From Pelagibacteraceae bacterium AG-325-E23 (lineage in GTDB: Bacteria > Pseudomonadota > Alphaproteobacteria > Pelagibacterales > Pelagibacteraceae): a stretch of DNA of 55,367 bases. Under the pieces are notes generated by a model. The model searched no databases and was not told where the DNA came from. It saw only the letters and a list, made by a program, of their open reading frames with translations. Positions 1 to 55,367 of the stretch are shown one piece after another; position 1 is the stretch's first letter; every line of letters begins with the position of its first letter. A program made the translations under genes and the position numbers. The stretch spans positions 1 through 55,367 of the forward strand of contig QBYG01000009.1 of assembly GCA_003282945.1 (NCBI GenBank). Direction: 5' to 3'.

Positions 1-1995
1 ACTATTGCTGGAGAAAAAATAACTCTAAATGCAAAAGATAATTGTTATTGTATCTTTGCTGCTCCTGGGAACGATATGCTTATTCATGATCAAAATCCAC
101 CTTCTGATTTGACTGTATTAGTTAAAAGAGCAAAAATTAAAAATTCTGAAAAAGAATTTTCAATAATCCCTGATCCAATTTACGATCCTGACTACGAAGT
201 TAATATAGATAGAAAAACTGCAACAGGATATCAAGTTAAGGCTGGGGACTATATTCAAATAATTACACCAACTGGAAGACAATGCTCAGATTTCGTTGCT
301 TACGACACGGCAAAATTAGAAAAAGGTATAGAGAGAGGTCTTGATTGGCAAACAACTAGAACTTTTATGGGAAACACTTTTCCAGGTCCTGGTTTATTTT
401 CAAAATTTTATGATACTGATCATGAACCACTGGTAGAAGTTATTAGAGATACTGTAGGTATACATGATACATTTAATTTAGCTTGCACCTCAAAGTACTA
501 CGAAGATTCTGGATATTTTGGTCATGCAAATTGTTCTGACAATTTAAATGATTCAATGAAAAAGTATGGAGTGAAGGAAAAAAGAGGTTGGCATGCGATC
601 AATCTTTTCTTTAATACATCTTCTGGAGGTCAAAATTCTGTTACATCTGACGAGTCTTATGCAAGGCCTGGGGATTACGTCATTTTTAAAGCGTTAAAAG
701 ATTTAACATGTGGAACAACTGCATGCCCTAGCGACATTGATAGCTGTAATGGATGGAACCCTACTGATATTTTTGTTAGAACTTATGAAAAAAGTAAAGA
801 GTTTACAAAATCATATGGTTTTAGAATGAAAACAGATTCAGAGAATAAACTTACAAGAAATACGGGTTTCTATGAGAGAACATCAAAATTAACTAGAAAC
901 TTTGTCGATGCTAGAGGTTTTTGGTTACCAAATGATTATACAAAACATGGTGTAATTAATGAATACAATGCATGTAGAGAAGACGCAGTACTAATTGACT
1001 TATCTTCATTGAGAAAGTTTGAAATTCTTGGACCAGATGCAGAAGAGTTGATGAATTATACATTAACTCGAAATATAAAAAAACTTTCAGTTGGTCAAAT
1101 TGTTTATTCAGCAATGTGTTATGAAAATGGAACCATGTTTGATGATGGCACATTATTAAAACTTAGTGACCATGGTTTTAGATGGGTTTGTGGTGATGAA
1201 TATGGAGGTGAGTGGCTTAAAGAACAAGCTAAGAAAAAAAATTATAAAGTTCATATAAAAAATTCTACTGACCAAATAAATAATTTATCTTTACAAGGTC
1301 CCAAAAGCAGAAAAATTTTAGAAAAAATAATTTTTACCCCACCTACCCAACCTTCTATATCTGAATTGGAATGGTTTAGGTTTTCAATTTGCAGATTGGA
1401 AGAATTAAACGGAATACCATTAATTGTTTCAAGGACAGGTTATACAGGTGAACTAGGATTTGAAATTTGGTGTCATCCAAGTGATGCTCCTACAGTTTGG
1501 GACGCGGTAATGGAAGCGGGAAAAGATGAAAGTTTGATACCAGCTGGTTTTGCGGCTTTAGATCTTTTAAGAATTGAAGCTGGTTTAATTTTATTTGGCA
1601 ATGAATTTGATGGACAACAAGATCCGTTTGAAGCTGGTATTGGTTTTTCTGTTCCTTTAAAATCTAAAACAGAAGATTTTATTGGAAGAGAAAATTTAAT
1701 TAAAAGAAAAGAAAATCCTCAAAAAAAACTTGTAGGACTAGAGCTCATTGGTAAAGAGATAGCAAATCATGGAGATTGCGTTCATATTGGAAGATCTCAA
1801 GTTGGTATTATAACAAGTGGATGCATTTCTCCGACTTTAAATAAAAATATTGCATTATGCAGAATAGATGAAGGTCACTCAGAAATAGGTAATAATGTTG
1901 AAATTGGAAAGATAGACGGACATCAAAAGAGAATTCCTGCTAAAATTGTTGGATTTCCTCATTACGATCCAAAGAAAACTAGAGTAAGATCTTAA
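1..1995 (+). CDS. tdm: Trimethylamine N-oxide demethylase-like protein (DUF1989 + GcvT fold), 5' end missing
   Basis: The frame is open from base 1, so the gene starts upstream; the ATG at 76 is internal. About 664 residues are visible. The first ~280 residues resemble DUF1989 (urea-carboxylase-associated), with conserved Cys/Asp/His patches GRQCSDF, FGHANCSDN and CPSDIDSCNG that would fit metal binding. From ~residue 310 there is a GcvT/dimethylglycine-dehydrogenase-type folate-binding domain with GPDAEELMNYTLTRN, MFDDGTLLKL and SRTGYTGELGFEIW. This domain pair is that of Tdm, which cleaves TMAO to dimethylamine and formaldehyde, passing the C1 unit towards tetrahydrofolate. Its place upstream of gmaS/mgs-type genes supports a methylamine role. 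It could instead demethylate another methylated amine. The next gene overlaps by one base. Confidence 0.72.
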   Translation, partial: TIAGEKITLNAKDNCYCIFAAPGNDMLIHDQNPPSDLTVLVKRAKIKNSEKEFSIIPDPIYDPDYEVNIDRKTATGYQVKAGDYIQIITPTGRQCSDFVAYDTAKLEKGIERGLDWQTTRTFMGNTFPGPGLFSKFYDTDHEPLVEVIRDTVGIHDTFNLACTSKYYEDSGYFGHANCSDNLNDSMKKYGVKEKRGWHAINLFFNTSSGGQNSVTSDESYARPGDYVIFKALKDLTCGTTACPSDIDSCNGWNPTDIFVRTYEKSKEFTKSYGFRMKTDSENKLTRNTGFYERTSKLTRNFVDARGFWLPNDYTKHGVINEYNACREDAVLIDLSSLRKFEILGPDAEELMNYTLTRNIKKLSVGQIVYSAMCYENGTMFDDGTLLKLSDHGFRWVCGDEYGGEWLKEQAKKKNYKVHIKNSTDQINNLSLQGPKSRKILEKIIFTPPTQPSISELEWFRFSICRLEELNGIPLIVSRTGYTGELGFEIWCHPSDAPTVWDAVMEAGKDESLIPAGFAALDLLRIEAGLILFGNEFDGQQDPFEAGIGFSVPLKSKTEDFIGRENLIKRKENPQKKLVGLELIGKEIANHGDCVHIGRSQVGIITSGCISPTLNKNIALCRIDEGHSEIGNNVEIGKIDGHQKRIPAKIVGFPHYDPKKTRVRS

Positions 1996-2345
1996 TGGCT
2001 AAATCAACTAAGGATTTATTAGAGTTTTGGGAAGATCAAATGAAACTTTCACATACATCAAGTAACTATTTTTTTAGAAAATCACCCTCTCATTATCATA
2101 TGATGCTTTTAGTAATGTCGGCATTTAAGCAAAAACAAAATTTATCAGTAGAGGAGCTAAAAACTAAACTATTTAAAACCTCTAGACCAAAATCTGCATT
2201 AATAATTAATGAGGCATGTGAAAAGGGTTTTTTTTATTTAGAAAAAACTGCTGAAGATCAAAGAAAAAAACATATAAAACCAAGTGTATCGTTTATTGAG
2301 GAATTTAACGATTATTTATCTACTCTTAAAAATTTAAGCTTTTAA
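1995..2345 (+). CDS. Small winged-helix (MarR-like) protein
   Basis: This is a 116-residue protein whose ATG shares one base with the preceding stop (TAATG), so the two are probably co-translated. The middle and C-terminal half (SVEELKTKLFKTSRPKSALI, then a glycine turn and the charged stretch AEDQRKKHIKPS) has the outline of a MarR-type helix-turn-helix followed by a beta wing and a C-terminal helix. I infer a DNA-binding regulator of the methylamine genes. It is shorter than typical MarR proteins (~140-150 residues), and no ligand or target is evident. A perfect AT palindrome lies 43 bp downstream, in the gap before the FAD gene. Confidence 0.5.
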   Translation: MAKSTKDLLEFWEDQMKLSHTSSNYFFRKSPSHYHMMLLVMSAFKQKQNLSVEELKTKLFKTSRPKSALIINEACEKGFFYLEKTAEDQRKKHIKPSVSFIEEFNDYLSTLKNLSF

Positions 2346-2387
2346 AAAATAAGCAAATCCTAAGTTCTGTAAGTTTTTATTTCTAAA

Positions 2388-2401
2388 TTTTATATATAAA
2401 A
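2388..2401. promoter_or_regulatory. AT-rich 14-bp perfect palindrome upstream of the FAD gene
   Basis: TTTTATATATAAAA is a perfect inverted repeat in the 98-bp gap between the winged-helix gene and the FAD oxidoreductase gene. MarR-family dimers often bind AT-rich palindromes, so an operator is possible. In a genome this AT-rich such palindromes also arise by chance. No clear -35/-10 pair was seen around it. Confidence 0.2.
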
Positions 2402-2443
2402 AAAATTATATATTTAACCCTTTTCAAAAAATAATGTTTCAGA

Positions 2444-3770
2444 ATGTCATTACCGACAAAAGCTAAAGTAGTAATCGTTGGAGGAGGAATTCACGGTCTT
2501 AGTACTGCTTGGAAACTTTCCGAAACTTATAAAAATCCAGGTGATATTGTCGTTTTAGAAAAAAAAAGATACTGCAGCAGGAGCTAGTGGTATTGCGTGC
2601 GGAGTTGTAAGAAATAATTATTTTCAGCCTGCAATGAGAGAGTTAATGGCTCACTCAGTTTCAGTTTGGGAAAGTGATCCTAAGGCATTTAAATATAATG
2701 CAGTTGGTTATTTACAGATTTCACCAGAGGTAATGCATGCTGATGTTGCAACTATTTATGAACAACAAAAAGCAATTGGTTACGAATCTGAATTTATAGA
2801 AGGTGAAAAAGATTGCATGAAATATATGAAAGGTATGTTTGGAGACTGGCAAGCACAAAGCATAACTTCTGTTCTTCATGAAAAAAAAGGTGGATACGCA
2901 TTTAACAAAGATTCTATTAGAGCACTTGAAAATAAGTCTACCTCAAATGGTGTTGAGGTATTAAAAGGTGTAAAAGTTACAGGTTTTAAAAGAGGAAGTA
3001 ATAGTAAAGCTGTTACAGGAGTTGAAACAGACAAAGGTACAATAGAGTGCGAACAAGTTGTTGTTGGTGCAGGACCTTGGGCTAGAGATTTTTGGAATAT
3101 GTTAGAGCTTCCTAAAACTGCAAATATTAAAGATAAAGACGGCAAGATGCATGAAACTGATATGTGGAAATATTGGATGCTTCAAGAAGGTGTGCTTGGT
3201 GTAGAACCAGAGTTTTTAAAAATGGATAACGGTGAACAGCCACCTGTAATTCATGTAGACTCAACAGCCCCATTATACTCAGATAAAACTAAAAAATTAT
3301 TAACAGATAAAATTTGGGGTATATATTATAAACCAGATATTGAAGGACTTGGTGTCCAGGGTGGAACTTCACCTTACATAGTTGATAAACATTTTGATCA
3401 AGTAAACGTTGATCCGTATGGAATAGAGTCCCCTGAATATCAGACAACAGAAGCTTTTAATGATATGTGGTGTTCAGCGTTAGCTCATTGTCAAAAAAGA
3501 TTTGAGGGAAAATCAGATTTATATAGAAAAGGACCTTCCGGGGGACTTGGATGTATGACGCCAGACTCTTTTCCAATTTTTGATAGATTTTTAGAAAACG
3601 TTTACATGATAGCAGACTCTAACCATGGTTATAAAATGATTGGAGTTGGAGAGCTTGTTGCAAAAGAAATTCTTGGAACCGAAAGTGAATTATTAAAACC
3701 ATTTAGATTCAACCGTTACGAGAAAGGTGAATTACACCCAACATCTAATAGTCCATTTCCTTGGAGCTAA
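2444..3770 (+). pseudogene. FAD-dependent amine oxidoreductase (sarcosine/N-methylglutamate dehydrogenase family), frameshifted
   Basis: The gene begins at ATG 2444 with an N-terminal FAD-binding Rossmann motif (VVIVGGGIHGLSTAWKL). After the codons for VVLEKK the frame breaks in a run of nine A (2559-2567) and meets TAG. Deleting one A joins it cleanly to the frame ending at 3770 (KDTAAGASGIACGVV...), giving about 441 residues. The C-terminal part (GGLGCMTPDSFPIF, then DSNHGYKMIGVGE) matches the DAO/SoxB superfamily. Such enzymes oxidise N-methyl groups of sarcosine, dimethylglycine or N-methylglutamate. No SoxA/D/G-type (MgdBCD) partner genes are present. The middle (~residues 210-310) looks unlike classical SoxB/MgdA. 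A downstream restart at 2634 would lack the FAD motif. Sequencing error, slippage or true inactivation cannot be told apart here. Confidence 0.75.
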
Positions 3771-3773
3771 TTT

Positions 3774-3799
3774 ATCTGAGTAGACAGATGTTTTTTTTT
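3774..3799 (+). terminator. Possible rho-independent terminator after the FAD gene
   Basis: A short stem (ATCTG at 3774-3778, CAGAT at 3785-3789) with a 6-nt loop is followed by nine T (3791-3799). The stem is only 5 bp, so it is weak, but the long T tract and the position between the FAD gene stop and glnT fit a terminator or attenuator that separates the tdm-side genes from module A. Confidence 0.4.
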
Positions 3800-3837
3800 C
3801 AGTTAACTTTTTGGTCTAAAAATTCTTAAGGGGGAAT

Positions 3838-5307
3838 ATGACTGATCTAGAGAAACATGTTAATCAACCGGGTAGAGCTAAACTAGTTAAACAAGTTAGA
3901 GCTAAAATCAATGAACTAAAAATTGATTATATTTTTTTTCAATTCATTTCAGTAACAGGAAGAGTTGTTGGTAAAGGAATTCCTGCTGATCATTGGGAAA
4001 GAACATGCGAAAAAGGTTTTCAATTAGTTTATGGAGCAACTGCTAATTTATTCTTAGATCGTCATAATAATTATATAGGATATGGTCCTGAAGCTAAAGA
4101 ATTGGTTGGAATACCAGATCCTGAAACTTTTTGCCAACTTCCTTGGGATAAAAAAGTTGCGAGAGTTTTTGTAACTTGTTTTAGAAATAGAGAAGAAAGA
4201 GAAAATCCAGGCGGTCACTTAACATCAGATTGCAGAGGTAATTTAAGAATTATTGCTAAAGAATTTAAGAAAAAACATGGTTACCAACTAAGAGTTGGAA
4301 CTGAACCAGAAATGATGTGGTTGACTAGAAACGATGATGGAACTCCAACTGGTAAGGGTTTTTCTAAACCATATTGTTATCATATAGATCAATTCGAATC
4401 TTTAAGACCTGTATTTATGAGAGTAATGGAATACGCAAGAGCTATGGGATTTGACATGATTCAAGGTGACCATGAAGATGCCCCTGGACAACTAGAGTTA
4501 AACTGGATGTACGATGATGTTTTAAGAAATGCAGATAGATTATCTACTTACAGACAAATTTGCGCTCAAGTTGCAAGAGAATTTAATTTAATTGCATGTT
4601 TTATGACAAAACCTTTTATGGGAGTATCAGCTAGTGGTTGTCATACCAATATGTCTTTATGGACAGGTGGAAAAGATAAGATAAATAAATTGGGTCACAA
4701 ATCTTTACCAGGCATGGATGAAGTATTTACTTATGTAGAAGGTGGAACTAACACTTTTATGCCCGATACAAAAGATGTTCAGTTACCAGGTAAAGTTGGT
4801 TTAAAATCCATTGGTGGAGTTATGAAACATCTTGGTGCATTAACTGCAATTGGATCATCAACGGTTAACTCATATAGAAGATTATGGGATCAAGGTTTTT
4901 GGGCACCAGTTTATGCTGATTGGGGTTATCAAAATAGAACCTGCGGATTAAGAGTTTCAGCACCAGGAAGATTTGAATATCGATCGGTAGACTCTATGCA
5001 TAATCCATATTTAATGGGTGCAGGTTTATTAAAAGCTTTTGATGATGGAATATCTAATAAAATAGATCCAGGAAAACCCGAGTCTAGAAATATTTATGAA
5101 GCTCAAAAGGCTGGAAAAAATGTAAAAAAATTACCTTTAAGTCTTGGTGAGGCTTTAGATCGTTTAGCAGATGACAAGGTTATTCAATCCGCAATGCCAG
5201 ATGAAATGTATAAAATATTTCATTGGTATAAAAACGATGAGTGGGAAAGATTTTTAGGTGCAACAACTCAATGGGATCTAGATACTTATTTGGATTGCCT
5301 ACCATAA
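3838..5307 (+). CDS. glnT: Glutamine synthetase-like gamma-glutamyl ligase (GlnT/GSIII), module A
   Basis: This 489-residue protein starts at an ATG 6 nt behind a good AAGGGGG ribosome site. Glutamine-synthetase motifs run in order: a metal-binding EPE (VGTEPEMMW), DHEDAPGQLELNW, the ATP/ammonia-site region SASGCHTNMSLW, STVNSYRRLW followed by APVYADWGYQNRT, and RFEYR...HNPYL. It should ligate ammonia or an amine to the gamma-carboxyl of glutamate. Rhizobial glnT sits beside glxBCD in the same way. It differs from the second ligase (13831-15156): it is ~48 residues longer, with extra sequence after SLWTGG, and it has the canonical APVYADWGYQNRT loop instead of the extended loop. The amine substrate may therefore be different; ammonia or another primary amine is possible. 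Three glx genes follow closely. Confidence 0.78.
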   Translation: MTDLEKHVNQPGRAKLVKQVRAKINELKIDYIFFQFISVTGRVVGKGIPADHWERTCEKGFQLVYGATANLFLDRHNNYIGYGPEAKELVGIPDPETFCQLPWDKKVARVFVTCFRNREERENPGGHLTSDCRGNLRIIAKEFKKKHGYQLRVGTEPEMMWLTRNDDGTPTGKGFSKPYCYHIDQFESLRPVFMRVMEYARAMGFDMIQGDHEDAPGQLELNWMYDDVLRNADRLSTYRQICAQVAREFNLIACFMTKPFMGVSASGCHTNMSLWTGGKDKINKLGHKSLPGMDEVFTYVEGGTNTFMPDTKDVQLPGKVGLKSIGGVMKHLGALTAIGSSTVNSYRRLWDQGFWAPVYADWGYQNRTCGLRVSAPGRFEYRSVDSMHNPYLMGAGLLKAFDDGISNKIDPGKPESRNIYEAQKAGKNVKKLPLSLGEALDRLADDKVIQSAMPDEMYKIFHWYKNDEWERFLGATTQWDLDTYLDCLP

Positions 5308-5329
5308 ACAAATTTAGTTAAGGAGAAAT

Positions 5330-6271
5330 ATGTGCGGAATAGCTGGTCTTATCCATAGGGGAAAATCCTCTAATGTAGGAAATGAATTACAAGCAATGCT
5401 TCAGGCCTTAAAGCATAGAGGTCCTGACTCAACAGGTTATGCTCTTTATGCAGATAACGATGGTCAAAACTTTATAATGAGATTTAAAGTTGGAGAAAAT
5501 GTCGGTGAAGGTAGTTCTTCTATAAATGAAGACGAGAGTGTTTATGACAAAAGAAAAGAGCTTGTTGATCAGATGTTAAAAAGTCTTGGTGCAAAAGTTT
5601 TAAAAGAAGAAAAATTAACTCCCTACTCTTATAGATACGAAATGCAATACGATGAGGATTTAATGGATTTTTCAAAGAAAATTGAGAGTATCGAAAGTGT
5701 TGAAATATTATCCATTGGAAAATCTCTTGAACTAATAAAAGATTTAGGAGACGCACAGGAGGTTTTAGATAGATATGATCTTGGCAAAGTGAGAGGAACT
5801 CACGCTATAGGTCATGCTAGAATGGCAACTGAGTCTGGTGTAGATATAAAATCTGCCCACCCCTTTTGGGGATATCCATTTAGCGATGTATCTGTTGTGC
5901 ATAATGGTCAATTAACTAATTATTGGAATAATAGAAGAATGCTTGAAAATAAAGGTATGAGATTCATGTCAGAGTGTGACTCTGAATTAATCGCAGTTTA
6001 TTTAGCAGAAAAAATGAGAAATGGAGCAACTCTAGAAGAAGGTATGAGGGATAGTTTATCAGGATTAGATGGCGTGTTTACTTATTTTGTTGCAACAAAA
6101 GATTCTTTAGGAATGGCAAAAGATACAATGGCAGCAAAACCACTGGTTTTATACGAGTCAGATGATTTGGTAGCCATGGGATCTGAAGAGATTGCAATAA
6201 GATCTATCTTGCCCCACGAAATTGACACTTATGATCCTTTTGATGGAGAGGTAAAAGTATGGCAAATATAA
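5330..6271 (+). CDS. glxB: Class II glutamine amidotransferase subunit GlxB (module A)
   Basis: 313 residues beginning MCGIAGL, so Cys2 becomes the N-terminal nucleophile of an Ntn-type glutaminase after Met removal. KHRGPDSTGYALY, GTHAIGHARMATES and VVHNGQLTNYWNNRR are the usual amidotransferase motifs of GltB/PurF. An insert at ~residues 50-145 separates the first strand from the GHARMATE motif. It would release ammonia (or an amine) from a gamma-glutamyl amide and pass it to the GlxD synthase. AAGGAG lies 6 nt before the ATG. The 3' end overlaps glxC by 13 bp, indicating translational coupling. Module B carries a paralogue. Confidence 0.82.
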   Translation: MCGIAGLIHRGKSSNVGNELQAMLQALKHRGPDSTGYALYADNDGQNFIMRFKVGENVGEGSSSINEDESVYDKRKELVDQMLKSLGAKVLKEEKLTPYSYRYEMQYDEDLMDFSKKIESIESVEILSIGKSLELIKDLGDAQEVLDRYDLGKVRGTHAIGHARMATESGVDIKSAHPFWGYPFSDVSVVHNGQLTNYWNNRRMLENKGMRFMSECDSELIAVYLAEKMRNGATLEEGMRDSLSGLDGVFTYFVATKDSLGMAKDTMAAKPLVLYESDDLVAMGSEEIAIRSILPHEIDTYDPFDGEVKVWQI

Positions 6272-7113
6272 AAACTAACGAGAATAAAACTAAAGCTCAA
6301 TCAATGGGACTTCATAGTGAAGTCTTAACAGGAAAAACACAACAAAAATTTTTCAATCCAGATGAAGCAGAAAACTTTTATTATTGGGGGACTTATGATG
6401 TAGATTTTAATAAAAGAATTGATCTTGATGTAAATGATCTAGATTGCAAAGAGGCAAACAAAAAAATTGATGAGCTTATGAGTCAAGGTTATGGAACAAT
6501 AGTTATAAAAAATCCGCAAGGAAAACATAGTTTAGGTGTTGGAGTATTAAATAAATTGAATTTAATATTTGAAGGAAGTTTGGGTTATTTTGGTGTCGGT
6601 TCTATTGATGGCCCAACAGTAAGAATTAATGGCAGAGTTGGATGGTCATGTGCAGAAAATATGATGGCAGGAAAAGTAGTAATAGAAAAAAATGCAGGAT
6701 CATGTTTTGGTGCAGCAGTTAGAGGTGGAGATTTAATATGTAAAGGAAGTGTTGGTGCTAGAACAGGAATTGATCAAAAAGGTGGAACAATTATTGTTGG
6801 GGGTGACGCTGGAGCATTTACTGGGTTTATGATGCAAAGAGGTAGAATAATAATTTTAGGTAATGTCGGTATAAACCTAGGAGACTCTATGTACGATGGA
6901 ACTATTTATGTGGGTGGAAAAATAGGATCATTTGGTAGTGATGCGATTGAGTCGCCTATGACAAAAAGTGATGTAGATTGGATTAAAAGAAAACTTAAAG
7001 TAGCAGAAATCGGTGAAAATTTTGATATTTCAAAAATGACTAAAGTAGTTGCAGGTAAAAAATTATGGAATTATGACGCTTTAGAACCAACTGAGAAAAA
7101 AGGAGCAATTTAA
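6259..7113 (+). CDS. glxC: GXGXG-domain glutamate synthase subunit GlxC (module A)
   Basis: 284 residues. The C-terminal two thirds is a repetitive right-handed beta-helix like the GXGXG domain at the end of glutamate synthase GltB: repeated G-V-G/G-x-x-G turns such as GVGSIDGPTVRING, AAVRGGDLICKGSVGARTG and DAGAFTGFMMQRGRIIILG. An N-terminal ~60-residue extension is absent from the module B copy. The domain is a structural scaffold in glutamate synthase and has no known catalytic residues. It would assemble with GlxB and GlxD. It overlaps glxB by 13 bp and shares one base with glxD (TAATG). Confidence 0.8.
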   Translation: MANIKTNENKTKAQSMGLHSEVLTGKTQQKFFNPDEAENFYYWGTYDVDFNKRIDLDVNDLDCKEANKKIDELMSQGYGTIVIKNPQGKHSLGVGVLNKLNLIFEGSLGYFGVGSIDGPTVRINGRVGWSCAENMMAGKVVIEKNAGSCFGAAVRGGDLICKGSVGARTGIDQKGGTIIVGGDAGAFTGFMMQRGRIIILGNVGINLGDSMYDGTIYVGGKIGSFGSDAIESPMTKSDVDWIKRKLKVAEIGENFDISKMTKVVAGKKLWNYDALEPTEKKGAI

Positions 7114-8507
7114 TGGCAAAGAAAAAAAACGGAAAATCAAATGGTCATTCCAATGGGAATGGTGGAAGTGAATTCTCAAAAAGAAATAAAAGTTTACTAG
7201 GTTATAACGCTATATTTACACCTGAAGTAATCGACGACATTCATATTAAGGCTCAGTTAGGAAGATACCGAATGAGAGGTATGGCTCTGATGAAAAAAAT
7301 TCCTACATTTGACGATTTAGTTTTTTTACCTGGTACTCTTACAAGATTTGTAATTGAAGGTTACAGAGAAAAATGTGAAACAAAAACTATCATCGGTCCA
7401 AGATGTGAAAATCCAGTAGAATTAGATATACCAGTTTATATTACAGGTATGAGTTTTGGGGCTTTATCTTATGAAGCAAAAACAGCACTTGCAAGAGGAG
7501 CTACTATGGCAGGTAGCGCAACATGTTCGGGTGAAGGTGGAATGATACCTGATGAAAGAAGATATTCAGAAAAATGGTACTATCAATGTATTCAATCAAG
7601 ATATGGATTTAATCCTCATCATGCACAGCTTGCTGATGGAATCGAAGTGTTCATTGGTCAAGGTCAAAAAGTTGGAATGGGTGGACACTTGATGGGTCAA
7701 AAAGTTACTGACCAAGTAGCAGAGATGAGATCATTACCAGCTGGTATTGATCAAAGATCTCCTGCGAGACATCCTGATTGGTTAGGACCAGATGATCTGG
7801 CTTTAAAAGTTCAAGAACTAAGAGAATTAACAAAAAATAAAGTTCCAATACAATTAAAACTTGGAGCAGCAAAAGTTTATGATGATGTTCGTATGGCAGC
7901 AAAATGTGATCCAGACTCTATTTATCTAGATGGTATGGAAGGCTCAACAGGTGCTGGTCCACACATCGCAGCAGCAAACACGGGTATACCTGGAATAGCT
8001 GCAATTCGAGAAGCAAGAAGAGCAATAGATGATGTTGGAAAAACTGGAAAAGTCACTCTTATTTATGCTGGTGGAGTTAGAGATGGAGCTGACATGGCTA
8101 AAGCACTTGCGCTTGGAGCAGATGCTATTGCTATAGGTACTGGAGCTATGATTGCACTAAACTGTAATAAAGAAATTCCAGAGTCTAATTTTGAAAAAGA
8201 AATGGGAGTGCCAGCAGGTCATTGTTATCACTGTCATACTGGTCGTTGCCCAGTTGGTGTTGCTACTCAAGATCCTAAGTTGAGAAAAAGACTAAATCCT
8301 GATGAGGCAGCTCTTAGAGTTTATAATTACTTACACACTATGACTTTAGAAGCACAATTATTAGCTAGAGCTTGTGGTAAAACAAATATCCATTCATTAG
8401 AGCCTGAAGATATGGCAGCTTTAACAATGGAAGCATCTGCTTTAGCGAAAGTACCACTTTCTGGAACAAATCATACGGTTGGAGTTGACGATTTTCATAA
8501 AATATAA
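7113..8507 (+). CDS. glxD: Glutamate synthase-like FMN/Fe-S catalytic subunit GlxD (module A)
   Basis: 464 residues of the glutamate synthase central/FMN domain (MgsC family). PVYITGMSFGALSYEAK, SGEGGMIPDERR, PIQLKLGAAKVYDD, DGMEGSTGAGPH, YAGGVRDGADMAKALALGADA and the cysteine cluster C371-x2-C374-x4-C379 before PVGVATQDP are visible. Those cysteines sit where glutamate synthase binds its [3Fe-4S] cluster, although the first spacing is shorter than the usual C-x5-C. The N-terminus is a Lys/Asn/Gly-rich tail (MAKKKNGKSNGHSNGNGG), odd for this family. It should join an amine to 2-oxoglutarate or oxidise the product with electron exchange. The module B copy lacks the cysteines. Confidence 0.82.
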   Translation: MAKKKNGKSNGHSNGNGGSEFSKRNKSLLGYNAIFTPEVIDDIHIKAQLGRYRMRGMALMKKIPTFDDLVFLPGTLTRFVIEGYREKCETKTIIGPRCENPVELDIPVYITGMSFGALSYEAKTALARGATMAGSATCSGEGGMIPDERRYSEKWYYQCIQSRYGFNPHHAQLADGIEVFIGQGQKVGMGGHLMGQKVTDQVAEMRSLPAGIDQRSPARHPDWLGPDDLALKVQELRELTKNKVPIQLKLGAAKVYDDVRMAAKCDPDSIYLDGMEGSTGAGPHIAAANTGIPGIAAIREARRAIDDVGKTGKVTLIYAGGVRDGADMAKALALGADAIAIGTGAMIALNCNKEIPESNFEKEMGVPAGHCYHCHTGRCPVGVATQDPKLRKRLNPDEAALRVYNYLHTMTLEAQLLARACGKTNIHSLEPEDMAALTMEASALAKVPLSGTNHTVGVDDFHKI

Positions 8508-8509
8508 TT

Positions 8510-8917
8510 ATGGCAAAGAAAAAAAGTAAAAAATCGAGCAAAAAAACAGTTAAAGGTCAGTTAGGTAAAAAGAAGGAGACTGCTCGAGAAAAGATGATAG
8601 GTCAAACTATTGGTTATAGATATGATGTAAATTTATTACCAGACTATTCAAGGATTACTCCATTCTTAAAAAAATATATAGAAGCAATGGGTTGGGATGA
8701 TTTAAATTGGTTGGAAGATGTTCACATGGGGTATGAAGAAGATAGACCAGCAGTATTTGATAGAAACGCTAATGGTTGGGTCACAATTCCAAAAAAAATT
8801 AAATTACCAAATAACCAACAAGATAGAGACATGATTGCAAGAGAACTATTGGTCAAATTTCAGATGTCTCCAAATCATCCACTTGTAGATCTCAAAAAAG
8901 CATACAGAAAATTTTAG
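8510..8917 (+). CDS. Unknown 135-residue basic protein tied to GlxD
   Basis: I do not recognise this family. The ATG lies two bases after the glxD stop, so it is in the same operon. The first ~30 residues are extremely lysine-rich (MAKKKSKKSSKKTVKG...), like the tail of the GlxD just upstream. Then comes a compact part with VNLLPDYSRITPFLKKYIEA, GWDDLNWLEDVHMGYEEDR, a predicted strand NGWVTIPKKI, and a C-terminal helix ending LKKAYRKF. There is no signal peptide, membrane segment or cysteine motif. Module B has no counterpart. Position and shared tail suggest an accessory subunit of the module A enzyme, but this is inference. Confidence 0.6.
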   Translation: MAKKKSKKSSKKTVKGQLGKKKETAREKMIGQTIGYRYDVNLLPDYSRITPFLKKYIEAMGWDDLNWLEDVHMGYEEDRPAVFDRNANGWVTIPKKIKLPNNQQDRDMIARELLVKFQMSPNHPLVDLKKAYRKF

Positions 8918-8955
8918 AATCAATTAGAAATTTTATATATACCAGAAGTTGTCTT

Positions 8956-8981
8956 GCTCAAATTTCTAGCCTATTTTGAGC
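8956..8981 (+). terminator. Weak inverted repeat between module A and amt
   Basis: GCTCAAA (8956-8962) and TTTGAGC (8975-8981) form a 7-bp stem with a 12-nt loop in the 131-bp gap before amt. No pure T tract follows, so it could be a weak terminator or a dyad in the amt control region. The rest of the gap is AT-rich with no other structure seen. amt itself has a strong GGAGG ribosome site at 9038-9042. Confidence 0.25.
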
Positions 8982-9048
8982 TTATTATCTATTGATGTAA
9001 ATATTTCTTTAATTAATATTTTATTATTAAATTTAATGGAGGTTTGAA

Positions 9049-10449
9049 ATGACTAGTCAAATTGATGCGTTGCAAACCATATTTACAGAATTTTACTATT
9101 GGATAACAGTAGTACTTATGTTTCTTATCCATGTAGGATTTTGTATGTATGAAGTTGGAGCATCGCGTTACAAACACCATCAACATACATTAATGAAAAA
9201 TACAATGCTGATACCTTTGGTAACAGTAACTTGGTTTTTATTTGGTTGGTGGATATATTGGGCTTTTCCAACAGGACCTGGATTAGCTCCATCAATAATG
9301 ACAGAAAGTACTGGGCTTGTTCTCGGAGGTGGATTTGGTGCAAATGATTTAGCTAATCCCACAAACGAGTTTATGGCTATTACGCTTAACGATCACATCA
9401 TGGGAGTATTTTGGGCAGCGTTCCTTTTATTCTCCTGGACAGCTGCTTCAATAGTATCAGGTGCAGTTATTGAAAGAATAACAACTTTTGCATTTGGAAT
9501 TCTTGCCATTGCAATTGGATCTGTGTTTTGGAGTATAGATGCTGCATGGGGATGGCACTTTGATGGATGGATGTTAAAAATACTTGGATATCATGATGCA
9601 TATGCATCAGGGGTAATTCACGCTGTAGCAGGAGGATTTGCTTTAGGTGTGCTTGCTGTATTAGGTCCAAGAATTGGAAAATTTTCATCAAGTGGTGAAC
9701 CTAGAAACATTGGACCAAGAAATCCTTGGTTAGTAACTGTTGGATTATTCTTAATTTATACAGGTTTTTGGGGATTCTACGCGGCTTGTAATGTTCCAAT
9801 TTATGACTTAGGGCCTGAATATGGAATGGAAGGTGTAACTTTCTTTACTGCTACTAACATATACTACACTCCAACGACATTAAGTGGAATAACTATGAAC
9901 TTTTTGATGTCTTTATCAGGAGGATTGTTAGCTGGTTACGTAATATCAAAAGGTGATCCTTTCTGGACATACTCAAGCGGACTAGCTGGAATAATATGTG
10001 CTTCAGCAGGAAACGATCTTTATCATCCAATTCAATCATTAATTATTGGTATGATTGGGGTAGTTATAGCTTACAAACTACATTATTGGGTTGAACGTAA
10101 GTTCAAAATTGATGATGCAGTTGGAGCTGTTGCAGTTCATGGTTATGCAGGCTTTGCTGGTCTTGTAATTTGTGGATTTGTCCTAAATGGATATCCTTCA
10201 TCAGGTTACAGTGTTGGTGCAATGTGGGATGGATCTACATATGCTGCTATTAATCCATTAGGAATGTTTATTGGTGCATTAATAATGTTTTTTGTGCTTG
10301 GAATGATTCCTGGTTGGATTATTGCTAAAGTTCTTAATGGTATGGGCAAACTACGTATACCGAGAGAAGTTGAGTTAGCAGGATTGGACTATCAAATAAT
10401 GGAGGAGGCAAAAGAAGATGAAAAAACTGTTGCTTCTTCAAGTAGTTAA
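9049..10449 (+). CDS. amt: Ammonium transporter (Amt family)
   Basis: A 466-residue inner-membrane protein with about 11 hydrophobic segments. The pore-lining twin histidines are recognisable in GVIHAVAGGFALGVLAV and VAVHGYAGFAGLVICG. It carries ammonium into the cell, here between two gamma-glutamyl ligase modules that can use ammonia or amines. Some family members also carry methylammonium, which would fit the context. The C-terminal cytoplasmic tail (MEEAKEDEKTVASSSS) is acidic then serine-rich. There is no glnK/PII gene after it; two membrane microproteins occupy that place. SAR11 is reported to respond to nitrogen limitation without PII, which agrees. Confidence 0.93.
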   Translation: MTSQIDALQTIFTEFYYWITVVLMFLIHVGFCMYEVGASRYKHHQHTLMKNTMLIPLVTVTWFLFGWWIYWAFPTGPGLAPSIMTESTGLVLGGGFGANDLANPTNEFMAITLNDHIMGVFWAAFLLFSWTAASIVSGAVIERITTFAFGILAIAIGSVFWSIDAAWGWHFDGWMLKILGYHDAYASGVIHAVAGGFALGVLAVLGPRIGKFSSSGEPRNIGPRNPWLVTVGLFLIYTGFWGFYAACNVPIYDLGPEYGMEGVTFFTATNIYYTPTTLSGITMNFLMSLSGGLLAGYVISKGDPFWTYSSGLAGIICASAGNDLYHPIQSLIIGMIGVVIAYKLHYWVERKFKIDDAVGAVAVHGYAGFAGLVICGFVLNGYPSSGYSVGAMWDGSTYAAINPLGMFIGALIMFFVLGMIPGWIIAKVLNGMGKLRIPREVELAGLDYQIMEEAKEDEKTVASSSS

Positions 10450-10460
10450 AGGAGGAAAAC

Positions 10461-10697
10461 ATGGCTACAGTAAATAATTGGATAGATCATTTAACTGCTG
10501 CTAGTAAAGCAGAAGGTGGTGCTGCTGGACCAATATTTCCAGGCGCTGGATCTGAAGGTATCTTAGTTATAATACTTGTTATAGTTTGGATTGGCTGGAC
10601 GGTTATAAGTTCTAGGCAAGAAAGCGATAAACTTGAAAAACTCGCTAGAAGAAAACCTAGTTCTAATGCTTGGAAAAGTAATATAACGGACGGTTAA
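10461..10697 (+). CDS. Single-pass membrane microprotein downstream of amt
   Basis: A 78-residue protein 11 bp after amt with a strong AGGAGG ribosome site, so it is very likely translated. Residues ~33-50 (ILVIILVIVWIGWTVISS) form one transmembrane helix. The N-terminal part is Ala/Gly-rich (AEGGAAGPIFPGAGSEG) and the C-terminal part is basic (KLEKLARRKPSSNAWK), predicting an N-out, C-in topology by the positive-inside rule. The family is unknown to me. Since PII normally sits here, an Amt-associated regulator or small subunit is a reasonable guess. A strong hairpin follows the stop. Confidence 0.65.
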   Translation: MATVNNWIDHLTAASKAEGGAAGPIFPGAGSEGILVIILVIVWIGWTVISSRQESDKLEKLARRKPSSNAWKSNITDG

Positions 10698-10709
10698 ATA
10701 AAACTTTAT

Positions 10710-10737
10710 AAGGGCGCAAATTAAATTTTGCGCCCTT
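10710..10737 (+). terminator. Strong GC-rich hairpin after the amt operon
   Basis: AAGGGCGCAAA (10710-10720) pairs perfectly with TTTGCGCCCTT (10727-10737): an 11-bp stem and 6-nt loop, striking in such AT-rich DNA. Only AATCTTAA follows on the + strand, so termination may be incomplete. On the opposite strand the flank is also mixed. It lies 7 bp before the ATG of the next microprotein and could also limit its translation. Confidence 0.6.
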
Positions 10738-10744
10738 AATCTTA

Positions 10745-10900
10745 ATGAGCGATCAAAATAAAAATCAATCAAATAAAACTCCAAGTAGAATGGCTAGATT
10801 AGCTTGGCCCAAAGCTAAATATGGTGTCTTTGCCGCAATCATTATCATTGTTATAGTCAATGTGCTTTACTATAAAGACCAATTATTATCACTATTTTAA
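10745..10900 (+). CDS. 51-residue single-pass membrane microprotein
   Basis: ATG at 10745 to TAA at 10898-10900 encodes MSDQNKNQSNKTPSRMARLA followed by a basic segment WPKAKYG, one hydrophobic helix (VFAAIIIIVIVNVLYY) and a short tail KDQLLSLF. The polar/basic N-terminus then helix predicts N-in topology. The hydrophobic run and absence of in-frame stops support a real gene, but its start is only 7 bp past a stable hairpin and has no clear ribosome site. It ends 10 bp before mgsA. I do not recognise the family. Confidence 0.55.
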   Translation: MSDQNKNQSNKTPSRMARLAWPKAKYGVFAAIIIIVIVNVLYYKDQLLSLF

Positions 10901-10910
10901 AAACTTATAT

Positions 10911-11789
10911 ATGTGTGGCATCGTTGGAATTTATCTAAAATCTAAAAAATTTGAAAAATCATTGGGGGGAATGCTTTCTAAAATGTTAGTCAGTATGGAG
11001 TCTAGGGGTCCTGATAGTGCAGGTTTTGCAATTTATAACAGTGATAAAAATAAAATTTATAAATATTCTATTTGTTTAAATGAAATGAGTTTAGAAAAAT
11101 TCAAAAAAGAAATTAAAAAAAAATTGAAATTTACAAGTATAGAAAAGAATTCTGACCACATAATTTTAAAATCTATTGAAAAACCTAACAAAATTCTCCC
11201 TATTTTAGAGAGTTTTGTGAAAATATCACTAGTTGGTTACGGGAAATCAATTGAAATTTTTAAACAAGTTGGAAGTCCAAGTAATGTTGTAAAAAAGTTT
11301 AATCTAGATAATTTTTCAGGAACTCATGCGATTGGCCATACGCGAATGGCAACAGAAAGTGCAATTACTACAAATGGATCTCACCCCTACTCTACTGGAG
11401 AAGATGAATGTTTGGTTCATAACGGATCGCTATCTAATCACAATAACTTAAGAAGAATATTGAAAAAAAATGGTTCTAAGTTTAATTCTGAAAATGACAC
11501 TGAAGTTGCAGCTGGATATATCTCCGATAGTCTTAAAAATAGAAACCTAAAACAAACTTTAAAAAAAGGTTTAAGCGAACTAGATGGGTTCTACACTTTT
11601 ATTGCAGGAACTCACAGTGGTTTCGCAGTTCTTCGTGATGAGATAGCTTGTAAACCTGCAGTAATAGCTGAAACAAAAGATTATGTTGCAATTTGTTCTG
11701 AGTTTCAAGCAATGGCACATATGCCTAATGTTAACAATGCAAAAATTTTTGAACCTAATCCAGGTATAGTTTATTCTTGGGGAAAATAA
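10911..11789 (+). CDS. mgsA: N-methylglutamate synthase subunit A (class II glutamine amidotransferase)
   Basis: 292 residues from ATG 10911. An in-frame ATG at 10860 would add 17 residues, but the Ntn nucleophile must be Cys2 (MCGIVGIY), so 10911 is chosen. Motifs MESRGPDSAGFAIY, GTHAIGHTRMATES, LVHNGSLSNHNNLRR and NDTEVAA match GltB/PurF-type glutaminase domains. In methylotrophs MgsA deaminates gamma-glutamylmethylamide, passing methylamine to MgsC. The order mgsA-mgsB-mgsC-gmaS here matches N-methylglutamate pathway clusters. It is a divergent paralogue of the gene at 5330-6271. The stop overlaps mgsB by one base. Confidence 0.8.
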   Translation: MCGIVGIYLKSKKFEKSLGGMLSKMLVSMESRGPDSAGFAIYNSDKNKIYKYSICLNEMSLEKFKKEIKKKLKFTSIEKNSDHIILKSIEKPNKILPILESFVKISLVGYGKSIEIFKQVGSPSNVVKKFNLDNFSGTHAIGHTRMATESAITTNGSHPYSTGEDECLVHNGSLSNHNNLRRILKKNGSKFNSENDTEVAAGYISDSLKNRNLKQTLKKGLSELDGFYTFIAGTHSGFAVLRDEIACKPAVIAETKDYVAICSEFQAMAHMPNVNNAKIFEPNPGIVYSWGK

Positions 11790-12469
11790 TGAATCTTGAT
11801 TTAAAAAAATTGAAACTAAGATCGGTAAATGAAAAGCTACAAAGTATTGATAGAAAAACAAAAAGTAGAAAATTTACTATATCAAATCCTGAAGGTAATC
11901 ATGCTATATGTGCAGGTCTTACAGAAAATATTAAAGTAACTATAAAAGGTCATGTAGGTTATTATTGTGCTGGTATGAACCAAAATGCAAATATTATAGT
12001 TGATGGAAATGTAGGCACAGGTGTAGCAGAAAATATGATGTCTGGAAAAGTTCATGTTAAAGGAAATGCATCACAATCTGCAGGGGCAACTGCACATGGT
12101 GGAACATTAATTGTTGATGGCGATACTAGTTCTAGATGTGGAATTTCAATGAAAGGTATTGACATAATAGTTAAAGGTTCTGTTGGTCATATGTCAGCCT
12201 TTATGGCTCAATCTGGAAATTTAGTTGTTTTTGGTAATGCTGGTGAAGCCTTAGGAGATAGTTTGTATGAAACAAATATATATGTAAAAGGAAAAGTAAA
12301 GTCTTTAGGAGCAGATTGTGAAGAAAAAAAAATGGATAAAAAACATAAATCAAAATTAAAAGAGCTGTTGAAAAAAGCTGGATCAAATATTAAACCCGAT
12401 CAATTTAAAAGATACGGTTCTGCTAGAAAACTATATAATTTTAATATTGATAATGTATCAAACTATTAA
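11789..12469 (+). CDS. mgsB: N-methylglutamate synthase subunit B (GXGXG domain)
   Basis: 226 residues from ATG 11789 (TAATG overlap with mgsA); a TTG 12 bases upstream is less likely. It is almost entirely a GXGXG beta-helix as in the glutamate synthase C-terminus: GHVGYYCAGMNQNANIIVDG, GTGVAENMMSGKVHVKG, SAGATAHGGTLIVDG, GHMSAFMAQSGNLVVFG. It lacks the N-terminal extension of the module A GlxC, and has a Lys-rich C-terminal region (KKMDKKHKSKLKELLKK). Its role is structural within the MgsABC complex. The next gene starts two bases after the stop. Confidence 0.8.
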   Translation: MNLDLKKLKLRSVNEKLQSIDRKTKSRKFTISNPEGNHAICAGLTENIKVTIKGHVGYYCAGMNQNANIIVDGNVGTGVAENMMSGKVHVKGNASQSAGATAHGGTLIVDGDTSSRCGISMKGIDIIVKGSVGHMSAFMAQSGNLVVFGNAGEALGDSLYETNIYVKGKVKSLGADCEEKKMDKKHKSKLKELLKKAGSNIKPDQFKRYGSARKLYNFNIDNVSNY

Positions 12470-12471
12470 TT

Positions 12472-13791
12472 ATGAAAAATAAAACTATACCTCGTCAATC
12501 CTGGACCTTTGATGAATACACTAACTCTGAAATAAGAAGAGCCGCAGAGACTGGAATTTATGATATTAGGGGTGGTGGTTCTAAAAGAAAGCTTCCACAT
12601 TTTGATGATTTATTATTTTTAGGTGCTTCAATGTCTAGATATCCTTTGGAAGGATATAGAGAAAAATGTACTACAAATATAACTTTAGGCACAAAATATG
12701 CAAAAAAACCATTAGAGCTTGATATTCCAATTACGATTGCAGGTATGAGTTTTGGAGCTTTGTCAGGTCCAGCGAAAGAGGCATTAGGAAGAGGAGCAAG
12801 TGCAGCTGGAACATCTACCACAACAGGTGATGGAGGAATGACACCAGAAGAAAGAGGTCAATCGAAAAATTTAGTTTATCAACTTTTGCCCTCAAGATAT
12901 GGGATGAACCCAAATGATTTAAGGAAGGCAGATGCAATTGAAGTAGTAATTGGACAAGGCGCAAAACCTGGTGGTGGAGGAATGTTGCTTGGACAAAAAA
13001 TAGATGATCGTGTTGCAGAAATGAGAACTTTACCAAAAGGTATTGATCAAAGGTCTGCATGTCGACACCCTGATTGGACCGGTCCTGATGATTTAAAAAT
13101 AAAAATTTTGGAATTAAGAGAAATTACTAAATGGAAAGTTCCTATTTTTATTAAAATTGCTGGAGCAAGACCATATTATGATACAGCATTAGCTGTAAAA
13201 GCTGGAGCAGATGTTGTTGTCTTGGATGGTATGCAAGGTGGTACAGCAGCAACACAAGAAGTATTCATTGAAAATGTAGGTCAACCGACTTTAGCTTGCA
13301 TAAGACCTGCAGTAGATGCTTTGCAAGATTTAAATTCTCATAGAGAAGTTCAGCTTGTAATTTCAGGTGGAATTAGAAATGGTGCAGATGTAGCTAAAGC
13401 TCTCGCGTTAGGAGCTGATGCAGTATCAATTGGGAGTGCAGCCATGATTGCAATTGGTGATAATGACCCGAAATGGGAAAAAGAATATGAAAAACTTGGA
13501 AGTAAAGCTGGAGCGTACGACGACTGGCATGAAGGAAATGATCCCGCAGGAATATCAACTCAGAAACCAGAGTTAATGAAAAGATTAGATCCAAAAAAAG
13601 CAGGTAGAAAATTATCAAATTATTTAAAGGTGATGTCTTTAGAAGCGCAAACTATCGCAAGAGCGTGTGGAAAAAATAGTCTTCATAATTTAGAACCAGA
13701 GGATTTATGTGCATTAACTGTTGAAGCTGCAGCAATGGCAAGAGTTCCTTTGGCAGGAACTAGCTGGATACCGGGTATAAAAAAGAGATAG
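12472..13791 (+). CDS. mgsC: N-methylglutamate synthase subunit C (glutamate synthase FMN domain) lacking Fe-S cysteines
   Basis: 439 residues with the glutamate synthase catalytic barrel: PITIAGMSFGALSGPAKEAL, TGDGGMTPEERG, PIFIKIAGARPYYD, LDGMQGGTAATQE, VISGGIRNGADVAKALALGA and LEPEDLCALTVEAAAMARVP. It should join methylamine released by MgsA to 2-oxoglutarate, forming N-methylglutamate with FMN. Ungapped alignment to GlxD (7113-8507) places Tyr349, Trp352 and Asp357 where that protein has C371, C374 and C379, so the iron-sulfur cluster should be absent. This fits a flavin-only, redox-balanced methylamine transfer. No frameshift or deletion accompanies the change. Confidence 0.82.
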   Translation: MKNKTIPRQSWTFDEYTNSEIRRAAETGIYDIRGGGSKRKLPHFDDLLFLGASMSRYPLEGYREKCTTNITLGTKYAKKPLELDIPITIAGMSFGALSGPAKEALGRGASAAGTSTTTGDGGMTPEERGQSKNLVYQLLPSRYGMNPNDLRKADAIEVVIGQGAKPGGGGMLLGQKIDDRVAEMRTLPKGIDQRSACRHPDWTGPDDLKIKILELREITKWKVPIFIKIAGARPYYDTALAVKAGADVVVLDGMQGGTAATQEVFIENVGQPTLACIRPAVDALQDLNSHREVQLVISGGIRNGADVAKALALGADAVSIGSAAMIAIGDNDPKWEKEYEKLGSKAGAYDDWHEGNDPAGISTQKPELMKRLDPKKAGRKLSNYLKVMSLEAQTIARACGKNSLHNLEPEDLCALTVEAAAMARVPLAGTSWIPGIKKR

Positions 13792-13794
13792 TTA

Positions 13795-13825
13795 TTGATA
13801 GTTAATAAATAATTCGTAGTATAAT
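13795..13825 (+). promoter_or_regulatory. Possible promoter in front of gmaS
   Basis: TATAAT at 13820-13825 lies 5 bp before the gmaS ATG, with TTGATA at 13795-13800 and a long 19-bp spacer. Transcription starting ~7 nt after TATAAT would give a leaderless or nearly leaderless gmaS message. The sequence is AT-rich and the evidence is only the two hexamers. Confidence 0.3.
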
Positions 13826-13830
13826 TATTA

Positions 13831-15156
13831 ATGCCCCAAAATTTGTCTAATATTGCTAAATCAAAAAAAATTAAATATTTTTTAATAAGTTTCGTTGATT
13901 TGTTTGGTGTATTAAGATCTAAATTAGTACCCGCACAAGCAATAAAGGAGATGCAAAAAAATGGTGCAGGATTTGCTGGATTTGCAGCTTGGCTTGATAT
14001 GTCACCAGCAGACTCGGATATGTTCGCTGTACCAGATCCAAATAGTTTAATTCAATTACCTTGGAATAAAGAAGTAGGTTGGCTTGCTTCAGACCTGTGG
14101 ATGAATGGTAAACCTGTTGAGGCATCACCAAGAGTAATGTTAAAAAAGCAAATAAAATTACTATCAAATGAAGGTTACACCATGAAATCTGGTGTTGAGT
14201 GTGAATATTTTCTTATATCACCTGATGGTAGTTCTATTGCAGACACTAGGGATACTCAATCTAAACCTTGTTATGATCAATCAGCTTTGATGAGGCAATA
14301 TGATTTAATAAAAGAGATATGTGATTGTATGATTACAATGGGATGGAACCCATATCAAAATGATCATGAAGATGCTAATGGCCAGTTTGAAATGAATTGG
14401 GACTACACTGACTGCCTAACTACAGCAGATAGACATACATTTTTTAAATTTATGGTTAAGTCCATAGCAGAAAAGCATGGGTTAAGAGCAACATTTATGC
14501 CAAAACCATTTGAACAACTGACGGGTAATGGATGTCATGCGCATATTTCCCTATGGGATAAGAAAAAAAATAAATTTTTAGATAAAAACGATAAACTTGG
14601 ACTTAGTAAATTAGCATATAATTTTTTAGGTGGAGTAATTAAGAATGCAGGTTCATTATCAGCATTTTTTAATCCAACATTAAATAGTTATAGAAGAATA
14701 AATGCACCACCGACAAAATCTGGTGCAACATGGTCCCCAAGTAGTATTTCTTACACAGGAAATAATCGAACACATATGATTAGAGTTCCAGATCCAGGAA
14801 GATTTGAACTTAGATTAATGGACGGTTCAGCAAATCCATATTTACTACAAGCAGGAGTTTTAGCAGCAGGTATAAATGGCATTAGAAAAAGAGTTAATCC
14901 TGGAAAACCATTATTCTGTAATATGTATACTGATCACGAAAAATATCCTAACCTACCAAAATTACCAAATACATTAGAAGATTCCTTAGAAATGTTAAAT
15001 TTTAATACAGTTATGAAAAATGCTTTTGGAAAAAATGTTTTAAATAGTTACATCAAATTAAAAAAATCTGAAATAGAAAGTTTTAAGTTAAAAGAAAAAT
15101 TTGATAAATTGAAACCTATTACAAAGTGGGAAAGATCTAATACTTTGGATTGTTAA
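13831..15156 (+). CDS. gmaS: Gamma-glutamylmethylamide synthetase
   Basis: 441 residues, the usual GmaS length, of the glutamine synthetase family. Visible motifs are GVECEYF (metal site), NDHEDANGQFEMNWDY, TGNGCHAHISLWD, NPTLNSYRRINAPP followed by TWSPSSISYTGNNRTHMIR, and PGRFELRLMDGSANPYLLQAG. The extended loop after NSYRR separates it from the module A ligase. GmaS uses ATP to join monomethylamine to glutamate. Adjacency to mgsABC (39 bp upstream) makes the gamma-glutamylmethylamide/N-methylglutamate route likely. Confusion with glnA-type nitrogen assimilation is possible, but context and length favour GmaS. Confidence 0.82.
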   Translation: MPQNLSNIAKSKKIKYFLISFVDLFGVLRSKLVPAQAIKEMQKNGAGFAGFAAWLDMSPADSDMFAVPDPNSLIQLPWNKEVGWLASDLWMNGKPVEASPRVMLKKQIKLLSNEGYTMKSGVECEYFLISPDGSSIADTRDTQSKPCYDQSALMRQYDLIKEICDCMITMGWNPYQNDHEDANGQFEMNWDYTDCLTTADRHTFFKFMVKSIAEKHGLRATFMPKPFEQLTGNGCHAHISLWDKKKNKFLDKNDKLGLSKLAYNFLGGVIKNAGSLSAFFNPTLNSYRRINAPPTKSGATWSPSSISYTGNNRTHMIRVPDPGRFELRLMDGSANPYLLQAGVLAAGINGIRKRVNPGKPLFCNMYTDHEKYPNLPKLPNTLEDSLEMLNFNTVMKNAFGKNVLNSYIKLKKSEIESFKLKEKFDKLKPITKWERSNTLDC

Positions 15157-15159
15157 AAT

Positions 15160-16305
15160 ATGTCTATTAATTATAGTCATATTAATAAATTTTCATCATT
15201 TACAAAAAATAAAAATTATTCATTCAGTAGAGAAGAAATTTTAAGCGTTTTAAATAAAAAAACTATTGATAAGGCATTTAATACTATATCTCGTTGGGAA
15301 AATTATGAACCCACTCCCCTACTCAAATTAAATAAACTTTCAAAAGACCTTAATCTTAAAAATATCTTTTACAAAGATGAGTCTAAAAGGTTTGGACTAA
15401 AATCTTTTAAAGCACTTGGAGGTGCTTATGCGGTAGCGAAGGTTTCAGCTGGAAGAAAGAATGTAGTTGTTGCAACAGCAACAGCAGGAAATCATGGAAA
15501 ATCAGTTGCTTGGGGTGCAAAAAGGCTAGGAATTGCATGTAAAATTTTTATAAGTGAATTTGTAAGTGAAACAAGAGCTAATGAGATGCGAAAACTAGGA
15601 GCTGAAGTGACAAAAGTAAAAGGCAATTACGAAAATTCTTTAAATGAATGCATAAAGCAATCTAAGGAAAATGGTTGGGAAATTGTACAAGATGTTGCCT
15701 GGGAGGATTATCAAAAAGTTCCAAAACTAACCATGGCTGGATATTCAGTGATGATAGCAGAAATCTCAAAACAAACTGATCATTATATAACACATATATT
15801 TCTTCAGGCAGGTGTAGGAGGTATGGCCTCTGGTGTAATAGCAGGAGTTGCCAGATATTTTAAAAGAATTCCAAAAATTATTGTTGTTGAGCCAAAAAAT
15901 GCAGACTGTGTATTAAAGAGTATTGATGCAGGTAAACTTACTAGAGTTGAAATAGAAAAAGAAAGCATTATGGGAGGAATGTCATGTGGGGATGTATCAT
16001 TAGTCCCATGGCAAATTCTAAAAAACTCAGTAAATAATTGTTTAAGTATTCCTGATGACGACATACCATTATCAGTAGCGATGTTAGCTAAGGGATACTT
16101 TGGTGAGGATAACATTGTTGCAGGAGAATGTTCAGCACCTGCTCTAATAAGTATAAATGTTAGTTGTAATAACGAACAAATTAAAAAGGATCTTGAATTA
16201 GATATGAATTCGAATGTTTTATTAATTGGATGCGAAGGTGATACAGATATAAAACTTTATAACGAACTTCTCTCTAAAGGATCAGAACAGTTGTCAAATG
16301 GGTAA
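15160..16305 (+). CDS. dpaL: Diaminopropionate ammonia-lyase-like PLP enzyme
   Basis: 381 residues, starting 3 bp after gmaS. It is a fold-type II PLP enzyme: SRWENYEPTPLLKLNKLSKD, KDESKRFGLKSFKALGGAYA (Schiff-base Lys in KSFKALGG), ATAGNHGKSVAWGAKRLG and QAGVGGMASGVIAGVARYF (phosphate-binding glycines). These closely fit diaminopropionate ammonia-lyase (YgeX/DpaL), which converts 2,3-diaminopropionate to pyruvate and two ammonia. A threonine/serine dehydratase-like or ectoine-pathway EutB-like activity is an alternative. Co-transcription with gmaS suggests amino-nitrogen salvage. It overlaps the photolyase gene by 8 bp. Confidence 0.75.
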   Translation: MSINYSHINKFSSFTKNKNYSFSREEILSVLNKKTIDKAFNTISRWENYEPTPLLKLNKLSKDLNLKNIFYKDESKRFGLKSFKALGGAYAVAKVSAGRKNVVVATATAGNHGKSVAWGAKRLGIACKIFISEFVSETRANEMRKLGAEVTKVKGNYENSLNECIKQSKENGWEIVQDVAWEDYQKVPKLTMAGYSVMIAEISKQTDHYITHIFLQAGVGGMASGVIAGVARYFKRIPKIIVVEPKNADCVLKSIDAGKLTRVEIEKESIMGGMSCGDVSLVPWQILKNSVNNCLSIPDDDIPLSVAMLAKGYFGEDNIVAGECSAPALISINVSCNNEQIKKDLELDMNSNVLLIGCEGDTDIKLYNELLSKGSEQLSNG

Positions 16306-17723
16306 TACAGCACTCGTTTGGATAAGAGATGATTTTCGAATACAAAATAATGATGCGCTGACTTATGCTTCAAACAAGCATGATATAGTTACGGCAGTAT
16401 TTATTTTTAATAGTAATATTTTTGATCACAAAAGAGAAGCTCAAAAGTGGTGGGTAAGTAAATCCTTAGAAAATTTTAAATCAGATTTAAAAAAATTAAA
16501 TATTGGATTGGAAATAATTAAGGACGATGAAATAAATTTTTTTTCTAAAATAAAATCTAATAGTAAAATATCTGTTTATTGGAATAAAGTTTATGAACCT
16601 ACAGAATTAGAAAAAGATAAAAAAATTGGGACTAATTTTTCAAAAAAAAATATTGATTTTAAATTTTTTAAAGGGAACGTTCTTAATGAATATAATAAAA
16701 TTACAAAAAATGATGGCACACCTTTTAAAGTCTACAGTCCTTTCTGGAGAAATGCAGAGCAATTTTATTTAGAAAGACTGCCTGATAAAATAAGCAAAGT
16801 TAAAAAGTGTAAAAAGATAAACACATTGTTTAAAAACCAAATAAAATCTGAGGATATTTTACCTAGGTCTGATTGGTATAAAAAATTTGAAAAGTATTGG
16901 GTACCTTCTGAGCAAAAAGCTCATGAAAATTTAGATAATTTTGTTAACAAAAGCATACTTAATTATGGTGTTGATCGTGACTTTCCATCAATTAAAGGAA
17001 CGTCATTACTTTCTCCATATATTAGAAATGGACAAATTAATGTTGGAGACATTTGGGAAAAGTGTAAAAAAACTAAAATCAAATAATGTAAGTGTAAAAA
17101 AATATACTAATGAAATTGGTTGGAGAGAGTTTTCGCACAGTCTCATAAATTACTTTCCACAAATGCTAAAGGGAAACTTAAGAAAAGAATTTGATAAGTT
17201 TCCATGGTTAAATAATTCTAAATTTTTAAATGCATGGAAAAAAGGAATGACAGGTTATCCAATTGTTGACGCTGGAATGAGAGAATTGTACGAAACAGGC
17301 TGGATGCATAATAGAATTAGAATGGTTGTTGGATCTTTTCTAGTGAAGCATTTAAGAATTAATTGGAAAGAGGGAGAAAAATATTTCAGAAATTGTCTAC
17401 TTGATTTCAATGAAGCAAATAATGTTGCACAATGGCAATGGGTAGCTGGATGTGGTGCAGATGCAGCGCCATATTTTAGAATTTTCAACCCTATTTTACA
17501 AGGTGAAAAATTTGATAAACAGGGAGAGTATGTAAAAAAATGGGTTCCTGAATTATCAAAAGTTCCTCCAAAATTTATTCACAAACCATGGGAAATGGAA
17601 AAAAAATATCAAGAAGCTATCAATACTATCATAGGTGCTAATTATCCGATGCCAATTGTTATTCATGAAAAAGCAAGGGCTGATGCTTTAAGTGCTTTTC
17701 AATCAATTAAGAAAAAAAATTAG
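16298..17723 (+). pseudogene. phrB: Deoxyribodipyrimidine photolyase, frameshifted
   Basis: The N-terminal part (LVWIRDDFRIQNNDALTYAS; antenna-binding domain) ends in a stop at 17084-17086, while the C-terminal FAD-binding part continues in another frame: GWREFSHSLINYFPQ, GMTGYPIVDAGMRELYETGW, NRIRMVVGSFLVKHL, NNVAQWQWVAGCGADAAPYF. Removing one A from the run of seven at 17066-17072 fuses them smoothly (WEKCKKLKSNNVSVKKY), giving 474 residues, the normal size of CPD photolyases. The intact enzyme repairs UV-induced pyrimidine dimers with blue light, important for surface-ocean cells. One indel in a homopolymer suggests a read error, but true decay is possible. The stop overlaps the opposing yjbQ stop. 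Confidence 0.85.
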
Positions 17724-18139
17724 TCTCCGATAAAATGATGAACCACTGTTCTTGTTGTTGCCTCTAATCTATGCTCGAATAAATAAATACCTTGCCAAGT
17801 TCCTAGCAGTAATTCACTATCTTTTATACTTAAGGAGATTTGATTATTGGTTAATGCAGATTTGATATGGGCTGGCATATCATCTTTTCCCTCAATTGTG
17901 TGGATATACAACTTGTTGTCCATGGGTGCCAATTTATCAAAATAATTAATTAGGTCTTTTTGTACATCTGGATCAGCATTTTCTTGGACAATTAGTGATG
18001 CACTAGTGTGTTGAATGCTTAAATTAATAATTCCATTTTCAAAATTATTTTTATTAATCCATTCAATTGTTTCATTAGTAAACTCATACAGTTTTTGACC
18101 ATTTGTGTGAATGTTTAGATTATAAAATTCTTGCTTCAT
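17720..18139 (-). CDS. yjbQ: YjbQ family (UPF0047) protein
   Basis: 139 residues, the usual size. The family core is clear: INLSIQHTSASLIVQENADP, then YIHTIEGKDDMPAHIKSALT and LLLGTWQGIYLFEHR, with the conserved His of QHTSAS and the HR near the end. These conserved residues line a trimer cleft, and a weak thiamine phosphate synthase activity has been described for family members; the true role is unsettled. It is first past the convergent photolyase and follows zapE by 3 bp in the same strand. Confidence 0.85.
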   Translation of the reverse strand: MKQEFYNLNIHTNGQKLYEFTNETIEWINKNNFENGIINLSIQHTSASLIVQENADPDVQKDLINYFDKLAPMDNKLYIHTIEGKDDMPAHIKSALTNNQISLSIKDSELLLGTWQGIYLFEHRLEATTRTVVHHFIGD

Positions 18140-18142
18140 ACA

Positions 18143-19195
18143 CTAATTGAAATTTTGAGATGTTAGCTCATACAATCGACTAACTGTTCTTTTGAAAGGC
18201 TCATTAATGCTGTCAGCAGACTGGAGTGAATTTAATTCAACTTCTGATTTGATCATCAATGGTATTTTTTTTTCATAAATAATATCGATAAAGGTAATAA
18301 ACCTTTGTTGCTGATTAGAATTACTTTCATTAAAGTTTGGTAAATTTTCAATAAAAATAAAGTCACTTTCGTTCGCAATTTTAATGTAGTCCTCGGATCC
18401 AAAATTTCTATTACAAATTTCGTCAAAAGAAACCTTAAGAACTCTTTCATAAAAGTTTTCAAATACTAATTTGCGTCCCTTAACATCTAATATCTTAGTA
18501 GTTTGTTTTTTATTTTTTGTAGCTTTTCTAAAAGATTTATTAAACTTAAAATTAGATGAATTATCTATTGGCGATAAAAATCGACTTAAATTTATATTTT
18601 TTGTAGCTCTATAATCTTCTTCAATATTAAGTTCTAATTCGGAGCAATTATTTTTTAAAATATTTAAAAAAGGGATGAATTGATCTCTTTGTAATCCGTT
18701 TTTATATAAATCTTTAATATTTGTATTTGAGGAAAAAATAACTTTTATATTTTCATTAAATATTCTTTCAAATAATTTACCTAAGATCATAGCATCAACA
18801 ATATTTGTTACCTGAAATTCGTCAAAATATAATATTTTTGTTTTGTCACTTAAATTTTTAACAAATTTTTTTAACCCATTGTCATTATCTTTCTTTTTAT
18901 TTTCAAATATAAAGTCATGAAATTCAACCATAAACTCATTAAAGTGTAATCTTGATTTTTTTTCTTTTAAACTTTCAAAAAAAAAATTTAAAATCATAGT
19001 TTTACCTACACCTACATCACCAACTAAATAAAAGCCTAATTTATTTTTTTTATCTTTGAATAATTTTTTAATAAATGACTGATTGAAGTTAAGATTGTAA
19101 TATTCGCTTAATTTTTGGACTATTATTATTTGATTTTCGTTTATTTCTAAGTCCTTATCTTTGCAGTATTTAAGATAAGATTTTTTCAAACTCAT
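18143..19195 (-). CDS. zapE: Cell division protein ZapE / AFG1-like ATPase
   Basis: 350 residues of the AFG1/ZapE AAA family. Walker A is GDVGVGKTM, Walker B is ILYFDEFQVTNIVDAMILG, followed by FSSNTNIKDLYKNGLQRDQFIP. In Proteobacteria ZapE is a peripheral ATPase that acts on the FtsZ ring late in division or under stress. The start (ATG 19195) overlaps the cupin stop as ATGA, indicating coupled translation. In many alphaproteobacteria it neighbours the sdh/mdh genes; here it neighbours bamB and acnA. Confidence 0.87.
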   Translation of the reverse strand: MSLKKSYLKYCKDKDLEINENQIIIVQKLSEYYNLNFNQSFIKKLFKDKKNKLGFYLVGDVGVGKTMILNFFFESLKEKKSRLHFNEFMVEFHDFIFENKKKDNDNGLKKFVKNLSDKTKILYFDEFQVTNIVDAMILGKLFERIFNENIKVIFSSNTNIKDLYKNGLQRDQFIPFLNILKNNCSELELNIEEDYRATKNINLSRFLSPIDNSSNFKFNKSFRKATKNKKQTTKILDVKGRKLVFENFYERVLKVSFDEICNRNFGSEDYIKIANESDFIFIENLPNFNESNSNQQQRFITFIDIIYEKKIPLMIKSEVELNSLQSADSINEPFKRTVSRLYELTSQNFN

Positions 19196-19620
19196 TTTTT
19201 TGTTTTAAAATCTATTCCATATTCCGATCTTGGTCCTTTTCTCAAACCATATGGTCCTGCTAAAAAAATTGTCATTGGTCTAGTTCCTGGCTCTAAGTCT
19301 ACTCTATGGAAATTATTGGCTGACCTAAATCCTATATATCCTGGTGCTCGCCAAACTTTTCCTTTTTTTAATGTTTCCCAATATCCTCCTCTTAAAATGA
19401 TTGTGATGTAAGGAAACAAATGATTATGAACACCATCACCATGATCATCGTCTAACATTTCATGGATCAGTATGTTAAATGGGAACCATTTTGGTCTATG
19501 ACGAAATAATAGATAATATCTATTCATCCAAGGTTTTGCTTTATCAAACTCTGGGTGTGAGGGACCTCTATCTAAGACTACTTTTTTTCTTCCTAATTTT
19601 TCAAGAATTTTTAAGAACAT
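19192..19620 (-). CDS. Small cupin-fold protein
   Basis: 142 residues. HEMLDDDHGDGVHNHLFPYI followed by ILRGGYWETLKKGKVWRAPGYIGFRSANNFHRVDLEPG has the two cupin half-motifs with histidines suited to metal binding (D-H-x3-VHNH, then HRV). The N-terminal region holds WMNRYYLLFRHRPKWFPFN. The substrate is unknown; it resembles the sugar- or cysteine-dioxygenase-like single-domain cupins of alphaproteobacteria. It overlaps bamB by one base and zapE by four, so it belongs to the same operon. Confidence 0.7.
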   Translation of the reverse strand: MFLKILEKLGRKKVVLDRGPSHPEFDKAKPWMNRYYLLFRHRPKWFPFNILIHEMLDDDHGDGVHNHLFPYITIILRGGYWETLKKGKVWRAPGYIGFRSANNFHRVDLEPGTRPMTIFLAGPYGLRKGPRSEYGIDFKTKK

Positions 19621-20891
19621 TACTCAATTTTGGCTAATGCATTATCTTTTATTAAATACATGCTATTGTTAAGAATGTATGGTCTAGATATTTTTGAATT
19701 ATTAAATTTTTTAATGTTTTCTTGAATGCCTGTAGAAGAATTAATAGTTACCAATCTACCATTACTTAATGATACATAAATCTTATTTTTAGCATGTATA
19801 AATCCAATCGGCTTAATTTCAAGTTTGTCTTTAAAGCTCTTTAATATATCAGTAATTCTTATAATATTACCAGTTGGGTCATCAATAATAAAAAGATATC
19901 CTTCATTTGATACTGTAAAAATTAAATTTTCAATAATAGTTGGTCTCAAACTTGAATTTATTGATTGAGCCCATTTTACAGTTCCTGTTCTAGCATCAAT
20001 AGAAAAAAATTCATTTTTGTTATTAGAAAAATAAATAGTATTGTTTTCAAACACTAGATCTGAATTCTCAAGGCTAAATGCATTTTGATATATTGTATTT
20101 GTTTGCGTGGGTGTTTGCCAAAATAAACTACCATTGTTTACATCAAGAGCTGTGACATCACCTAAATTGTTTACAAAAAAAATAATTTTATCCTTTATAA
20201 TTATTGATAATTTTTTTTCTGATTTTATAAATGAGTTTTCAGTTTGAAAATTCCATAGTTCCTTTCCATTTTTTGAAGAAATAGCTCTTATAACGTTATC
20301 AAAATCGATTGTATAAAATTTATCTTGAAATACATTAATATTAGAATTAAACGATGAATTACTGTATCTAGACCATAAAATTTTTCCTGAATTTAAATCA
20401 ACAGAATATATTTTTGATAAATTATCATTTACAATTAACTTGTTATCTATTTGAGCAAAATATAAAATTGGATTAAGTTTTTTTTCTTTTTTATTATAAT
20501 TATTTATTTTCCATATCTCTTTTAGATCTTGATTTAATTTAAATATAGTGCCTTTTCCATTAAAAAATATTATTTCATCAGAATTAGTAAAAAATAACTC
20601 AGGTTGATAAAATTCAAATTTTTTAATTTTACTAAATTTATAATTTGATATTTTTGTAAAATTTGTATCAAAGTTAATATTACCATTGCTATTAGTCTTG
20701 TTGTTCTGAAATGGCTTATTTTTAAACCTAATTAAAGATTTTATTTTTAAATCAGGATTTAGTTCTTTTTTTATTGGTTCTATTTTTTCAAAGATATTTA
20801 TTGATGTATCTTTGATTTCGTTATCTTTTTTAGAAAGGCTACAGCTAGTTATAAAAATAAAAATTAATATATATAAAAATCTTTTACTCAC
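19620..20891 (-). CDS. bamB: Outer membrane assembly lipoprotein BamB-like (PQQ repeats)
   Basis: 423 residues from a GTG at 20891. The N-terminus FLYILIFIFITSC is a lipoprotein signal with Cys as the lipidation site. Then repeated beta-propeller blades of the PQQ type follow (SVDLNSGKILWSRYS, AISSKNGKELWNFQTE, ALDVNNGSLFWQTPTQ, SIDARTGTVKWAQS, IIDDPTGNIIRITD). BamB is the propeller subunit of the BAM complex that inserts beta-barrel proteins. Asn/Lys/Ile content is very high, as expected for AT-rich DNA. The gene upstream, a membrane TPR-like protein, is the usual partner in alphaproteobacteria. Confidence 0.82.
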   Translation of the reverse strand: MSKRFLYILIFIFITSCSLSKKDNEIKDTSINIFEKIEPIKKELNPDLKIKSLIRFKNKPFQNNKTNSNGNINFDTNFTKISNYKFSKIKKFEFYQPELFFTNSDEIIFFNGKGTIFKLNQDLKEIWKINNYNKKEKKLNPILYFAQIDNKLIVNDNLSKIYSVDLNSGKILWSRYSNSSFNSNINVFQDKFYTIDFDNVIRAISSKNGKELWNFQTENSFIKSEKKLSIIIKDKIIFFVNNLGDVTALDVNNGSLFWQTPTQTNTIYQNAFSLENSDLVFENNTIYFSNNKNEFFSIDARTGTVKWAQSINSSLRPTIIENLIFTVSNEGYLFIIDDPTGNIIRITDILKSFKDKLEIKPIGFIHAKNKIYVSLSNGRLVTINSSTGIQENIKKFNNSKISRPYILNNSMYLIKDNALAKIE

Positions 20892-21528
20892 CGAATTCAG
20901 AACGCAATCTTCTTTGAACTTCTAGTTTAATTTTAGGGCTTACATTTTCTATATTCATAATTTGATCAAAAAAATCTTTGGACTTTTGTTTTTGATTTTT
21001 TGCTAAGTAAAACTCAGCCATAAGATATAGTGCTTGCGGTTTCCATATACTCTCTGATTTTATTACTGGATTAAGAATATTTAATAATTCGTTTTCTTGA
21101 ACAAATTCTGAATTAAATAGACCCTTCTTGTAGATAGTTAAATTTTTAATTTCTTTATCAAGCGATACTTCATTTATAAGAAGGTCAAAATATGAATTTA
21201 TTTCGTCACTTGAGTTAATTAAATCTTTATCAAGTAAGAAAAAAAAAGCTAATGGGGAATATGTTTTATCTTTAGTGTTTATGATTTCTATTAAGTTGAT
21301 ATTTATATTTTCTTTTTTTCCTGTCTCGAAATTTATAATAATTGAATTAAATTTATTCGCTAATTTTTCTTTACTACTAGACTTGAACTCTTGATAGCCA
21401 AAAAAGGTGATTAATATAAAAATTATTAATATTAATGAAGTTATTAATTGTTTTTTTTTTGCTATTAAAAAATTTTTAAATTTTTCAATTCTTGTATTTG
21501 TATTAATAATTTCTATTTCTTCATCCAT
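20884..21528 (-). CDS. Membrane-anchored TPR-like protein (YfgM-like)
   Basis: 214 residues. A cytoplasmic N-terminus (EIEIINTNTRIEKFKNFLIA) is followed by one transmembrane helix (LITSLILIIFILITFFGYQEF) and a helical periplasmic domain with repeat-like spacing (IWKPQALYLMAEFYLAKNQK...). This is the plan of YfgM, a periplasmic chaperone-associated protein encoded next to bamB in many Proteobacteria. It overlaps bamB by 8 bp and acnA by 8 bp. Sequence conservation is low, so the family call rests largely on position and topology. Confidence 0.65.
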   Translation of the reverse strand: MDEEIEIINTNTRIEKFKNFLIAKKKQLITSLILIIFILITFFGYQEFKSSSKEKLANKFNSIIINFETGKKENININLIEIINTKDKTYSPLAFFFLLDKDLINSSDEINSYFDLLINEVSLDKEIKNLTIYKKGLFNSEFVQENELLNILNPVIKSESIWKPQALYLMAEFYLAKNQKQKSKDFFDQIMNIENVSPKIKLEVQRRLRSEFGE

Positions 21529-24196
21529 TTATCATATTCCTTAGAACATATTGTAGAATACCACCGTTCTTATAGTATTCTAATTCATTTTTAGTGTCTA
21601 TTCTGCACAACAATTTAATTTTTTTAATGTCACCAGTCGCGTATTTGATCTCAACCTCTAAATGATCGCCTGGATTAATTCCTTTCTCAAGTCCTAATAC
21701 TGATATTAATTCTGAACCTTTTAAGTTTAAATTCTGTCTATTCATATTTTCTACAAACTGCAAAGGTAAAACACCCATTCCTATAAGATTTGATCTATGT
21801 ATTCTCTCAAAACTTTCAGCAATTACAACTTTTACACCTAATAATTTTGTTCCTTTTGCTGCCCAATCTCTTGAAGAACCAGTTCCATATTCTTTTCCAC
21901 CAAATACTACTAAATCAGTTCCTCTTTTTTTATATTCAACAACAGCATCATAAATAGGCATTACTTTTTCTTCAGGATATAATTTAGTGAACCCTCCCTC
22001 CGTACCTGGAGCCATTTCATTTTTAATTCTGATATTAGCAAATGTTCCTCTCATCATGACCTCATGATTTCCTCTTCTTGCACCATAGGAGTTATAATCC
22101 TTTGGTAAAATTTGATGCTTCATAAAATAATTCCCTGTTGGGCTTTCTTTTTGAATGCTGCCTGCTGGCGAAATGTGATCAGTTGTTACCATGTCTCCTA
22201 AAATTAATAACGGTCTAGCATCTTTTATTTCCTTAAAACCCTCTGGTTCATCTGGTAAATTTTCAAAGAACGGTGGTTTTTTTACATATGTAGAATTTTC
22301 TTCCCAATTATAAATACTTCCTTTTTCCACTTTAATTTTTTGCCATTGCTCTGGTCCCTCTGAGACATTTGAATATCTGTTCACGAACATTTCTGGGTTT
22401 AAAGATTGTTTGAGAGTGTCTTCTATCTCTTTATTTGAAGGCCAAATGTCTTTTAGATAAACATCTTGTCCTTTGCTATCTTTTCCTAATGGTTCTTTGT
22501 ATAAGTCCATCCTCATAGATCCAGCAATTGCGTAAGCTACAACAAGAGGAGGTGAAGCTAAATAATTTGCTTTTACTAATGGAGAAATTCTTCCTTCAAA
22601 GTTTCTATTTCCCGACAAAACTGAAACTGCATATAAATTATTCTCTCTAACAGCATCAGAAATATTATCTGGCAAAGGTCCAGAGTTACCAATACAAGTA
22701 GTGCAACCATAACCGACTAAATTAAAACCTAATTCATCTAAATATTTGCTTAAACCCGCTTTATCTAAGTAGTCAGTAACAACTTGTGATCCAGGTGCTA
22801 ATGAAGTTTTAACCCAAGGTCTAACATTTAAGCCTTTTTCAATTGCATTTTTGGCTAATAGTCCTGCACCAATTAATACATTTGGATTGGAGGTATTCGT
22901 ACATGATGTAATTGCTGCTATTAGTATATATCCATCTTTTATCTCAAAATCTGTGTTTTTAACTTTTGCTGCTGTTGGATCAGTTTTTTTACATACATCT
23001 TCAAAAACTTTTATAAAATTTTTTGATGCCTCTGTTAAAAGAACTTTGTCTTGTGGTCTTTTTGGCCCAGAAATTGTTGGAACCACTGTAGACATATCTA
23101 GAGATAAAGTATCAGTGAAAACAATGTCTTCGCTTGCCCACAAATTTTGTTCTTTTGCGTATTTTTCTACGATTTGAATGTTCTCTTTTGACCTTCCTGA
23201 AAATTCTAAGTATTTTAATGTTTCTTCATCAATTGGAAAAAAACCACATGTGGCACCATACTCAGGCGCCATGTTTGCAATAGTTGCTCTATCAGCAAGT
23301 GTTAGATTTTTTAGACCTTCTCCATAAAATTCTACAAATTTACCAACTACACCTTTGTCTCTTAACATTTTGACTACTGTTAAAACTAAGTCTGTAGCGG
23401 TTGTGCCTTCTGGAAGCTTATTTTTCATTTCAAAACCAACCACTTCCGGTATCAACATTGATATAGGTTGTCCCAGCATACCCGCTTCTGCTTCAATTCC
23501 TCCTACTCCCCAACCTAGTACTGATAAACCGTTGACCATTGTAGTATGACTATCAGTTCCAACTAGAGTATCTGGAAATAAATACTCCTTATCTTCAAAT
23601 TTTTCATTCCAAACTACTTTTGATAAATATTCTAAGTTTACTTGGTGACAGATTCCTGTGCCTGGAGGAACAATTCTAAAATTATTAAAAGCCTGCTGAC
23701 CCCATTTTAAAAAAGAATATCTTTCAAAATTTCTATCAAACTCAATATCGACATTTTCTTTTAATGAATTCTTAGTTGCAAACTTATCAACTTGAACAGA
23801 ATGATCTATTACAAGATCAACTGAAGAAAGAGGATTGATGGTATCTGGATCTTTATTCTTTTCCTTAACTGTATCTCTCATTGCAGCCAAATCAGCCACA
23901 GCAGGAATTCCTGTATAGTCCTGCAGAAGCACTCTTGCTGGCCTATATGCAATTTCGGTTTTGGATTTTTTTGAATTTAACCATTCTTTAATTGCTAGAA
24001 TTTGTTCTTTGTTGACCGTTACATTGTCTTCATATCTAAGAAGATTTTCAAGCAAGACTTTTATTGATTTTGGTAATTTATTTATCCCACCTAAACCATT
24101 TTTCTCTGCTTCTTTTAGTGAATAAAAAGAATAATTTTTTCCATTTATTGACAATTCCTTTAGACAATTAAATGAATTTTGGTTTCCTGGTTTCAT
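21521..24196 (-). CDS. acnA: Aconitate hydratase A
   Basis: 891 residues, standard AcnA length. Landmarks include LLQDYTGIPAVADLAAMRD, DLVIDHSVQVD, PDTLVGTDSHTTMVNGLSVLGWGVGGIE split across the active site, the cluster cysteines in AAITSCTNTSNP and VGYGCTTCIGNSGPL, and GSSRDWAAKGTKLLGV in the swivel domain. It isomerises citrate and isocitrate through a [4Fe-4S] cluster in the TCA cycle. The gene heads an acnA-TPR-bamB-cupin-zapE-yjbQ row on the minus strand. No frameshift. Confidence 0.96.
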   Translation of the reverse strand: MKPGNQNSFNCLKELSINGKNYSFYSLKEAEKNGLGGINKLPKSIKVLLENLLRYEDNVTVNKEQILAIKEWLNSKKSKTEIAYRPARVLLQDYTGIPAVADLAAMRDTVKEKNKDPDTINPLSSVDLVIDHSVQVDKFATKNSLKENVDIEFDRNFERYSFLKWGQQAFNNFRIVPPGTGICHQVNLEYLSKVVWNEKFEDKEYLFPDTLVGTDSHTTMVNGLSVLGWGVGGIEAEAGMLGQPISMLIPEVVGFEMKNKLPEGTTATDLVLTVVKMLRDKGVVGKFVEFYGEGLKNLTLADRATIANMAPEYGATCGFFPIDEETLKYLEFSGRSKENIQIVEKYAKEQNLWASEDIVFTDTLSLDMSTVVPTISGPKRPQDKVLLTEASKNFIKVFEDVCKKTDPTAAKVKNTDFEIKDGYILIAAITSCTNTSNPNVLIGAGLLAKNAIEKGLNVRPWVKTSLAPGSQVVTDYLDKAGLSKYLDELGFNLVGYGCTTCIGNSGPLPDNISDAVRENNLYAVSVLSGNRNFEGRISPLVKANYLASPPLVVAYAIAGSMRMDLYKEPLGKDSKGQDVYLKDIWPSNKEIEDTLKQSLNPEMFVNRYSNVSEGPEQWQKIKVEKGSIYNWEENSTYVKKPPFFENLPDEPEGFKEIKDARPLLILGDMVTTDHISPAGSIQKESPTGNYFMKHQILPKDYNSYGARRGNHEVMMRGTFANIRIKNEMAPGTEGGFTKLYPEEKVMPIYDAVVEYKKRGTDLVVFGGKEYGTGSSRDWAAKGTKLLGVKVVIAESFERIHRSNLIGMGVLPLQFVENMNRQNLNLKGSELISVLGLEKGINPGDHLEVEIKYATGDIKKIKLLCRIDTKNELEYYKNGGILQYVLRNMING

Positions 24197-24199
24197 AAT

Positions 24200-24790
24200 T
24201 TAGTAATAAAAAGTTGCAATACAGCTTAATAAGAGTGCCGACATAACATAATTAAACCATTTAATAAATTTCTCATTTGTCGCGAATTTCCTCATAAATT
24301 TTCCAATTATAGTCCAAAAAATAATACTAATAACTGCAAACAAAAAGGCAATGCTTAATAGCCAAATTGAATATGAAATAAAGTTACCACCAGATTCTAC
24401 ATAGGTAGAGACTGCAATTATAGCAACAATTACTCCTTTGGGATTTAGAAATTGATATAGAAATGTTTCAACAAAATTCACAGGTTTTAGATTATCATTT
24501 TCACTTGATGATTTTGAAAATGATATTTTATATGACAAATATATTAAAAAAATTGTGCCTGTTAAAATTAAACCTTTTTGAAGTATTGGATAAAGCTTAA
24601 ATATATTTATTAAACCAAAATTAATTACTGCTAGCATAAATGTAAATCCAAAAATTACTCCTAACATTAAAGGAATAGTTTTTTTAAATCCGTGATTAAA
24701 CCCAGAGTGAGAAGCAACAATATTATTTGGTCCTGGAGAACAGCTAGTAACAAACATAAACAAACATAGAGACAGTAATTCGGGGTGCAT
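24200..24790 (-). CDS. LysE/RhtB-type amino acid exporter
   Basis: 196 residues with about six hydrophobic segments. The N-terminal FVTSCSPGPNNIVASHSGF matches the conserved G-P-x-N signature of the LysE family, followed by GFKKTIPLMLGVIFGF and FLYQFLNPKGVIVAI. It probably exports an amino acid or derivative across the inner membrane; the substrate cannot be assigned. It lies 3 bp upstream of acnA and 2 bp after csaA in the same direction. Confidence 0.82.
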   Translation of the reverse strand: MHPELLSLCLFMFVTSCSPGPNNIVASHSGFNHGFKKTIPLMLGVIFGFTFMLAVINFGLINIFKLYPILQKGLILTGTIFLIYLSYKISFSKSSSENDNLKPVNFVETFLYQFLNPKGVIVAIIAVSTYVESGGNFISYSIWLLSIAFLFAVISIIFWTIIGKFMRKFATNEKFIKWFNYVMSALLLSCIATFYY

Positions 24791-24792
24791 GT

Positions 24793-25134
24793 TTAAGCTA
24801 CAGGCAAACCATTTTCTACTTTTTGGGATGGATGAACAAGAACAACTTTGCCTTCCTCGTCTATAGAACCAAGTATTAAAACCTGAGATACAATACCTGC
24901 TATATTTTTTTCGGGGAAGTTACATATTCCAACTACTTGTTTTCCAACTAAATTTTCCTCATTATAATAATGAGTTATCTGTGCTGATGATTGCTTAATT
25001 CCTATTTCTTTGCCAAAGTCAACCTCAACAACAAGAGATGGTTTCCTTGCTTTTTCATTTTTTTTTACCGATATTACAGTTCCTACTCTGATATCTACTT
25101 TGTCATAAATGTCGTAGGTTATTTGTTCTTTCAT
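24793..25134 (-). CDS. csaA: CsaA-type tRNA-binding domain protein
   Basis: 113 residues, the length of CsaA. VDIRVGTVISVKKNEKARKP, DFGKEIGIKQSSAQITHYY, LVGKQVVGICNFPEKNIAG and the C-terminal VVLVHPSQKVENGLPVA are the OB-fold motifs of the family shared with MetRS and EMAP-II tails. It binds tRNA and has been linked to chaperone-like, export-supporting activity. It is transcribed divergently from argE over a 25-bp gap. Confidence 0.9.
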   Translation of the reverse strand: MKEQITYDIYDKVDIRVGTVISVKKNEKARKPSLVVEVDFGKEIGIKQSSAQITHYYNEENLVGKQVVGICNFPEKNIAGIVSQVLILGSIDEEGKVVLVHPSQKVENGLPVA

Positions 25135-25150
25135 AGATTTAATATATAAT
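25123..25150 (+). promoter_or_regulatory. Possible promoter for argE within the csaA/argE divergent gap
   Basis: TATAAT at 25145-25150 with TTGTTC at 25123-25128 (16-bp spacer; the -35 lies inside csaA) precedes the argE ATG at 25160. The predicted start would be within a few bases of the ATG, giving a near-leaderless message. The complementary strand also has TATATT, so the same AT block may serve both genes. Confidence 0.35.
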
Positions 25151-25159
25151 TAAAAACAA

Positions 25160-26347
25160 ATGAGTACAGGAAATAATTTAGAAGAGATATATAGTAATTC
25201 TATTAAGATACTGAAAGATTTAATTGCATTTAAAACTGTATCTGGTGAAAACAATACTCAACTAATTGACTATTGTGATAACATTTTAAATTCATTGGGT
25301 GCGGTATCCTTTAGAACATACGATGAAGAGGAAAAAAGAGTAAATCTATTTTCAACTATTAAAGCTAAAAAAGAGAGTAAAAAAAAACCAATAATTTTAT
25401 CTGGTCATACTGATGTAGTGCCAGTTTCTAAAGGATGGACAACAGATCCTTTTGATGCAACAATTAAAGAAGATAAACTATTTGGTAGAGGCTCTTGTGA
25501 TATGAAAGGATTTATAGCATGTACATTGGCATATGCTCCTATATTCTCCTCATCAAATTTGGATAGAGATATTCACTTCTCATTTACTTTCGATGAGGAA
25601 ACTGCTTGCAAAGGTGCACCTATTTTAATTAAAGAGTTAAAAAAAAGGGAAATACATGATTGTATTTGTATTGTAGGTGAACCAACTAATATGAAAATAA
25701 TAGATGCACACAAAGGATGCTACGAATATACCACTTATTTTGAAGGTCTCGCAGGTCATAGTTCTCAACCAGATAAAGGTGTAAGTGCAGTTGAATTTGC
25801 AGCAAGATATGTAAATAAACTTTTAGAATTAAAAGAGAAACTTAAAGAAAGACAGCTTAAAGACTCTATCTTTGATCCTCCATACTCAACTTTACAAGTT
25901 GGTGGAATTTTTGGGGGCATAGCGCATAATGTAATTGCAGATAAATGTCATGTTAACTGGGAAACAAGGCCAGTTGTTAAAGAAGATGGAATTTTTTTAA
26001 ATGATGAAATAGATAAATTTACTAAAGAAATTCTTTTACCCGAAATGAAAAAAATTTATCCAGAGTCCTCAATTAAAAAAGATATTATTGGTGAAATAAC
26101 TGGTTTTGATAGAATTTCTAATTCAGAGGCATGCGAATTTGTTTCAAGTATAACAGGTGACAATTCTAGAGAAGTAGTTTCATTTGGAACTGAAGCAGGA
26201 CTATTTCAAGAAATTGGAATAAGTACAGTGGTATGTGGACCTGGATCTATAAAGCAAGCTCATAAGATCGATGAGTTTATAAAACTCTCTGAAATTAAAA
26301 AATGTGTTAGTTTTTTAGAAGGTATAAAAAATAAATCTTTGAATTAA
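25160..26347 (+). CDS. argE: Acetylornithine deacetylase (M20 family)
   Basis: 395 residues of the ArgE/DapE zinc hydrolase family: ILSGHTDVVPVSKGWTTDPF, GRGSCDMKGFIACTLA, FTFDEETACKGAPIL (catalytic Glu pair) and VGEPTNMKIIDAHKGCYEY, then a dimerisation domain with GHSSQPDKGVSAVEFAARYV. ArgE removes acetate from N-acetylornithine in arginine synthesis. Being near agmatinase and polyamine genes, it might act on another N-acyl diamine acid, but ArgE is the simplest reading. Its stop shares bases with the convergent aldehyde dehydrogenase stop. Confidence 0.82.
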   Translation: MSTGNNLEEIYSNSIKILKDLIAFKTVSGENNTQLIDYCDNILNSLGAVSFRTYDEEEKRVNLFSTIKAKKESKKKPIILSGHTDVVPVSKGWTTDPFDATIKEDKLFGRGSCDMKGFIACTLAYAPIFSSSNLDRDIHFSFTFDEETACKGAPILIKELKKREIHDCICIVGEPTNMKIIDAHKGCYEYTTYFEGLAGHSSQPDKGVSAVEFAARYVNKLLELKEKLKERQLKDSIFDPPYSTLQVGGIFGGIAHNVIADKCHVNWETRPVVKEDGIFLNDEIDKFTKEILLPEMKKIYPESSIKKDIIGEITGFDRISNSEACEFVSSITGDNSREVVSFGTEAGLFQEIGISTVVCGPGSIKQAHKIDEFIKLSEIKKCVSFLEGIKNKSLN

Positions 26348-27777
26348 TTCCAACCGCCAATAGATTTTACTTCTAAAAACTCTAATAAGCCTTCTTTTCC
26401 ACCTTCTCTTCCTATTCCGGAGTGTTTAAACCCTCCAAATGGAGCGTCTACAGCAAGTGAAGCCGTATTTGCAACTATCATCCCAGATCTAAGTTTTCTT
26501 GCAACTCTTTTAACTTTTTCTTGATCTTCAGTTTGAATATAGTTTGTCAAACCATATGGAGTATCATTTGCAATTTCTATTGCTTCTTGCTCTGTTTCAA
26601 ACGGAATTACAGATAATACTGGACCAAAAATCTCAGTTCTGGCAATTTCCATATTATTATTTACATCAGCAAATACAGTTGGCTTTACGTAATAACCATC
26701 TTCTAAACCATCAGGTTTTCCAGGTCCCCCTGCTATTAAATTAGCACCTTCATCTATACCCTTTTTAATTAAACCTTGAATTTTATTATATTGTGTTTCT
26801 GATATTACTGGACCAATGTGATCTCCTTCTTTTTGGGGAATATCAACTTTATATTCATTAGCAAATTTTTTTAATCTATTAACTGCATCATCATAAATTG
26901 ATTTTTCTACCAGCATTCTTGTAGGTGCATTACATGATTGGCCTGAATTTCTAAAACATCTTGCAGCTCCTCTTTCAATTGCTTCAGAATCTGCATCTTT
27001 AAAAATAATATTTGCTCCCTTTCCACCTAATTCAAGACTTACCCTCTTAAAGTCTTTTGCTGCATTTTGAGAAATTAGAGCTCCTGCTCTTGTTGAACCT
27101 GTAAAAGATATCATATTCACATCTTTGTGACTGGTCAGTGCATTACCGGTAGTTTCTCCATCACCATTAACTAAATTAAATACACCCTTTGGAAAACCTG
27201 CCTCATCAATAAGTTCTGCAAGTATTATTGATGATAAAGGTGCTAACTCAGAAGGTTTTAAAATCATAGTACACCCTGCTGCTAAAGCTGGGATTACTTT
27301 TAAACAAACTTGATTCATTGGCCAATTCCAAGGTGTTATTAATACACAAACTCCTTTGGGTTCATAAATTATTCTCTGATCTTGTGCATGATCTCCTAAA
27401 GGTTTTTCAAAATCAAAAGCCTTAAGATACTTTATAAATGATTTCGTATGACTAGCTCCTGTACCAGTTTGTAGTTTGGATGCAAAATCTTTTGGAGCAC
27501 CCATTTCCATCATTATTGCCTCTGTAGTATCATTCCATCTTTTTTTATATAACTCATAAAACTTTTCTAGTAGTTTAATCCTCTCCTCTTTTTTTGTGAA
27601 ACCCCAAGTTTGAAAAGCAGTTTTTGCAGCTGATACTGCATCATCTACGTCTTCTTTTCCACCCAATGAAATAATTGCACAACTTTTCTCTGTAGCAGGA
27701 TTTATTACTTGAATATCTTTAGAATTTTTTGGTTCTACCCAATTACCATTTATATAAAAATTTCTTTTTTCTAACAT
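26344..27777 (-). CDS. NAD(P)-dependent aldehyde dehydrogenase (copy 1)
   Basis: 477 residues with a complete ALDH active site: ITPWNWPMNQVCLKVIPALA, ELGGKGANIIF (catalytic Glu), RNSGQSCNAPTRML (catalytic Cys) and ARTEIFGPVLSVIPFE. It oxidises an aldehyde to an acid. It lies 19 bp downstream of an agmatinase-family gene, so gamma-aminobutyraldehyde or guanidinobutyraldehyde from polyamine breakdown is a plausible substrate (inference). It is clearly paralogous to the ALDH at 53262-54692: both start M-[IL]-E-K-[KR]-NFYING and share INP[AS]TE...AIISLG. Confidence 0.85.
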   Translation of the reverse strand: MLEKRNFYINGNWVEPKNSKDIQVINPATEKSCAIISLGGKEDVDDAVSAAKTAFQTWGFTKKEERIKLLEKFYELYKKRWNDTTEAIMMEMGAPKDFASKLQTGTGASHTKSFIKYLKAFDFEKPLGDHAQDQRIIYEPKGVCVLITPWNWPMNQVCLKVIPALAAGCTMILKPSELAPLSSIILAELIDEAGFPKGVFNLVNGDGETTGNALTSHKDVNMISFTGSTRAGALISQNAAKDFKRVSLELGGKGANIIFKDADSEAIERGAARCFRNSGQSCNAPTRMLVEKSIYDDAVNRLKKFANEYKVDIPQKEGDHIGPVISETQYNKIQGLIKKGIDEGANLIAGGPGKPDGLEDGYYVKPTVFADVNNNMEIARTEIFGPVLSVIPFETEQEAIEIANDTPYGLTNYIQTEDQEKVKRVARKLRSGMIVANTASLAVDAPFGGFKHSGIGREGGKEGLLEFLEVKSIGGWN

Positions 27778-27796
27778 ATATTAAGCTATCTGTTCT

Positions 27797-28753
27797 CTAG
27801 GCTTTTGCAAACAAATTTGTCAATTCATAAACAATTGTTGCGGCTGCTAAAGAAGTTACTTCTGCATGATCGTATGCTGGTGCTACTTCAACTACATCTG
27901 CTGAAACTAAGTTTAAGCCTGACAATCCTCTTATTACATTTACTATTTCTCTAGTTGTCATACCTGCTATCTCAGGTGTACCAGTTCCAGGAGCAAAAGC
28001 TGGATCTAAGACATCAATGTCTATCGACAAATATAAGGCATTGTCTCCTACTCTGTTTCTAATTCTCTCTACTATTTTATCTATACCTTCTGTTTGAAAT
28101 TCATCACAATGAATTATTTTAAAACCAAAACTTTCATCATTCTTAATATCTTCCCTGCTATAGAGTGGACCTCTTATTCCAACATGCATTGATGCATCAT
28201 CTAAAAATAAATTTTCCTCTCTAGCTCTCCTAAATGGTGTACCATGTGTATAAGGTGCTCCAAAATAAGTATCCCAGGTATCAAGGTGAGCATCAAAATG
28301 GACTAATGAAACTGGACCTTTATTCTTTTTATTAACTGCTCTAAGCAATGGAACAGCTATTGTATGATCACCACCAAGACTAATAATCCCTCCTACTTTA
28401 TTTAAAAGATCTGTAGCACCAACTTCTATTTGTTTTATAGCTTCATCAATATTAAATGGATTACAGGCAATATCTCCTGCATCAGCAACTTGTTGCACTT
28501 TAAACGGTTCAACATCGTAACTTGGGTGATAATTTGTTCTCAAATGCCTTGAAGCTTGCCTTATACTTTGAGGTCCAAATCGTGCTCCGGGTCTGTAACT
28601 AGTTCCAGAGTCAAAAGGAACTCCTACAATTGCTACATCACAACTTTCAACATCTCTTAATTCTGGCAATCTAGCAAAAGTTGATGGTCCCGCATATCTT
28701 GGTACTTTTGTTCCACTTACTGGTTGGATTGGTTTTTTATTTTTATCTTTCAA
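27797..28753 (-). CDS. speB: Agmatinase / ureohydrolase family enzyme
   Basis: 318 residues. The binuclear manganese motifs are intact: SLGGDHTIAVPLL, VHFDAHLDTW and SIDIDVLDPAFAPGTGTPE. GVPFDSGTSYRPGARFGPQSIRQ near the N-terminus is typical of agmatinase and guanidinobutyrase. The enzyme would release urea from agmatine, giving putrescine, or from a related guanidino acid. Urea has no obvious use in this window. The start overlaps the preceding small membrane gene (ATGA), and an aldehyde dehydrogenase follows. Confidence 0.82.
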   Translation of the reverse strand: MKDKNKKPIQPVSGTKVPRYAGPSTFARLPELRDVESCDVAIVGVPFDSGTSYRPGARFGPQSIRQASRHLRTNYHPSYDVEPFKVQQVADAGDIACNPFNIDEAIKQIEVGATDLLNKVGGIISLGGDHTIAVPLLRAVNKKNKGPVSLVHFDAHLDTWDTYFGAPYTHGTPFRRAREENLFLDDASMHVGIRGPLYSREDIKNDESFGFKIIHCDEFQTEGIDKIVERIRNRVGDNALYLSIDIDVLDPAFAPGTGTPEIAGMTTREIVNVIRGLSGLNLVSADVVEVAPAYDHAEVTSLAAATIVYELTNLFAKA

Positions 28754-28971
28754 TTTTTAGAGCTATTTTTATGAATAAATTCAGCTGCTTTTTTAAAATC
28801 ATTGATATTTTTCTGATACATAGAAAGCTCTTTATTTGAATTTGAAGAAACTAGAATTATTATTAAAGCAATTATAATAGCTGCAGCATAATAAAATGGC
28901 ATTTTTTTCTTCCAAGATATTAGAATTTTTGTTGCGTTGTCTGCTTGTTTTTTTGTTGGTCTATTTGGCAT
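28750..28971 (-). CDS. Small single-pass membrane protein upstream of speB
   Basis: 73 residues: a basic N-terminus (MPNRPTKKQADNATKILISWKKK shortened here to its Lys-rich character), a helix FYYAAAIIIALIIILVSS, and a hydrophilic tail ending FIHKNSSKN. Predicted topology is N-in. It overlaps speB by 4 bp and follows the FadN-like gene by 4 bp, so it is embedded in an operon and likely expressed. The family and function are unknown. Confidence 0.6.
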   Translation of the reverse strand: MPNRPTKKQADNATKILISWKKKMPFYYAAAIIIALIIILVSSNSNKELSMYQKNINDFKKAAEFIHKNSSKN

Positions 28972-28975
28972 AATG

Positions 28976-31198
28976 TTAGTTTACCAGAGGTTTACCAGTT
29001 TTCAATGTATGTTTAATTCTTTCTTGAGTTTTTTCTGTCTCAATTAGCTTCATAAATGCATCTAACTCTAATTTATATAAATCATCCTCTGATAAAGTTT
29101 TTTCTAAAGTAGTATCTCCACCACTTAAAACTTTTGCTAGCTCTTTTCCAACTTCCATACCATGATCAAGAATAATTTTTTCATTGTATAATTTTTCTAA
29201 CATTTTTACCATTTTGTCATAAACACTTTTTCCGGAAAGTTTAAATGTACATTCATCTGGTGGAGAAAAATCTTGATTATTTTGAATTATCTCTTTAGAA
29301 ACCTGTAATAAACTATTTCTACTCATTATTTTTTTATCCTCTTGTCTTAAATATTTTAATGGTTCAGCTTCAATTGGTGATGTTGCAGTTTTAGCATATC
29401 CAATAATATCAAAAACTTTTAAAGGAGCATAATCAGGATCTTTTTTTGCTTCTTCAGTTTGAGACCATCTCCAAAGCATTTCTTTACATCCTCCGCCTGC
29501 TGGAATTAATCCAACCATAGTCTCAACTAAGCCAACTACAATATTGGTATGGGATGCTACAAAATTACTTTGACATAAAACCTCAAAACCACCACCCAAT
29601 GCCAATCCTGATGGTGCTGATACAACTGGATATTTAGAATATTTTAAATGTTTGCAGGTTTCCTGAAAATATTTAACAAACTTTTCGATAGATTTAAAAT
29701 CTCCTTTGTCTGCAAAATTCATTGTGTAAGACAAGTTTACACCTGCTGAAAATTGCATAGCTTCATTTATTATTATTAAAGGTTTGTCTGTAGCATTTTT
29801 TAAGCTATCCATTGAATCATAATCTAAAGCATTAGCCTTAGTTGTGAATTCAACAATATTAAAATCATCAAATCTATAGGTCTCAGCAGAGTTATTTTTA
29901 TCTAATTTAGTTGCTCTAGGTTTTATTTTTCCTAAAGTTTCTAAATTAGTATATTGTTGTCTTTCACCATAAAAGTTTTCGTCTTTACTTTGAGATAAGT
30001 TTTCAAGAAACTTGTTATTTTCAAATGTATCTATTCTTTCGAAAAAATTCTTAACACCAATTTCTTTTAACATTTCAAAAGGTCCTTTAGACCAGTTAAA
30101 CCCTAGTCTCATTGCTTCGTCGATATCATTAAATTTATCTGTAATACCTGGAACTAAAGATGATGCATATTTAATAATCTTTGAAATTACAGACCAAGCA
30201 TATTCACCATATTTATCTTTTCTGTTTATAAGACCAACAATATCCATTTTTTCTGATCCTAAATTGAACTTTTTAGACAGCGAATATTCACCTGTTTCTA
30301 AGCTTATACCCTCTAGTATTTTTTTATTATCAGACTTATTCATTCTATAGAAACCACCCTTTCCTTTTCTCCCAGTGTATCCAGTTTCTATAAGTTTTTT
30401 AACTAATGGTATTTCTTTCGCTACAACTTGAAAATCATCAGTTTCTGGAAGTTCTTTTATAAAACTTTTTAAAACATCAGCCATCAAATCAATTCCAATT
30501 AAATCATAGAGTCCAAAAACACCTGTTTTGGGTATTCCCATTGGTCTTCCAAAAACAGCATCAGCTTCTTCAATTGTTAATTTCATTTTAAAAGCTTCAG
30601 TCATAGCCACTTGCATAGCGTAGACACCAATTCTATTTCCTAAAAATCCTGGAGTATCATTACAAATTAATGCTCCTTTTCCTAAATCTTTTTCACAAAA
30701 ACTTTTAAGTGAGTTTATTTGATCTAAATCATTATTTTCATTTTTTACAATTTCTAACAAATCCATATATCTAACTGGATTAAAGAAGTGAGTTATACAA
30801 AAATCTTTTTTTTCATCATCTGCAAGTTTCTCTGAAAGAACTTTAATTGGAATAGAAGATGTATTTGAAGAAACTATTGATCCTTTTTTTCTTTCTTTAA
30901 ATATTTTTTCATAAATATTATGTTTAATATCTATTCTCTCAACGACAGCTTCAACTATCCAGTCTGCTTCACCAACTTCATAGAAATTATCATTTATATT
31001 TCCAATATTGATATTATTTATTTTTGACTTATCTATTAATAAAGGAGGTCTAGATTTTAAAATTCTATCCCTAGCTTTTTCAGAAATTTCAGTAGTTAAG
31101 TCTAACAATGTTACTGGAACATTTGCATTGCATAATTGAGCAGCAATTCCACTGCCCATTGTTCCTGAACCTATAACTACTACTTTGTTAATTTTCAT
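28976..31198 (-). CDS. FadN-like 3-hydroxyacyl-CoA dehydrogenase / enoyl-CoA hydratase
   Basis: 740 residues. The order is dehydrogenase first: an NAD-binding motif VVIGSGTMGSGIAAQLCN, SSNTSSIPIKVLS, CITHFFNPVRYMDLLEIV, NDTPGFLGNRIG and a second helical domain to ~residue 400. A crotonase-like domain follows (FSAGVNLSYTM, ALGGGFEVLCQSN, ETMVGLIPAGGGCKEML). This is the FadN arrangement, reversed relative to E. coli FadB. It oxidises 3-hydroxyacyl-CoA and perhaps hydrates enoyl-CoA in beta-oxidation. A thiolase partner usually adjoins; here the nearest is at 43813-44937. Confidence 0.85.
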   Translation of the reverse strand: MKINKVVVIGSGTMGSGIAAQLCNANVPVTLLDLTTEISEKARDRILKSRPPLLIDKSKINNINIGNINDNFYEVGEADWIVEAVVERIDIKHNIYEKIFKERKKGSIVSSNTSSIPIKVLSEKLADDEKKDFCITHFFNPVRYMDLLEIVKNENNDLDQINSLKSFCEKDLGKGALICNDTPGFLGNRIGVYAMQVAMTEAFKMKLTIEEADAVFGRPMGIPKTGVFGLYDLIGIDLMADVLKSFIKELPETDDFQVVAKEIPLVKKLIETGYTGRKGKGGFYRMNKSDNKKILEGISLETGEYSLSKKFNLGSEKMDIVGLINRKDKYGEYAWSVISKIIKYASSLVPGITDKFNDIDEAMRLGFNWSKGPFEMLKEIGVKNFFERIDTFENNKFLENLSQSKDENFYGERQQYTNLETLGKIKPRATKLDKNNSAETYRFDDFNIVEFTTKANALDYDSMDSLKNATDKPLIIINEAMQFSAGVNLSYTMNFADKGDFKSIEKFVKYFQETCKHLKYSKYPVVSAPSGLALGGGFEVLCQSNFVASHTNIVVGLVETMVGLIPAGGGCKEMLWRWSQTEEAKKDPDYAPLKVFDIIGYAKTATSPIEAEPLKYLRQEDKKIMSRNSLLQVSKEIIQNNQDFSPPDECTFKLSGKSVYDKMVKMLEKLYNEKIILDHGMEVGKELAKVLSGGDTTLEKTLSEDDLYKLELDAFMKLIETEKTQERIKHTLKTGKPLVN

Positions 31199-31269
31199 AA
31201 TGAGAATAAAAACTTATAATGAAAAACTTATTCAAGAGCAACTTAAAGCCATTAAATATTTTAATATTA

Positions 31270-31833
31270 TTATTTAATTATTTTTGTAATTGATGGAATT
31301 ATTGCCACTGCTAGAGCAATTTTGAATAATTCACTTGGTAAAAAAGGATATAGACCACCAGCTAAAGCTTTATCATAACCAATAACTGAGCCCAAATAAC
31401 CCACCCCAACAATAAAAATTATGGAGGTTGCTAGCAAAAGAGAAAATAAACTTTTGATATATGAATCGTTAAAATTTCTTTCTGCTAAATAACCAACAAC
31501 ACCAGCTGCAATAGTCATTCCATAAAGATAGCCAGCTGTTGGACCTGTTAAATAAAATAACCCTCCACCTTTTGCAAAAACTGGAAACCCAATAGCTCCT
31601 TCAAAGAGATATAATAAAAGTGTAAAAAACGCTAACTTTGAACCAAATGTCATTCCAATTATAAAAACTGCAAAAGTTTGCATTGTCATTGGAACTGGCC
31701 AAAATGGAACTTGAACTTTTGATGAAAACGCTAGGATAAGTGTACCTATTAACATCAAAGAAATATTCTGAAAATAAATATTTATTCTAAAATCAGATAA
31801 TAAATTTTTAATCAAAGTAGAATTATTTTTCAT
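31270..31833 (-). CDS. bioY: Biotin uptake protein BioY
   Basis: 187 residues with about six membrane helices. VPFWPVPMTMQTFAVFIIGM, GAIGFPVFAKGGG and YLTGPTAGYLYGMTIAAGVVGYLAERN are signature segments of the BioY S-component. It binds biotin and imports it, with or without an ECF energising module; no ecfA/T genes are here. SAR11 cells rely on external vitamins to varying degrees, so uptake is consistent. It stands alone between the FadN-like and ABC transporter genes with 50-70 bp gaps. Confidence 0.92.
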   Translation of the reverse strand: MKNNSTLIKNLLSDFRINIYFQNISLMLIGTLILAFSSKVQVPFWPVPMTMQTFAVFIIGMTFGSKLAFFTLLLYLFEGAIGFPVFAKGGGLFYLTGPTAGYLYGMTIAAGVVGYLAERNFNDSYIKSLFSLLLATSIIFIVGVGYLGSVIGYDKALAGGLYPFLPSELFKIALAVAIIPSITKIIK

Positions 31834-31889
31834 CCTAAAAGGTATTTAAACATACTTGAATACAAATTTAAAATAATAAATATAAAACT

Positions 31890-33917
31890 TTAATTAATTT
31901 GGTCTTTTTGTAATTCTTTTAATGGTATGTGGCATCTGATAGAGTTCCCGCTTTCAGTAATTTGCCAAGGTGGTATCTCACTCTTACAAATATCACCTAA
32001 TATTCTTGAACATCTCCCTTGAAAACTACACCCTTTTTGAGGTGGCTTTTCTTCTACAATATCCTCAGCAACTAATTTTGGTTTGATATCTGGATCTGGT
32101 TCCAGCACTGCTCCTAACAAAACCTCTGTATAAGGATGTGATGGAAATTGATAAACATCTTTTGATGGTCCCACTTCACACAACCTTCCTTGATAAAGTA
32201 CAGCAACTCTATCACTTATAGCTCTTACGACAGCTAAGTCATGTGAAACAAATATATATGTAGTTCCAAAGTCTTCTTTAAGTTGTTGTAGCAAATTTAA
32301 TACAGCTGCTTGAACTGATACATCTAATGCAGATGTTACCTCATCACATAATATAATATCTGGTTTAGCTGCAAAAGCTCTTGCCACTGCAACTCTCTGT
32401 TTTTCACCACCAGATAATTGTCTGGGGTACCTGGACATATAAAATTCTCCAAGTCTTACTTTTTGTAATAGATCTATAATATTTTTTTTTAATTCTTCAC
32501 TCTTTAAACCAAAATATAACTTTAATGGTTGCGCTATTATTTCTTCAACAGTATGGTTTGGGTTTAAAGACTCATCTGGATTTTGAAAAATTAATTGAAT
32601 AATTCTTAAATCATTAGGATCTCTCTCTTTGAGGTCAGACGATAAATTTCTATTTTGATCAAATTTTATTATTCCACCTTTGGTTCTGAGTAACCCAGCA
32701 ATAGATTTAAGAATTGTTGACTTTCCACTACCTGACTCTCCAACAAGAGCTATAGTTTCACCCTTCTTAATATTAATATTAATATCTTTTACAGTTGGAT
32801 TGTCGTCAGAAATTCTATTTAACACTTGATCTAAAAGTTTTTGCTTAGCGTAACTTATTGAAACTTCTGAAAGGTTTAATATTTCTTTATCCTCCAAACT
32901 CGTCTTAATTTTATTAACAGTTTGATTAACCTGACTATGATTCATTAAACTCTTATAATTAAAACATCTAACACTTGTGTTTAATTCTTCTAAGTACTCA
33001 AGTTGAGGAGAGTTATTTTTACATTTTTCCTCTGAAAAATCGCACCTATCAAAGAAACTGCAGCCTCTATACATTGTTCCAGGTTGAGGTTGGCTACCAG
33101 GCATTGATTGTGGAAGCCCTGCTAGTGATAATTTTGGTATAGATTTAAGCAAACCATATGTATACGGATGAATTGGTTTTTTAAGAATATCTCTAGAGGG
33201 TCCCTCTAAAACTATTTCACCAGAGTACATTACAATAATACGGTCACTTACTTGAGCTATTGCTCCTAGGTCATGGCTCACATAAACCATTGATGTTCCA
33301 GTGTCTTTGGCAATGAAATTAAGCAGTTCTAAGACGTGAGCTTGTGTTGTTACATCTAAGCCAGTAGTAGGTTCATCCAATAGTAAAAGGTCAGGAGTTC
33401 CAGCTAATGCCATTGCAACTGCAACTCTTTGTTGTTGTCCCCCTGAAAGTTCATGAGGATATCGAAGAGCAATTGTTTCCGGTGAAGGAAGTCTCACTTT
33501 ATTTAACAATTCAGAAATTTTTTGTTCTCTTTCCTCTTCGTTTAAATCAGAATGCAACTGTAACGCTTCATCAATTTGATAACCTATTTTTAAATTTGGT
33601 GTCAATGCCTGTCCTGCATTTTGAGGTATCATTGCGATTTTTCTACCTCTGATTTTTTCCAAATCTCTATTTTTCATTTTTAAAAGATTTGATGAATTAA
33701 ATTCACATTCTCCACCAATAGTATAGAGACCATGCTTAACATACCCCATCATTGCTAGTGCAAGAGTACTTTTTCCAGATCCAGACTCTCCAACAATACC
33801 AACGGTTTCACCTTTTTTAATATTTGTGCTTATGTTTCTTAATATTAAAATCTCTTCACCTTTTTTACTTTTAAATCCAATAGATAAATTTTTTACTTTT
33901 TGAATTATTTCAGTCAT
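31890..33917 (-). CDS. Peptide-type ABC transporter, fused double ATPase (DppD-DppF)
   Basis: 675 residues holding two complete ATPase domains. Each has Walker A GESGSGKST, a Q-loop, an ABC signature (LSGGQQQRVAVAMALAG and LSGGEKQRVAVARAFAA), Walker B (LLLLDEPTTGLDV and IILCDEVTSALDV) and a switch His. Each is followed by the Cys-containing oligopeptide-transporter tail (GCSFFDRCDF...C and GCSFQGRCSR...C). It powers the permeases encoded just upstream. Fusion of the D and F subunits is common in alphaproteobacteria. The substrate is set by the binding protein at 35854-37341. Confidence 0.92.
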   Translation of the reverse strand: MTEIIQKVKNLSIGFKSKKGEEILILRNISTNIKKGETVGIVGESGSGKSTLALAMMGYVKHGLYTIGGECEFNSSNLLKMKNRDLEKIRGRKIAMIPQNAGQALTPNLKIGYQIDEALQLHSDLNEEEREQKISELLNKVRLPSPETIALRYPHELSGGQQQRVAVAMALAGTPDLLLLDEPTTGLDVTTQAHVLELLNFIAKDTGTSMVYVSHDLGAIAQVSDRIIVMYSGEIVLEGPSRDILKKPIHPYTYGLLKSIPKLSLAGLPQSMPGSQPQPGTMYRGCSFFDRCDFSEEKCKNNSPQLEYLEELNTSVRCFNYKSLMNHSQVNQTVNKIKTSLEDKEILNLSEVSISYAKQKLLDQVLNRISDDNPTVKDININIKKGETIALVGESGSGKSTILKSIAGLLRTKGGIIKFDQNRNLSSDLKERDPNDLRIIQLIFQNPDESLNPNHTVEEIIAQPLKLYFGLKSEELKKNIIDLLQKVRLGEFYMSRYPRQLSGGEKQRVAVARAFAAKPDIILCDEVTSALDVSVQAAVLNLLQQLKEDFGTTYIFVSHDLAVVRAISDRVAVLYQGRLCEVGPSKDVYQFPSHPYTEVLLGAVLEPDPDIKPKLVAEDIVEEKPPQKGCSFQGRCSRILGDICKSEIPPWQITESGNSIRCHIPLKELQKDQIN

Positions 33918-33919
33918 TT

Positions 33920-34813
33920 TTAAACAGGCGCTTTTGTTGATCTATCTATACCTAATGCTTTAGCGAAAGCATCAGCTGTCAAATTGATGCCGATTATTAA
34001 GCTGCTTAAACCAACAATTGGAGCTATCACTGACCAATAAGCAAAAGACATTAAACCTCTTGCGTTTGATATCATCAATCCCCAATCTGGAGTTGGAGGA
34101 CTAACACCAAAACCTAGGAATGACAAAGAACTAAAGCCAAGTAGCATCCATGACCATCTCATTGCACCTTCCACTAAAATTGCATCTCTTACGTTTGGAA
34201 TTATCTCATTCCATATTATAGAAAAATTACTATGCCCTCTTGCTCTAGCGGATACAATAAAGTCTTTTGCAATAACATCATGGGTAGCAGCTCTTGCTAC
34301 TCTTACAATTCCTTTACCATAAAAAAAACCTAAAGCAGGTATCAGTACCTCAGTTGATGTACCCAACAAAGATACAATTAACAACATTGCTAATATCCAC
34401 GGTATAGATAAAAATGCATCAACAATTCTCATCACTATATCGTCAGTTTTTCCACCAACCAGTCCACAAAAAATTCCTAACAGACCACCCCAAAGTAGTG
34501 CTATCAAAGATCCAAAGAAAGTAATTGTTAAAGCTGTTCTTCCACCTAAAATTGTTCTAGTAAAAACATCTCTTCCAAGATCATCAGTTCCAAACCAATA
34601 CTCAGCCGAAGGAGCCTGTAGCATTAAAGTTGGGTTAATTGCTTTAAAATCATATGGCGCAATATAAGGGCTAATAAATGCAAGAATTACATGGAAAATT
34701 AATATACTTAAGCCAATAAATCCTGATGGTCTTGAGGCCATTGTAATTATTATTTCAGATAATTTTGCCAAATTACTTTTCTTTTCTTCCTGATAAATAT
34801 TATCTAATTTCAT
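33920..34813 (-). CDS. Peptide-type ABC transporter permease (DppC-like)
   Basis: 297 residues with a short N-terminal cytoplasmic part, about six helices and the DppC family pattern: PYDFKAINPTLMLQAPSAEYWFGTDDLGRDVF, shown here only in part as FGTDDLGRDVFTR, and an EAA loop (ARARGHSNFSIIWNEIIPN). It forms half of the inner-membrane channel with the next permease. One base separates it from the DppB-like gene and two from the ATPase gene. Confidence 0.9.
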   Translation of the reverse strand: MKLDNIYQEEKKSNLAKLSEIIITMASRPSGFIGLSILIFHVILAFISPYIAPYDFKAINPTLMLQAPSAEYWFGTDDLGRDVFTRTILGGRTALTITFFGSLIALLWGGLLGIFCGLVGGKTDDIVMRIVDAFLSIPWILAMLLIVSLLGTSTEVLIPALGFFYGKGIVRVARAATHDVIAKDFIVSARARGHSNFSIIWNEIIPNVRDAILVEGAMRWSWMLLGFSSLSFLGFGVSPPTPDWGLMISNARGLMSFAYWSVIAPIVGLSSLIIGINLTADAFAKALGIDRSTKAPV

Positions 34814-34814
34814 A

Positions 34815-35771
34815 TTATTTTCTTATCTGTAACGTCTTTAATCTTGGATTAAGCATAAGTGTCATTAGGTCTGCCAATAAATTTATACTAACATATATAG
34901 ATGCAAGAATTATTGCTAATGCTTGAACTGTAGGTAAGTCTCTATTTGAAATAGACTCTATAACCAATCTTCCAAGACCAGGATAATTAAATACTACCTC
35001 AGTTACAACAACACCACCTAAAAGCCATGCAATTGTTAGAGCCACAACATTTATAGCTGGTAACAATGCATTTGGTAAAACATGTTTAAAAACCATTTTC
35101 CAATACGGGACACCTTTTAAAATTGCCATTTGAACATATTCACTTGCCATAACTTGAATGACACTTGATCTCACCATTCGTGCCATGTGAGCCGTCATAA
35201 TCATTGCAATAGCGATTACTGGTAAAATAATATTTGGTAATAGTTCTAAGAATGAAACATCAGTTGGAACAATTACAATTCCTGGCAACCACTCTAACCA
35301 TATTGCGATTATTAAGATTAATAAAGTAGCACTAATAAACTCTGGAATAGTCATAGCAAATATAGTTACTGTTGAAATTGCTACGTCAGGCAATTTATCT
35401 CTCCAAAGGGCAGTTACTATTCCAAGTATTAGAGCGATTGGTATACCAATGAAAATAGCAGCTGATGCTAGAACTAATGAATTTTTAATACGTGGCCCTA
35501 GAACCTCTTTAATTGGCATTTCTCCACTCAATGAATAACCAAAGTCTCCTTGAATAGCATTTACTGCCCAGGATACATATCTCTCATATGCAGGAACATT
35601 CAAACCTAATCTTCTATAACAAGCTTCTAATTGCTCTCCAAATGCTTGTCTTTCAAGATACGTTGTACATGCATCACCAGGTAAAATTTCTGTTCCAACA
35701 AAAGTGATTAATGATACGATAAATAAAGTTATTAAACCTAATAGAATTCTCTTTATAATTAAAAAAAGCAT
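34815..35771 (-). CDS. Peptide-type ABC transporter permease (DppB-like)
   Basis: 318 residues. The N-terminal helix LIIKRILLGLITLFIVSLITF, the segment GDFGYSLSGEMPIKEVL and the EAA-type loop VQMAILKGVPYWKMVFKHVL are typical of DppB/OppB. It pairs with the DppC-like permease. A two-cysteine periplasmic loop (GDACTTYLERQAF...EACYRRLG) is noteworthy but unexplained. It is preceded by an 82-bp gap that carries a perfect 13-bp hairpin after the binding-protein gene. Confidence 0.9.
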   Translation of the reverse strand: MLFLIIKRILLGLITLFIVSLITFVGTEILPGDACTTYLERQAFGEQLEACYRRLGLNVPAYERYVSWAVNAIQGDFGYSLSGEMPIKEVLGPRIKNSLVLASAAIFIGIPIALILGIVTALWRDKLPDVAISTVTIFAMTIPEFISATLLILIIAIWLEWLPGIVIVPTDVSFLELLPNIILPVIAIAMIMTAHMARMVRSSVIQVMASEYVQMAILKGVPYWKMVFKHVLPNALLPAINVVALTIAWLLGGVVVTEVVFNYPGLGRLVIESISNRDLPTVQALAIILASIYVSINLLADLMTLMLNPRLKTLQIRK

Positions 35772-35814
35772 AAGAATACTTAAATTTTAAATTATTTATT
35801 TAGAAATGGAAGAG

Positions 35815-35846
35815 GTTTTACAGGCCTACTTAAAGGCCTGTAAAAC
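35815..35846 (-). terminator. Perfect 13-bp hairpin between binding protein and permease genes
   Basis: GTTTTACAGGCCT (35815-35827) and AGGCCTGTAAAAC (35834-35846) are perfectly complementary with a 6-nt loop. On the minus strand it lies just after the binding-protein stop (7 bp). The U-rich part is inside the stem, and no U tract follows, so it may stabilise the 3' end of the binding-protein message or cause partial termination. Confidence 0.6.
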
Positions 35847-35853
35847 AAAATTA

Positions 35854-37341
35854 TTATTGAACGCTAACTGTGTGCCATCTTATTGAAAAATACTCAACTT
35901 CGTCGAGGTTTTTCACTTTAGAAGATGTGACAACCAGTCTAGATACGTGGTACGGAATCATAGTTCCAGATTCTTCCCATAGTGTTTTCTGTGCATTGAT
36001 GTATGCTTTTTTTCTTTTGTTAAAATTTAACTCTCCTCTAGCTTCAGCTAAATTCTTGTCAAAAGAAGCACTTTTATAGAAAGACTCGTTCCATTTTGCT
36101 TCACTATGATAAGCTTCATGCAAAATACTGTCAGCAGGTCTTTCATTCCAACGTGTCATTGCTACTGCCTTTTTCATCCAAGTTTCATTCCAATAACTTT
36201 TTGAAGGTGTCATTTGGATATCTGCTCTTATGTTAGCTTTAGCGAATTGTTGTTGCAAAACCTCAGCAATAGTTGGCCATGTTGGTTCTTTTGTCGAAAC
36301 GTGAATTGTCATATCAATACCATCAGGATAGCCAGCTTCTTTAAGAAGTTTTTTTGCAGTTGCTGGTTGAGGTGGACAATTCTTCTCCATTCTGTATTGG
36401 TCAGAAGGTGCAACAGGAGTATCACATGATACTGTTGCTGCTCCAGCCATAACTAAATCAACTAACTCTTGTCTATCTACAGCTATTCTCACAGCTTTTC
36501 TTACTCTAGGATCATCAAATGGTGCAACGTCGGTTCTCATTACCATACCTCTCCAGTTTCCAGTAGGTATAACTGAAACGTTAAACTTTGAATTACCATC
36601 AAATATTTTTTTCTGATTGAATGGAACATATCTATTCATATCAATTTGACCTGTAAGTAGAGCTTGAATTCTAGCTTGACCATCTGGGATAGCTATTACA
36701 TGCACTTCAGCAAGTTTAGGTGCTCCTTCCCAATAATCTGGGTTTGCCTTAAGAATTGTTGTTCCCTCTGCATCAAATTTTTCTACTATAAAAGGTCCAG
36801 TTCCAATACCTGTTTTTCCAATAGTATCTCCTGATCCATTAGGTATCATTCTTAGTCTATAATCAGTTAGTAAAAGCGGAAAATCTGCAAAAGATGTGTT
36901 CAACTTCATTTTAACTGTGTGTGAGTCTACAATCTCAATATCTGTTACCGCACTCATGCTTTTCTTTGCAGGCGAACCAATTTCAGGATCTTTAACTCTC
37001 ATTAAAGAATATTTTACATCCTCTGCATCAAAATCAGATCCATCATGGAATTTAACACCTTTTCTTAAGTTAAAAGTCCATTCTGTTGCATCTGCATTTC
37101 CTGACCAGTCTGTTGCTAGCTCAGGCGATGTAACCCCTTTAAGATCTTTTCTAACAAGACGGTTCTGTGTCATTATTACTACCTGAAACAGTCGTCCCTT
37201 AGTAATTGCGTCTAAATTTGTATCTTTTCCAAAACCAACATCATGAGATAATTTAAAAACTCCACTTGATGCATTAGCAAAAGAAAACGTTACAAATAGT
37301 GATACCAATGAAACTGATATCAATTTAAAAATGTTTTTCAT
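35854..37341 (-). CDS. Periplasmic substrate-binding protein, peptide/opine/nickel family (SBP_bac_5)
   Basis: 495 residues with a Sec signal peptide (MKNIFKLISVSLVSLFVTFS, cut near ANASS). TEWTFNLRKGVKFHDGSDFDAEDVKYSLMRVKD in part (FNLRKGVKFHDGSDF) is the family hallmark, with GTGPFIVEKFD and NPDYWEGAPKL following. These proteins capture di/oligopeptides, opines, sugars or metal-chelates; the ligand is not assignable from sequence. It is first in the transporter operon, with a GAGG ribosome site, and diverges from the GcvT-fold gene cluster across a 115-bp AT-rich gap. Confidence 0.9.
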   Translation of the reverse strand: MKNIFKLISVSLVSLFVTFSFANASSGVFKLSHDVGFGKDTNLDAITKGRLFQVVIMTQNRLVRKDLKGVTSPELATDWSGNADATEWTFNLRKGVKFHDGSDFDAEDVKYSLMRVKDPEIGSPAKKSMSAVTDIEIVDSHTVKMKLNTSFADFPLLLTDYRLRMIPNGSGDTIGKTGIGTGPFIVEKFDAEGTTILKANPDYWEGAPKLAEVHVIAIPDGQARIQALLTGQIDMNRYVPFNQKKIFDGNSKFNVSVIPTGNWRGMVMRTDVAPFDDPRVRKAVRIAVDRQELVDLVMAGAATVSCDTPVAPSDQYRMEKNCPPQPATAKKLLKEAGYPDGIDMTIHVSTKEPTWPTIAEVLQQQFAKANIRADIQMTPSKSYWNETWMKKAVAMTRWNERPADSILHEAYHSEAKWNESFYKSASFDKNLAEARGELNFNKRKKAYINAQKTLWEESGTMIPYHVSRLVVTSSKVKNLDEVEYFSIRWHTVSVQ

Positions 37342-37456
37342 AATTTCCTCTCTTTAAAAAAGTAAAAGGTAACAATTAGCAACTTATATAGCAACAGTGA
37401 AAATGGTTCTTTTTTATTTGTTTTATTGATGTATTTTGATTATTTAAAAAAAAGTA

Positions 37457-38686
37457 ATGAAAGATTTAATCAATAAATACAGGTTTACAGTTAAGCCTAT
37501 TAGCCTTGAAAAATCTAACTCTGTGGAGCTTGCAAGGTCAATTCAAGTTCATCCACTAACTTATCAAGAGCTTCCATATGACCCTGAATATTCTAATTAT
37601 GCTGGAAGATTAACACTTGAGAAATTATCAAATGTTAGTTCTGAGGAAATGTATTGGAAAGGAAGGCAAGAAATAATATTTAGACATACTGGTGAACATC
37701 CATTTGAAATATCTGGTCCAGATGCATTAAAATTATTACAAAAAATATTTCCAAGAGATGTATCAAAAATATCAAAAGGAAGATGTTCTTACCAGTTTGC
37801 TTGTTATCACGATGGGGGAATGATTACAGACGGAGTTTTGTTAAAAATTGACGAAGATAAATATTGGTTTGCTCAAGCAGATGGAGATCTTTTTTCTTGG
37901 TATAAAGCTCACTCAAAAAATATGGATGTTGAAATAAAAGATCCTAACGTATGGGTAAGTCAAATACAGGGTCCTTTATCAATGAAACTGTTAGAAAATA
38001 TAGCAGATGGATTTTCTGAAAATGACTGGAAATATTTTGATTGGAAAGAATTACAAATCTTAGGTCAAAAAGTAATTGTAAGCCGAAGTGGTTTTACAAA
38101 TGAGTTAGGTTGGGAAATTTATTTTCGACCTGAAAATGAAACTGAAAAAATAGGAGATTACATTCTTGAGGAAGGAAAAAAATTAGGTATGATTTTAGTT
38201 GCCACTCCAGGTTTTAGATGTAGAAGAATTGAGGCAGGTCTACTATCTGCAGGACAAGATTTTACAAAAAAAACAAATCCATTTTCGGTTGGTCTTGGGC
38301 GTTTTATAAATTTTGATAAAGAGGATTTTATTGGAAAAGAAGCTCTGATGAAATCAGATAAAAAATGTAAAACATGGGGGATTAGAGTTGCAGAGGGAAC
38401 TGCTATTAAAGGTGAAGATATTAAAATAAATAAAAAAAATATTGGTAAAATAACTTCTAGTACTTGGTCGCCATATCAAATTTGTGGAGTTGGCATTGTG
38501 CACCTCGATAATAATGAAAATGGACCAGGCGATGTTGTCGATGTTAAATGCACTGATGGAAAAGTACATAAAGGAGAAATCTGTAAATTGCCAATGTATG
38601 ACTCAAAAGGAGAAATAGTTAGAGGTCTAAATAGAAATATTCCTAAAGTGCCTAATCCTTGGGCTGGTATTAAAACCACGAATTAA
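37457..38686 (+). CDS. GcvT-fold folate-dependent methyltransferase/demethylase
   Basis: 409 residues, first of a seven-gene row. Features of the GcvT/DmdA/dimethylglycine-dehydrogenase fold are HPFEISGPDALKLLQKIFPRD, YHDGGMITDGVLLKID, VWVSQIQGPLSMKLL, VSRSGFTNELGWEIYF and GFRCRRIEAGLLSAGQDF. A ~65-residue N-terminal lead (QVHPLTYQELPYDPEYSNYAGR) is unlike glycine cleavage T protein. It probably moves a methyl or methylene group from an unknown donor to tetrahydrofolate. True GcvT is unlikely because no gcvH/gcvP is near. It is divergent from the peptide-type transporter genes. No ribosome site is visible. Confidence 0.7.
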   Translation: MKDLINKYRFTVKPISLEKSNSVELARSIQVHPLTYQELPYDPEYSNYAGRLTLEKLSNVSSEEMYWKGRQEIIFRHTGEHPFEISGPDALKLLQKIFPRDVSKISKGRCSYQFACYHDGGMITDGVLLKIDEDKYWFAQADGDLFSWYKAHSKNMDVEIKDPNVWVSQIQGPLSMKLLENIADGFSENDWKYFDWKELQILGQKVIVSRSGFTNELGWEIYFRPENETEKIGDYILEEGKKLGMILVATPGFRCRRIEAGLLSAGQDFTKKTNPFSVGLGRFINFDKEDFIGKEALMKSDKKCKTWGIRVAEGTAIKGEDIKINKKNIGKITSSTWSPYQICGVGIVHLDNNENGPGDVVDVKCTDGKVHKGEICKLPMYDSKGEIVRGLNRNIPKVPNPWAGIKTTN

Positions 38687-38698
38687 AAAATTTATTTA

Positions 38699-39391
38699 GT
38701 GAAGGCTAAAAAACAAATAATAGCAGTTGGAGGTGGTGGATTCACTCATAATGAAGATAGCGATTTAGATCAGTTTTTTTTAGATCAAATAAGTAAAGAA
38801 AAATGCTCTATAGGATTTTTACCAACCGCTAGTAATGATGATTCCAGAAAAACCGAGCTATTCTACAAAAGATTTAAAAATACTAACTTTAAAGTTTCTC
38901 ATTTCAATCTTGTTTCCAAAATTAAGGGTTTTGAAAACTGGATTTCAAATTTAGATGCTATTTATGTTAGTGGAGGAAATACTAAATTCATGCTCGATTT
39001 ATGGAGAAAAAATAATTTATTTGAAATTTTTAAAGAAATTTATAGCTCAGGAATAATTCTTTCTGGTGTAAGTGCTGGGGCTGCATGTTGGTTTGATTAT
39101 TTTCTGACAGACTCAGATGGGCCTGGCTTCAAACCATTACGTGGCATAGGGCTTATATCTGGAAGTTTTACTCCACATTATTCAGATGCAAAAAGAGCAG
39201 ATAAATACAGAGAAAATATAAAAAATAAAACTTTACCTAGTGGTGTAGCTGTAGATGATGGAGTTGCAGTACTTTTTATTGACGGAAAACCAACTGAGGT
39301 TTATTCTTCCAGAGAAAGTCATAATGCTTATTTTGTTGATCAAAATAAACAACTTAATTTAAAAGAATATATTAAAATTAATAATGAGTGA
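38699..39391 (+). CDS. Peptidase E (S51) family protein
   Basis: 230 residues from a GTG at 38699 (no nearby ATG). The S51 nucleophile elbow is ILSGVSAGAACWF, preceded by AIYVSGGNTKFMLDLW, with a likely catalytic His in SFTPHYSD. Family members cleave Asp-X dipeptides or process cyanophycin. Such a hydrolase within a C1/hydroxyacid cluster is unexpected; it may cleave an amide or peptide-linked form of the pathway substrate (inference). The gene overlaps the next by 8 bp. Confidence 0.82.
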   Translation: MKAKKQIIAVGGGGFTHNEDSDLDQFFLDQISKEKCSIGFLPTASNDDSRKTELFYKRFKNTNFKVSHFNLVSKIKGFENWISNLDAIYVSGGNTKFMLDLWRKNNLFEIFKEIYSSGIILSGVSAGAACWFDYFLTDSDGPGFKPLRGIGLISGSFTPHYSDAKRADKYRENIKNKTLPSGVAVDDGVAVLFIDGKPTEVYSSRESHNAYFVDQNKQLNLKEYIKINNE

Positions 39392-40547
39392 TAATATTTT
39401 ACCAAGTCAAAAAATTTTTAGCATTAAAGATGCAAGGGAACTGTCACGAAAACGTCTGCCTAAATTAGTTTTTGATTTTATTGATGGTGCATCAGGAGAT
39501 GAAAAATTAGCAGAAATAAATAGCAGAGCTTTAGATCAAATTAGACTTGAACCTAAAGTTTTAAGAAATGTTGAAAAAAGATCTCTTAAAAAAAAAGTAT
39601 TAGGTTATGAATTTGATTTTCCATTTGGTTTTGCTCCAATGGGAATGACTAATTTATCATGGCCTGGAGCAGATTCTATGTTAGCAGCTGAAAGTGCGAG
39701 AAACAATATACCTACTTGTGTTTCTATGGCTTCTACAACAACTTTAGAAAAAATGTATGAACTTTCTGAAGGTCACTCATGGATGCAGCTGTACATATTT
39801 CAGGACGAAAATTTTGTTATGGAACTTTTAGATAGAGCTAAGAATACAGGATACGAAGTTGCAATATTAACTGTGGATGTCCCAGTACTATCCAGACGAA
39901 CTAGAGATGATAAAAATGGTTTCTCCTACCCCTTCAAGATTGGTCCAAAACAATTTTTTGATTTTGCAACTCATCCTACTTGGTCTTTATCGACTTTATT
40001 AAGTGGCATTCCTAAACCAATGAATTATGTAACATCTAAAAGTGGAGATGGTATTTTTAAAAGAAAAGAAAGTAGAGGTTCTACTGATTGGGATACGCTT
40101 AAGAGAGTAAGAGATAAATGGAAAGGTAAACTTATAATTAAAGGAGTAATGTCTCCTGACGATGCAACACAAATTAAGGAGGCTGGTGCTGATGCAATAC
40201 AAGTTTCAAATCATGGAGGCAGACAATTAGATAGCGCTACAGCAGCAATAAATATGCTTCCACTAATCAGAAAATCAGTAGGAAACGATTTTCCTTTAAT
40301 CTTTGATAGTGGAATAAGAAGTGGAAGTGATATCGTGAGAGCTCTTGCATTTGGCGCAGATTATGCAATGATTGGAAGGCCCGTAATGTATGCAATGGGT
40401 GCTGATGGAAGAAAAGGATTAAGGAGAATTGTGGAAATAATCAAAGAAGAAGCCAGCACGACACTCGGGTTAGTGGGATTAAACGATATTAATGATGTAA
40501 CTTCTAATATAGTAATAGATAGTTCTATAAATAAGGTAAATTACTAA
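39384..40547 (+). CDS. FMN-dependent 2-hydroxyacid dehydrogenase/oxidase (LldD/glycolate oxidase family)
   Basis: 387 residues. LVFDFIDGASGDEKLAE, FPFGFAPMGMTNLSWPGAD, WMQLYIFQDENF, LTVDVPVLSRRTRD, VSNHGGRQLDSATAAI (active His/Arg) and LIFDSGIRSGSDIVRALAFGADYAMIGRP are the standard motifs. It oxidises an L-2-hydroxyacid to a 2-oxoacid with FMN. Lactate, glycolate or mandelate-like substrates are possible. The ThDP enzyme following directly could use the oxoacid product. It starts within the peptidase E gene and ends one base before the next ATG. Confidence 0.88.
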   Translation: MSDNILPSQKIFSIKDARELSRKRLPKLVFDFIDGASGDEKLAEINSRALDQIRLEPKVLRNVEKRSLKKKVLGYEFDFPFGFAPMGMTNLSWPGADSMLAAESARNNIPTCVSMASTTTLEKMYELSEGHSWMQLYIFQDENFVMELLDRAKNTGYEVAILTVDVPVLSRRTRDDKNGFSYPFKIGPKQFFDFATHPTWSLSTLLSGIPKPMNYVTSKSGDGIFKRKESRGSTDWDTLKRVRDKWKGKLIIKGVMSPDDATQIKEAGADAIQVSNHGGRQLDSATAAINMLPLIRKSVGNDFPLIFDSGIRSGSDIVRALAFGADYAMIGRPVMYAMGADGRKGLRRIVEIIKEEASTTLGLVGLNDINDVTSNIVIDSSINKVNY

Positions 40548-42290
40548 ATGAGCGAAAACAAAATTAGAGGTGGGGCTTTACTTGCAAGGGCTCTAAAAGA
40601 CAAAGGAATTAGTAAAGTTTTTACTCTTTCAGGGGGTTTTTGTAATCCAGCAATTGAAGGTTTTGCTGAATGCCAAATTGAAGTAATAAACACTCCTCAT
40701 GAGCAGATTGCAGGTCATTTAGCAGACGGCAATACAAGAATTACTCGTAAACCATCAGTATGTTTAGTTGGACCCGAAGGATTTACAAATGCGGTCCCTT
40801 CAATGATGGAAGCTTGGGGTGAGAGAAGTCCAATTATTTACGTTACAGGGTCTAGCAGTCTTAAAAGACAAGGCTCAGGTGGTTTTAAAGAAATTGACGA
40901 TGTTTCAATTGCAGCCCCCTTAACCAAATATAGTGCAAGCATTACTGATGGAGCTAGAATAAGAGAATTTGTAGACAAAGCATATCATATTGCAACTAAC
41001 GGATATCCAGGTGCTGTACATCTTAGTCTTCCTGTTGATATTATGTTTTCATCTTTTGCAGAGGAAGTTGGTTTAGAAGAAAGACCATATTCTCAAAAAG
41101 CAAAACCTATAGCCAAAGCGTGGCCAGATCCAAATTCACTCTCTAAAGTCTTAGAACTTGCTTGTAATTCAAAAAAACCAGTTATTATTGGTGGACACGG
41201 TGTTTGGTGGTCACATTCAGAAAAAAATCTTGAGGCAGCGGGTAATAATTTAAATATACCAATTTTTAATGTCCCATATCATCAAAAATTATTAGGAGAA
41301 GAAGCTAACGCTTATATGGGCTTGGCTGATATACATCAATACCCTCCTTCAGAATTTGCATTACAAAATTCAGATCTAGTTCTTGTAGTTGGAGCACGAT
41401 TAGATAATCAACTAAATTTCGGAAATCCACCTTTTATACCAGAAACAACTAAATTAGTTTGTGTGAATGGTTCACATGAAGAATTAGAACTTAATAGAGC
41501 TGCAGATTTTAGTTTACTAAGTGATCCTGGTGTTTTTTTAGATACATTATCCAACTTAAAAAAAAATAATAAATGGTCTTTAAATACAAATTGGTTTGAA
41601 GAGAATAAAAAAAAGAAGAAAGAATGGGTAGATAAATCATTAAAAGATTTAGAAATTGAAGCTGAAGCATCTAAAAAAAATGGAGGAAAAATTCACCCTC
41701 TACAACTTTCATTGGATGTTCAAGATGCAATGAGTGAAAATGATTGGCTTGTTATCGACGGAGGAAATACTCATTTTTGGTCTGAAATTGCAATTAACAT
41801 CGCAGGTGCCAAAGGGAAAAAATTAAAAGGTATATTGCATCCAGGAACTTTTAGCATGTTAGGTGTTGGGGTTTCATTTGCTCTATCTGCAAAAAATCAT
41901 AATCCGGACTCAAATGTAGTTCTAATTAGTGGTGATGGTGCATTTTTATCTGGGGGAATGTCTATTGAAAGTGTATTTTATGAGAAAAAACCTATTACTG
42001 TTGTAATTGATAATAACGGAGGTCTTGCCTCAATTGGTCAGCAACAAGAAAGATTATTTAAAAGTGGAAAAAGCGTGGGAACTAATTTTCGTGATATACC
42101 ATTTCACAAGATATTTGAGGGTTTTGGAGGACATGGAGAATTAGTTAATAAAAGAGAAGAATTAGGTCCTGCACTTAAAAGAGCTATGGAAAGTGGAAAA
42201 CCCGCATGTGTAAATGTTAAAGCAAAACCTGTATTAAGCCCAATAGTCTCTGCAGTTGCAAGTAAAAGAGAGAAATCATCAATAGAATAA
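40548..42290 (+). CDS. Thiamin-diphosphate enzyme of the acetolactate synthase / 2-hydroxyacyl-CoA lyase family
   Basis: 580 residues in three domains. The PYR domain has the catalytic Glu in NTPHEQIAGHLADGNTR, and VCLVGPEGFTNAVPSMMEAW. The central domain has VIIGGHGVWW. The PP domain has ISGDGAFLSGGMSIESVFY then VVIDNNGG, the GDG...NN ThDP-binding motif. It makes or breaks a C-C bond next to a carbonyl: candidates are oxoacid decarboxylase, 2-hydroxyacyl-CoA lyase, sulfoacetaldehyde acetyltransferase or acetolactate-type synthase. It is not the biosynthetic IlvB: no ilvN follows. Its position after a 2-hydroxyacid dehydrogenase points to catabolism. Confidence 0.8.
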   Translation: MSENKIRGGALLARALKDKGISKVFTLSGGFCNPAIEGFAECQIEVINTPHEQIAGHLADGNTRITRKPSVCLVGPEGFTNAVPSMMEAWGERSPIIYVTGSSSLKRQGSGGFKEIDDVSIAAPLTKYSASITDGARIREFVDKAYHIATNGYPGAVHLSLPVDIMFSSFAEEVGLEERPYSQKAKPIAKAWPDPNSLSKVLELACNSKKPVIIGGHGVWWSHSEKNLEAAGNNLNIPIFNVPYHQKLLGEEANAYMGLADIHQYPPSEFALQNSDLVLVVGARLDNQLNFGNPPFIPETTKLVCVNGSHEELELNRAADFSLLSDPGVFLDTLSNLKKNNKWSLNTNWFEENKKKKKEWVDKSLKDLEIEAEASKKNGGKIHPLQLSLDVQDAMSENDWLVIDGGNTHFWSEIAINIAGAKGKKLKGILHPGTFSMLGVGVSFALSAKNHNPDSNVVLISGDGAFLSGGMSIESVFYEKKPITVVIDNNGGLASIGQQQERLFKSGKSVGTNFRDIPFHKIFEGFGGHGELVNKREELGPALKRAMESGKPACVNVKAKPVLSPIVSAVASKREKSSIE

Positions 42291-42292
42291 TT

Positions 42293-42628
42293 GTGGCAAC
42301 TTTCTCTTCTCACTTATTAGATGCAACAAATGGCTCGCACGCTGCAAATGTTGAAGTAATTATTTATCAAATTAATGAAAATGGAGAAAAGAAAATTTTC
42401 TGCGAAACTAAATCTGATGAAGGTGGAAGAATACTGCAAGAATTTGAATTAAGTAAAGACGACTGCAAGTGTGAGTATGAAATGGTTTGTAAAACTGGAA
42501 ATTATTTTTCAGAAAAAAAAATAGTTTCTGAAATTAACATTAAATTTAAGATGGAAGATCAAAATAAAAAATATCATATTCCAATTATAATTTCTAAAAA
42601 TAGCTACACAGTTTGGTGGTCTAAATAA
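42293..42628 (+). CDS. Transthyretin-like / 5-hydroxyisourate hydrolase-like protein
   Basis: 111 residues from a GTG start two bases after the ThDP gene. It follows the HIU hydrolase plan: N-terminal SSHLLDATNGSHAANVEV with the conserved His, SDEGGRIL with the conserved Arg, and KYHIPIIIS with the second His. The C-terminus ends SYTVWWSK instead of the catalytic-signature tetrapeptide YRGS found in true hydrolases. No other urate-pathway gene is present. It may hydrolyse a different cyclic or lactone intermediate, or have lost enzyme activity as vertebrate transthyretin did. Confidence 0.75.
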   Translation: MATFSSHLLDATNGSHAANVEVIIYQINENGEKKIFCETKSDEGGRILQEFELSKDDCKCEYEMVCKTGNYFSEKKIVSEINIKFKMEDQNKKYHIPIIISKNSYTVWWSK

Positions 42629-42629
42629 A

Positions 42630-43796
42630 ATGAGTAAAGAAAATTTAATTCCACAAAAAAATATAAAATTAAATATGTCTAGGCGTATAAGACGAACTCC
42701 ATTTACTAATAAAGTAGAGGAATGTGGAGTATCTGATTTTACTGTTGTCAATCACATGCTACTACCTAAAGGTTTTAAAAATACTGTAGAAGAAGACTAC
42801 TGGCATTTAAGAGAGCAGGTTCAAGTATGGGATGTGTCTTGTCAAAGACAAGTACAAATCACAGGCCCAGATGCTGAAAAACTTGTACAAAAAATGACAC
42901 CCCGATCCATAAAAAAAATGGAAACAGGTAAATGTTTTTATATTCCAATAATTGACGAAACAGCTGGTATGATTAACGATCCAGTTTTATTAAAACTAGA
43001 TGACGATATGTTTTGGATTTCTATTGCAGATTCAGATATTTTACTTTGGGCAAAAGGTATTGCTTTAGGATCAAAGTTAAATGTGGAAATTATCGAACCA
43101 GATGTTTATCCACTGGCTATTCAGGGTCCCAAATCTGAAGATCTTCTAATTTCAATATTTGGGGAGGATATAAAGAAGTTAAAATTTTTTAATTTTAAAG
43201 TTTTTGATTTTTTAGGAACTAAACAAATTATTGCCAGATCAGGATATAGTAAACAAGACGGTTTTGAAATATATTTTAAGGGATTTGAAACTCATTTTAA
43301 TGAGATAGAACTCGGAGAAAAACTTTGGGACACTGTTTGGGAGAATGGACAAAAATTTAATATTTCCCCAGGATGTCCAAATTTAATTGATAGAATTGAG
43401 GCAGGGTTAATGTCTTACGGAAATGATTTTACAAAAGAAAATAATCCTTTGGAGTGCAATCTTGAAAAATACTGCAAACAAGAAGATGATCACGATTTTA
43501 TAGGTAAAGAAGCTTTAAGAAAGATCCAATATGATGGAATAGCTCAGAAAATGAGAGGAATTTTGTTTGATGGAGATCCATGTAAGCCAACCGGTGTGCC
43601 TCTACCAGTATATTCAAAGGATAATGTAAAAATTGGCCAAATTGCTTCCGGAATATATTCTCCAAGATTTAAAAAAAATATTGGTCTTTCTATGATTTTA
43701 AAAGATTACTGGGAAATTGGAAATGAGGTTTTTGTAAATACTTTCAATGGAAAAAATAGAAAAGGCATTATAACTTCTTTACCATTTCCAGATTAA
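42630..43796 (+). CDS. dmdA: DmdA-like demethylase (dimethylsulfoniopropionate demethylase family)
   Basis: 388 residues. SRRIRRTPFTNKVEECGVSD, FTVVNHMLLPKGFKN, VQVWDVSCQRQVQITGPDAE, GMINDPVLLKL, FWISIADSDILLW, EPDVYPLAIQGPKSEDLL and CPNLIDRIEAGLMSYGNDF follow the DmdA pattern closely. DmdA transfers a methyl group from DMSP to tetrahydrofolate, giving methylmercaptopropionate. Whether this is true DmdA or a relative using another methylated compound is open, since no dmdB/C/D is adjacent. It sits two bases after the transthyretin-like gene, so it acts with the cluster. It is the third GcvT-fold protein in the window. Confidence 0.68.
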   Translation: MSKENLIPQKNIKLNMSRRIRRTPFTNKVEECGVSDFTVVNHMLLPKGFKNTVEEDYWHLREQVQVWDVSCQRQVQITGPDAEKLVQKMTPRSIKKMETGKCFYIPIIDETAGMINDPVLLKLDDDMFWISIADSDILLWAKGIALGSKLNVEIIEPDVYPLAIQGPKSEDLLISIFGEDIKKLKFFNFKVFDFLGTKQIIARSGYSKQDGFEIYFKGFETHFNEIELGEKLWDTVWENGQKFNISPGCPNLIDRIEAGLMSYGNDFTKENNPLECNLEKYCKQEDDHDFIGKEALRKIQYDGIAQKMRGILFDGDPCKPTGVPLPVYSKDNVKIGQIASGIYSPRFKKNIGLSMILKDYWEIGNEVFVNTFNGKNRKGIITSLPFPD

Positions 43797-43812
43797 CCTT
43801 ATATTTATAATT

Positions 43813-44937
43813 ATGTTTAAACCTGTTATTGCCGGCTTCTCTAGATCACCTTTTACAATGGCGAGAAAAGGTGCTCTCATAGATACAAAACCTGTTAATT
43901 TATTAGCAGCGGTGATTAAAAATTTAGTTTCCAAAACCAATGTTAAAAAAGATGATATTGAAGATATTGTTGTTGGTTGTGCATTCCAAACTGGAGAACA
44001 GTCATTTAATATTGGAAAGCTAACAACATTTTTGACTAATATGGATGTCAAAACTTCAGGAATGACAGTTGATAGATGGTGTGGTTCTTCAATGGAAGCT
44101 ATTCATATCGCTGCAGGTAAAATTTCATTAGGTGCAGGAAAAGTATTTATATGTGGAGGAGTTGAAAGTATGACCAGAGTTAATACAGGATTTGACCCGA
44201 TACCTTATCCTGAAAATAAAAATGATAATCCTCATGTATATTTTTCAATGGGAACTACCGCTGAAAATGTTGCTAAAAAATATAATATCTCAAGACACGA
44301 ACAGCAGGAATTTGCGATCTCAAGTCATCAAAAAGCGCATGAGGCTCAAACAAAAGGAAAATTTAAAAACGAAATAGTATCTATTGGAGATTGTGATACC
44401 GATGGAAATATTAGACCAGGTAGCACAATGGAAAAGTTAGATGGATTAAAACTTGCATTTGATGAAAATGGTACTGTTACAGCAGCAACTTCTTCACCTT
44501 TAACAGATGGAGCAGCCGCAACATTAATTTGCGAAGAAAATTATGCAAAAGAAAATAATTTAAATATTTTGGGAAGAATTGTGTCTACAGCAGTGCAAGG
44601 TTGTGACCCTGACTATATGGGATTAGGTCCAATTGGAGCATCACGAAAAGCTTTGGAGAGAGCTAATTTGTCAGCGAATAAAATTGATATTGTTGAATTA
44701 AATGAGGCTTTCGCTTCACAATCTTTAGCATGCATTAAAGATTTAGGTATAGACAAAGATAAAGTTAATTTAGATGGTGGAGCACTTGCCCTTGGACATC
44801 CTCTTGGAGCAACAGGTGCAAGAATTACAGGCAAAGCTGCTGAATTACTTCAGAGAGAAAATAAAAAGTATGCTTTATCTACTCAATGTATTGGTTTGGG
44901 TATGGGAATTGCTACAGTAATTGAATCTGTAAACTAA
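43813..44937 (+). CDS. Acetyl-CoA acyltransferase (thiolase)
   Basis: 374 residues of the thiolase superfamily: catalytic Cys in VDRWCGSSMEAIHIAAG, GGVESMTRV, NEAFASQSLACIKDLG, GGALALGHPLGATGAR with the catalytic His, and CIGLGMGIATV with the second Cys. It cleaves 3-oxoacyl-CoA with CoA, or condenses acetyl-CoA. It closes the seven-gene row, implying that the cluster feeds a CoA-linked product, and could also serve as the partner of the FadN-like enzyme at 28976-31198. Its stop lies one base from the stop of the convergent permease gene. Confidence 0.87.
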   Translation: MFKPVIAGFSRSPFTMARKGALIDTKPVNLLAAVIKNLVSKTNVKKDDIEDIVVGCAFQTGEQSFNIGKLTTFLTNMDVKTSGMTVDRWCGSSMEAIHIAAGKISLGAGKVFICGGVESMTRVNTGFDPIPYPENKNDNPHVYFSMGTTAENVAKKYNISRHEQQEFAISSHQKAHEAQTKGKFKNEIVSIGDCDTDGNIRPGSTMEKLDGLKLAFDENGTVTAATSSPLTDGAAATLICEENYAKENNLNILGRIVSTAVQGCDPDYMGLGPIGASRKALERANLSANKIDIVELNEAFASQSLACIKDLGIDKDKVNLDGGALALGHPLGATGARITGKAAELLQRENKKYALSTQCIGLGMGIATVIESVN

Positions 44938-44938
44938 A

Positions 44939-45793
44939 CTATCTATTTATTCCTCTTAATCTTTCAGATCTTCTTCTTAAAAGCTCAGCTGTTAGTAAAA
45001 TTAATATTGATAAAACAATTAAACATGTTGCTACAGCTAAAATTGTAGGACTAAGTTGCTCTCTAAGACCAGTCCACATTTGAACTGGTATTGTGGTATT
45101 ATCTAAGCCAGCCAAGAATAATACCACCACCACCTCATCGAAAGATGTAACAAATGCAAATAAACCACCAGAAATAACTCCAGGTAGTATTAATGGTAAG
45201 GTAATTTTCATAAATGTATTAAAAGGATTACTGCCCAGACTAGATGCAGCTCGAGTTATGCTATGGTCAAAACCTGATAGTGTTGCGGTAACTGTAATTA
45301 CTACAAATGGAGTTCCTAAAATAATATGTGCTAAAATTATGCCTAAGTGTGTTGCAGCCAATCCTACTTTTGCCATAAAAAAGAAAATTGCAACACCTGA
45401 AATAATTAAAGGAACTATCATTGGAGATATTAAAGTTGCCATTATCAAACCTTTGTAAGGCATATGCCTACTACTCAAACCAAGAGCAGCTAAAGTTCCA
45501 AGTATAATCGATCCAATCGTAGCAAATATTGCAATTATAAAACTATTTTTTGCAGCTAAACCCCAAGGATTTTTTGTTCCATAGATCATATCTTTATACC
45601 ATCTCGTAGAAAATGCATCTGGATCAAGTCTCTTCATTCCATCTGTAAATACTAAAAATTCTTCTGCATTAAATGATAATGGAAAAATTACAAACAAAGG
45701 AGCGATTAAAAAGAAAAATACACATCCACAAACAAAAAGATAAAAATAGTGCCAGACTCTGTAATGGGGTTCTGTGTATTTAGGTAAAGCCAT
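44939..45793 (-). CDS. potC: Polyamine-type ABC transporter permease (PotC-like)
   Basis: 284 residues with six predicted helices. ISPMIVPLIISGVAIFFFMA and the EAA loop AASSLGSNPFNTFMKITLPL are typical of PotC/PotI, the second permease of spermidine/putrescine importers. Its N-terminal periplasmic segment (SFNAEEFLVFTDGMKRLDPDAFSTRWYKD, only partly quoted here) is longer than average. It starts two bases after potB and is last in the operon. Confidence 0.87.
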   Translation of the reverse strand: MALPKYTEPHYRVWHYFYLFVCGCVFFFLIAPLFVIFPLSFNAEEFLVFTDGMKRLDPDAFSTRWYKDMIYGTKNPWGLAAKNSFIIAIFATIGSIILGTLAALGLSSRHMPYKGLIMATLISPMIVPLIISGVAIFFFMAKVGLAATHLGIILAHIILGTPFVVITVTATLSGFDHSITRAASSLGSNPFNTFMKITLPLILPGVISGGLFAFVTSFDEVVVVLFLAGLDNTTIPVQMWTGLREQLSPTILAVATCLIVLSILILLTAELLRRRSERLRGINR

Positions 45794-45795
45794 AA

Positions 45796-47046
45796 TTATC
45801 CTAGTTTGATATTATCAACTCCTACAAGTTTGTTATAAATCCAATAAATAACTAACACTCCAGTCAACAACATTAATCCCATAGCAGAAGCAAAACTCCA
45901 ATCTAAAGTACTCTTCATGTGATAGGCAATTTGATTGCTTATAAGGGTTCCGGAAGCACCTCCTACTAAAGCTGGAGTTATGTAATAACCAATCGCAAGA
46001 ATAAACACTAATAAACATCCTGCTCCAATTCCAGGTATTGTAAGTGGAAAATAAATTTTAAAAAAAGCCACTCCAGGAGTTGCGCCTAAAGATTTTCCAG
46101 CTCTCATTAAACTTGGAGAGATTGTTTTCATGACACTATACAAAGGTAGCACCATAAATGGTAAAAGTATTTGTGTCATTGCAACATAAGTCCCAGTTTT
46201 ATTGTACATCATCTCTGGTCTGTTATCGTCGGCTACAAGGCCAATCCAAACAAAAAAATCATTAACCAATCCTTGTTGCTGCAAGAGTATCATCCAACTT
46301 GCAGTTCTCACAAGTAATGAGGTCCAAAATGGAAGCAGCACACAAATCATAAGCAAGTTACTATACTTCATGGGAAGAGTAGCTAATAAATGTGCAATTG
46401 GATAAGCCATTAAAAAACAAAAAAGAGTCACAAAAAAAGCTACCTCTAATGTTCGTGACCATAAAATTCTATGAATTCTTCTATCCTCAGATACTTGAAC
46501 AATTTTGCCATCTTCATTTGAGTACATATCAACACCTTTTAAATATTTAGAGTAAGTGTAAGCTGGAGCTCTTCTTTTAATTGCCCTCCAATAATCTACA
46601 TTTTTCCACCTTTTATGTACTTTCATTATTTGCTCTTTGTAGTTCCCCTCTTCAAATTTCTTTTGTTTTCTAGCTAATTTTTTTAACACACTCTTAAAAC
46701 CATTTTTCTCGTAGTTAAGTTGGGTTTGTAATTTTCCTGCTGTCTTATTCTCTACTAAAATTTTGTAATCTAAATAAAAAGCTTCGAATACTTCTTCTGG
46801 TGGAAGTTCTTTTCCATCCCACTGCTCCATGGCTTTATATGTTTTAGGCAGCATGTTTGTAACCATTTTGTCGTCTATACTTCGAGAAAACATATCAGCA
46901 ATTGGAATGATATAAGTAATAATTAAAAATAAGAGTAATGGTGTTACTAAAAGAAAAGCTTTAATTTTATTTTTTTTTTCTGCTTGTTTAAGACTTTCCT
47001 CTAATGGAATTCCATCTGTTGATAATATTTTTTGTTCTGAGCTCAT
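45796..47046 (-). CDS. potB: Polyamine-type ABC transporter permease (PotB-like) with large insert
   Basis: 416 residues, against ~285 for E. coli PotB. After the first helix (AFLLVTPLLLFLIITYIIPI) comes a ~150-residue hydrophilic, Lys-rich insert (residues ~55-200, e.g. VLKKLARKQKKFEEGNYKEQ) before the usual helices and EAA loop (AGKSLGATPGVAFFKIYFPL). The insert should lie in the periplasm and might contact the binding protein. Some alphaproteobacterial homologues share it, to my knowledge. The ATG directly follows a hairpin and T tract, so it has no normal ribosome site. Confidence 0.85.
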   Translation of the reverse strand: MSSEQKILSTDGIPLEESLKQAEKKNKIKAFLLVTPLLLFLIITYIIPIADMFSRSIDDKMVTNMLPKTYKAMEQWDGKELPPEEVFEAFYLDYKILVENKTAGKLQTQLNYEKNGFKSVLKKLARKQKKFEEGNYKEQIMKVHKRWKNVDYWRAIKRRAPAYTYSKYLKGVDMYSNEDGKIVQVSEDRRIHRILWSRTLEVAFFVTLFCFLMAYPIAHLLATLPMKYSNLLMICVLLPFWTSLLVRTASWMILLQQQGLVNDFFVWIGLVADDNRPEMMYNKTGTYVAMTQILLPFMVLPLYSVMKTISPSLMRAGKSLGATPGVAFFKIYFPLTIPGIGAGCLLVFILAIGYYITPALVGGASGTLISNQIAYHMKSTLDWSFASAMGLMLLTGVLVIYWIYNKLVGVDNIKLG

Positions 47047-47074
47047 AAAAAAAGGGCGGTTTCAATAACCGCCC
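47047..47074 (-). terminator. Intrinsic terminator-like hairpin between potD and potB
   Basis: On the minus strand GGGCGGTT (rc of 47067-47074) pairs with AACCGCCC (rc of 47054-47061) around a 5-nt loop, followed by seven U (47047-47053). The U tract ends directly at the potB start codon (47044-47046). This is a standard rho-independent terminator and probably lets most transcripts stop after the binding-protein gene. Confidence 0.8.
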
Positions 47075-47111
47075 TCAATATAATATAAAATTAAAGTGTT
47101 TAAAACTTTAA

Positions 47112-48230
47112 TTATTTAATACTAGCTTTCATAGCTTCCCACTGTTCACCAAGCTCTGTACCGTTATCAGCCCAGTATTCAGCGTTTACTAAGAAGTATT
47201 TTTTAAGGTTAGCTGGTGCTGTTGGCATATGTGGAACCATGTTCGTCTTTCCATCTTTGTACCAAGGCTCTCCTGCTTCCATGACTGCAATTGATGATTT
47301 TCTCCATGGAGCATATGCAATATATTTTGCACTTCCTGCTAACATTTCAGTGTTTGTCATCATTGCTAACGCTTTCATAGCGTCTGCTTGGTTTGGTCCA
47401 CCTTTTACTAATGCAAAATACTCATAGTCAAGACCCTGTCCGTCCCAAACTTGAACGATTGGAGCACCTTCTCCAGTTGCAGCATTAAAAAATCTTCCAT
47501 TCCAACCAGTAGCCATTACAACTTCACCACTCATTAATAATTCTGGTGGCTGAGCACCTGCTGACCAAAATACACATCCACCATTTGGATCTTCACAAAG
47601 TGCTTTGATTTTGTTCATAGCTCTTGTTACGTAAGCTGGATCTTCTAATTTTTTGTAAATAAATTCTCCACCTTTACCCATTTTTACACCGTCAGCTGCT
47701 AAAGCAATTTCTAGATTTGTAAGAGCACTTTTATAAATAGCTCTTTTTCCAGGAAATCTTTGTGTGTTAAAGAAATCTTTTATAGTTGATGGAGTACTTT
47801 TTAATAGGTCACTATTGTAAGCATAATTCCAAGAATATAAAATATTTCCTACAGCACATTTACTTGGCATGTCTGTAAAGAAGTCTTCACTTGCAGGTGT
47901 ACCATCTGGAGCTGGTGGAAAGTCTTTATCAAAATCAAATTCAACAAAAATACCTTCGTCACAACCATTAATAGTATCATAAGCAAATACATCTATGATA
48001 TCCCATGTAATCGCTCCTGCTTCTTTTTGGGCTTTGATTTCTGATAATCCACCAGAATAATCTACCCATTCGATTGGTATACCCAATGCTTTTGCAGTTG
48101 GATCACCATATCCTAGCTTTTGACTTTCTGTGTAAGCTCCACCCCATGATGCAACAACTACTGCAAATGCTGATGAAGATACTGAGATAGCAAAAGTTAA
48201 GGCAAGTAATAATTTACTTAATTTTTTCAT
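47112..48230 (-). CDS. potD: Polyamine-type periplasmic binding protein (PotD-like)
   Basis: 372 residues. The signal peptide is MKKLSKLLLALTFAISVSSS with cleavage near AFA-VVV. The mature start VVASWGGAYTESQKLGY resembles PotD/PotF-type extracellular binding proteins; Trp, Asp and Tyr-rich patches (IIDVFAYDTINGCDEG, LYSWNYAYN, VMATGWNGRFF) could cage an amine ligand. Putrescine or spermidine is the default ligand, but related proteins bind betaines and other quaternary or cyclic amines. CGGAGG lies just before the ATG, the strongest ribosome site of this operon, and fits high expression of the binding protein. Confidence 0.85.
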   Translation of the reverse strand: MKKLSKLLLALTFAISVSSSAFAVVVASWGGAYTESQKLGYGDPTAKALGIPIEWVDYSGGLSEIKAQKEAGAITWDIIDVFAYDTINGCDEGIFVEFDFDKDFPPAPDGTPASEDFFTDMPSKCAVGNILYSWNYAYNSDLLKSTPSTIKDFFNTQRFPGKRAIYKSALTNLEIALAADGVKMGKGGEFIYKKLEDPAYVTRAMNKIKALCEDPNGGCVFWSAGAQPPELLMSGEVVMATGWNGRFFNAATGEGAPIVQVWDGQGLDYEYFALVKGGPNQADAMKALAMMTNTEMLAGSAKYIAYAPWRKSSIAVMEAGEPWYKDGKTNMVPHMPTAPANLKKYFLVNAEYWADNGTELGEQWEAMKASIK

Positions 48231-48267
48231 TTATCCTCCGTTTAAACGTTTTTTTTATAAAAAAGGA

Positions 48268-48296
48268 AGTACAGCAACATAGGAAAAGAGAGTCAA
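48268..48296 (-). promoter_or_regulatory. Possible promoter for potD
   Basis: On the minus strand TTGACT (rc of 48291-48296) is followed, after 17 bp, by TGTACT (rc of 48268-48273), 37 bp before the potD ATG. A second TTGACA lies upstream. This would allow potD expression apart from potA. The -10 match is weak. Confidence 0.35.
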
Positions 48297-48328
48297 CAGT
48301 GGATTTTGTCAAATATGATATAATTGGC

Positions 48329-49414
48329 CTATTTTGGGTCTAAAGCTCTTGCATCATGACTATTCCAGCCAATATTAATCTCGTTACCTAATTTAATATC
48401 TAAGTTTTGAGAACTATTTGGAACTTTTAAAATAAATTCTGAGTTTCCAAGCAAGTTAAGTCTTACTCTTGTGTGGTCACCGTGATATATGACCTCTTCT
48501 ATTATACCTTTTTGATTGTTATCCATTTTATCTTTAGGATTAATTAAAGCTCTCTCAGGTCTGATTGATACAGTAGTTTTTTCTCCAACAGATTTAACTG
48601 AAATTGGATTTGCGATTATTTCACCTTTGTCTAGTTTAACTTTGCAGGATCCATTTGATATATCTGAGATTTCTCCAGCGAAAGTGTTGTTCTCTCCTAT
48701 AAATTCGGCAACAAATGAATTTACTGGCTCTTCATACAACTTATCTGGACTTGAAAGTTGCTGAACTTTACCATCATTAAATACTGCAATTCTGTTTGAC
48801 ATTGTTAATGCCTCACCTTGATCATGTGTAACATACACAACTGTTACACCAATACTCTCATGAATATGTTTAATTTCATACTGCATACTCTCTCTTAAAT
48901 TTTTATCTAAAGCACCTAGAGGCTCGTCCATTAAAACAACGGATGGATCAAATACCAATGCTCTTGCAACGGCTACCCTTTGTTGTTGGCCACCAGAAAG
49001 TTGTCCTGGCATTCTATTTCCAAATCCTGATAATGAAACCATTGATAATGCTTTTTCTACTTTTTTATCTATATCGTCTTTTGGAATTTTTCTTACCCTT
49101 AAAGGAAAAGCTAAATTTTCAAAAACCGTCATATGAGGAAAAAGAGCATAATTTTGAAAAACCATTCCAATACCTCTTTTATGTGGAGGAATATTTGAAA
49201 TTGGATTTTTATCTAAATAAATTTCTCCATTAGTCGGTGTTTCAAAACCAGCAAGCATCATTAAGCACGTTGTTTTACCTGAACCAGAAGGTCCAAGCAT
49301 TGTTACAAACTCACCTTCTTCAATATCTAAATTCAAATCTTTAACTACTAATACTCTTCCATCGTAGCTTTTGTCGACTTTATCAAATTTTACGAAATCT
49401 TCTTTTTTTGACAT
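48329..49414 (-). CDS. potA: Polyamine-type ABC transporter ATPase (PotA-like)
   Basis: 361 residues. Walker A GPSGSGKTT, Q-loop FQNYALFPHMTV, signature LSGGQQQRVAVARALV, Walker B VVLMDEPLGALD and switch VTHDQGEAL are intact. The C-terminal ~120 residues form the TOBE domain (VSIRPERALINPKDK, EEVIYHGDHTRVRL) of PotA/MalK-type ATPases. It drives the PotB/PotC permeases. The gene follows the ectoine-hydrolase-like gene by 44 bp and precedes potD. Confidence 0.93.
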   Translation of the reverse strand: MSKKEDFVKFDKVDKSYDGRVLVVKDLNLDIEEGEFVTMLGPSGSGKTTCLMMLAGFETPTNGEIYLDKNPISNIPPHKRGIGMVFQNYALFPHMTVFENLAFPLRVRKIPKDDIDKKVEKALSMVSLSGFGNRMPGQLSGGQQQRVAVARALVFDPSVVLMDEPLGALDKNLRESMQYEIKHIHESIGVTVVYVTHDQGEALTMSNRIAVFNDGKVQQLSSPDKLYEEPVNSFVAEFIGENNTFAGEISDISNGSCKVKLDKGEIIANPISVKSVGEKTTVSIRPERALINPKDKMDNNQKGIIEEVIYHGDHTRVRLNLLGNSEFILKVPNSSQNLDIKLGNEINIGWNSHDARALDPK

Positions 49415-49458
49415 AGTTAGTTTTTAAAACACTTAGTTAAGTTGTTTGCAATAGTTAA

Positions 49459-50628
49459 TTAGCTTTTAATATGTAACTCTTTTGAAAAATTACAAAATAA
49501 TTCACATCCTTTATCTGTAACTCGTATAGCTTCAGATGCCTCAACTCCCCAATCACCAAACTGCATTACAGCTATCATATGAAAACAAGCATTCGGTACT
49601 AGTTCAGTCATTTCTCCTTTATATATATTAAGAGTATGCTCACCCCAATCTGGCGGGTAACCTATACCAATGGAATAACCAGTTCTTGATTTTTTCTCAA
49701 TGCCATATTTATCTAAAATACCCCAAAAAGCCTGGGCCACATCATTTGCTGTATTTCCTGGTTTAGTGGCATCTATTCCAGCTTGAAGAGCTTCAATAGT
49801 TTTATTCATTGTGTCTATTTTTAATTGATCTGGTTTTCCAAGTAAGACTGTTCTGGCCATTGGCGCATGATATCTTTTATAAACTCCAGATAATTCAACG
49901 ATTGTCGCCTCGCCTTCAACAAACTCATCTTGAGTTGCTGTTAAATGTGAAGCAGATGTTCCTTTACCTGTTGGGAGAAGTGTGGCGATACTAGAATATT
50001 CTCCGCCAAACTCAGGTGTCCCATAAAATAAAGTTTTTTGTATTTCTCCAACTGCATCGCATTGTCTTACCCCTGGTTTAATCACCTCCATTGCAGTCTT
50101 CATTCCTTTTTCTGAAATTAGTGCAGCAGTTTTCATATAGTTAATCTCTGCATCAGATTTAGCAAATCTTGCCCAATTAACCAGTCGTTCTGAGTCTTTT
50201 ATTTTTGCATTTGGTAAACCTTGTTTTATCTTTTCATAGCAAAAAGCAGTGAAGTAATGAGCATCCATCTCAACTCCAATTGAAAGCTTATCCCAATTTT
50301 TATCTTTGATAATCTGTACTAAATAGTCGTAAGGATGTTTTGGCCATGTGTGAATATAGTTTTCATCATACACAATTATATTTTCATCTCTCAGATAAGT
50401 TTTAATATAAGCACCTCCTGAATCTTGAGCTCTTACAAAACATAAAGGTTCTTCAGCGTTAACATGAACAATTGTACACTGTGCATAATAAAAAGACCAT
50501 GCATCATAACCAGTTAAATAATTCATGTTATTTGTGTCGTGAGAAATTAATAATTCAATACCTTTATCCTGCATCATCGACTGAACTTTTTTTAACCTTT
50601 GTTTATATTCGTCTTTAGTAAATGACAT
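49459..50628 (-). CDS. doeA: Ectoine hydrolase-like M24 peptidase (DoeA/EutD family)
   Basis: 389 residues of the creatinase/aminopeptidase P fold. SHDTNNMNYLTGYDAWSFYY at the N-terminus, then EFGGEYSSIATLLPTGKG, ASHLTATQDEF, VELSGVYKRYHAPMARTVL, SIGIGYPPDWGEHTLNIYKG and MQFGDWGVEASEAIRVT in the catalytic half match DoeA/EutD better than proline peptidases. DoeA opens the ectoine ring to N-acetyl-diaminobutyrate. The next gene upstream (6 bp) is an EutA-like protein, strengthening the call, but the remaining ectoine genes (EutBCE/DoeBC) are not clearly present. A related cyclic amide or X-Pro substrate is possible. Confidence 0.7.
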   Translation of the reverse strand: MSFTKDEYKQRLKKVQSMMQDKGIELLISHDTNNMNYLTGYDAWSFYYAQCTIVHVNAEEPLCFVRAQDSGGAYIKTYLRDENIIVYDENYIHTWPKHPYDYLVQIIKDKNWDKLSIGVEMDAHYFTAFCYEKIKQGLPNAKIKDSERLVNWARFAKSDAEINYMKTAALISEKGMKTAMEVIKPGVRQCDAVGEIQKTLFYGTPEFGGEYSSIATLLPTGKGTSASHLTATQDEFVEGEATIVELSGVYKRYHAPMARTVLLGKPDQLKIDTMNKTIEALQAGIDATKPGNTANDVAQAFWGILDKYGIEKKSRTGYSIGIGYPPDWGEHTLNIYKGEMTELVPNACFHMIAVMQFGDWGVEASEAIRVTDKGCELFCNFSKELHIKS

Positions 50629-50634
50629 AAATTT

Positions 50635-51375
50635 CTATCTGAATAATTTACCAAAACCTTTTACAAGATTATTTTTATTTATTTGGACAAGAGTATCCCA
50701 AATTAAAGCCTGATTACTTGATAAAACAATGGTGTTAAGTTTTTTCTCAAGTATATCAATTATTGGCAATACAGGAAGAGCTGTACAAGATACAAATAAT
50801 GCATCCGCTCCATTTAAATTTATTTTAGACAGGACATCATACAAATAATTTTGGTCTACTTTTCCAATGTCATAATCTGCTTCTATATCAAAGTATGAAT
50901 TGGATGTTATCTCAAATCCTTCTGACTTAAAATATTCCATAACCTCATCATTAAGTTTTTTGCTATAAGGGGTGAATAGTGAAAGCTTTTTAATATTTAA
51001 CTTTTTTAATGCTTTTATTGCGGCTGTACTTGGTGTTGTAACTTCAGCCATTGGTTTTGCTGCTTTTACCTTTTGTTTAATAGAATTATAGCCTGCTGCA
51101 ATAGTTCCAGAGGTACATCCGTAGACAACACAATCAATATCTTGATCTGGTAAAATATCTTTTGTTACACTGGTTACTTTATCTGACATTTTGATCAGAT
51201 TTTCTTTGGTTAAAGGATTATAACACTCTATTCTATTAACAAAAAAATCAATTTCTCTATCTTTAATTACATTTATAAAATCTCTTTCAATCATAAAATC
51301 ACTTGCAAGAGCAATAAGGCCAACTCTTGGATTTGATTTACTTACGTATTTTGGTTCTATTTTTGTTGAATTCAT
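50635..51375 (-). CDS. Asp/Glu racemase-superfamily protein (EutA / maleate isomerase-like)
   Basis: 246 residues. Two conserved cysteines lie in matching halves, DCVVYGCTSGTIAAGYNSIK and ADALFVSCTALPVLPIIDIL, the catalytic pair of maleate isomerase, arylmalonate decarboxylase, hydantoin racemase and EutA. RVGLIALASDFMIERDF near the N-terminus fits the maleate isomerase/EutA branch. Coupled to the DoeA-like gene, EutA of ectoine use is the best guess. It is divergent from the EamA gene with a 60-bp gap. Confidence 0.72.
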   Translation of the reverse strand: MNSTKIEPKYVSKSNPRVGLIALASDFMIERDFINVIKDREIDFFVNRIECYNPLTKENLIKMSDKVTSVTKDILPDQDIDCVVYGCTSGTIAAGYNSIKQKVKAAKPMAEVTTPSTAAIKALKKLNIKKLSLFTPYSKKLNDEVMEYFKSEGFEITSNSYFDIEADYDIGKVDQNYLYDVLSKINLNGADALFVSCTALPVLPIIDILEKKLNTIVLSSNQALIWDTLVQINKNNLVKGFGKLFR

Positions 51376-51435
51376 ATTTTAAAAAGGTGAATATATCATA
51401 AGTTCTTGAATAATCATTAATATTAAATTAATTGA

Positions 51436-52299
51436 ATGAATTTTAAAGACACTCTAATTGCATCACTTGTTCCTATTTTTTTAGGTTTTGGTTTTGTAAT
51501 TGCAAAGCCTGCTTTTGAATCTTTTCCTCCAATTCTTTTAATGGGGTTAAGATTTATATTTGCAGCATCAATTTTAATTTGGTGGTTTCCTATTCCCAAA
51601 GGTTTCTTAAAAAAAATTTTATTCGCTTCGTTTATAGCAAACACGTTACAATACAGTATTACCTATACTGGTTTAAATTTTATTGATGCGTCTGCAGCAG
51701 TGTTATTAGTACAAACAGAAGTTCCATTTGGTGTAATATTTGCTTTTTTCATGTTGAAAGAGAAACCAACTTTAAGAGCTTTGATTGGGATAGGAATTGC
51801 ATTTGTAGGAGTTTATATTTTAACTGGCTCACCTAATTTAGATGGAAAAATATTTGGTATCGCTCTTACAATTTTAGGTTCAGCAATATGGGCACTTGGC
51901 CAAGTAATTGTTAAACCTTTGAGTAAAGAAATTAATCCATTAGCCTTAGTTGCGTGGCTTGCATTATTTTCTGGACCTACTTTAATTTTAATTTCTGCAG
52001 TAATTGAAGGTGATACCATATCATATTTATCAACTGCAAAATTAAATCACTGGTTAATAGCATTTTACATAGGATTTATTATGCAGCCAATTACTTATGG
52101 TTGTTTTTATTATGTTCTAAAAAATAACCCATTATATAAAGTATTGCCAATAGTGACTATGGGTATACCTCCCACTGGATTGCTTGCAGCAATATTTTTA
52201 TTAGGCGAAAAACCAACATCAGAATTATTTATTGGAGGAATAATAATAATATTTGGTGTCATAATGATATTATATAAAAAGAAAGAGGAGGTAAATTAA
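51436..52299 (+). CDS. EamA/DMT-family transporter
   Basis: 287 residues with about ten hydrophobic helices in two repeats. GFGFVIAKPAFESFPPILLM, YTGLNFIDASAAVLLVQTEV and AIWALGQVIVKPLSKEINPL are typical of EamA proteins. It likely exports, or less often imports, a small metabolite; no substrate can be named. The stop overlaps the next ATG by one base, so the two are coupled, which suggests that the transported metabolite is related to the dehydrogenase that follows. Confidence 0.85.
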   Translation: MNFKDTLIASLVPIFLGFGFVIAKPAFESFPPILLMGLRFIFAASILIWWFPIPKGFLKKILFASFIANTLQYSITYTGLNFIDASAAVLLVQTEVPFGVIFAFFMLKEKPTLRALIGIGIAFVGVYILTGSPNLDGKIFGIALTILGSAIWALGQVIVKPLSKEINPLALVAWLALFSGPTLILISAVIEGDTISYLSTAKLNHWLIAFYIGFIMQPITYGCFYYVLKNNPLYKVLPIVTMGIPPTGLLAAIFLLGEKPTSELFIGGIIIIFGVIMILYKKKEEVN

Positions 52300-53240
52300 T
52301 GAATGTAGGATTTATTGGTTTGGGAAATGTTGGAGGAAAACTAGCTGAGAGTTTATTGAGGAATGAATTTAATTTAACAGTTAGAGATCTAGATAAAAAT
52401 TTAACAAAACAGTTTAAAGATTCTGGGGCTAAAATTGCAAACTCTGCTAAAGAGCTGGCTGAGGAAGTTGATTTAATAATAACTTGTCTTCCTTCTCCTA
52501 AAATTTGTGCAGAGGTGATGGAGGGTCAAAACGGGATACTAGAAGGTCTTTCTGAAAATAAAATTTGGTTAGAAATGAGCACTACAGATGAGGCAGAAGT
52601 TAAAAGAATTGGACAGAAAGTTATTGAAAAAAAAGCTATACCACTAGATGGTCCAGTAAGCGGTGGGTGTCATAGAGCTGCAACAGGAAATATAGCAATA
52701 TTTGTTGGTGGAGAGAGGGAGGCATTTGAAAAAATTTTACCTGCTTTAACTGTAATGGGACGAAAAATATTACATACAGGAGTATTGGGTACTGCTTCTG
52801 TGCTTAAAGTAATCACAAATTATTTAGCGTCTGCACACCTAGTTGCACTTGGTGAAGCATGGACAATTGCAAAAAAATCTAACCTAGATCTTGCAAAAAC
52901 TTACAAAGGTATCACAGTTTCTTCAGGTAATTCATTCGTGCATGAAACAGAAAGCCAAGTTATATTAAATGGTTCTTACAATATTAACTTTACTATGGAT
53001 CTTGTTTTAAAGGATACAAGCCTGTTTGATGAGCTAGCAAAAAAATTAAAAGCACCTTTAGAAATTTCTCCAAAAATTGTTGAAATATTTAAGGATGGTC
53101 AAAAAAAATATGGATCAAGAGCTTGGTCCTCGATGATAGTAAAAAGAATGGAAGACTTAAATAAAATTAATTTTAGAGCTGAGGGTTTTCCTGAGGAGTT
53201 AATTGACTATGAGCCTGAAGAAAAAGGTTATGAAATTTAA
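52299..53240 (+). CDS. 3-hydroxyisobutyrate dehydrogenase-like NAD(P) oxidoreductase
   Basis: 313 residues of the beta-hydroxyacid dehydrogenase family. The Rossmann motif is VGFIGLGNVGGKLAESLL, followed by ITCLPSPKICAEV, the substrate-binding DGPVSGGCHRAATGNIAIFVGG and the catalytic Lys in VLKVITNYLAS. It interconverts a 3-hydroxyacid and a semialdehyde (hydroxyisobutyrate, tartronate or similar). The aldehyde dehydrogenase 21 bp downstream could oxidise the semialdehyde. The usual GxMG in the glycine loop reads GNVGG, a small deviation. Confidence 0.83.
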   Translation: MNVGFIGLGNVGGKLAESLLRNEFNLTVRDLDKNLTKQFKDSGAKIANSAKELAEEVDLIITCLPSPKICAEVMEGQNGILEGLSENKIWLEMSTTDEAEVKRIGQKVIEKKAIPLDGPVSGGCHRAATGNIAIFVGGEREAFEKILPALTVMGRKILHTGVLGTASVLKVITNYLASAHLVALGEAWTIAKKSNLDLAKTYKGITVSSGNSFVHETESQVILNGSYNINFTMDLVLKDTSLFDELAKKLKAPLEISPKIVEIFKDGQKKYGSRAWSSMIVKRMEDLNKINFRAEGFPEELIDYEPEEKGYEI

Positions 53241-53249
53241 ATTTTATGC

Positions 53250-53255
53250 TACAAT
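53250..53255 (+). promoter_or_regulatory. Possible extended -10 box before the aldehyde dehydrogenase gene
   Basis: TGCTACAAT (TG-n-TACAAT; hexamer 53250-53255) ends 6 bp before the ATG at 53262 in a 21-bp gap. If used, transcription would begin at about the start codon and yield a leaderless message. No -35 was recognised. Confidence 0.25.
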
Positions 53256-53261
53256 AAATTT

Positions 53262-54692
53262 ATGATTGAAAAGAAAAATTTTTATATAAATGGAAAGTGG
53301 GTTTCTCCCACTAAGCCAAATGATTTTGAAGTAATTAATCCCTCAACCGAGGAAGCTTTTGCAATAATATCTTTAGGCTCTGCTGAAGATGCAGATAAAG
53401 CAATCAATGCCGCCAAAATTGCATTCGAGACTTGGAGAGAAACTACAAAGGAAGAAAGGTTAGCTTTACTTGAAAAGTTTGATGAAATTTATAATAGAAG
53501 ATGGGATGAAATGGTTGAGGCTCAATCTAAAGAAATGGGCGCTCCACTAGATTTTGCTTCCGAAACTCACACTAAAATGGGTGCTGATATTTGTAGAAAT
53601 AACATTGAAATTTTAAAAGATTTTAATTTTGAACATCAATTTGATCCTAAATCTAATAACCATATAAGATATGAACCAATTGGAGTTTGTGGATTAATTA
53701 CACCTTGGAATTTTCCTATGAATCAAATCGTATTAAAGGTTATTCCTGCTTTAGCTGCTGGTTGTACAATGATTTTAAAACCATCCGAAATTGCTCCAGT
53801 GTCAGCAGTATTGTTTGCAGAAATGATTGATGAGGCTGGCTTTCCTGCAGGAGTTTTTAATTTAGTTAATGGAAATGGAGAAGTTGTTGGAAATCATATT
53901 TCTGGTCATCCTGATATTGATATGGTTTCATTCACAGGATCAACAAGAGCTGGAAAATTAATTCAAAAAAATGCAGCTGATACTATAAAAAAAGTTACTC
54001 TTGAATTGGGTGGAAAAGGTGGAAATATAGTTTTTGCGGATTCATATCCTAATGCTGTTAGAGATGGTGTAAGAAATATAATGAGCAACTCAGGACAATC
54101 ATGTGATGCTCCAACAAGAATGTTGGTTGAAAAACCAATTTATGAAAGAGCTGTTAAAGAAGCTGTTGATGAAGCAAATAAAATTAAAGTAGATCTTGCA
54201 TCTAAAAAAGGAGACCATATTGGACCTTTAGTTTCAAAAGTACAATATGATAAAGTTGTAAATCTAATCAATGAGGGAATAAAAGAAGGCGCAACATTAG
54301 CTGCAGGTGGACCAGATTTGCCAAATGGACTTAACAAAGGTTATTTTATTAAACCAACAATTTTTTCAGATGTAAATAATGAAATGAAAATTGCAAGAAC
54401 TGAAATTTTTGGACCTGTACTTTCAATTATACCATTTGAAACTGAGGATGAAGCAATAGCAATTACAAATGATACATCTTATGGACTAGGTAATTATCTA
54501 CAAACTGAAGATAAAGAAAAAGCCAAAAGAGTTGCTAGAAAAGTTAGAGCTGGAACGGTTTATATCAATGGTCAAGCCACAGATACTGGAATGCCGTTTG
54601 GTGGCTATAAGCAATCTGGTAATGGTCGTGAAGGTGGTGTCTGGGGTTTCACTGAATTTTTAGAAGTAAAAGCAATTACCGGTTGGAATTAA
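53262..54692 (+). CDS. NAD(P)-dependent aldehyde dehydrogenase (copy 2)
   Basis: 476 residues with ITPWNFPMNQIVLKVIPALA, ELGGKGGNIVF (Glu), MSNSGQSCDAPTRMLV (Cys) and ARTEIFGPVLSIIPFE. It is a full-length paralogue of the enzyme at 26344-27777, matching along its whole length, with differences such as GQSCDAP for GQSCNAP and MPFGGYKQSG for APFGGFKHSG. Neighbours suggest a semialdehyde made by the 3-hydroxyacid dehydrogenase, or aspartate semialdehyde in ectoine breakdown (DoeC role); both are inference. Confidence 0.86.
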   Translation: MIEKKNFYINGKWVSPTKPNDFEVINPSTEEAFAIISLGSAEDADKAINAAKIAFETWRETTKEERLALLEKFDEIYNRRWDEMVEAQSKEMGAPLDFASETHTKMGADICRNNIEILKDFNFEHQFDPKSNNHIRYEPIGVCGLITPWNFPMNQIVLKVIPALAAGCTMILKPSEIAPVSAVLFAEMIDEAGFPAGVFNLVNGNGEVVGNHISGHPDIDMVSFTGSTRAGKLIQKNAADTIKKVTLELGGKGGNIVFADSYPNAVRDGVRNIMSNSGQSCDAPTRMLVEKPIYERAVKEAVDEANKIKVDLASKKGDHIGPLVSKVQYDKVVNLINEGIKEGATLAAGGPDLPNGLNKGYFIKPTIFSDVNNEMKIARTEIFGPVLSIIPFETEDEAIAITNDTSYGLGNYLQTEDKEKAKRVARKVRAGTVYINGQATDTGMPFGGYKQSGNGREGGVWGFTEFLEVKAITGWN

Positions 54693-54736
54693 TAGTTTAA
54701 ATAACTTATAATCAGAATTAGTTAATAGAGGTTTAT

Positions 54737-55123
54737 ATGATTGGTTATGTGATGGTAGGTACTAATAATTTAAATGATGCTATTACATTTTACGACAAAG
54801 TTTTAGAAGTAATTGGTTTAGACAGAAACGAGACAATAGAAGATGATTATGCTGCATATGGAGCAAAAGGTACCAAAGATATTGAGTTTTACGTCACTAA
54901 ACCTTTCAACAAAAAAGATGCTACCTTTGGAAATGGAACACAAATCACATTTTTAACTTTATCGAGATCTCACGTAGATAAATTTCATGAGGTAGGTTTA
55001 AAAGCTGGAGGAACTAGTGAGGGATCTGGTGGTGAAAGACCAGAAGGCTCAGGAGTTTATTATTCTTATCTTCGTGATTTAGATGGAAATAAAATTTGCG
55101 CATTTACAAATAGTAAAGAATAA
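54737..55123 (+). CDS. VOC (glyoxalase/bleomycin resistance fold) protein
   Basis: 128 residues starting with GYVMVGTNNLNDAITFYDKV and ending with SYLRDLDGNKICAFTNS, the first and last elements of the vicinal-oxygen-chelate fold; an internal FLTLSRSHVDKFHEVGLKAG lies between. It probably binds a metal and acts as a lyase, isomerase or dioxygenase on a small molecule. Glyoxalase I proper is unlikely from the sparse metal residues. An AGAGG ribosome site precedes the ATG. It ends 5 bp before the homocysteine methyltransferase gene. Confidence 0.82.
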   Translation: MIGYVMVGTNNLNDAITFYDKVLEVIGLDRNETIEDDYAAYGAKGTKDIEFYVTKPFNKKDATFGNGTQITFLTLSRSHVDKFHEVGLKAGGTSEGSGGERPEGSGVYYSYLRDLDGNKICAFTNSKE

Positions 55124-55128
55124 AATTT

Positions 55129-55367
55129 ATGTCATACGACCCAATCAAGACAAAATTAGAAAAAAATAAAATCATTATTTTAGATGGAGGTATGGGCGCA
55201 GAACTAGAAAAAAATGGTGCTGAGATGGATAAGCATATGTGGTGTGGGAAGTGTTCTGTTGATCATCCCGAATTGGTTAGAAAAGTGCATGAGGATTATA
55301 TAAATGCTGGAGCTGATGTAATTACAACTAATACTTATAGTACTACTCCAATATCAATGAGACAATA
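55129..55367 (+). CDS. Homocysteine S-methyltransferase family protein, 3' end missing
   Basis: The ATG at 55129 opens a frame that runs off the window after 79 residues: IILDGGMGAELEKNGAEM, then HPELVRKVHEDYINAGADVI and TTNTYSTTP, the N-terminal (beta/alpha)8 motifs of betaine/SMM-homocysteine methyltransferases (BHMT/MmuM). It would make methionine from homocysteine using a betaine or S-methyl donor. The C-terminal zinc-binding Cys pair is outside the window. It lies directly behind the VOC gene, so no riboswitch-sized leader is present. Confidence 0.8.
   Translation, partial: MSYDPIKTKLEKNKIIILDGGMGAELEKNGAEMDKHMWCGKCSVDHPELVRKVHEDYINAGADVITTNTYSTTPISMRQ

Follow-up and report, generated by a model that had tools for sequence, protein, structure and literature searches.

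The N-methylglutamate synthase (NMGS) of methylotrophs, e.g. Methylobacterium and Aminobacter, is the complex MgsABC (EC 2.1.1.21), with gmaS or glnT adjacent to its three genes; in Aminobacter aminovorans the arrangement is mgsABC-glnT-soxBDAG, with an FMN-domain subunit that carries the motif described below as Fe-S-free. A production study (PMC6237917) calls the redox cofactor of NMGS unknown, and reports for Pseudomonas putida with M. extorquens DM4 genes that mgsABC alone gives product, 2.5 times less than with gmaS. Among SAR11 bacteria, methylamine oxidation is reported for Pelagibacter ubique HTCC1062 (PMC3160333). Another close relative is glutamate synthase (GltB / Fd-GltS), which has the FMN-barrel fold (predicted in MgsC, Z 31.0 to 1ea0_A) and the QGAKPG motif in common with MgsC, but differs from it in its C-x5-C-x4-C cluster and in having E/Q where MgsC has D120/M171; all its domains lie in one chain of ~1500 residues, whereas the MgsABC studied here is encoded by separate genes.

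Two glutamate synthase-like modules in a SAR11 contig

The window, i.e. the whole stretch of DNA analysed, is 55,367 nt long and is one contig (QBYG01000009.1) of the 1.16 Mb assembly of Pelagibacteraceae bacterium AG-325-E23. It carries two glutamate-synthase-like modules in tandem (Table 1). Module A consists of a glutamine-synthetase-like gene, glxB, glxC, glxD, a gene for a 135-aa protein and an Amt-type transporter gene; module B follows with mgsA, mgsB, mgsC and gmaS, and then a diaminopropionate ammonia-lyase-like gene starting at 15160. Amidotransferase, GXGXG and FMN-domain subunits are thus encoded in module B by three separate genes in that order, and gmaS (TIGR03105) adjoins mgsC; in nearly all loci read, gmaS lies in the same stretch as mgsC. 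A further frame of the glutamate synthase family, 1511 aa long, is found elsewhere in the same genome.

Table 1. Features of the two modules (window coordinates)
Feature	Position	Strand	Basis
Module A glutamine-synthetase-like protein	3838..5307	+	Pfam catalytic domain present; under the curated cut-off of all 5 listed NCBIfam families
glxB, module A amidotransferase subunit	5330..6271	+	Pfam
glxC, module A GXGXG subunit	6259..7113	+	Pfam
glxD, module A FMN-domain paralogue, four cysteines	7113..8507	+	Pfam, alignment to MgsC
GlxD C351, C371, C374, C379, predicted Fe-S ligands	8163..8249	+	Alignment
Module A 135-aa protein	8510..8917	+	Matches neither Pfam nor NCBIfam at E 0.001
Amt-type transporter, placed between modules A and B	9049..10449	+	Pfam Ammonium_transp, 172.7 bits
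mgsA, class II glutamine-amidotransferase-like subunit, N-terminus MCGIVG	10914..11789	+	Pfam GATase_6/7, sequence
mgsB, GXGXG subunit	11789..12469	+	Pfam GXGXG
mgsC, catalytic NMGS subunit with FMN domain, of the Fe-S-free class	12472..13791	+	Pfam Glu_synthase, 50% identity to GlxD, in Fe-S-free MgsC clade
MgsC D330 codon, place of first GltS cluster cysteine (= GlxD C351)	13459..13461	+	Alignment
MgsC Y349-D350-D351-W352 to D357, conserved, replaces C-x2-C-x4-C of Fe-S site	13516..13542	+	Alignment
gmaS, gamma-glutamylmethylamide synthetase (type III glutamine-synthetase family)	13831..15156	+	NCBIfam TIGR03105, 624 bits vs cut-off 469.6

Module B resembles the methylotroph systems in its subunit division and gene order, in the adjacent gmaS/glnT and in the Fe-S-free motif. 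It differs from them in being preceded by another GltS-like module and an Amt-type transporter gene, and in having the N-methylglutamate dehydrogenase-like genes on another contig (C12), where soxB, soxD and soxA show 54%, 35% and 40% identity, respectively, to the A. aminovorans set. With that set as query, tblastn gave no match to soxG in the genome; one hit of a Fer2_4 search of the genome lies in the soxA-like frame. Module A GlxBCD has the same three-subunit layout as MgsABC, with an FMN subunit 50% identical, but differs in its four cysteines, in E and H at the places of D120 and M171, in the extra 135-aa gene and in a glutamine-synthetase-like partner that scores under the curated NCBIfam cut-offs.

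The double cluster is also present at four named Pelagibacteraceae (SAR11) loci (L086, L141, L146 and L150). A GlxD-like gene, with 50-53% identity to MgsC, occurs in 68 of 147 SAR11-order genomes, as compared to 22 of 147 with MgsC. Outside SAR11 it was found in G154 (locus L071) and in a Chromatiales symbiont from a bryozoan (L100); in the latter, module A, an Amt-like gene (40%) and module B follow one another as they do in SAR11, which suggests that the double cluster has been transferred between lineages. Elsewhere in the window, genes for a fusion of DUF1989 and GcvT (76-1995) and for an oxidase of the DAO type (2634-3770) lie upstream of module A, and a DNA photolyase gene (16298-17723) lies in two overlapping frames that separate its N-terminal and FAD domains; the photolyase of a relative (L066) is a single frame of ~473 aa, and the split in the window is a frameshift or an assembly error.

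Cysteine positions and the two classes of MgsC

GlxD (7113-8504) and MgsC (12472-13788) align with 50% identity over 436 positions; two gaps are needed, where a first-pass annotation of this DNA had described an ungapped comparison. That annotation had placed Y349, W352 and D357 of MgsC opposite C371, C374 and C379 of GlxD amid conserved flanks, and both observations hold, the pattern G-x5-H-x-G-x2-P-x-G-x2-TQ being present in both proteins. Its statement that MgsC has lost all three Fe-S cysteines is right as to the loss, but a fourth cysteine was overlooked, GlxD C351 (in ALNC), which stands opposite MgsC D330. The ligand trio needs the same correction: in phmmer alignments, C1102, C1108 and C1113 of Azospirillum glutamate synthase, which we take to be its cluster ligands, stand opposite GlxD C351, C374 and C379, such that two members of the proposed trio match GltS ligands and the third ligand is C351, not C371. 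All 17 outgroup rows (FMN-domain and GltS-type) read C-CC, with cysteines in the three ligand columns and no residue opposite C371; the latter is therefore an additional cysteine, belonging to the GlxD/MgsC clan. GlxD, which holds every glutamate synthase cluster cysteine plus C371, likely has a four-cysteine Fe-S site. The window's MgsC has D330, Y349, W352 and D357 instead, without the GltS pattern C-x5-C-x4-C, and the alignment shows the absence of its cluster ligands.

We collected 180 sequences with at least 55% identity to the window's MgsC, 159 of them distinct. Two classes emerge: 37 sequences carry the complete set of four cysteines, and in 122 cysteines 2 and 3 are missing. Among the 122 Fe-S-free sequences the first cysteine is present in 10, the last in 6 and both in 2, with neither middle one in any, and the loop that takes their place is well conserved (Y349 in 120, D350 in 120, D351 in 118, an aromatic residue at 352 in all 122, and D357 in 116); the full motif YDD[W/Y/F]-x4-DPAGI is read in 109. 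To judge from these counts, the loop is a conserved feature rather than decay. A local sequence error or gene decay behind the missing cysteines, for which we see practically no chance, is refuted by the conservation of this motif, and the mgsC frame is free of stops. The change is also wider than the first-pass annotation allowed in describing ligand loss without any other damage: 17 positions set the two classes apart, 13 of them in residues 330-392, in a comparison that includes one duplicate four-cysteine MgsC.

The best 80 named loci comprise 28 four-cysteine and 52 Fe-S-free loci, a proportion that is no census. The matches listed place four-cysteine loci in, e.g., Methyloversatilis, Burkholderia, Zoogloea, Hydrogenophaga, one cyanobacterium and several alphaproteobacterial MAGs, and Fe-S-free loci in, e.g., Roseovarius, Ancylobacter, Nocardia and Mycolicibacterium. 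To these come seven loci read on plasmids, five Fe-S-free (Aminobacter, Acinetobacter, a mycobacterium, Methylobacterium and Pseudomonas) and two four-cysteine (Burkholderia stagnalis and Kovacikia). The window's MgsC is a typical representative of the Fe-S-free class, with 83% identity to the Aminobacter gene and 83-84% to Sinorhizobium plasmid genes, and in the tree it groups with MgsC of known methylamine users; four-cysteine MgsC sequences are 63-75% identical to it. The four-cysteine NMGS of Methyloversatilis, Burkholderia, Zoogloea and some SAR11 (type II, below) has the same subunits, similar neighbour genes and the same active-site residues, and unlike the window's MgsC it has a predicted Fe-S site. 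In six gammaproteobacterial Fe-S-free sequences (L101, L138, L077, L079, L102 and L104), cluster cysteines are left as remnants, either the first alone or the first together with the last.

MgsC trees were built without the motif columns. In a tree of 120 rows (including the duplicate), the Fe-S-free class needs two changes, of which starred branches force one; the sequence that does not conform is the long-branched L161, which falls outside the Fe-S-free clade. In a 50-row tree without L161, the class forms one side of a branch (support 93, unstarred). The Fe-S-free class is thus probably old and monophyletic, and since all 17 outgroup rows carry the cluster cysteines, its state is a derived one, a loss.

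The first-pass annotation had proposed that modules A and B run chemically different reactions according to whether the cluster is present. Within the window the cysteines do distribute in this way, being present in GlxD and absent from MgsC, but four-cysteine MgsC is found in mgsABC-gmaS loci of many bacteria, including Methyloversatilis, Burkholderia and marine Alphaproteobacteria, and at this very module B position in SAR11 genomes with both modules (L066-L068 and L086), so we now consider this proposal very improbable; the one pathway seems to operate both with a cluster and without it. A better divider is the active site. Four MgsC positions (120, 165, 171 and 185) correspond by alignment to glutamate synthase active-site residues, K165 and R185 presumably at the 2-oxoglutarate site. 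Both MgsC classes read alike there (D120, K165 and R185 each in 159/159, M171 in 158/159 with one V), and GlxD reads E, K, H and R in 20 of 20 rows (11 distinct; from a comparison that includes the duplicate MgsC), differing from both classes at two of the four positions (E for D120, H for M171). We therefore place the division between modules A and B at the substrate site, with the Fe-S site varying within B; the modules may well perform different chemistry, for a reason other than the cluster. At the four positions GlxD is like its FMN-domain relatives.

A predicted structure of the window's MgsC (pLDDT 77.6) has glutamate synthase 1ea0_A as best match (Z 31.0, rmsd 3.5, 370 aligned), and so does that of a SAR11 type II protein (L086; pLDDT 79.5, Z 26.5, rmsd 3.6, 362 aligned), for which the scores of some glycolate and lactate oxidases differ from that of 1ea0_A by no more than 1. 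In the former model, pLDDT falls below 50 in loop 162-173, which holds K165 and M171.

Probable exchange of mgsC within the SAR11 operon

Among the 147 SAR11-order genomes, MgsC at 73% identity or more occurs in 22, in 18 at 89-100% (type I) and in four at 73%. These four have all four cysteines (type II) and occupy the X position of the same mgsA-mgsB-X-gmaS arrangement, which in three cases is preceded by module A on the same contig. A genus search with type II MgsC as query (399 genomes, threshold E 1e-180) gave matches in 64 genomes, one per genome: seven complete type II matches (94-95% identity), all with four cysteines; one partial match (G706) that ends before the motif; and 56 with 73-77% identity to type II, of which 23 were read and all 23 are Fe-S-free. 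Three type II genomes (G011, G015 and G026) are single contigs with stated completeness of 99-100%. The first-pass annotation had named cysteines in close relatives as a sign of local sequence error; such cysteines were found, yet they point to subunit exchange instead.

All 11 SAR11 rows form one clade in the trees of MgsA, MgsB and GmaS (100, 100 and 99, respectively, all starred), and SAR11 MgsC is split in two, with type I among alphaproteobacterial Fe-S-free sequences and type II outside the Fe-S-free class. Because three proteins each give one clade while MgsC is divided, mgsC was probably replaced inside the SAR11 operon. A single SAR11 MgsC clade is rejected for the whole gene (AU test, p 0.005); each part of mgsC alone gives the same placement, but with AU p values of only 0.062 and 0.079. 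Segment identities are in line with this placement (Table 2). For MgsC, type I-II identity lies below that between type I sequences of different SAR11 families in every segment; for MgsB it is just under the identity to the other family, so that mgsB, too, may have been altered when mgsC was; for GmaS it is close to the identity within type I, and for MgsA there is no clear step between the types.

Table 2. Identity by segment between SAR11 types
Protein	Type I-II	Type I-I	To other SAR11 family
GmaS	0.89, 0.85, 0.90, 0.84, 0.88, 0.60	0.92, 0.85, 0.89, 0.83, 0.90, 0.61	
MgsC	0.60-0.89	0.91-0.97	0.82-0.97
MgsB	0.64, 0.83, 0.64		0.65, 0.86, 0.69

Alternatively, the four-cysteine MgsC of SAR11 could be the resident gene after accelerated change or after conversion, e.g. 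by glxD, which lies ~5 kb away in the same gene cluster and has the cysteine motif in common. Residues 301-390 of type II are indeed slightly nearer to GlxD (56-61%) than to type I (47-58%), but they are nearer still to alphaproteobacterial four-cysteine MgsC (65-78%), and over all segments type II is only 36-64% identical to GlxD. Since, moreover, both gene parts put type II outside the Fe-S-free clade, in agreement with the whole-gene AU test, we reject conversion by GlxD and judge a resident origin of type II improbable.

Replacement of mgsC, then, is the reading that we retain, and its direction can be suggested: both of the SAR11 families that were read contain type I, in keeping with its being the older state in SAR11 and with a later arrival of type II. 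Such an exchange has probably occurred more than once, as the Fe-S state needs five changes on the joined MgsA+MgsB tree, at least four of them forced (we do not lean on the AU value of that tree, ~1e-48, which comes from a quick search). A second candidate is locus L078, where MgsA, MgsB and GmaS go with four-cysteine lineages and MgsC falls among the alphaproteobacterial Fe-S-free sequences. In the open-access literature on N-methylglutamate synthase or synthetase and Fe-S, flavin, ferredoxin or glutamate synthase, as far as its text was available, we found no description of two MgsC classes or of mgsC replacement in an operon.

Electron supply and consequences for methylamine use

With every GltS ligand absent and the predicted FMN-barrel fold and the QGAKPG motif kept, the flavin-only enzyme proposed by the first-pass annotation is the natural reading of the window's MgsC. 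On balance we consider it probable that this protein is an FMN-only NMGS subunit of the old Fe-S-free class, probably catalysing a redox-neutral amine exchange, and that the two classes share one locus in SAR11, most likely through replacement of mgsC within the operon. From the protein families and the operon, GmaS would make gamma-glutamylmethylamide, MgsA would free methylamine from it, and MgsC would turn the freed methylamine into N-methylglutamate at FMN. The redox-neutral step would have FMN oxidise glutamate to the imine, in which ammonia is replaced by methylamine before the reduced flavin gives the hydride back; this chemistry seems most likely because there is no cluster to bring electrons in. 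The four-cysteine class would keep an entry for outside electrons. Pollock and Hersh reportedly held that N-methylglutamate synthetase used FMN in an oxidative step.

The main competitor is that Fe-S-free NMGS is still reductive, with NAD(P)H or a flavodoxin reducing FMN directly and methylamine from gamma-glutamylmethylamide being added to 2-oxoglutarate. Published work counts in its favour and against a redox-neutral step: PMC6237917 prefers a reduction that starts from gamma-glutamylmethylamide and 2-oxoglutarate, and a review (PMC8292978), citing Kamini et al. 2018a, a work on Pseudomonas C5pp, names 2-oxoglutarate and NAD(P)H. The MgsC of two Pseudomonas plasmids match the Fe-S-free L083 at 93-95% identity, with the motif read in one of them (L224), and the Methylobacterium MgsC read (L223, from a strain other than DM4) is Fe-S-free. 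The retention of K165 and R185, at the 2-oxoglutarate-site positions, also speaks for it. Against it, the active site has changed from E to D and from Q to M, no pyridine-nucleotide domain is among the Pfam matches of MgsA, MgsB and MgsC (E 0.001), and an enzyme in need of outside electrons would hardly be expected to lose the known route by which they enter. We therefore regard the reductive alternative as rather unlikely and prefer the redox-neutral exchange.

A linked electron donor was sought by clustering 1355 ORFs around 99 loci (34 four-cysteine and 65 Fe-S-free) and comparing the families present in at least five loci; none was enriched at four-cysteine loci. The sole p value under 0.05 (0.019) belongs to the mgsC/glxD cluster itself, present in fewer four-cysteine loci, which we put down to ORF picking. 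According to PMC5023235, ferredoxin and ferredoxin reductase are among the methylamine-responding genes of Methyloversatilis FAM5, and the table there gives ferredoxin-NADP reductase as 1.68-fold with q 0.69; we treat this as a lead only, having read the four-cysteine state in another Methyloversatilis (L157). In Candidatus Mycobacterium methanotrophicum (L222, 8308-9498), a gene annotated as FAD-binding oxidoreductase directly follows an Fe-S-free mgsC. The amidotransferase subunit begins with MCG, as in class II amidotransferases, in 91 of 148 MgsA rows (59/106 from Fe-S-free loci and 32/42 from four-cysteine loci) and with VCG in five more; the remaining rows begin inside the gene, at a stretch end or through the script's choice of start.

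Tentatively, we propose that NMGS may handle electrons in two interchangeable ways. The first, in which an Fe-S site receives electrons from outside, would leave the nitrogen entirely in amino acids; the second, iron-free and redox-neutral, would release ammonia. The switch would be made by replacing mgsC alone, as SAR11 would have done at this locus. Two natural classes with the same active-site residues at the positions examined, at one SAR11 locus, make the redox cofactor of NMGS directly testable, and a cofactor-bearing subunit replaced in a working operon offers a clean case for how complexes change cofactors. If the proposal is true, the mgsC swap in SAR11 would alter the iron cost of the pathway and the fate of methylamine nitrogen; a difference in mechanism would change ammonium release from methylamine in the sea and what the pathway costs in iron-poor water.
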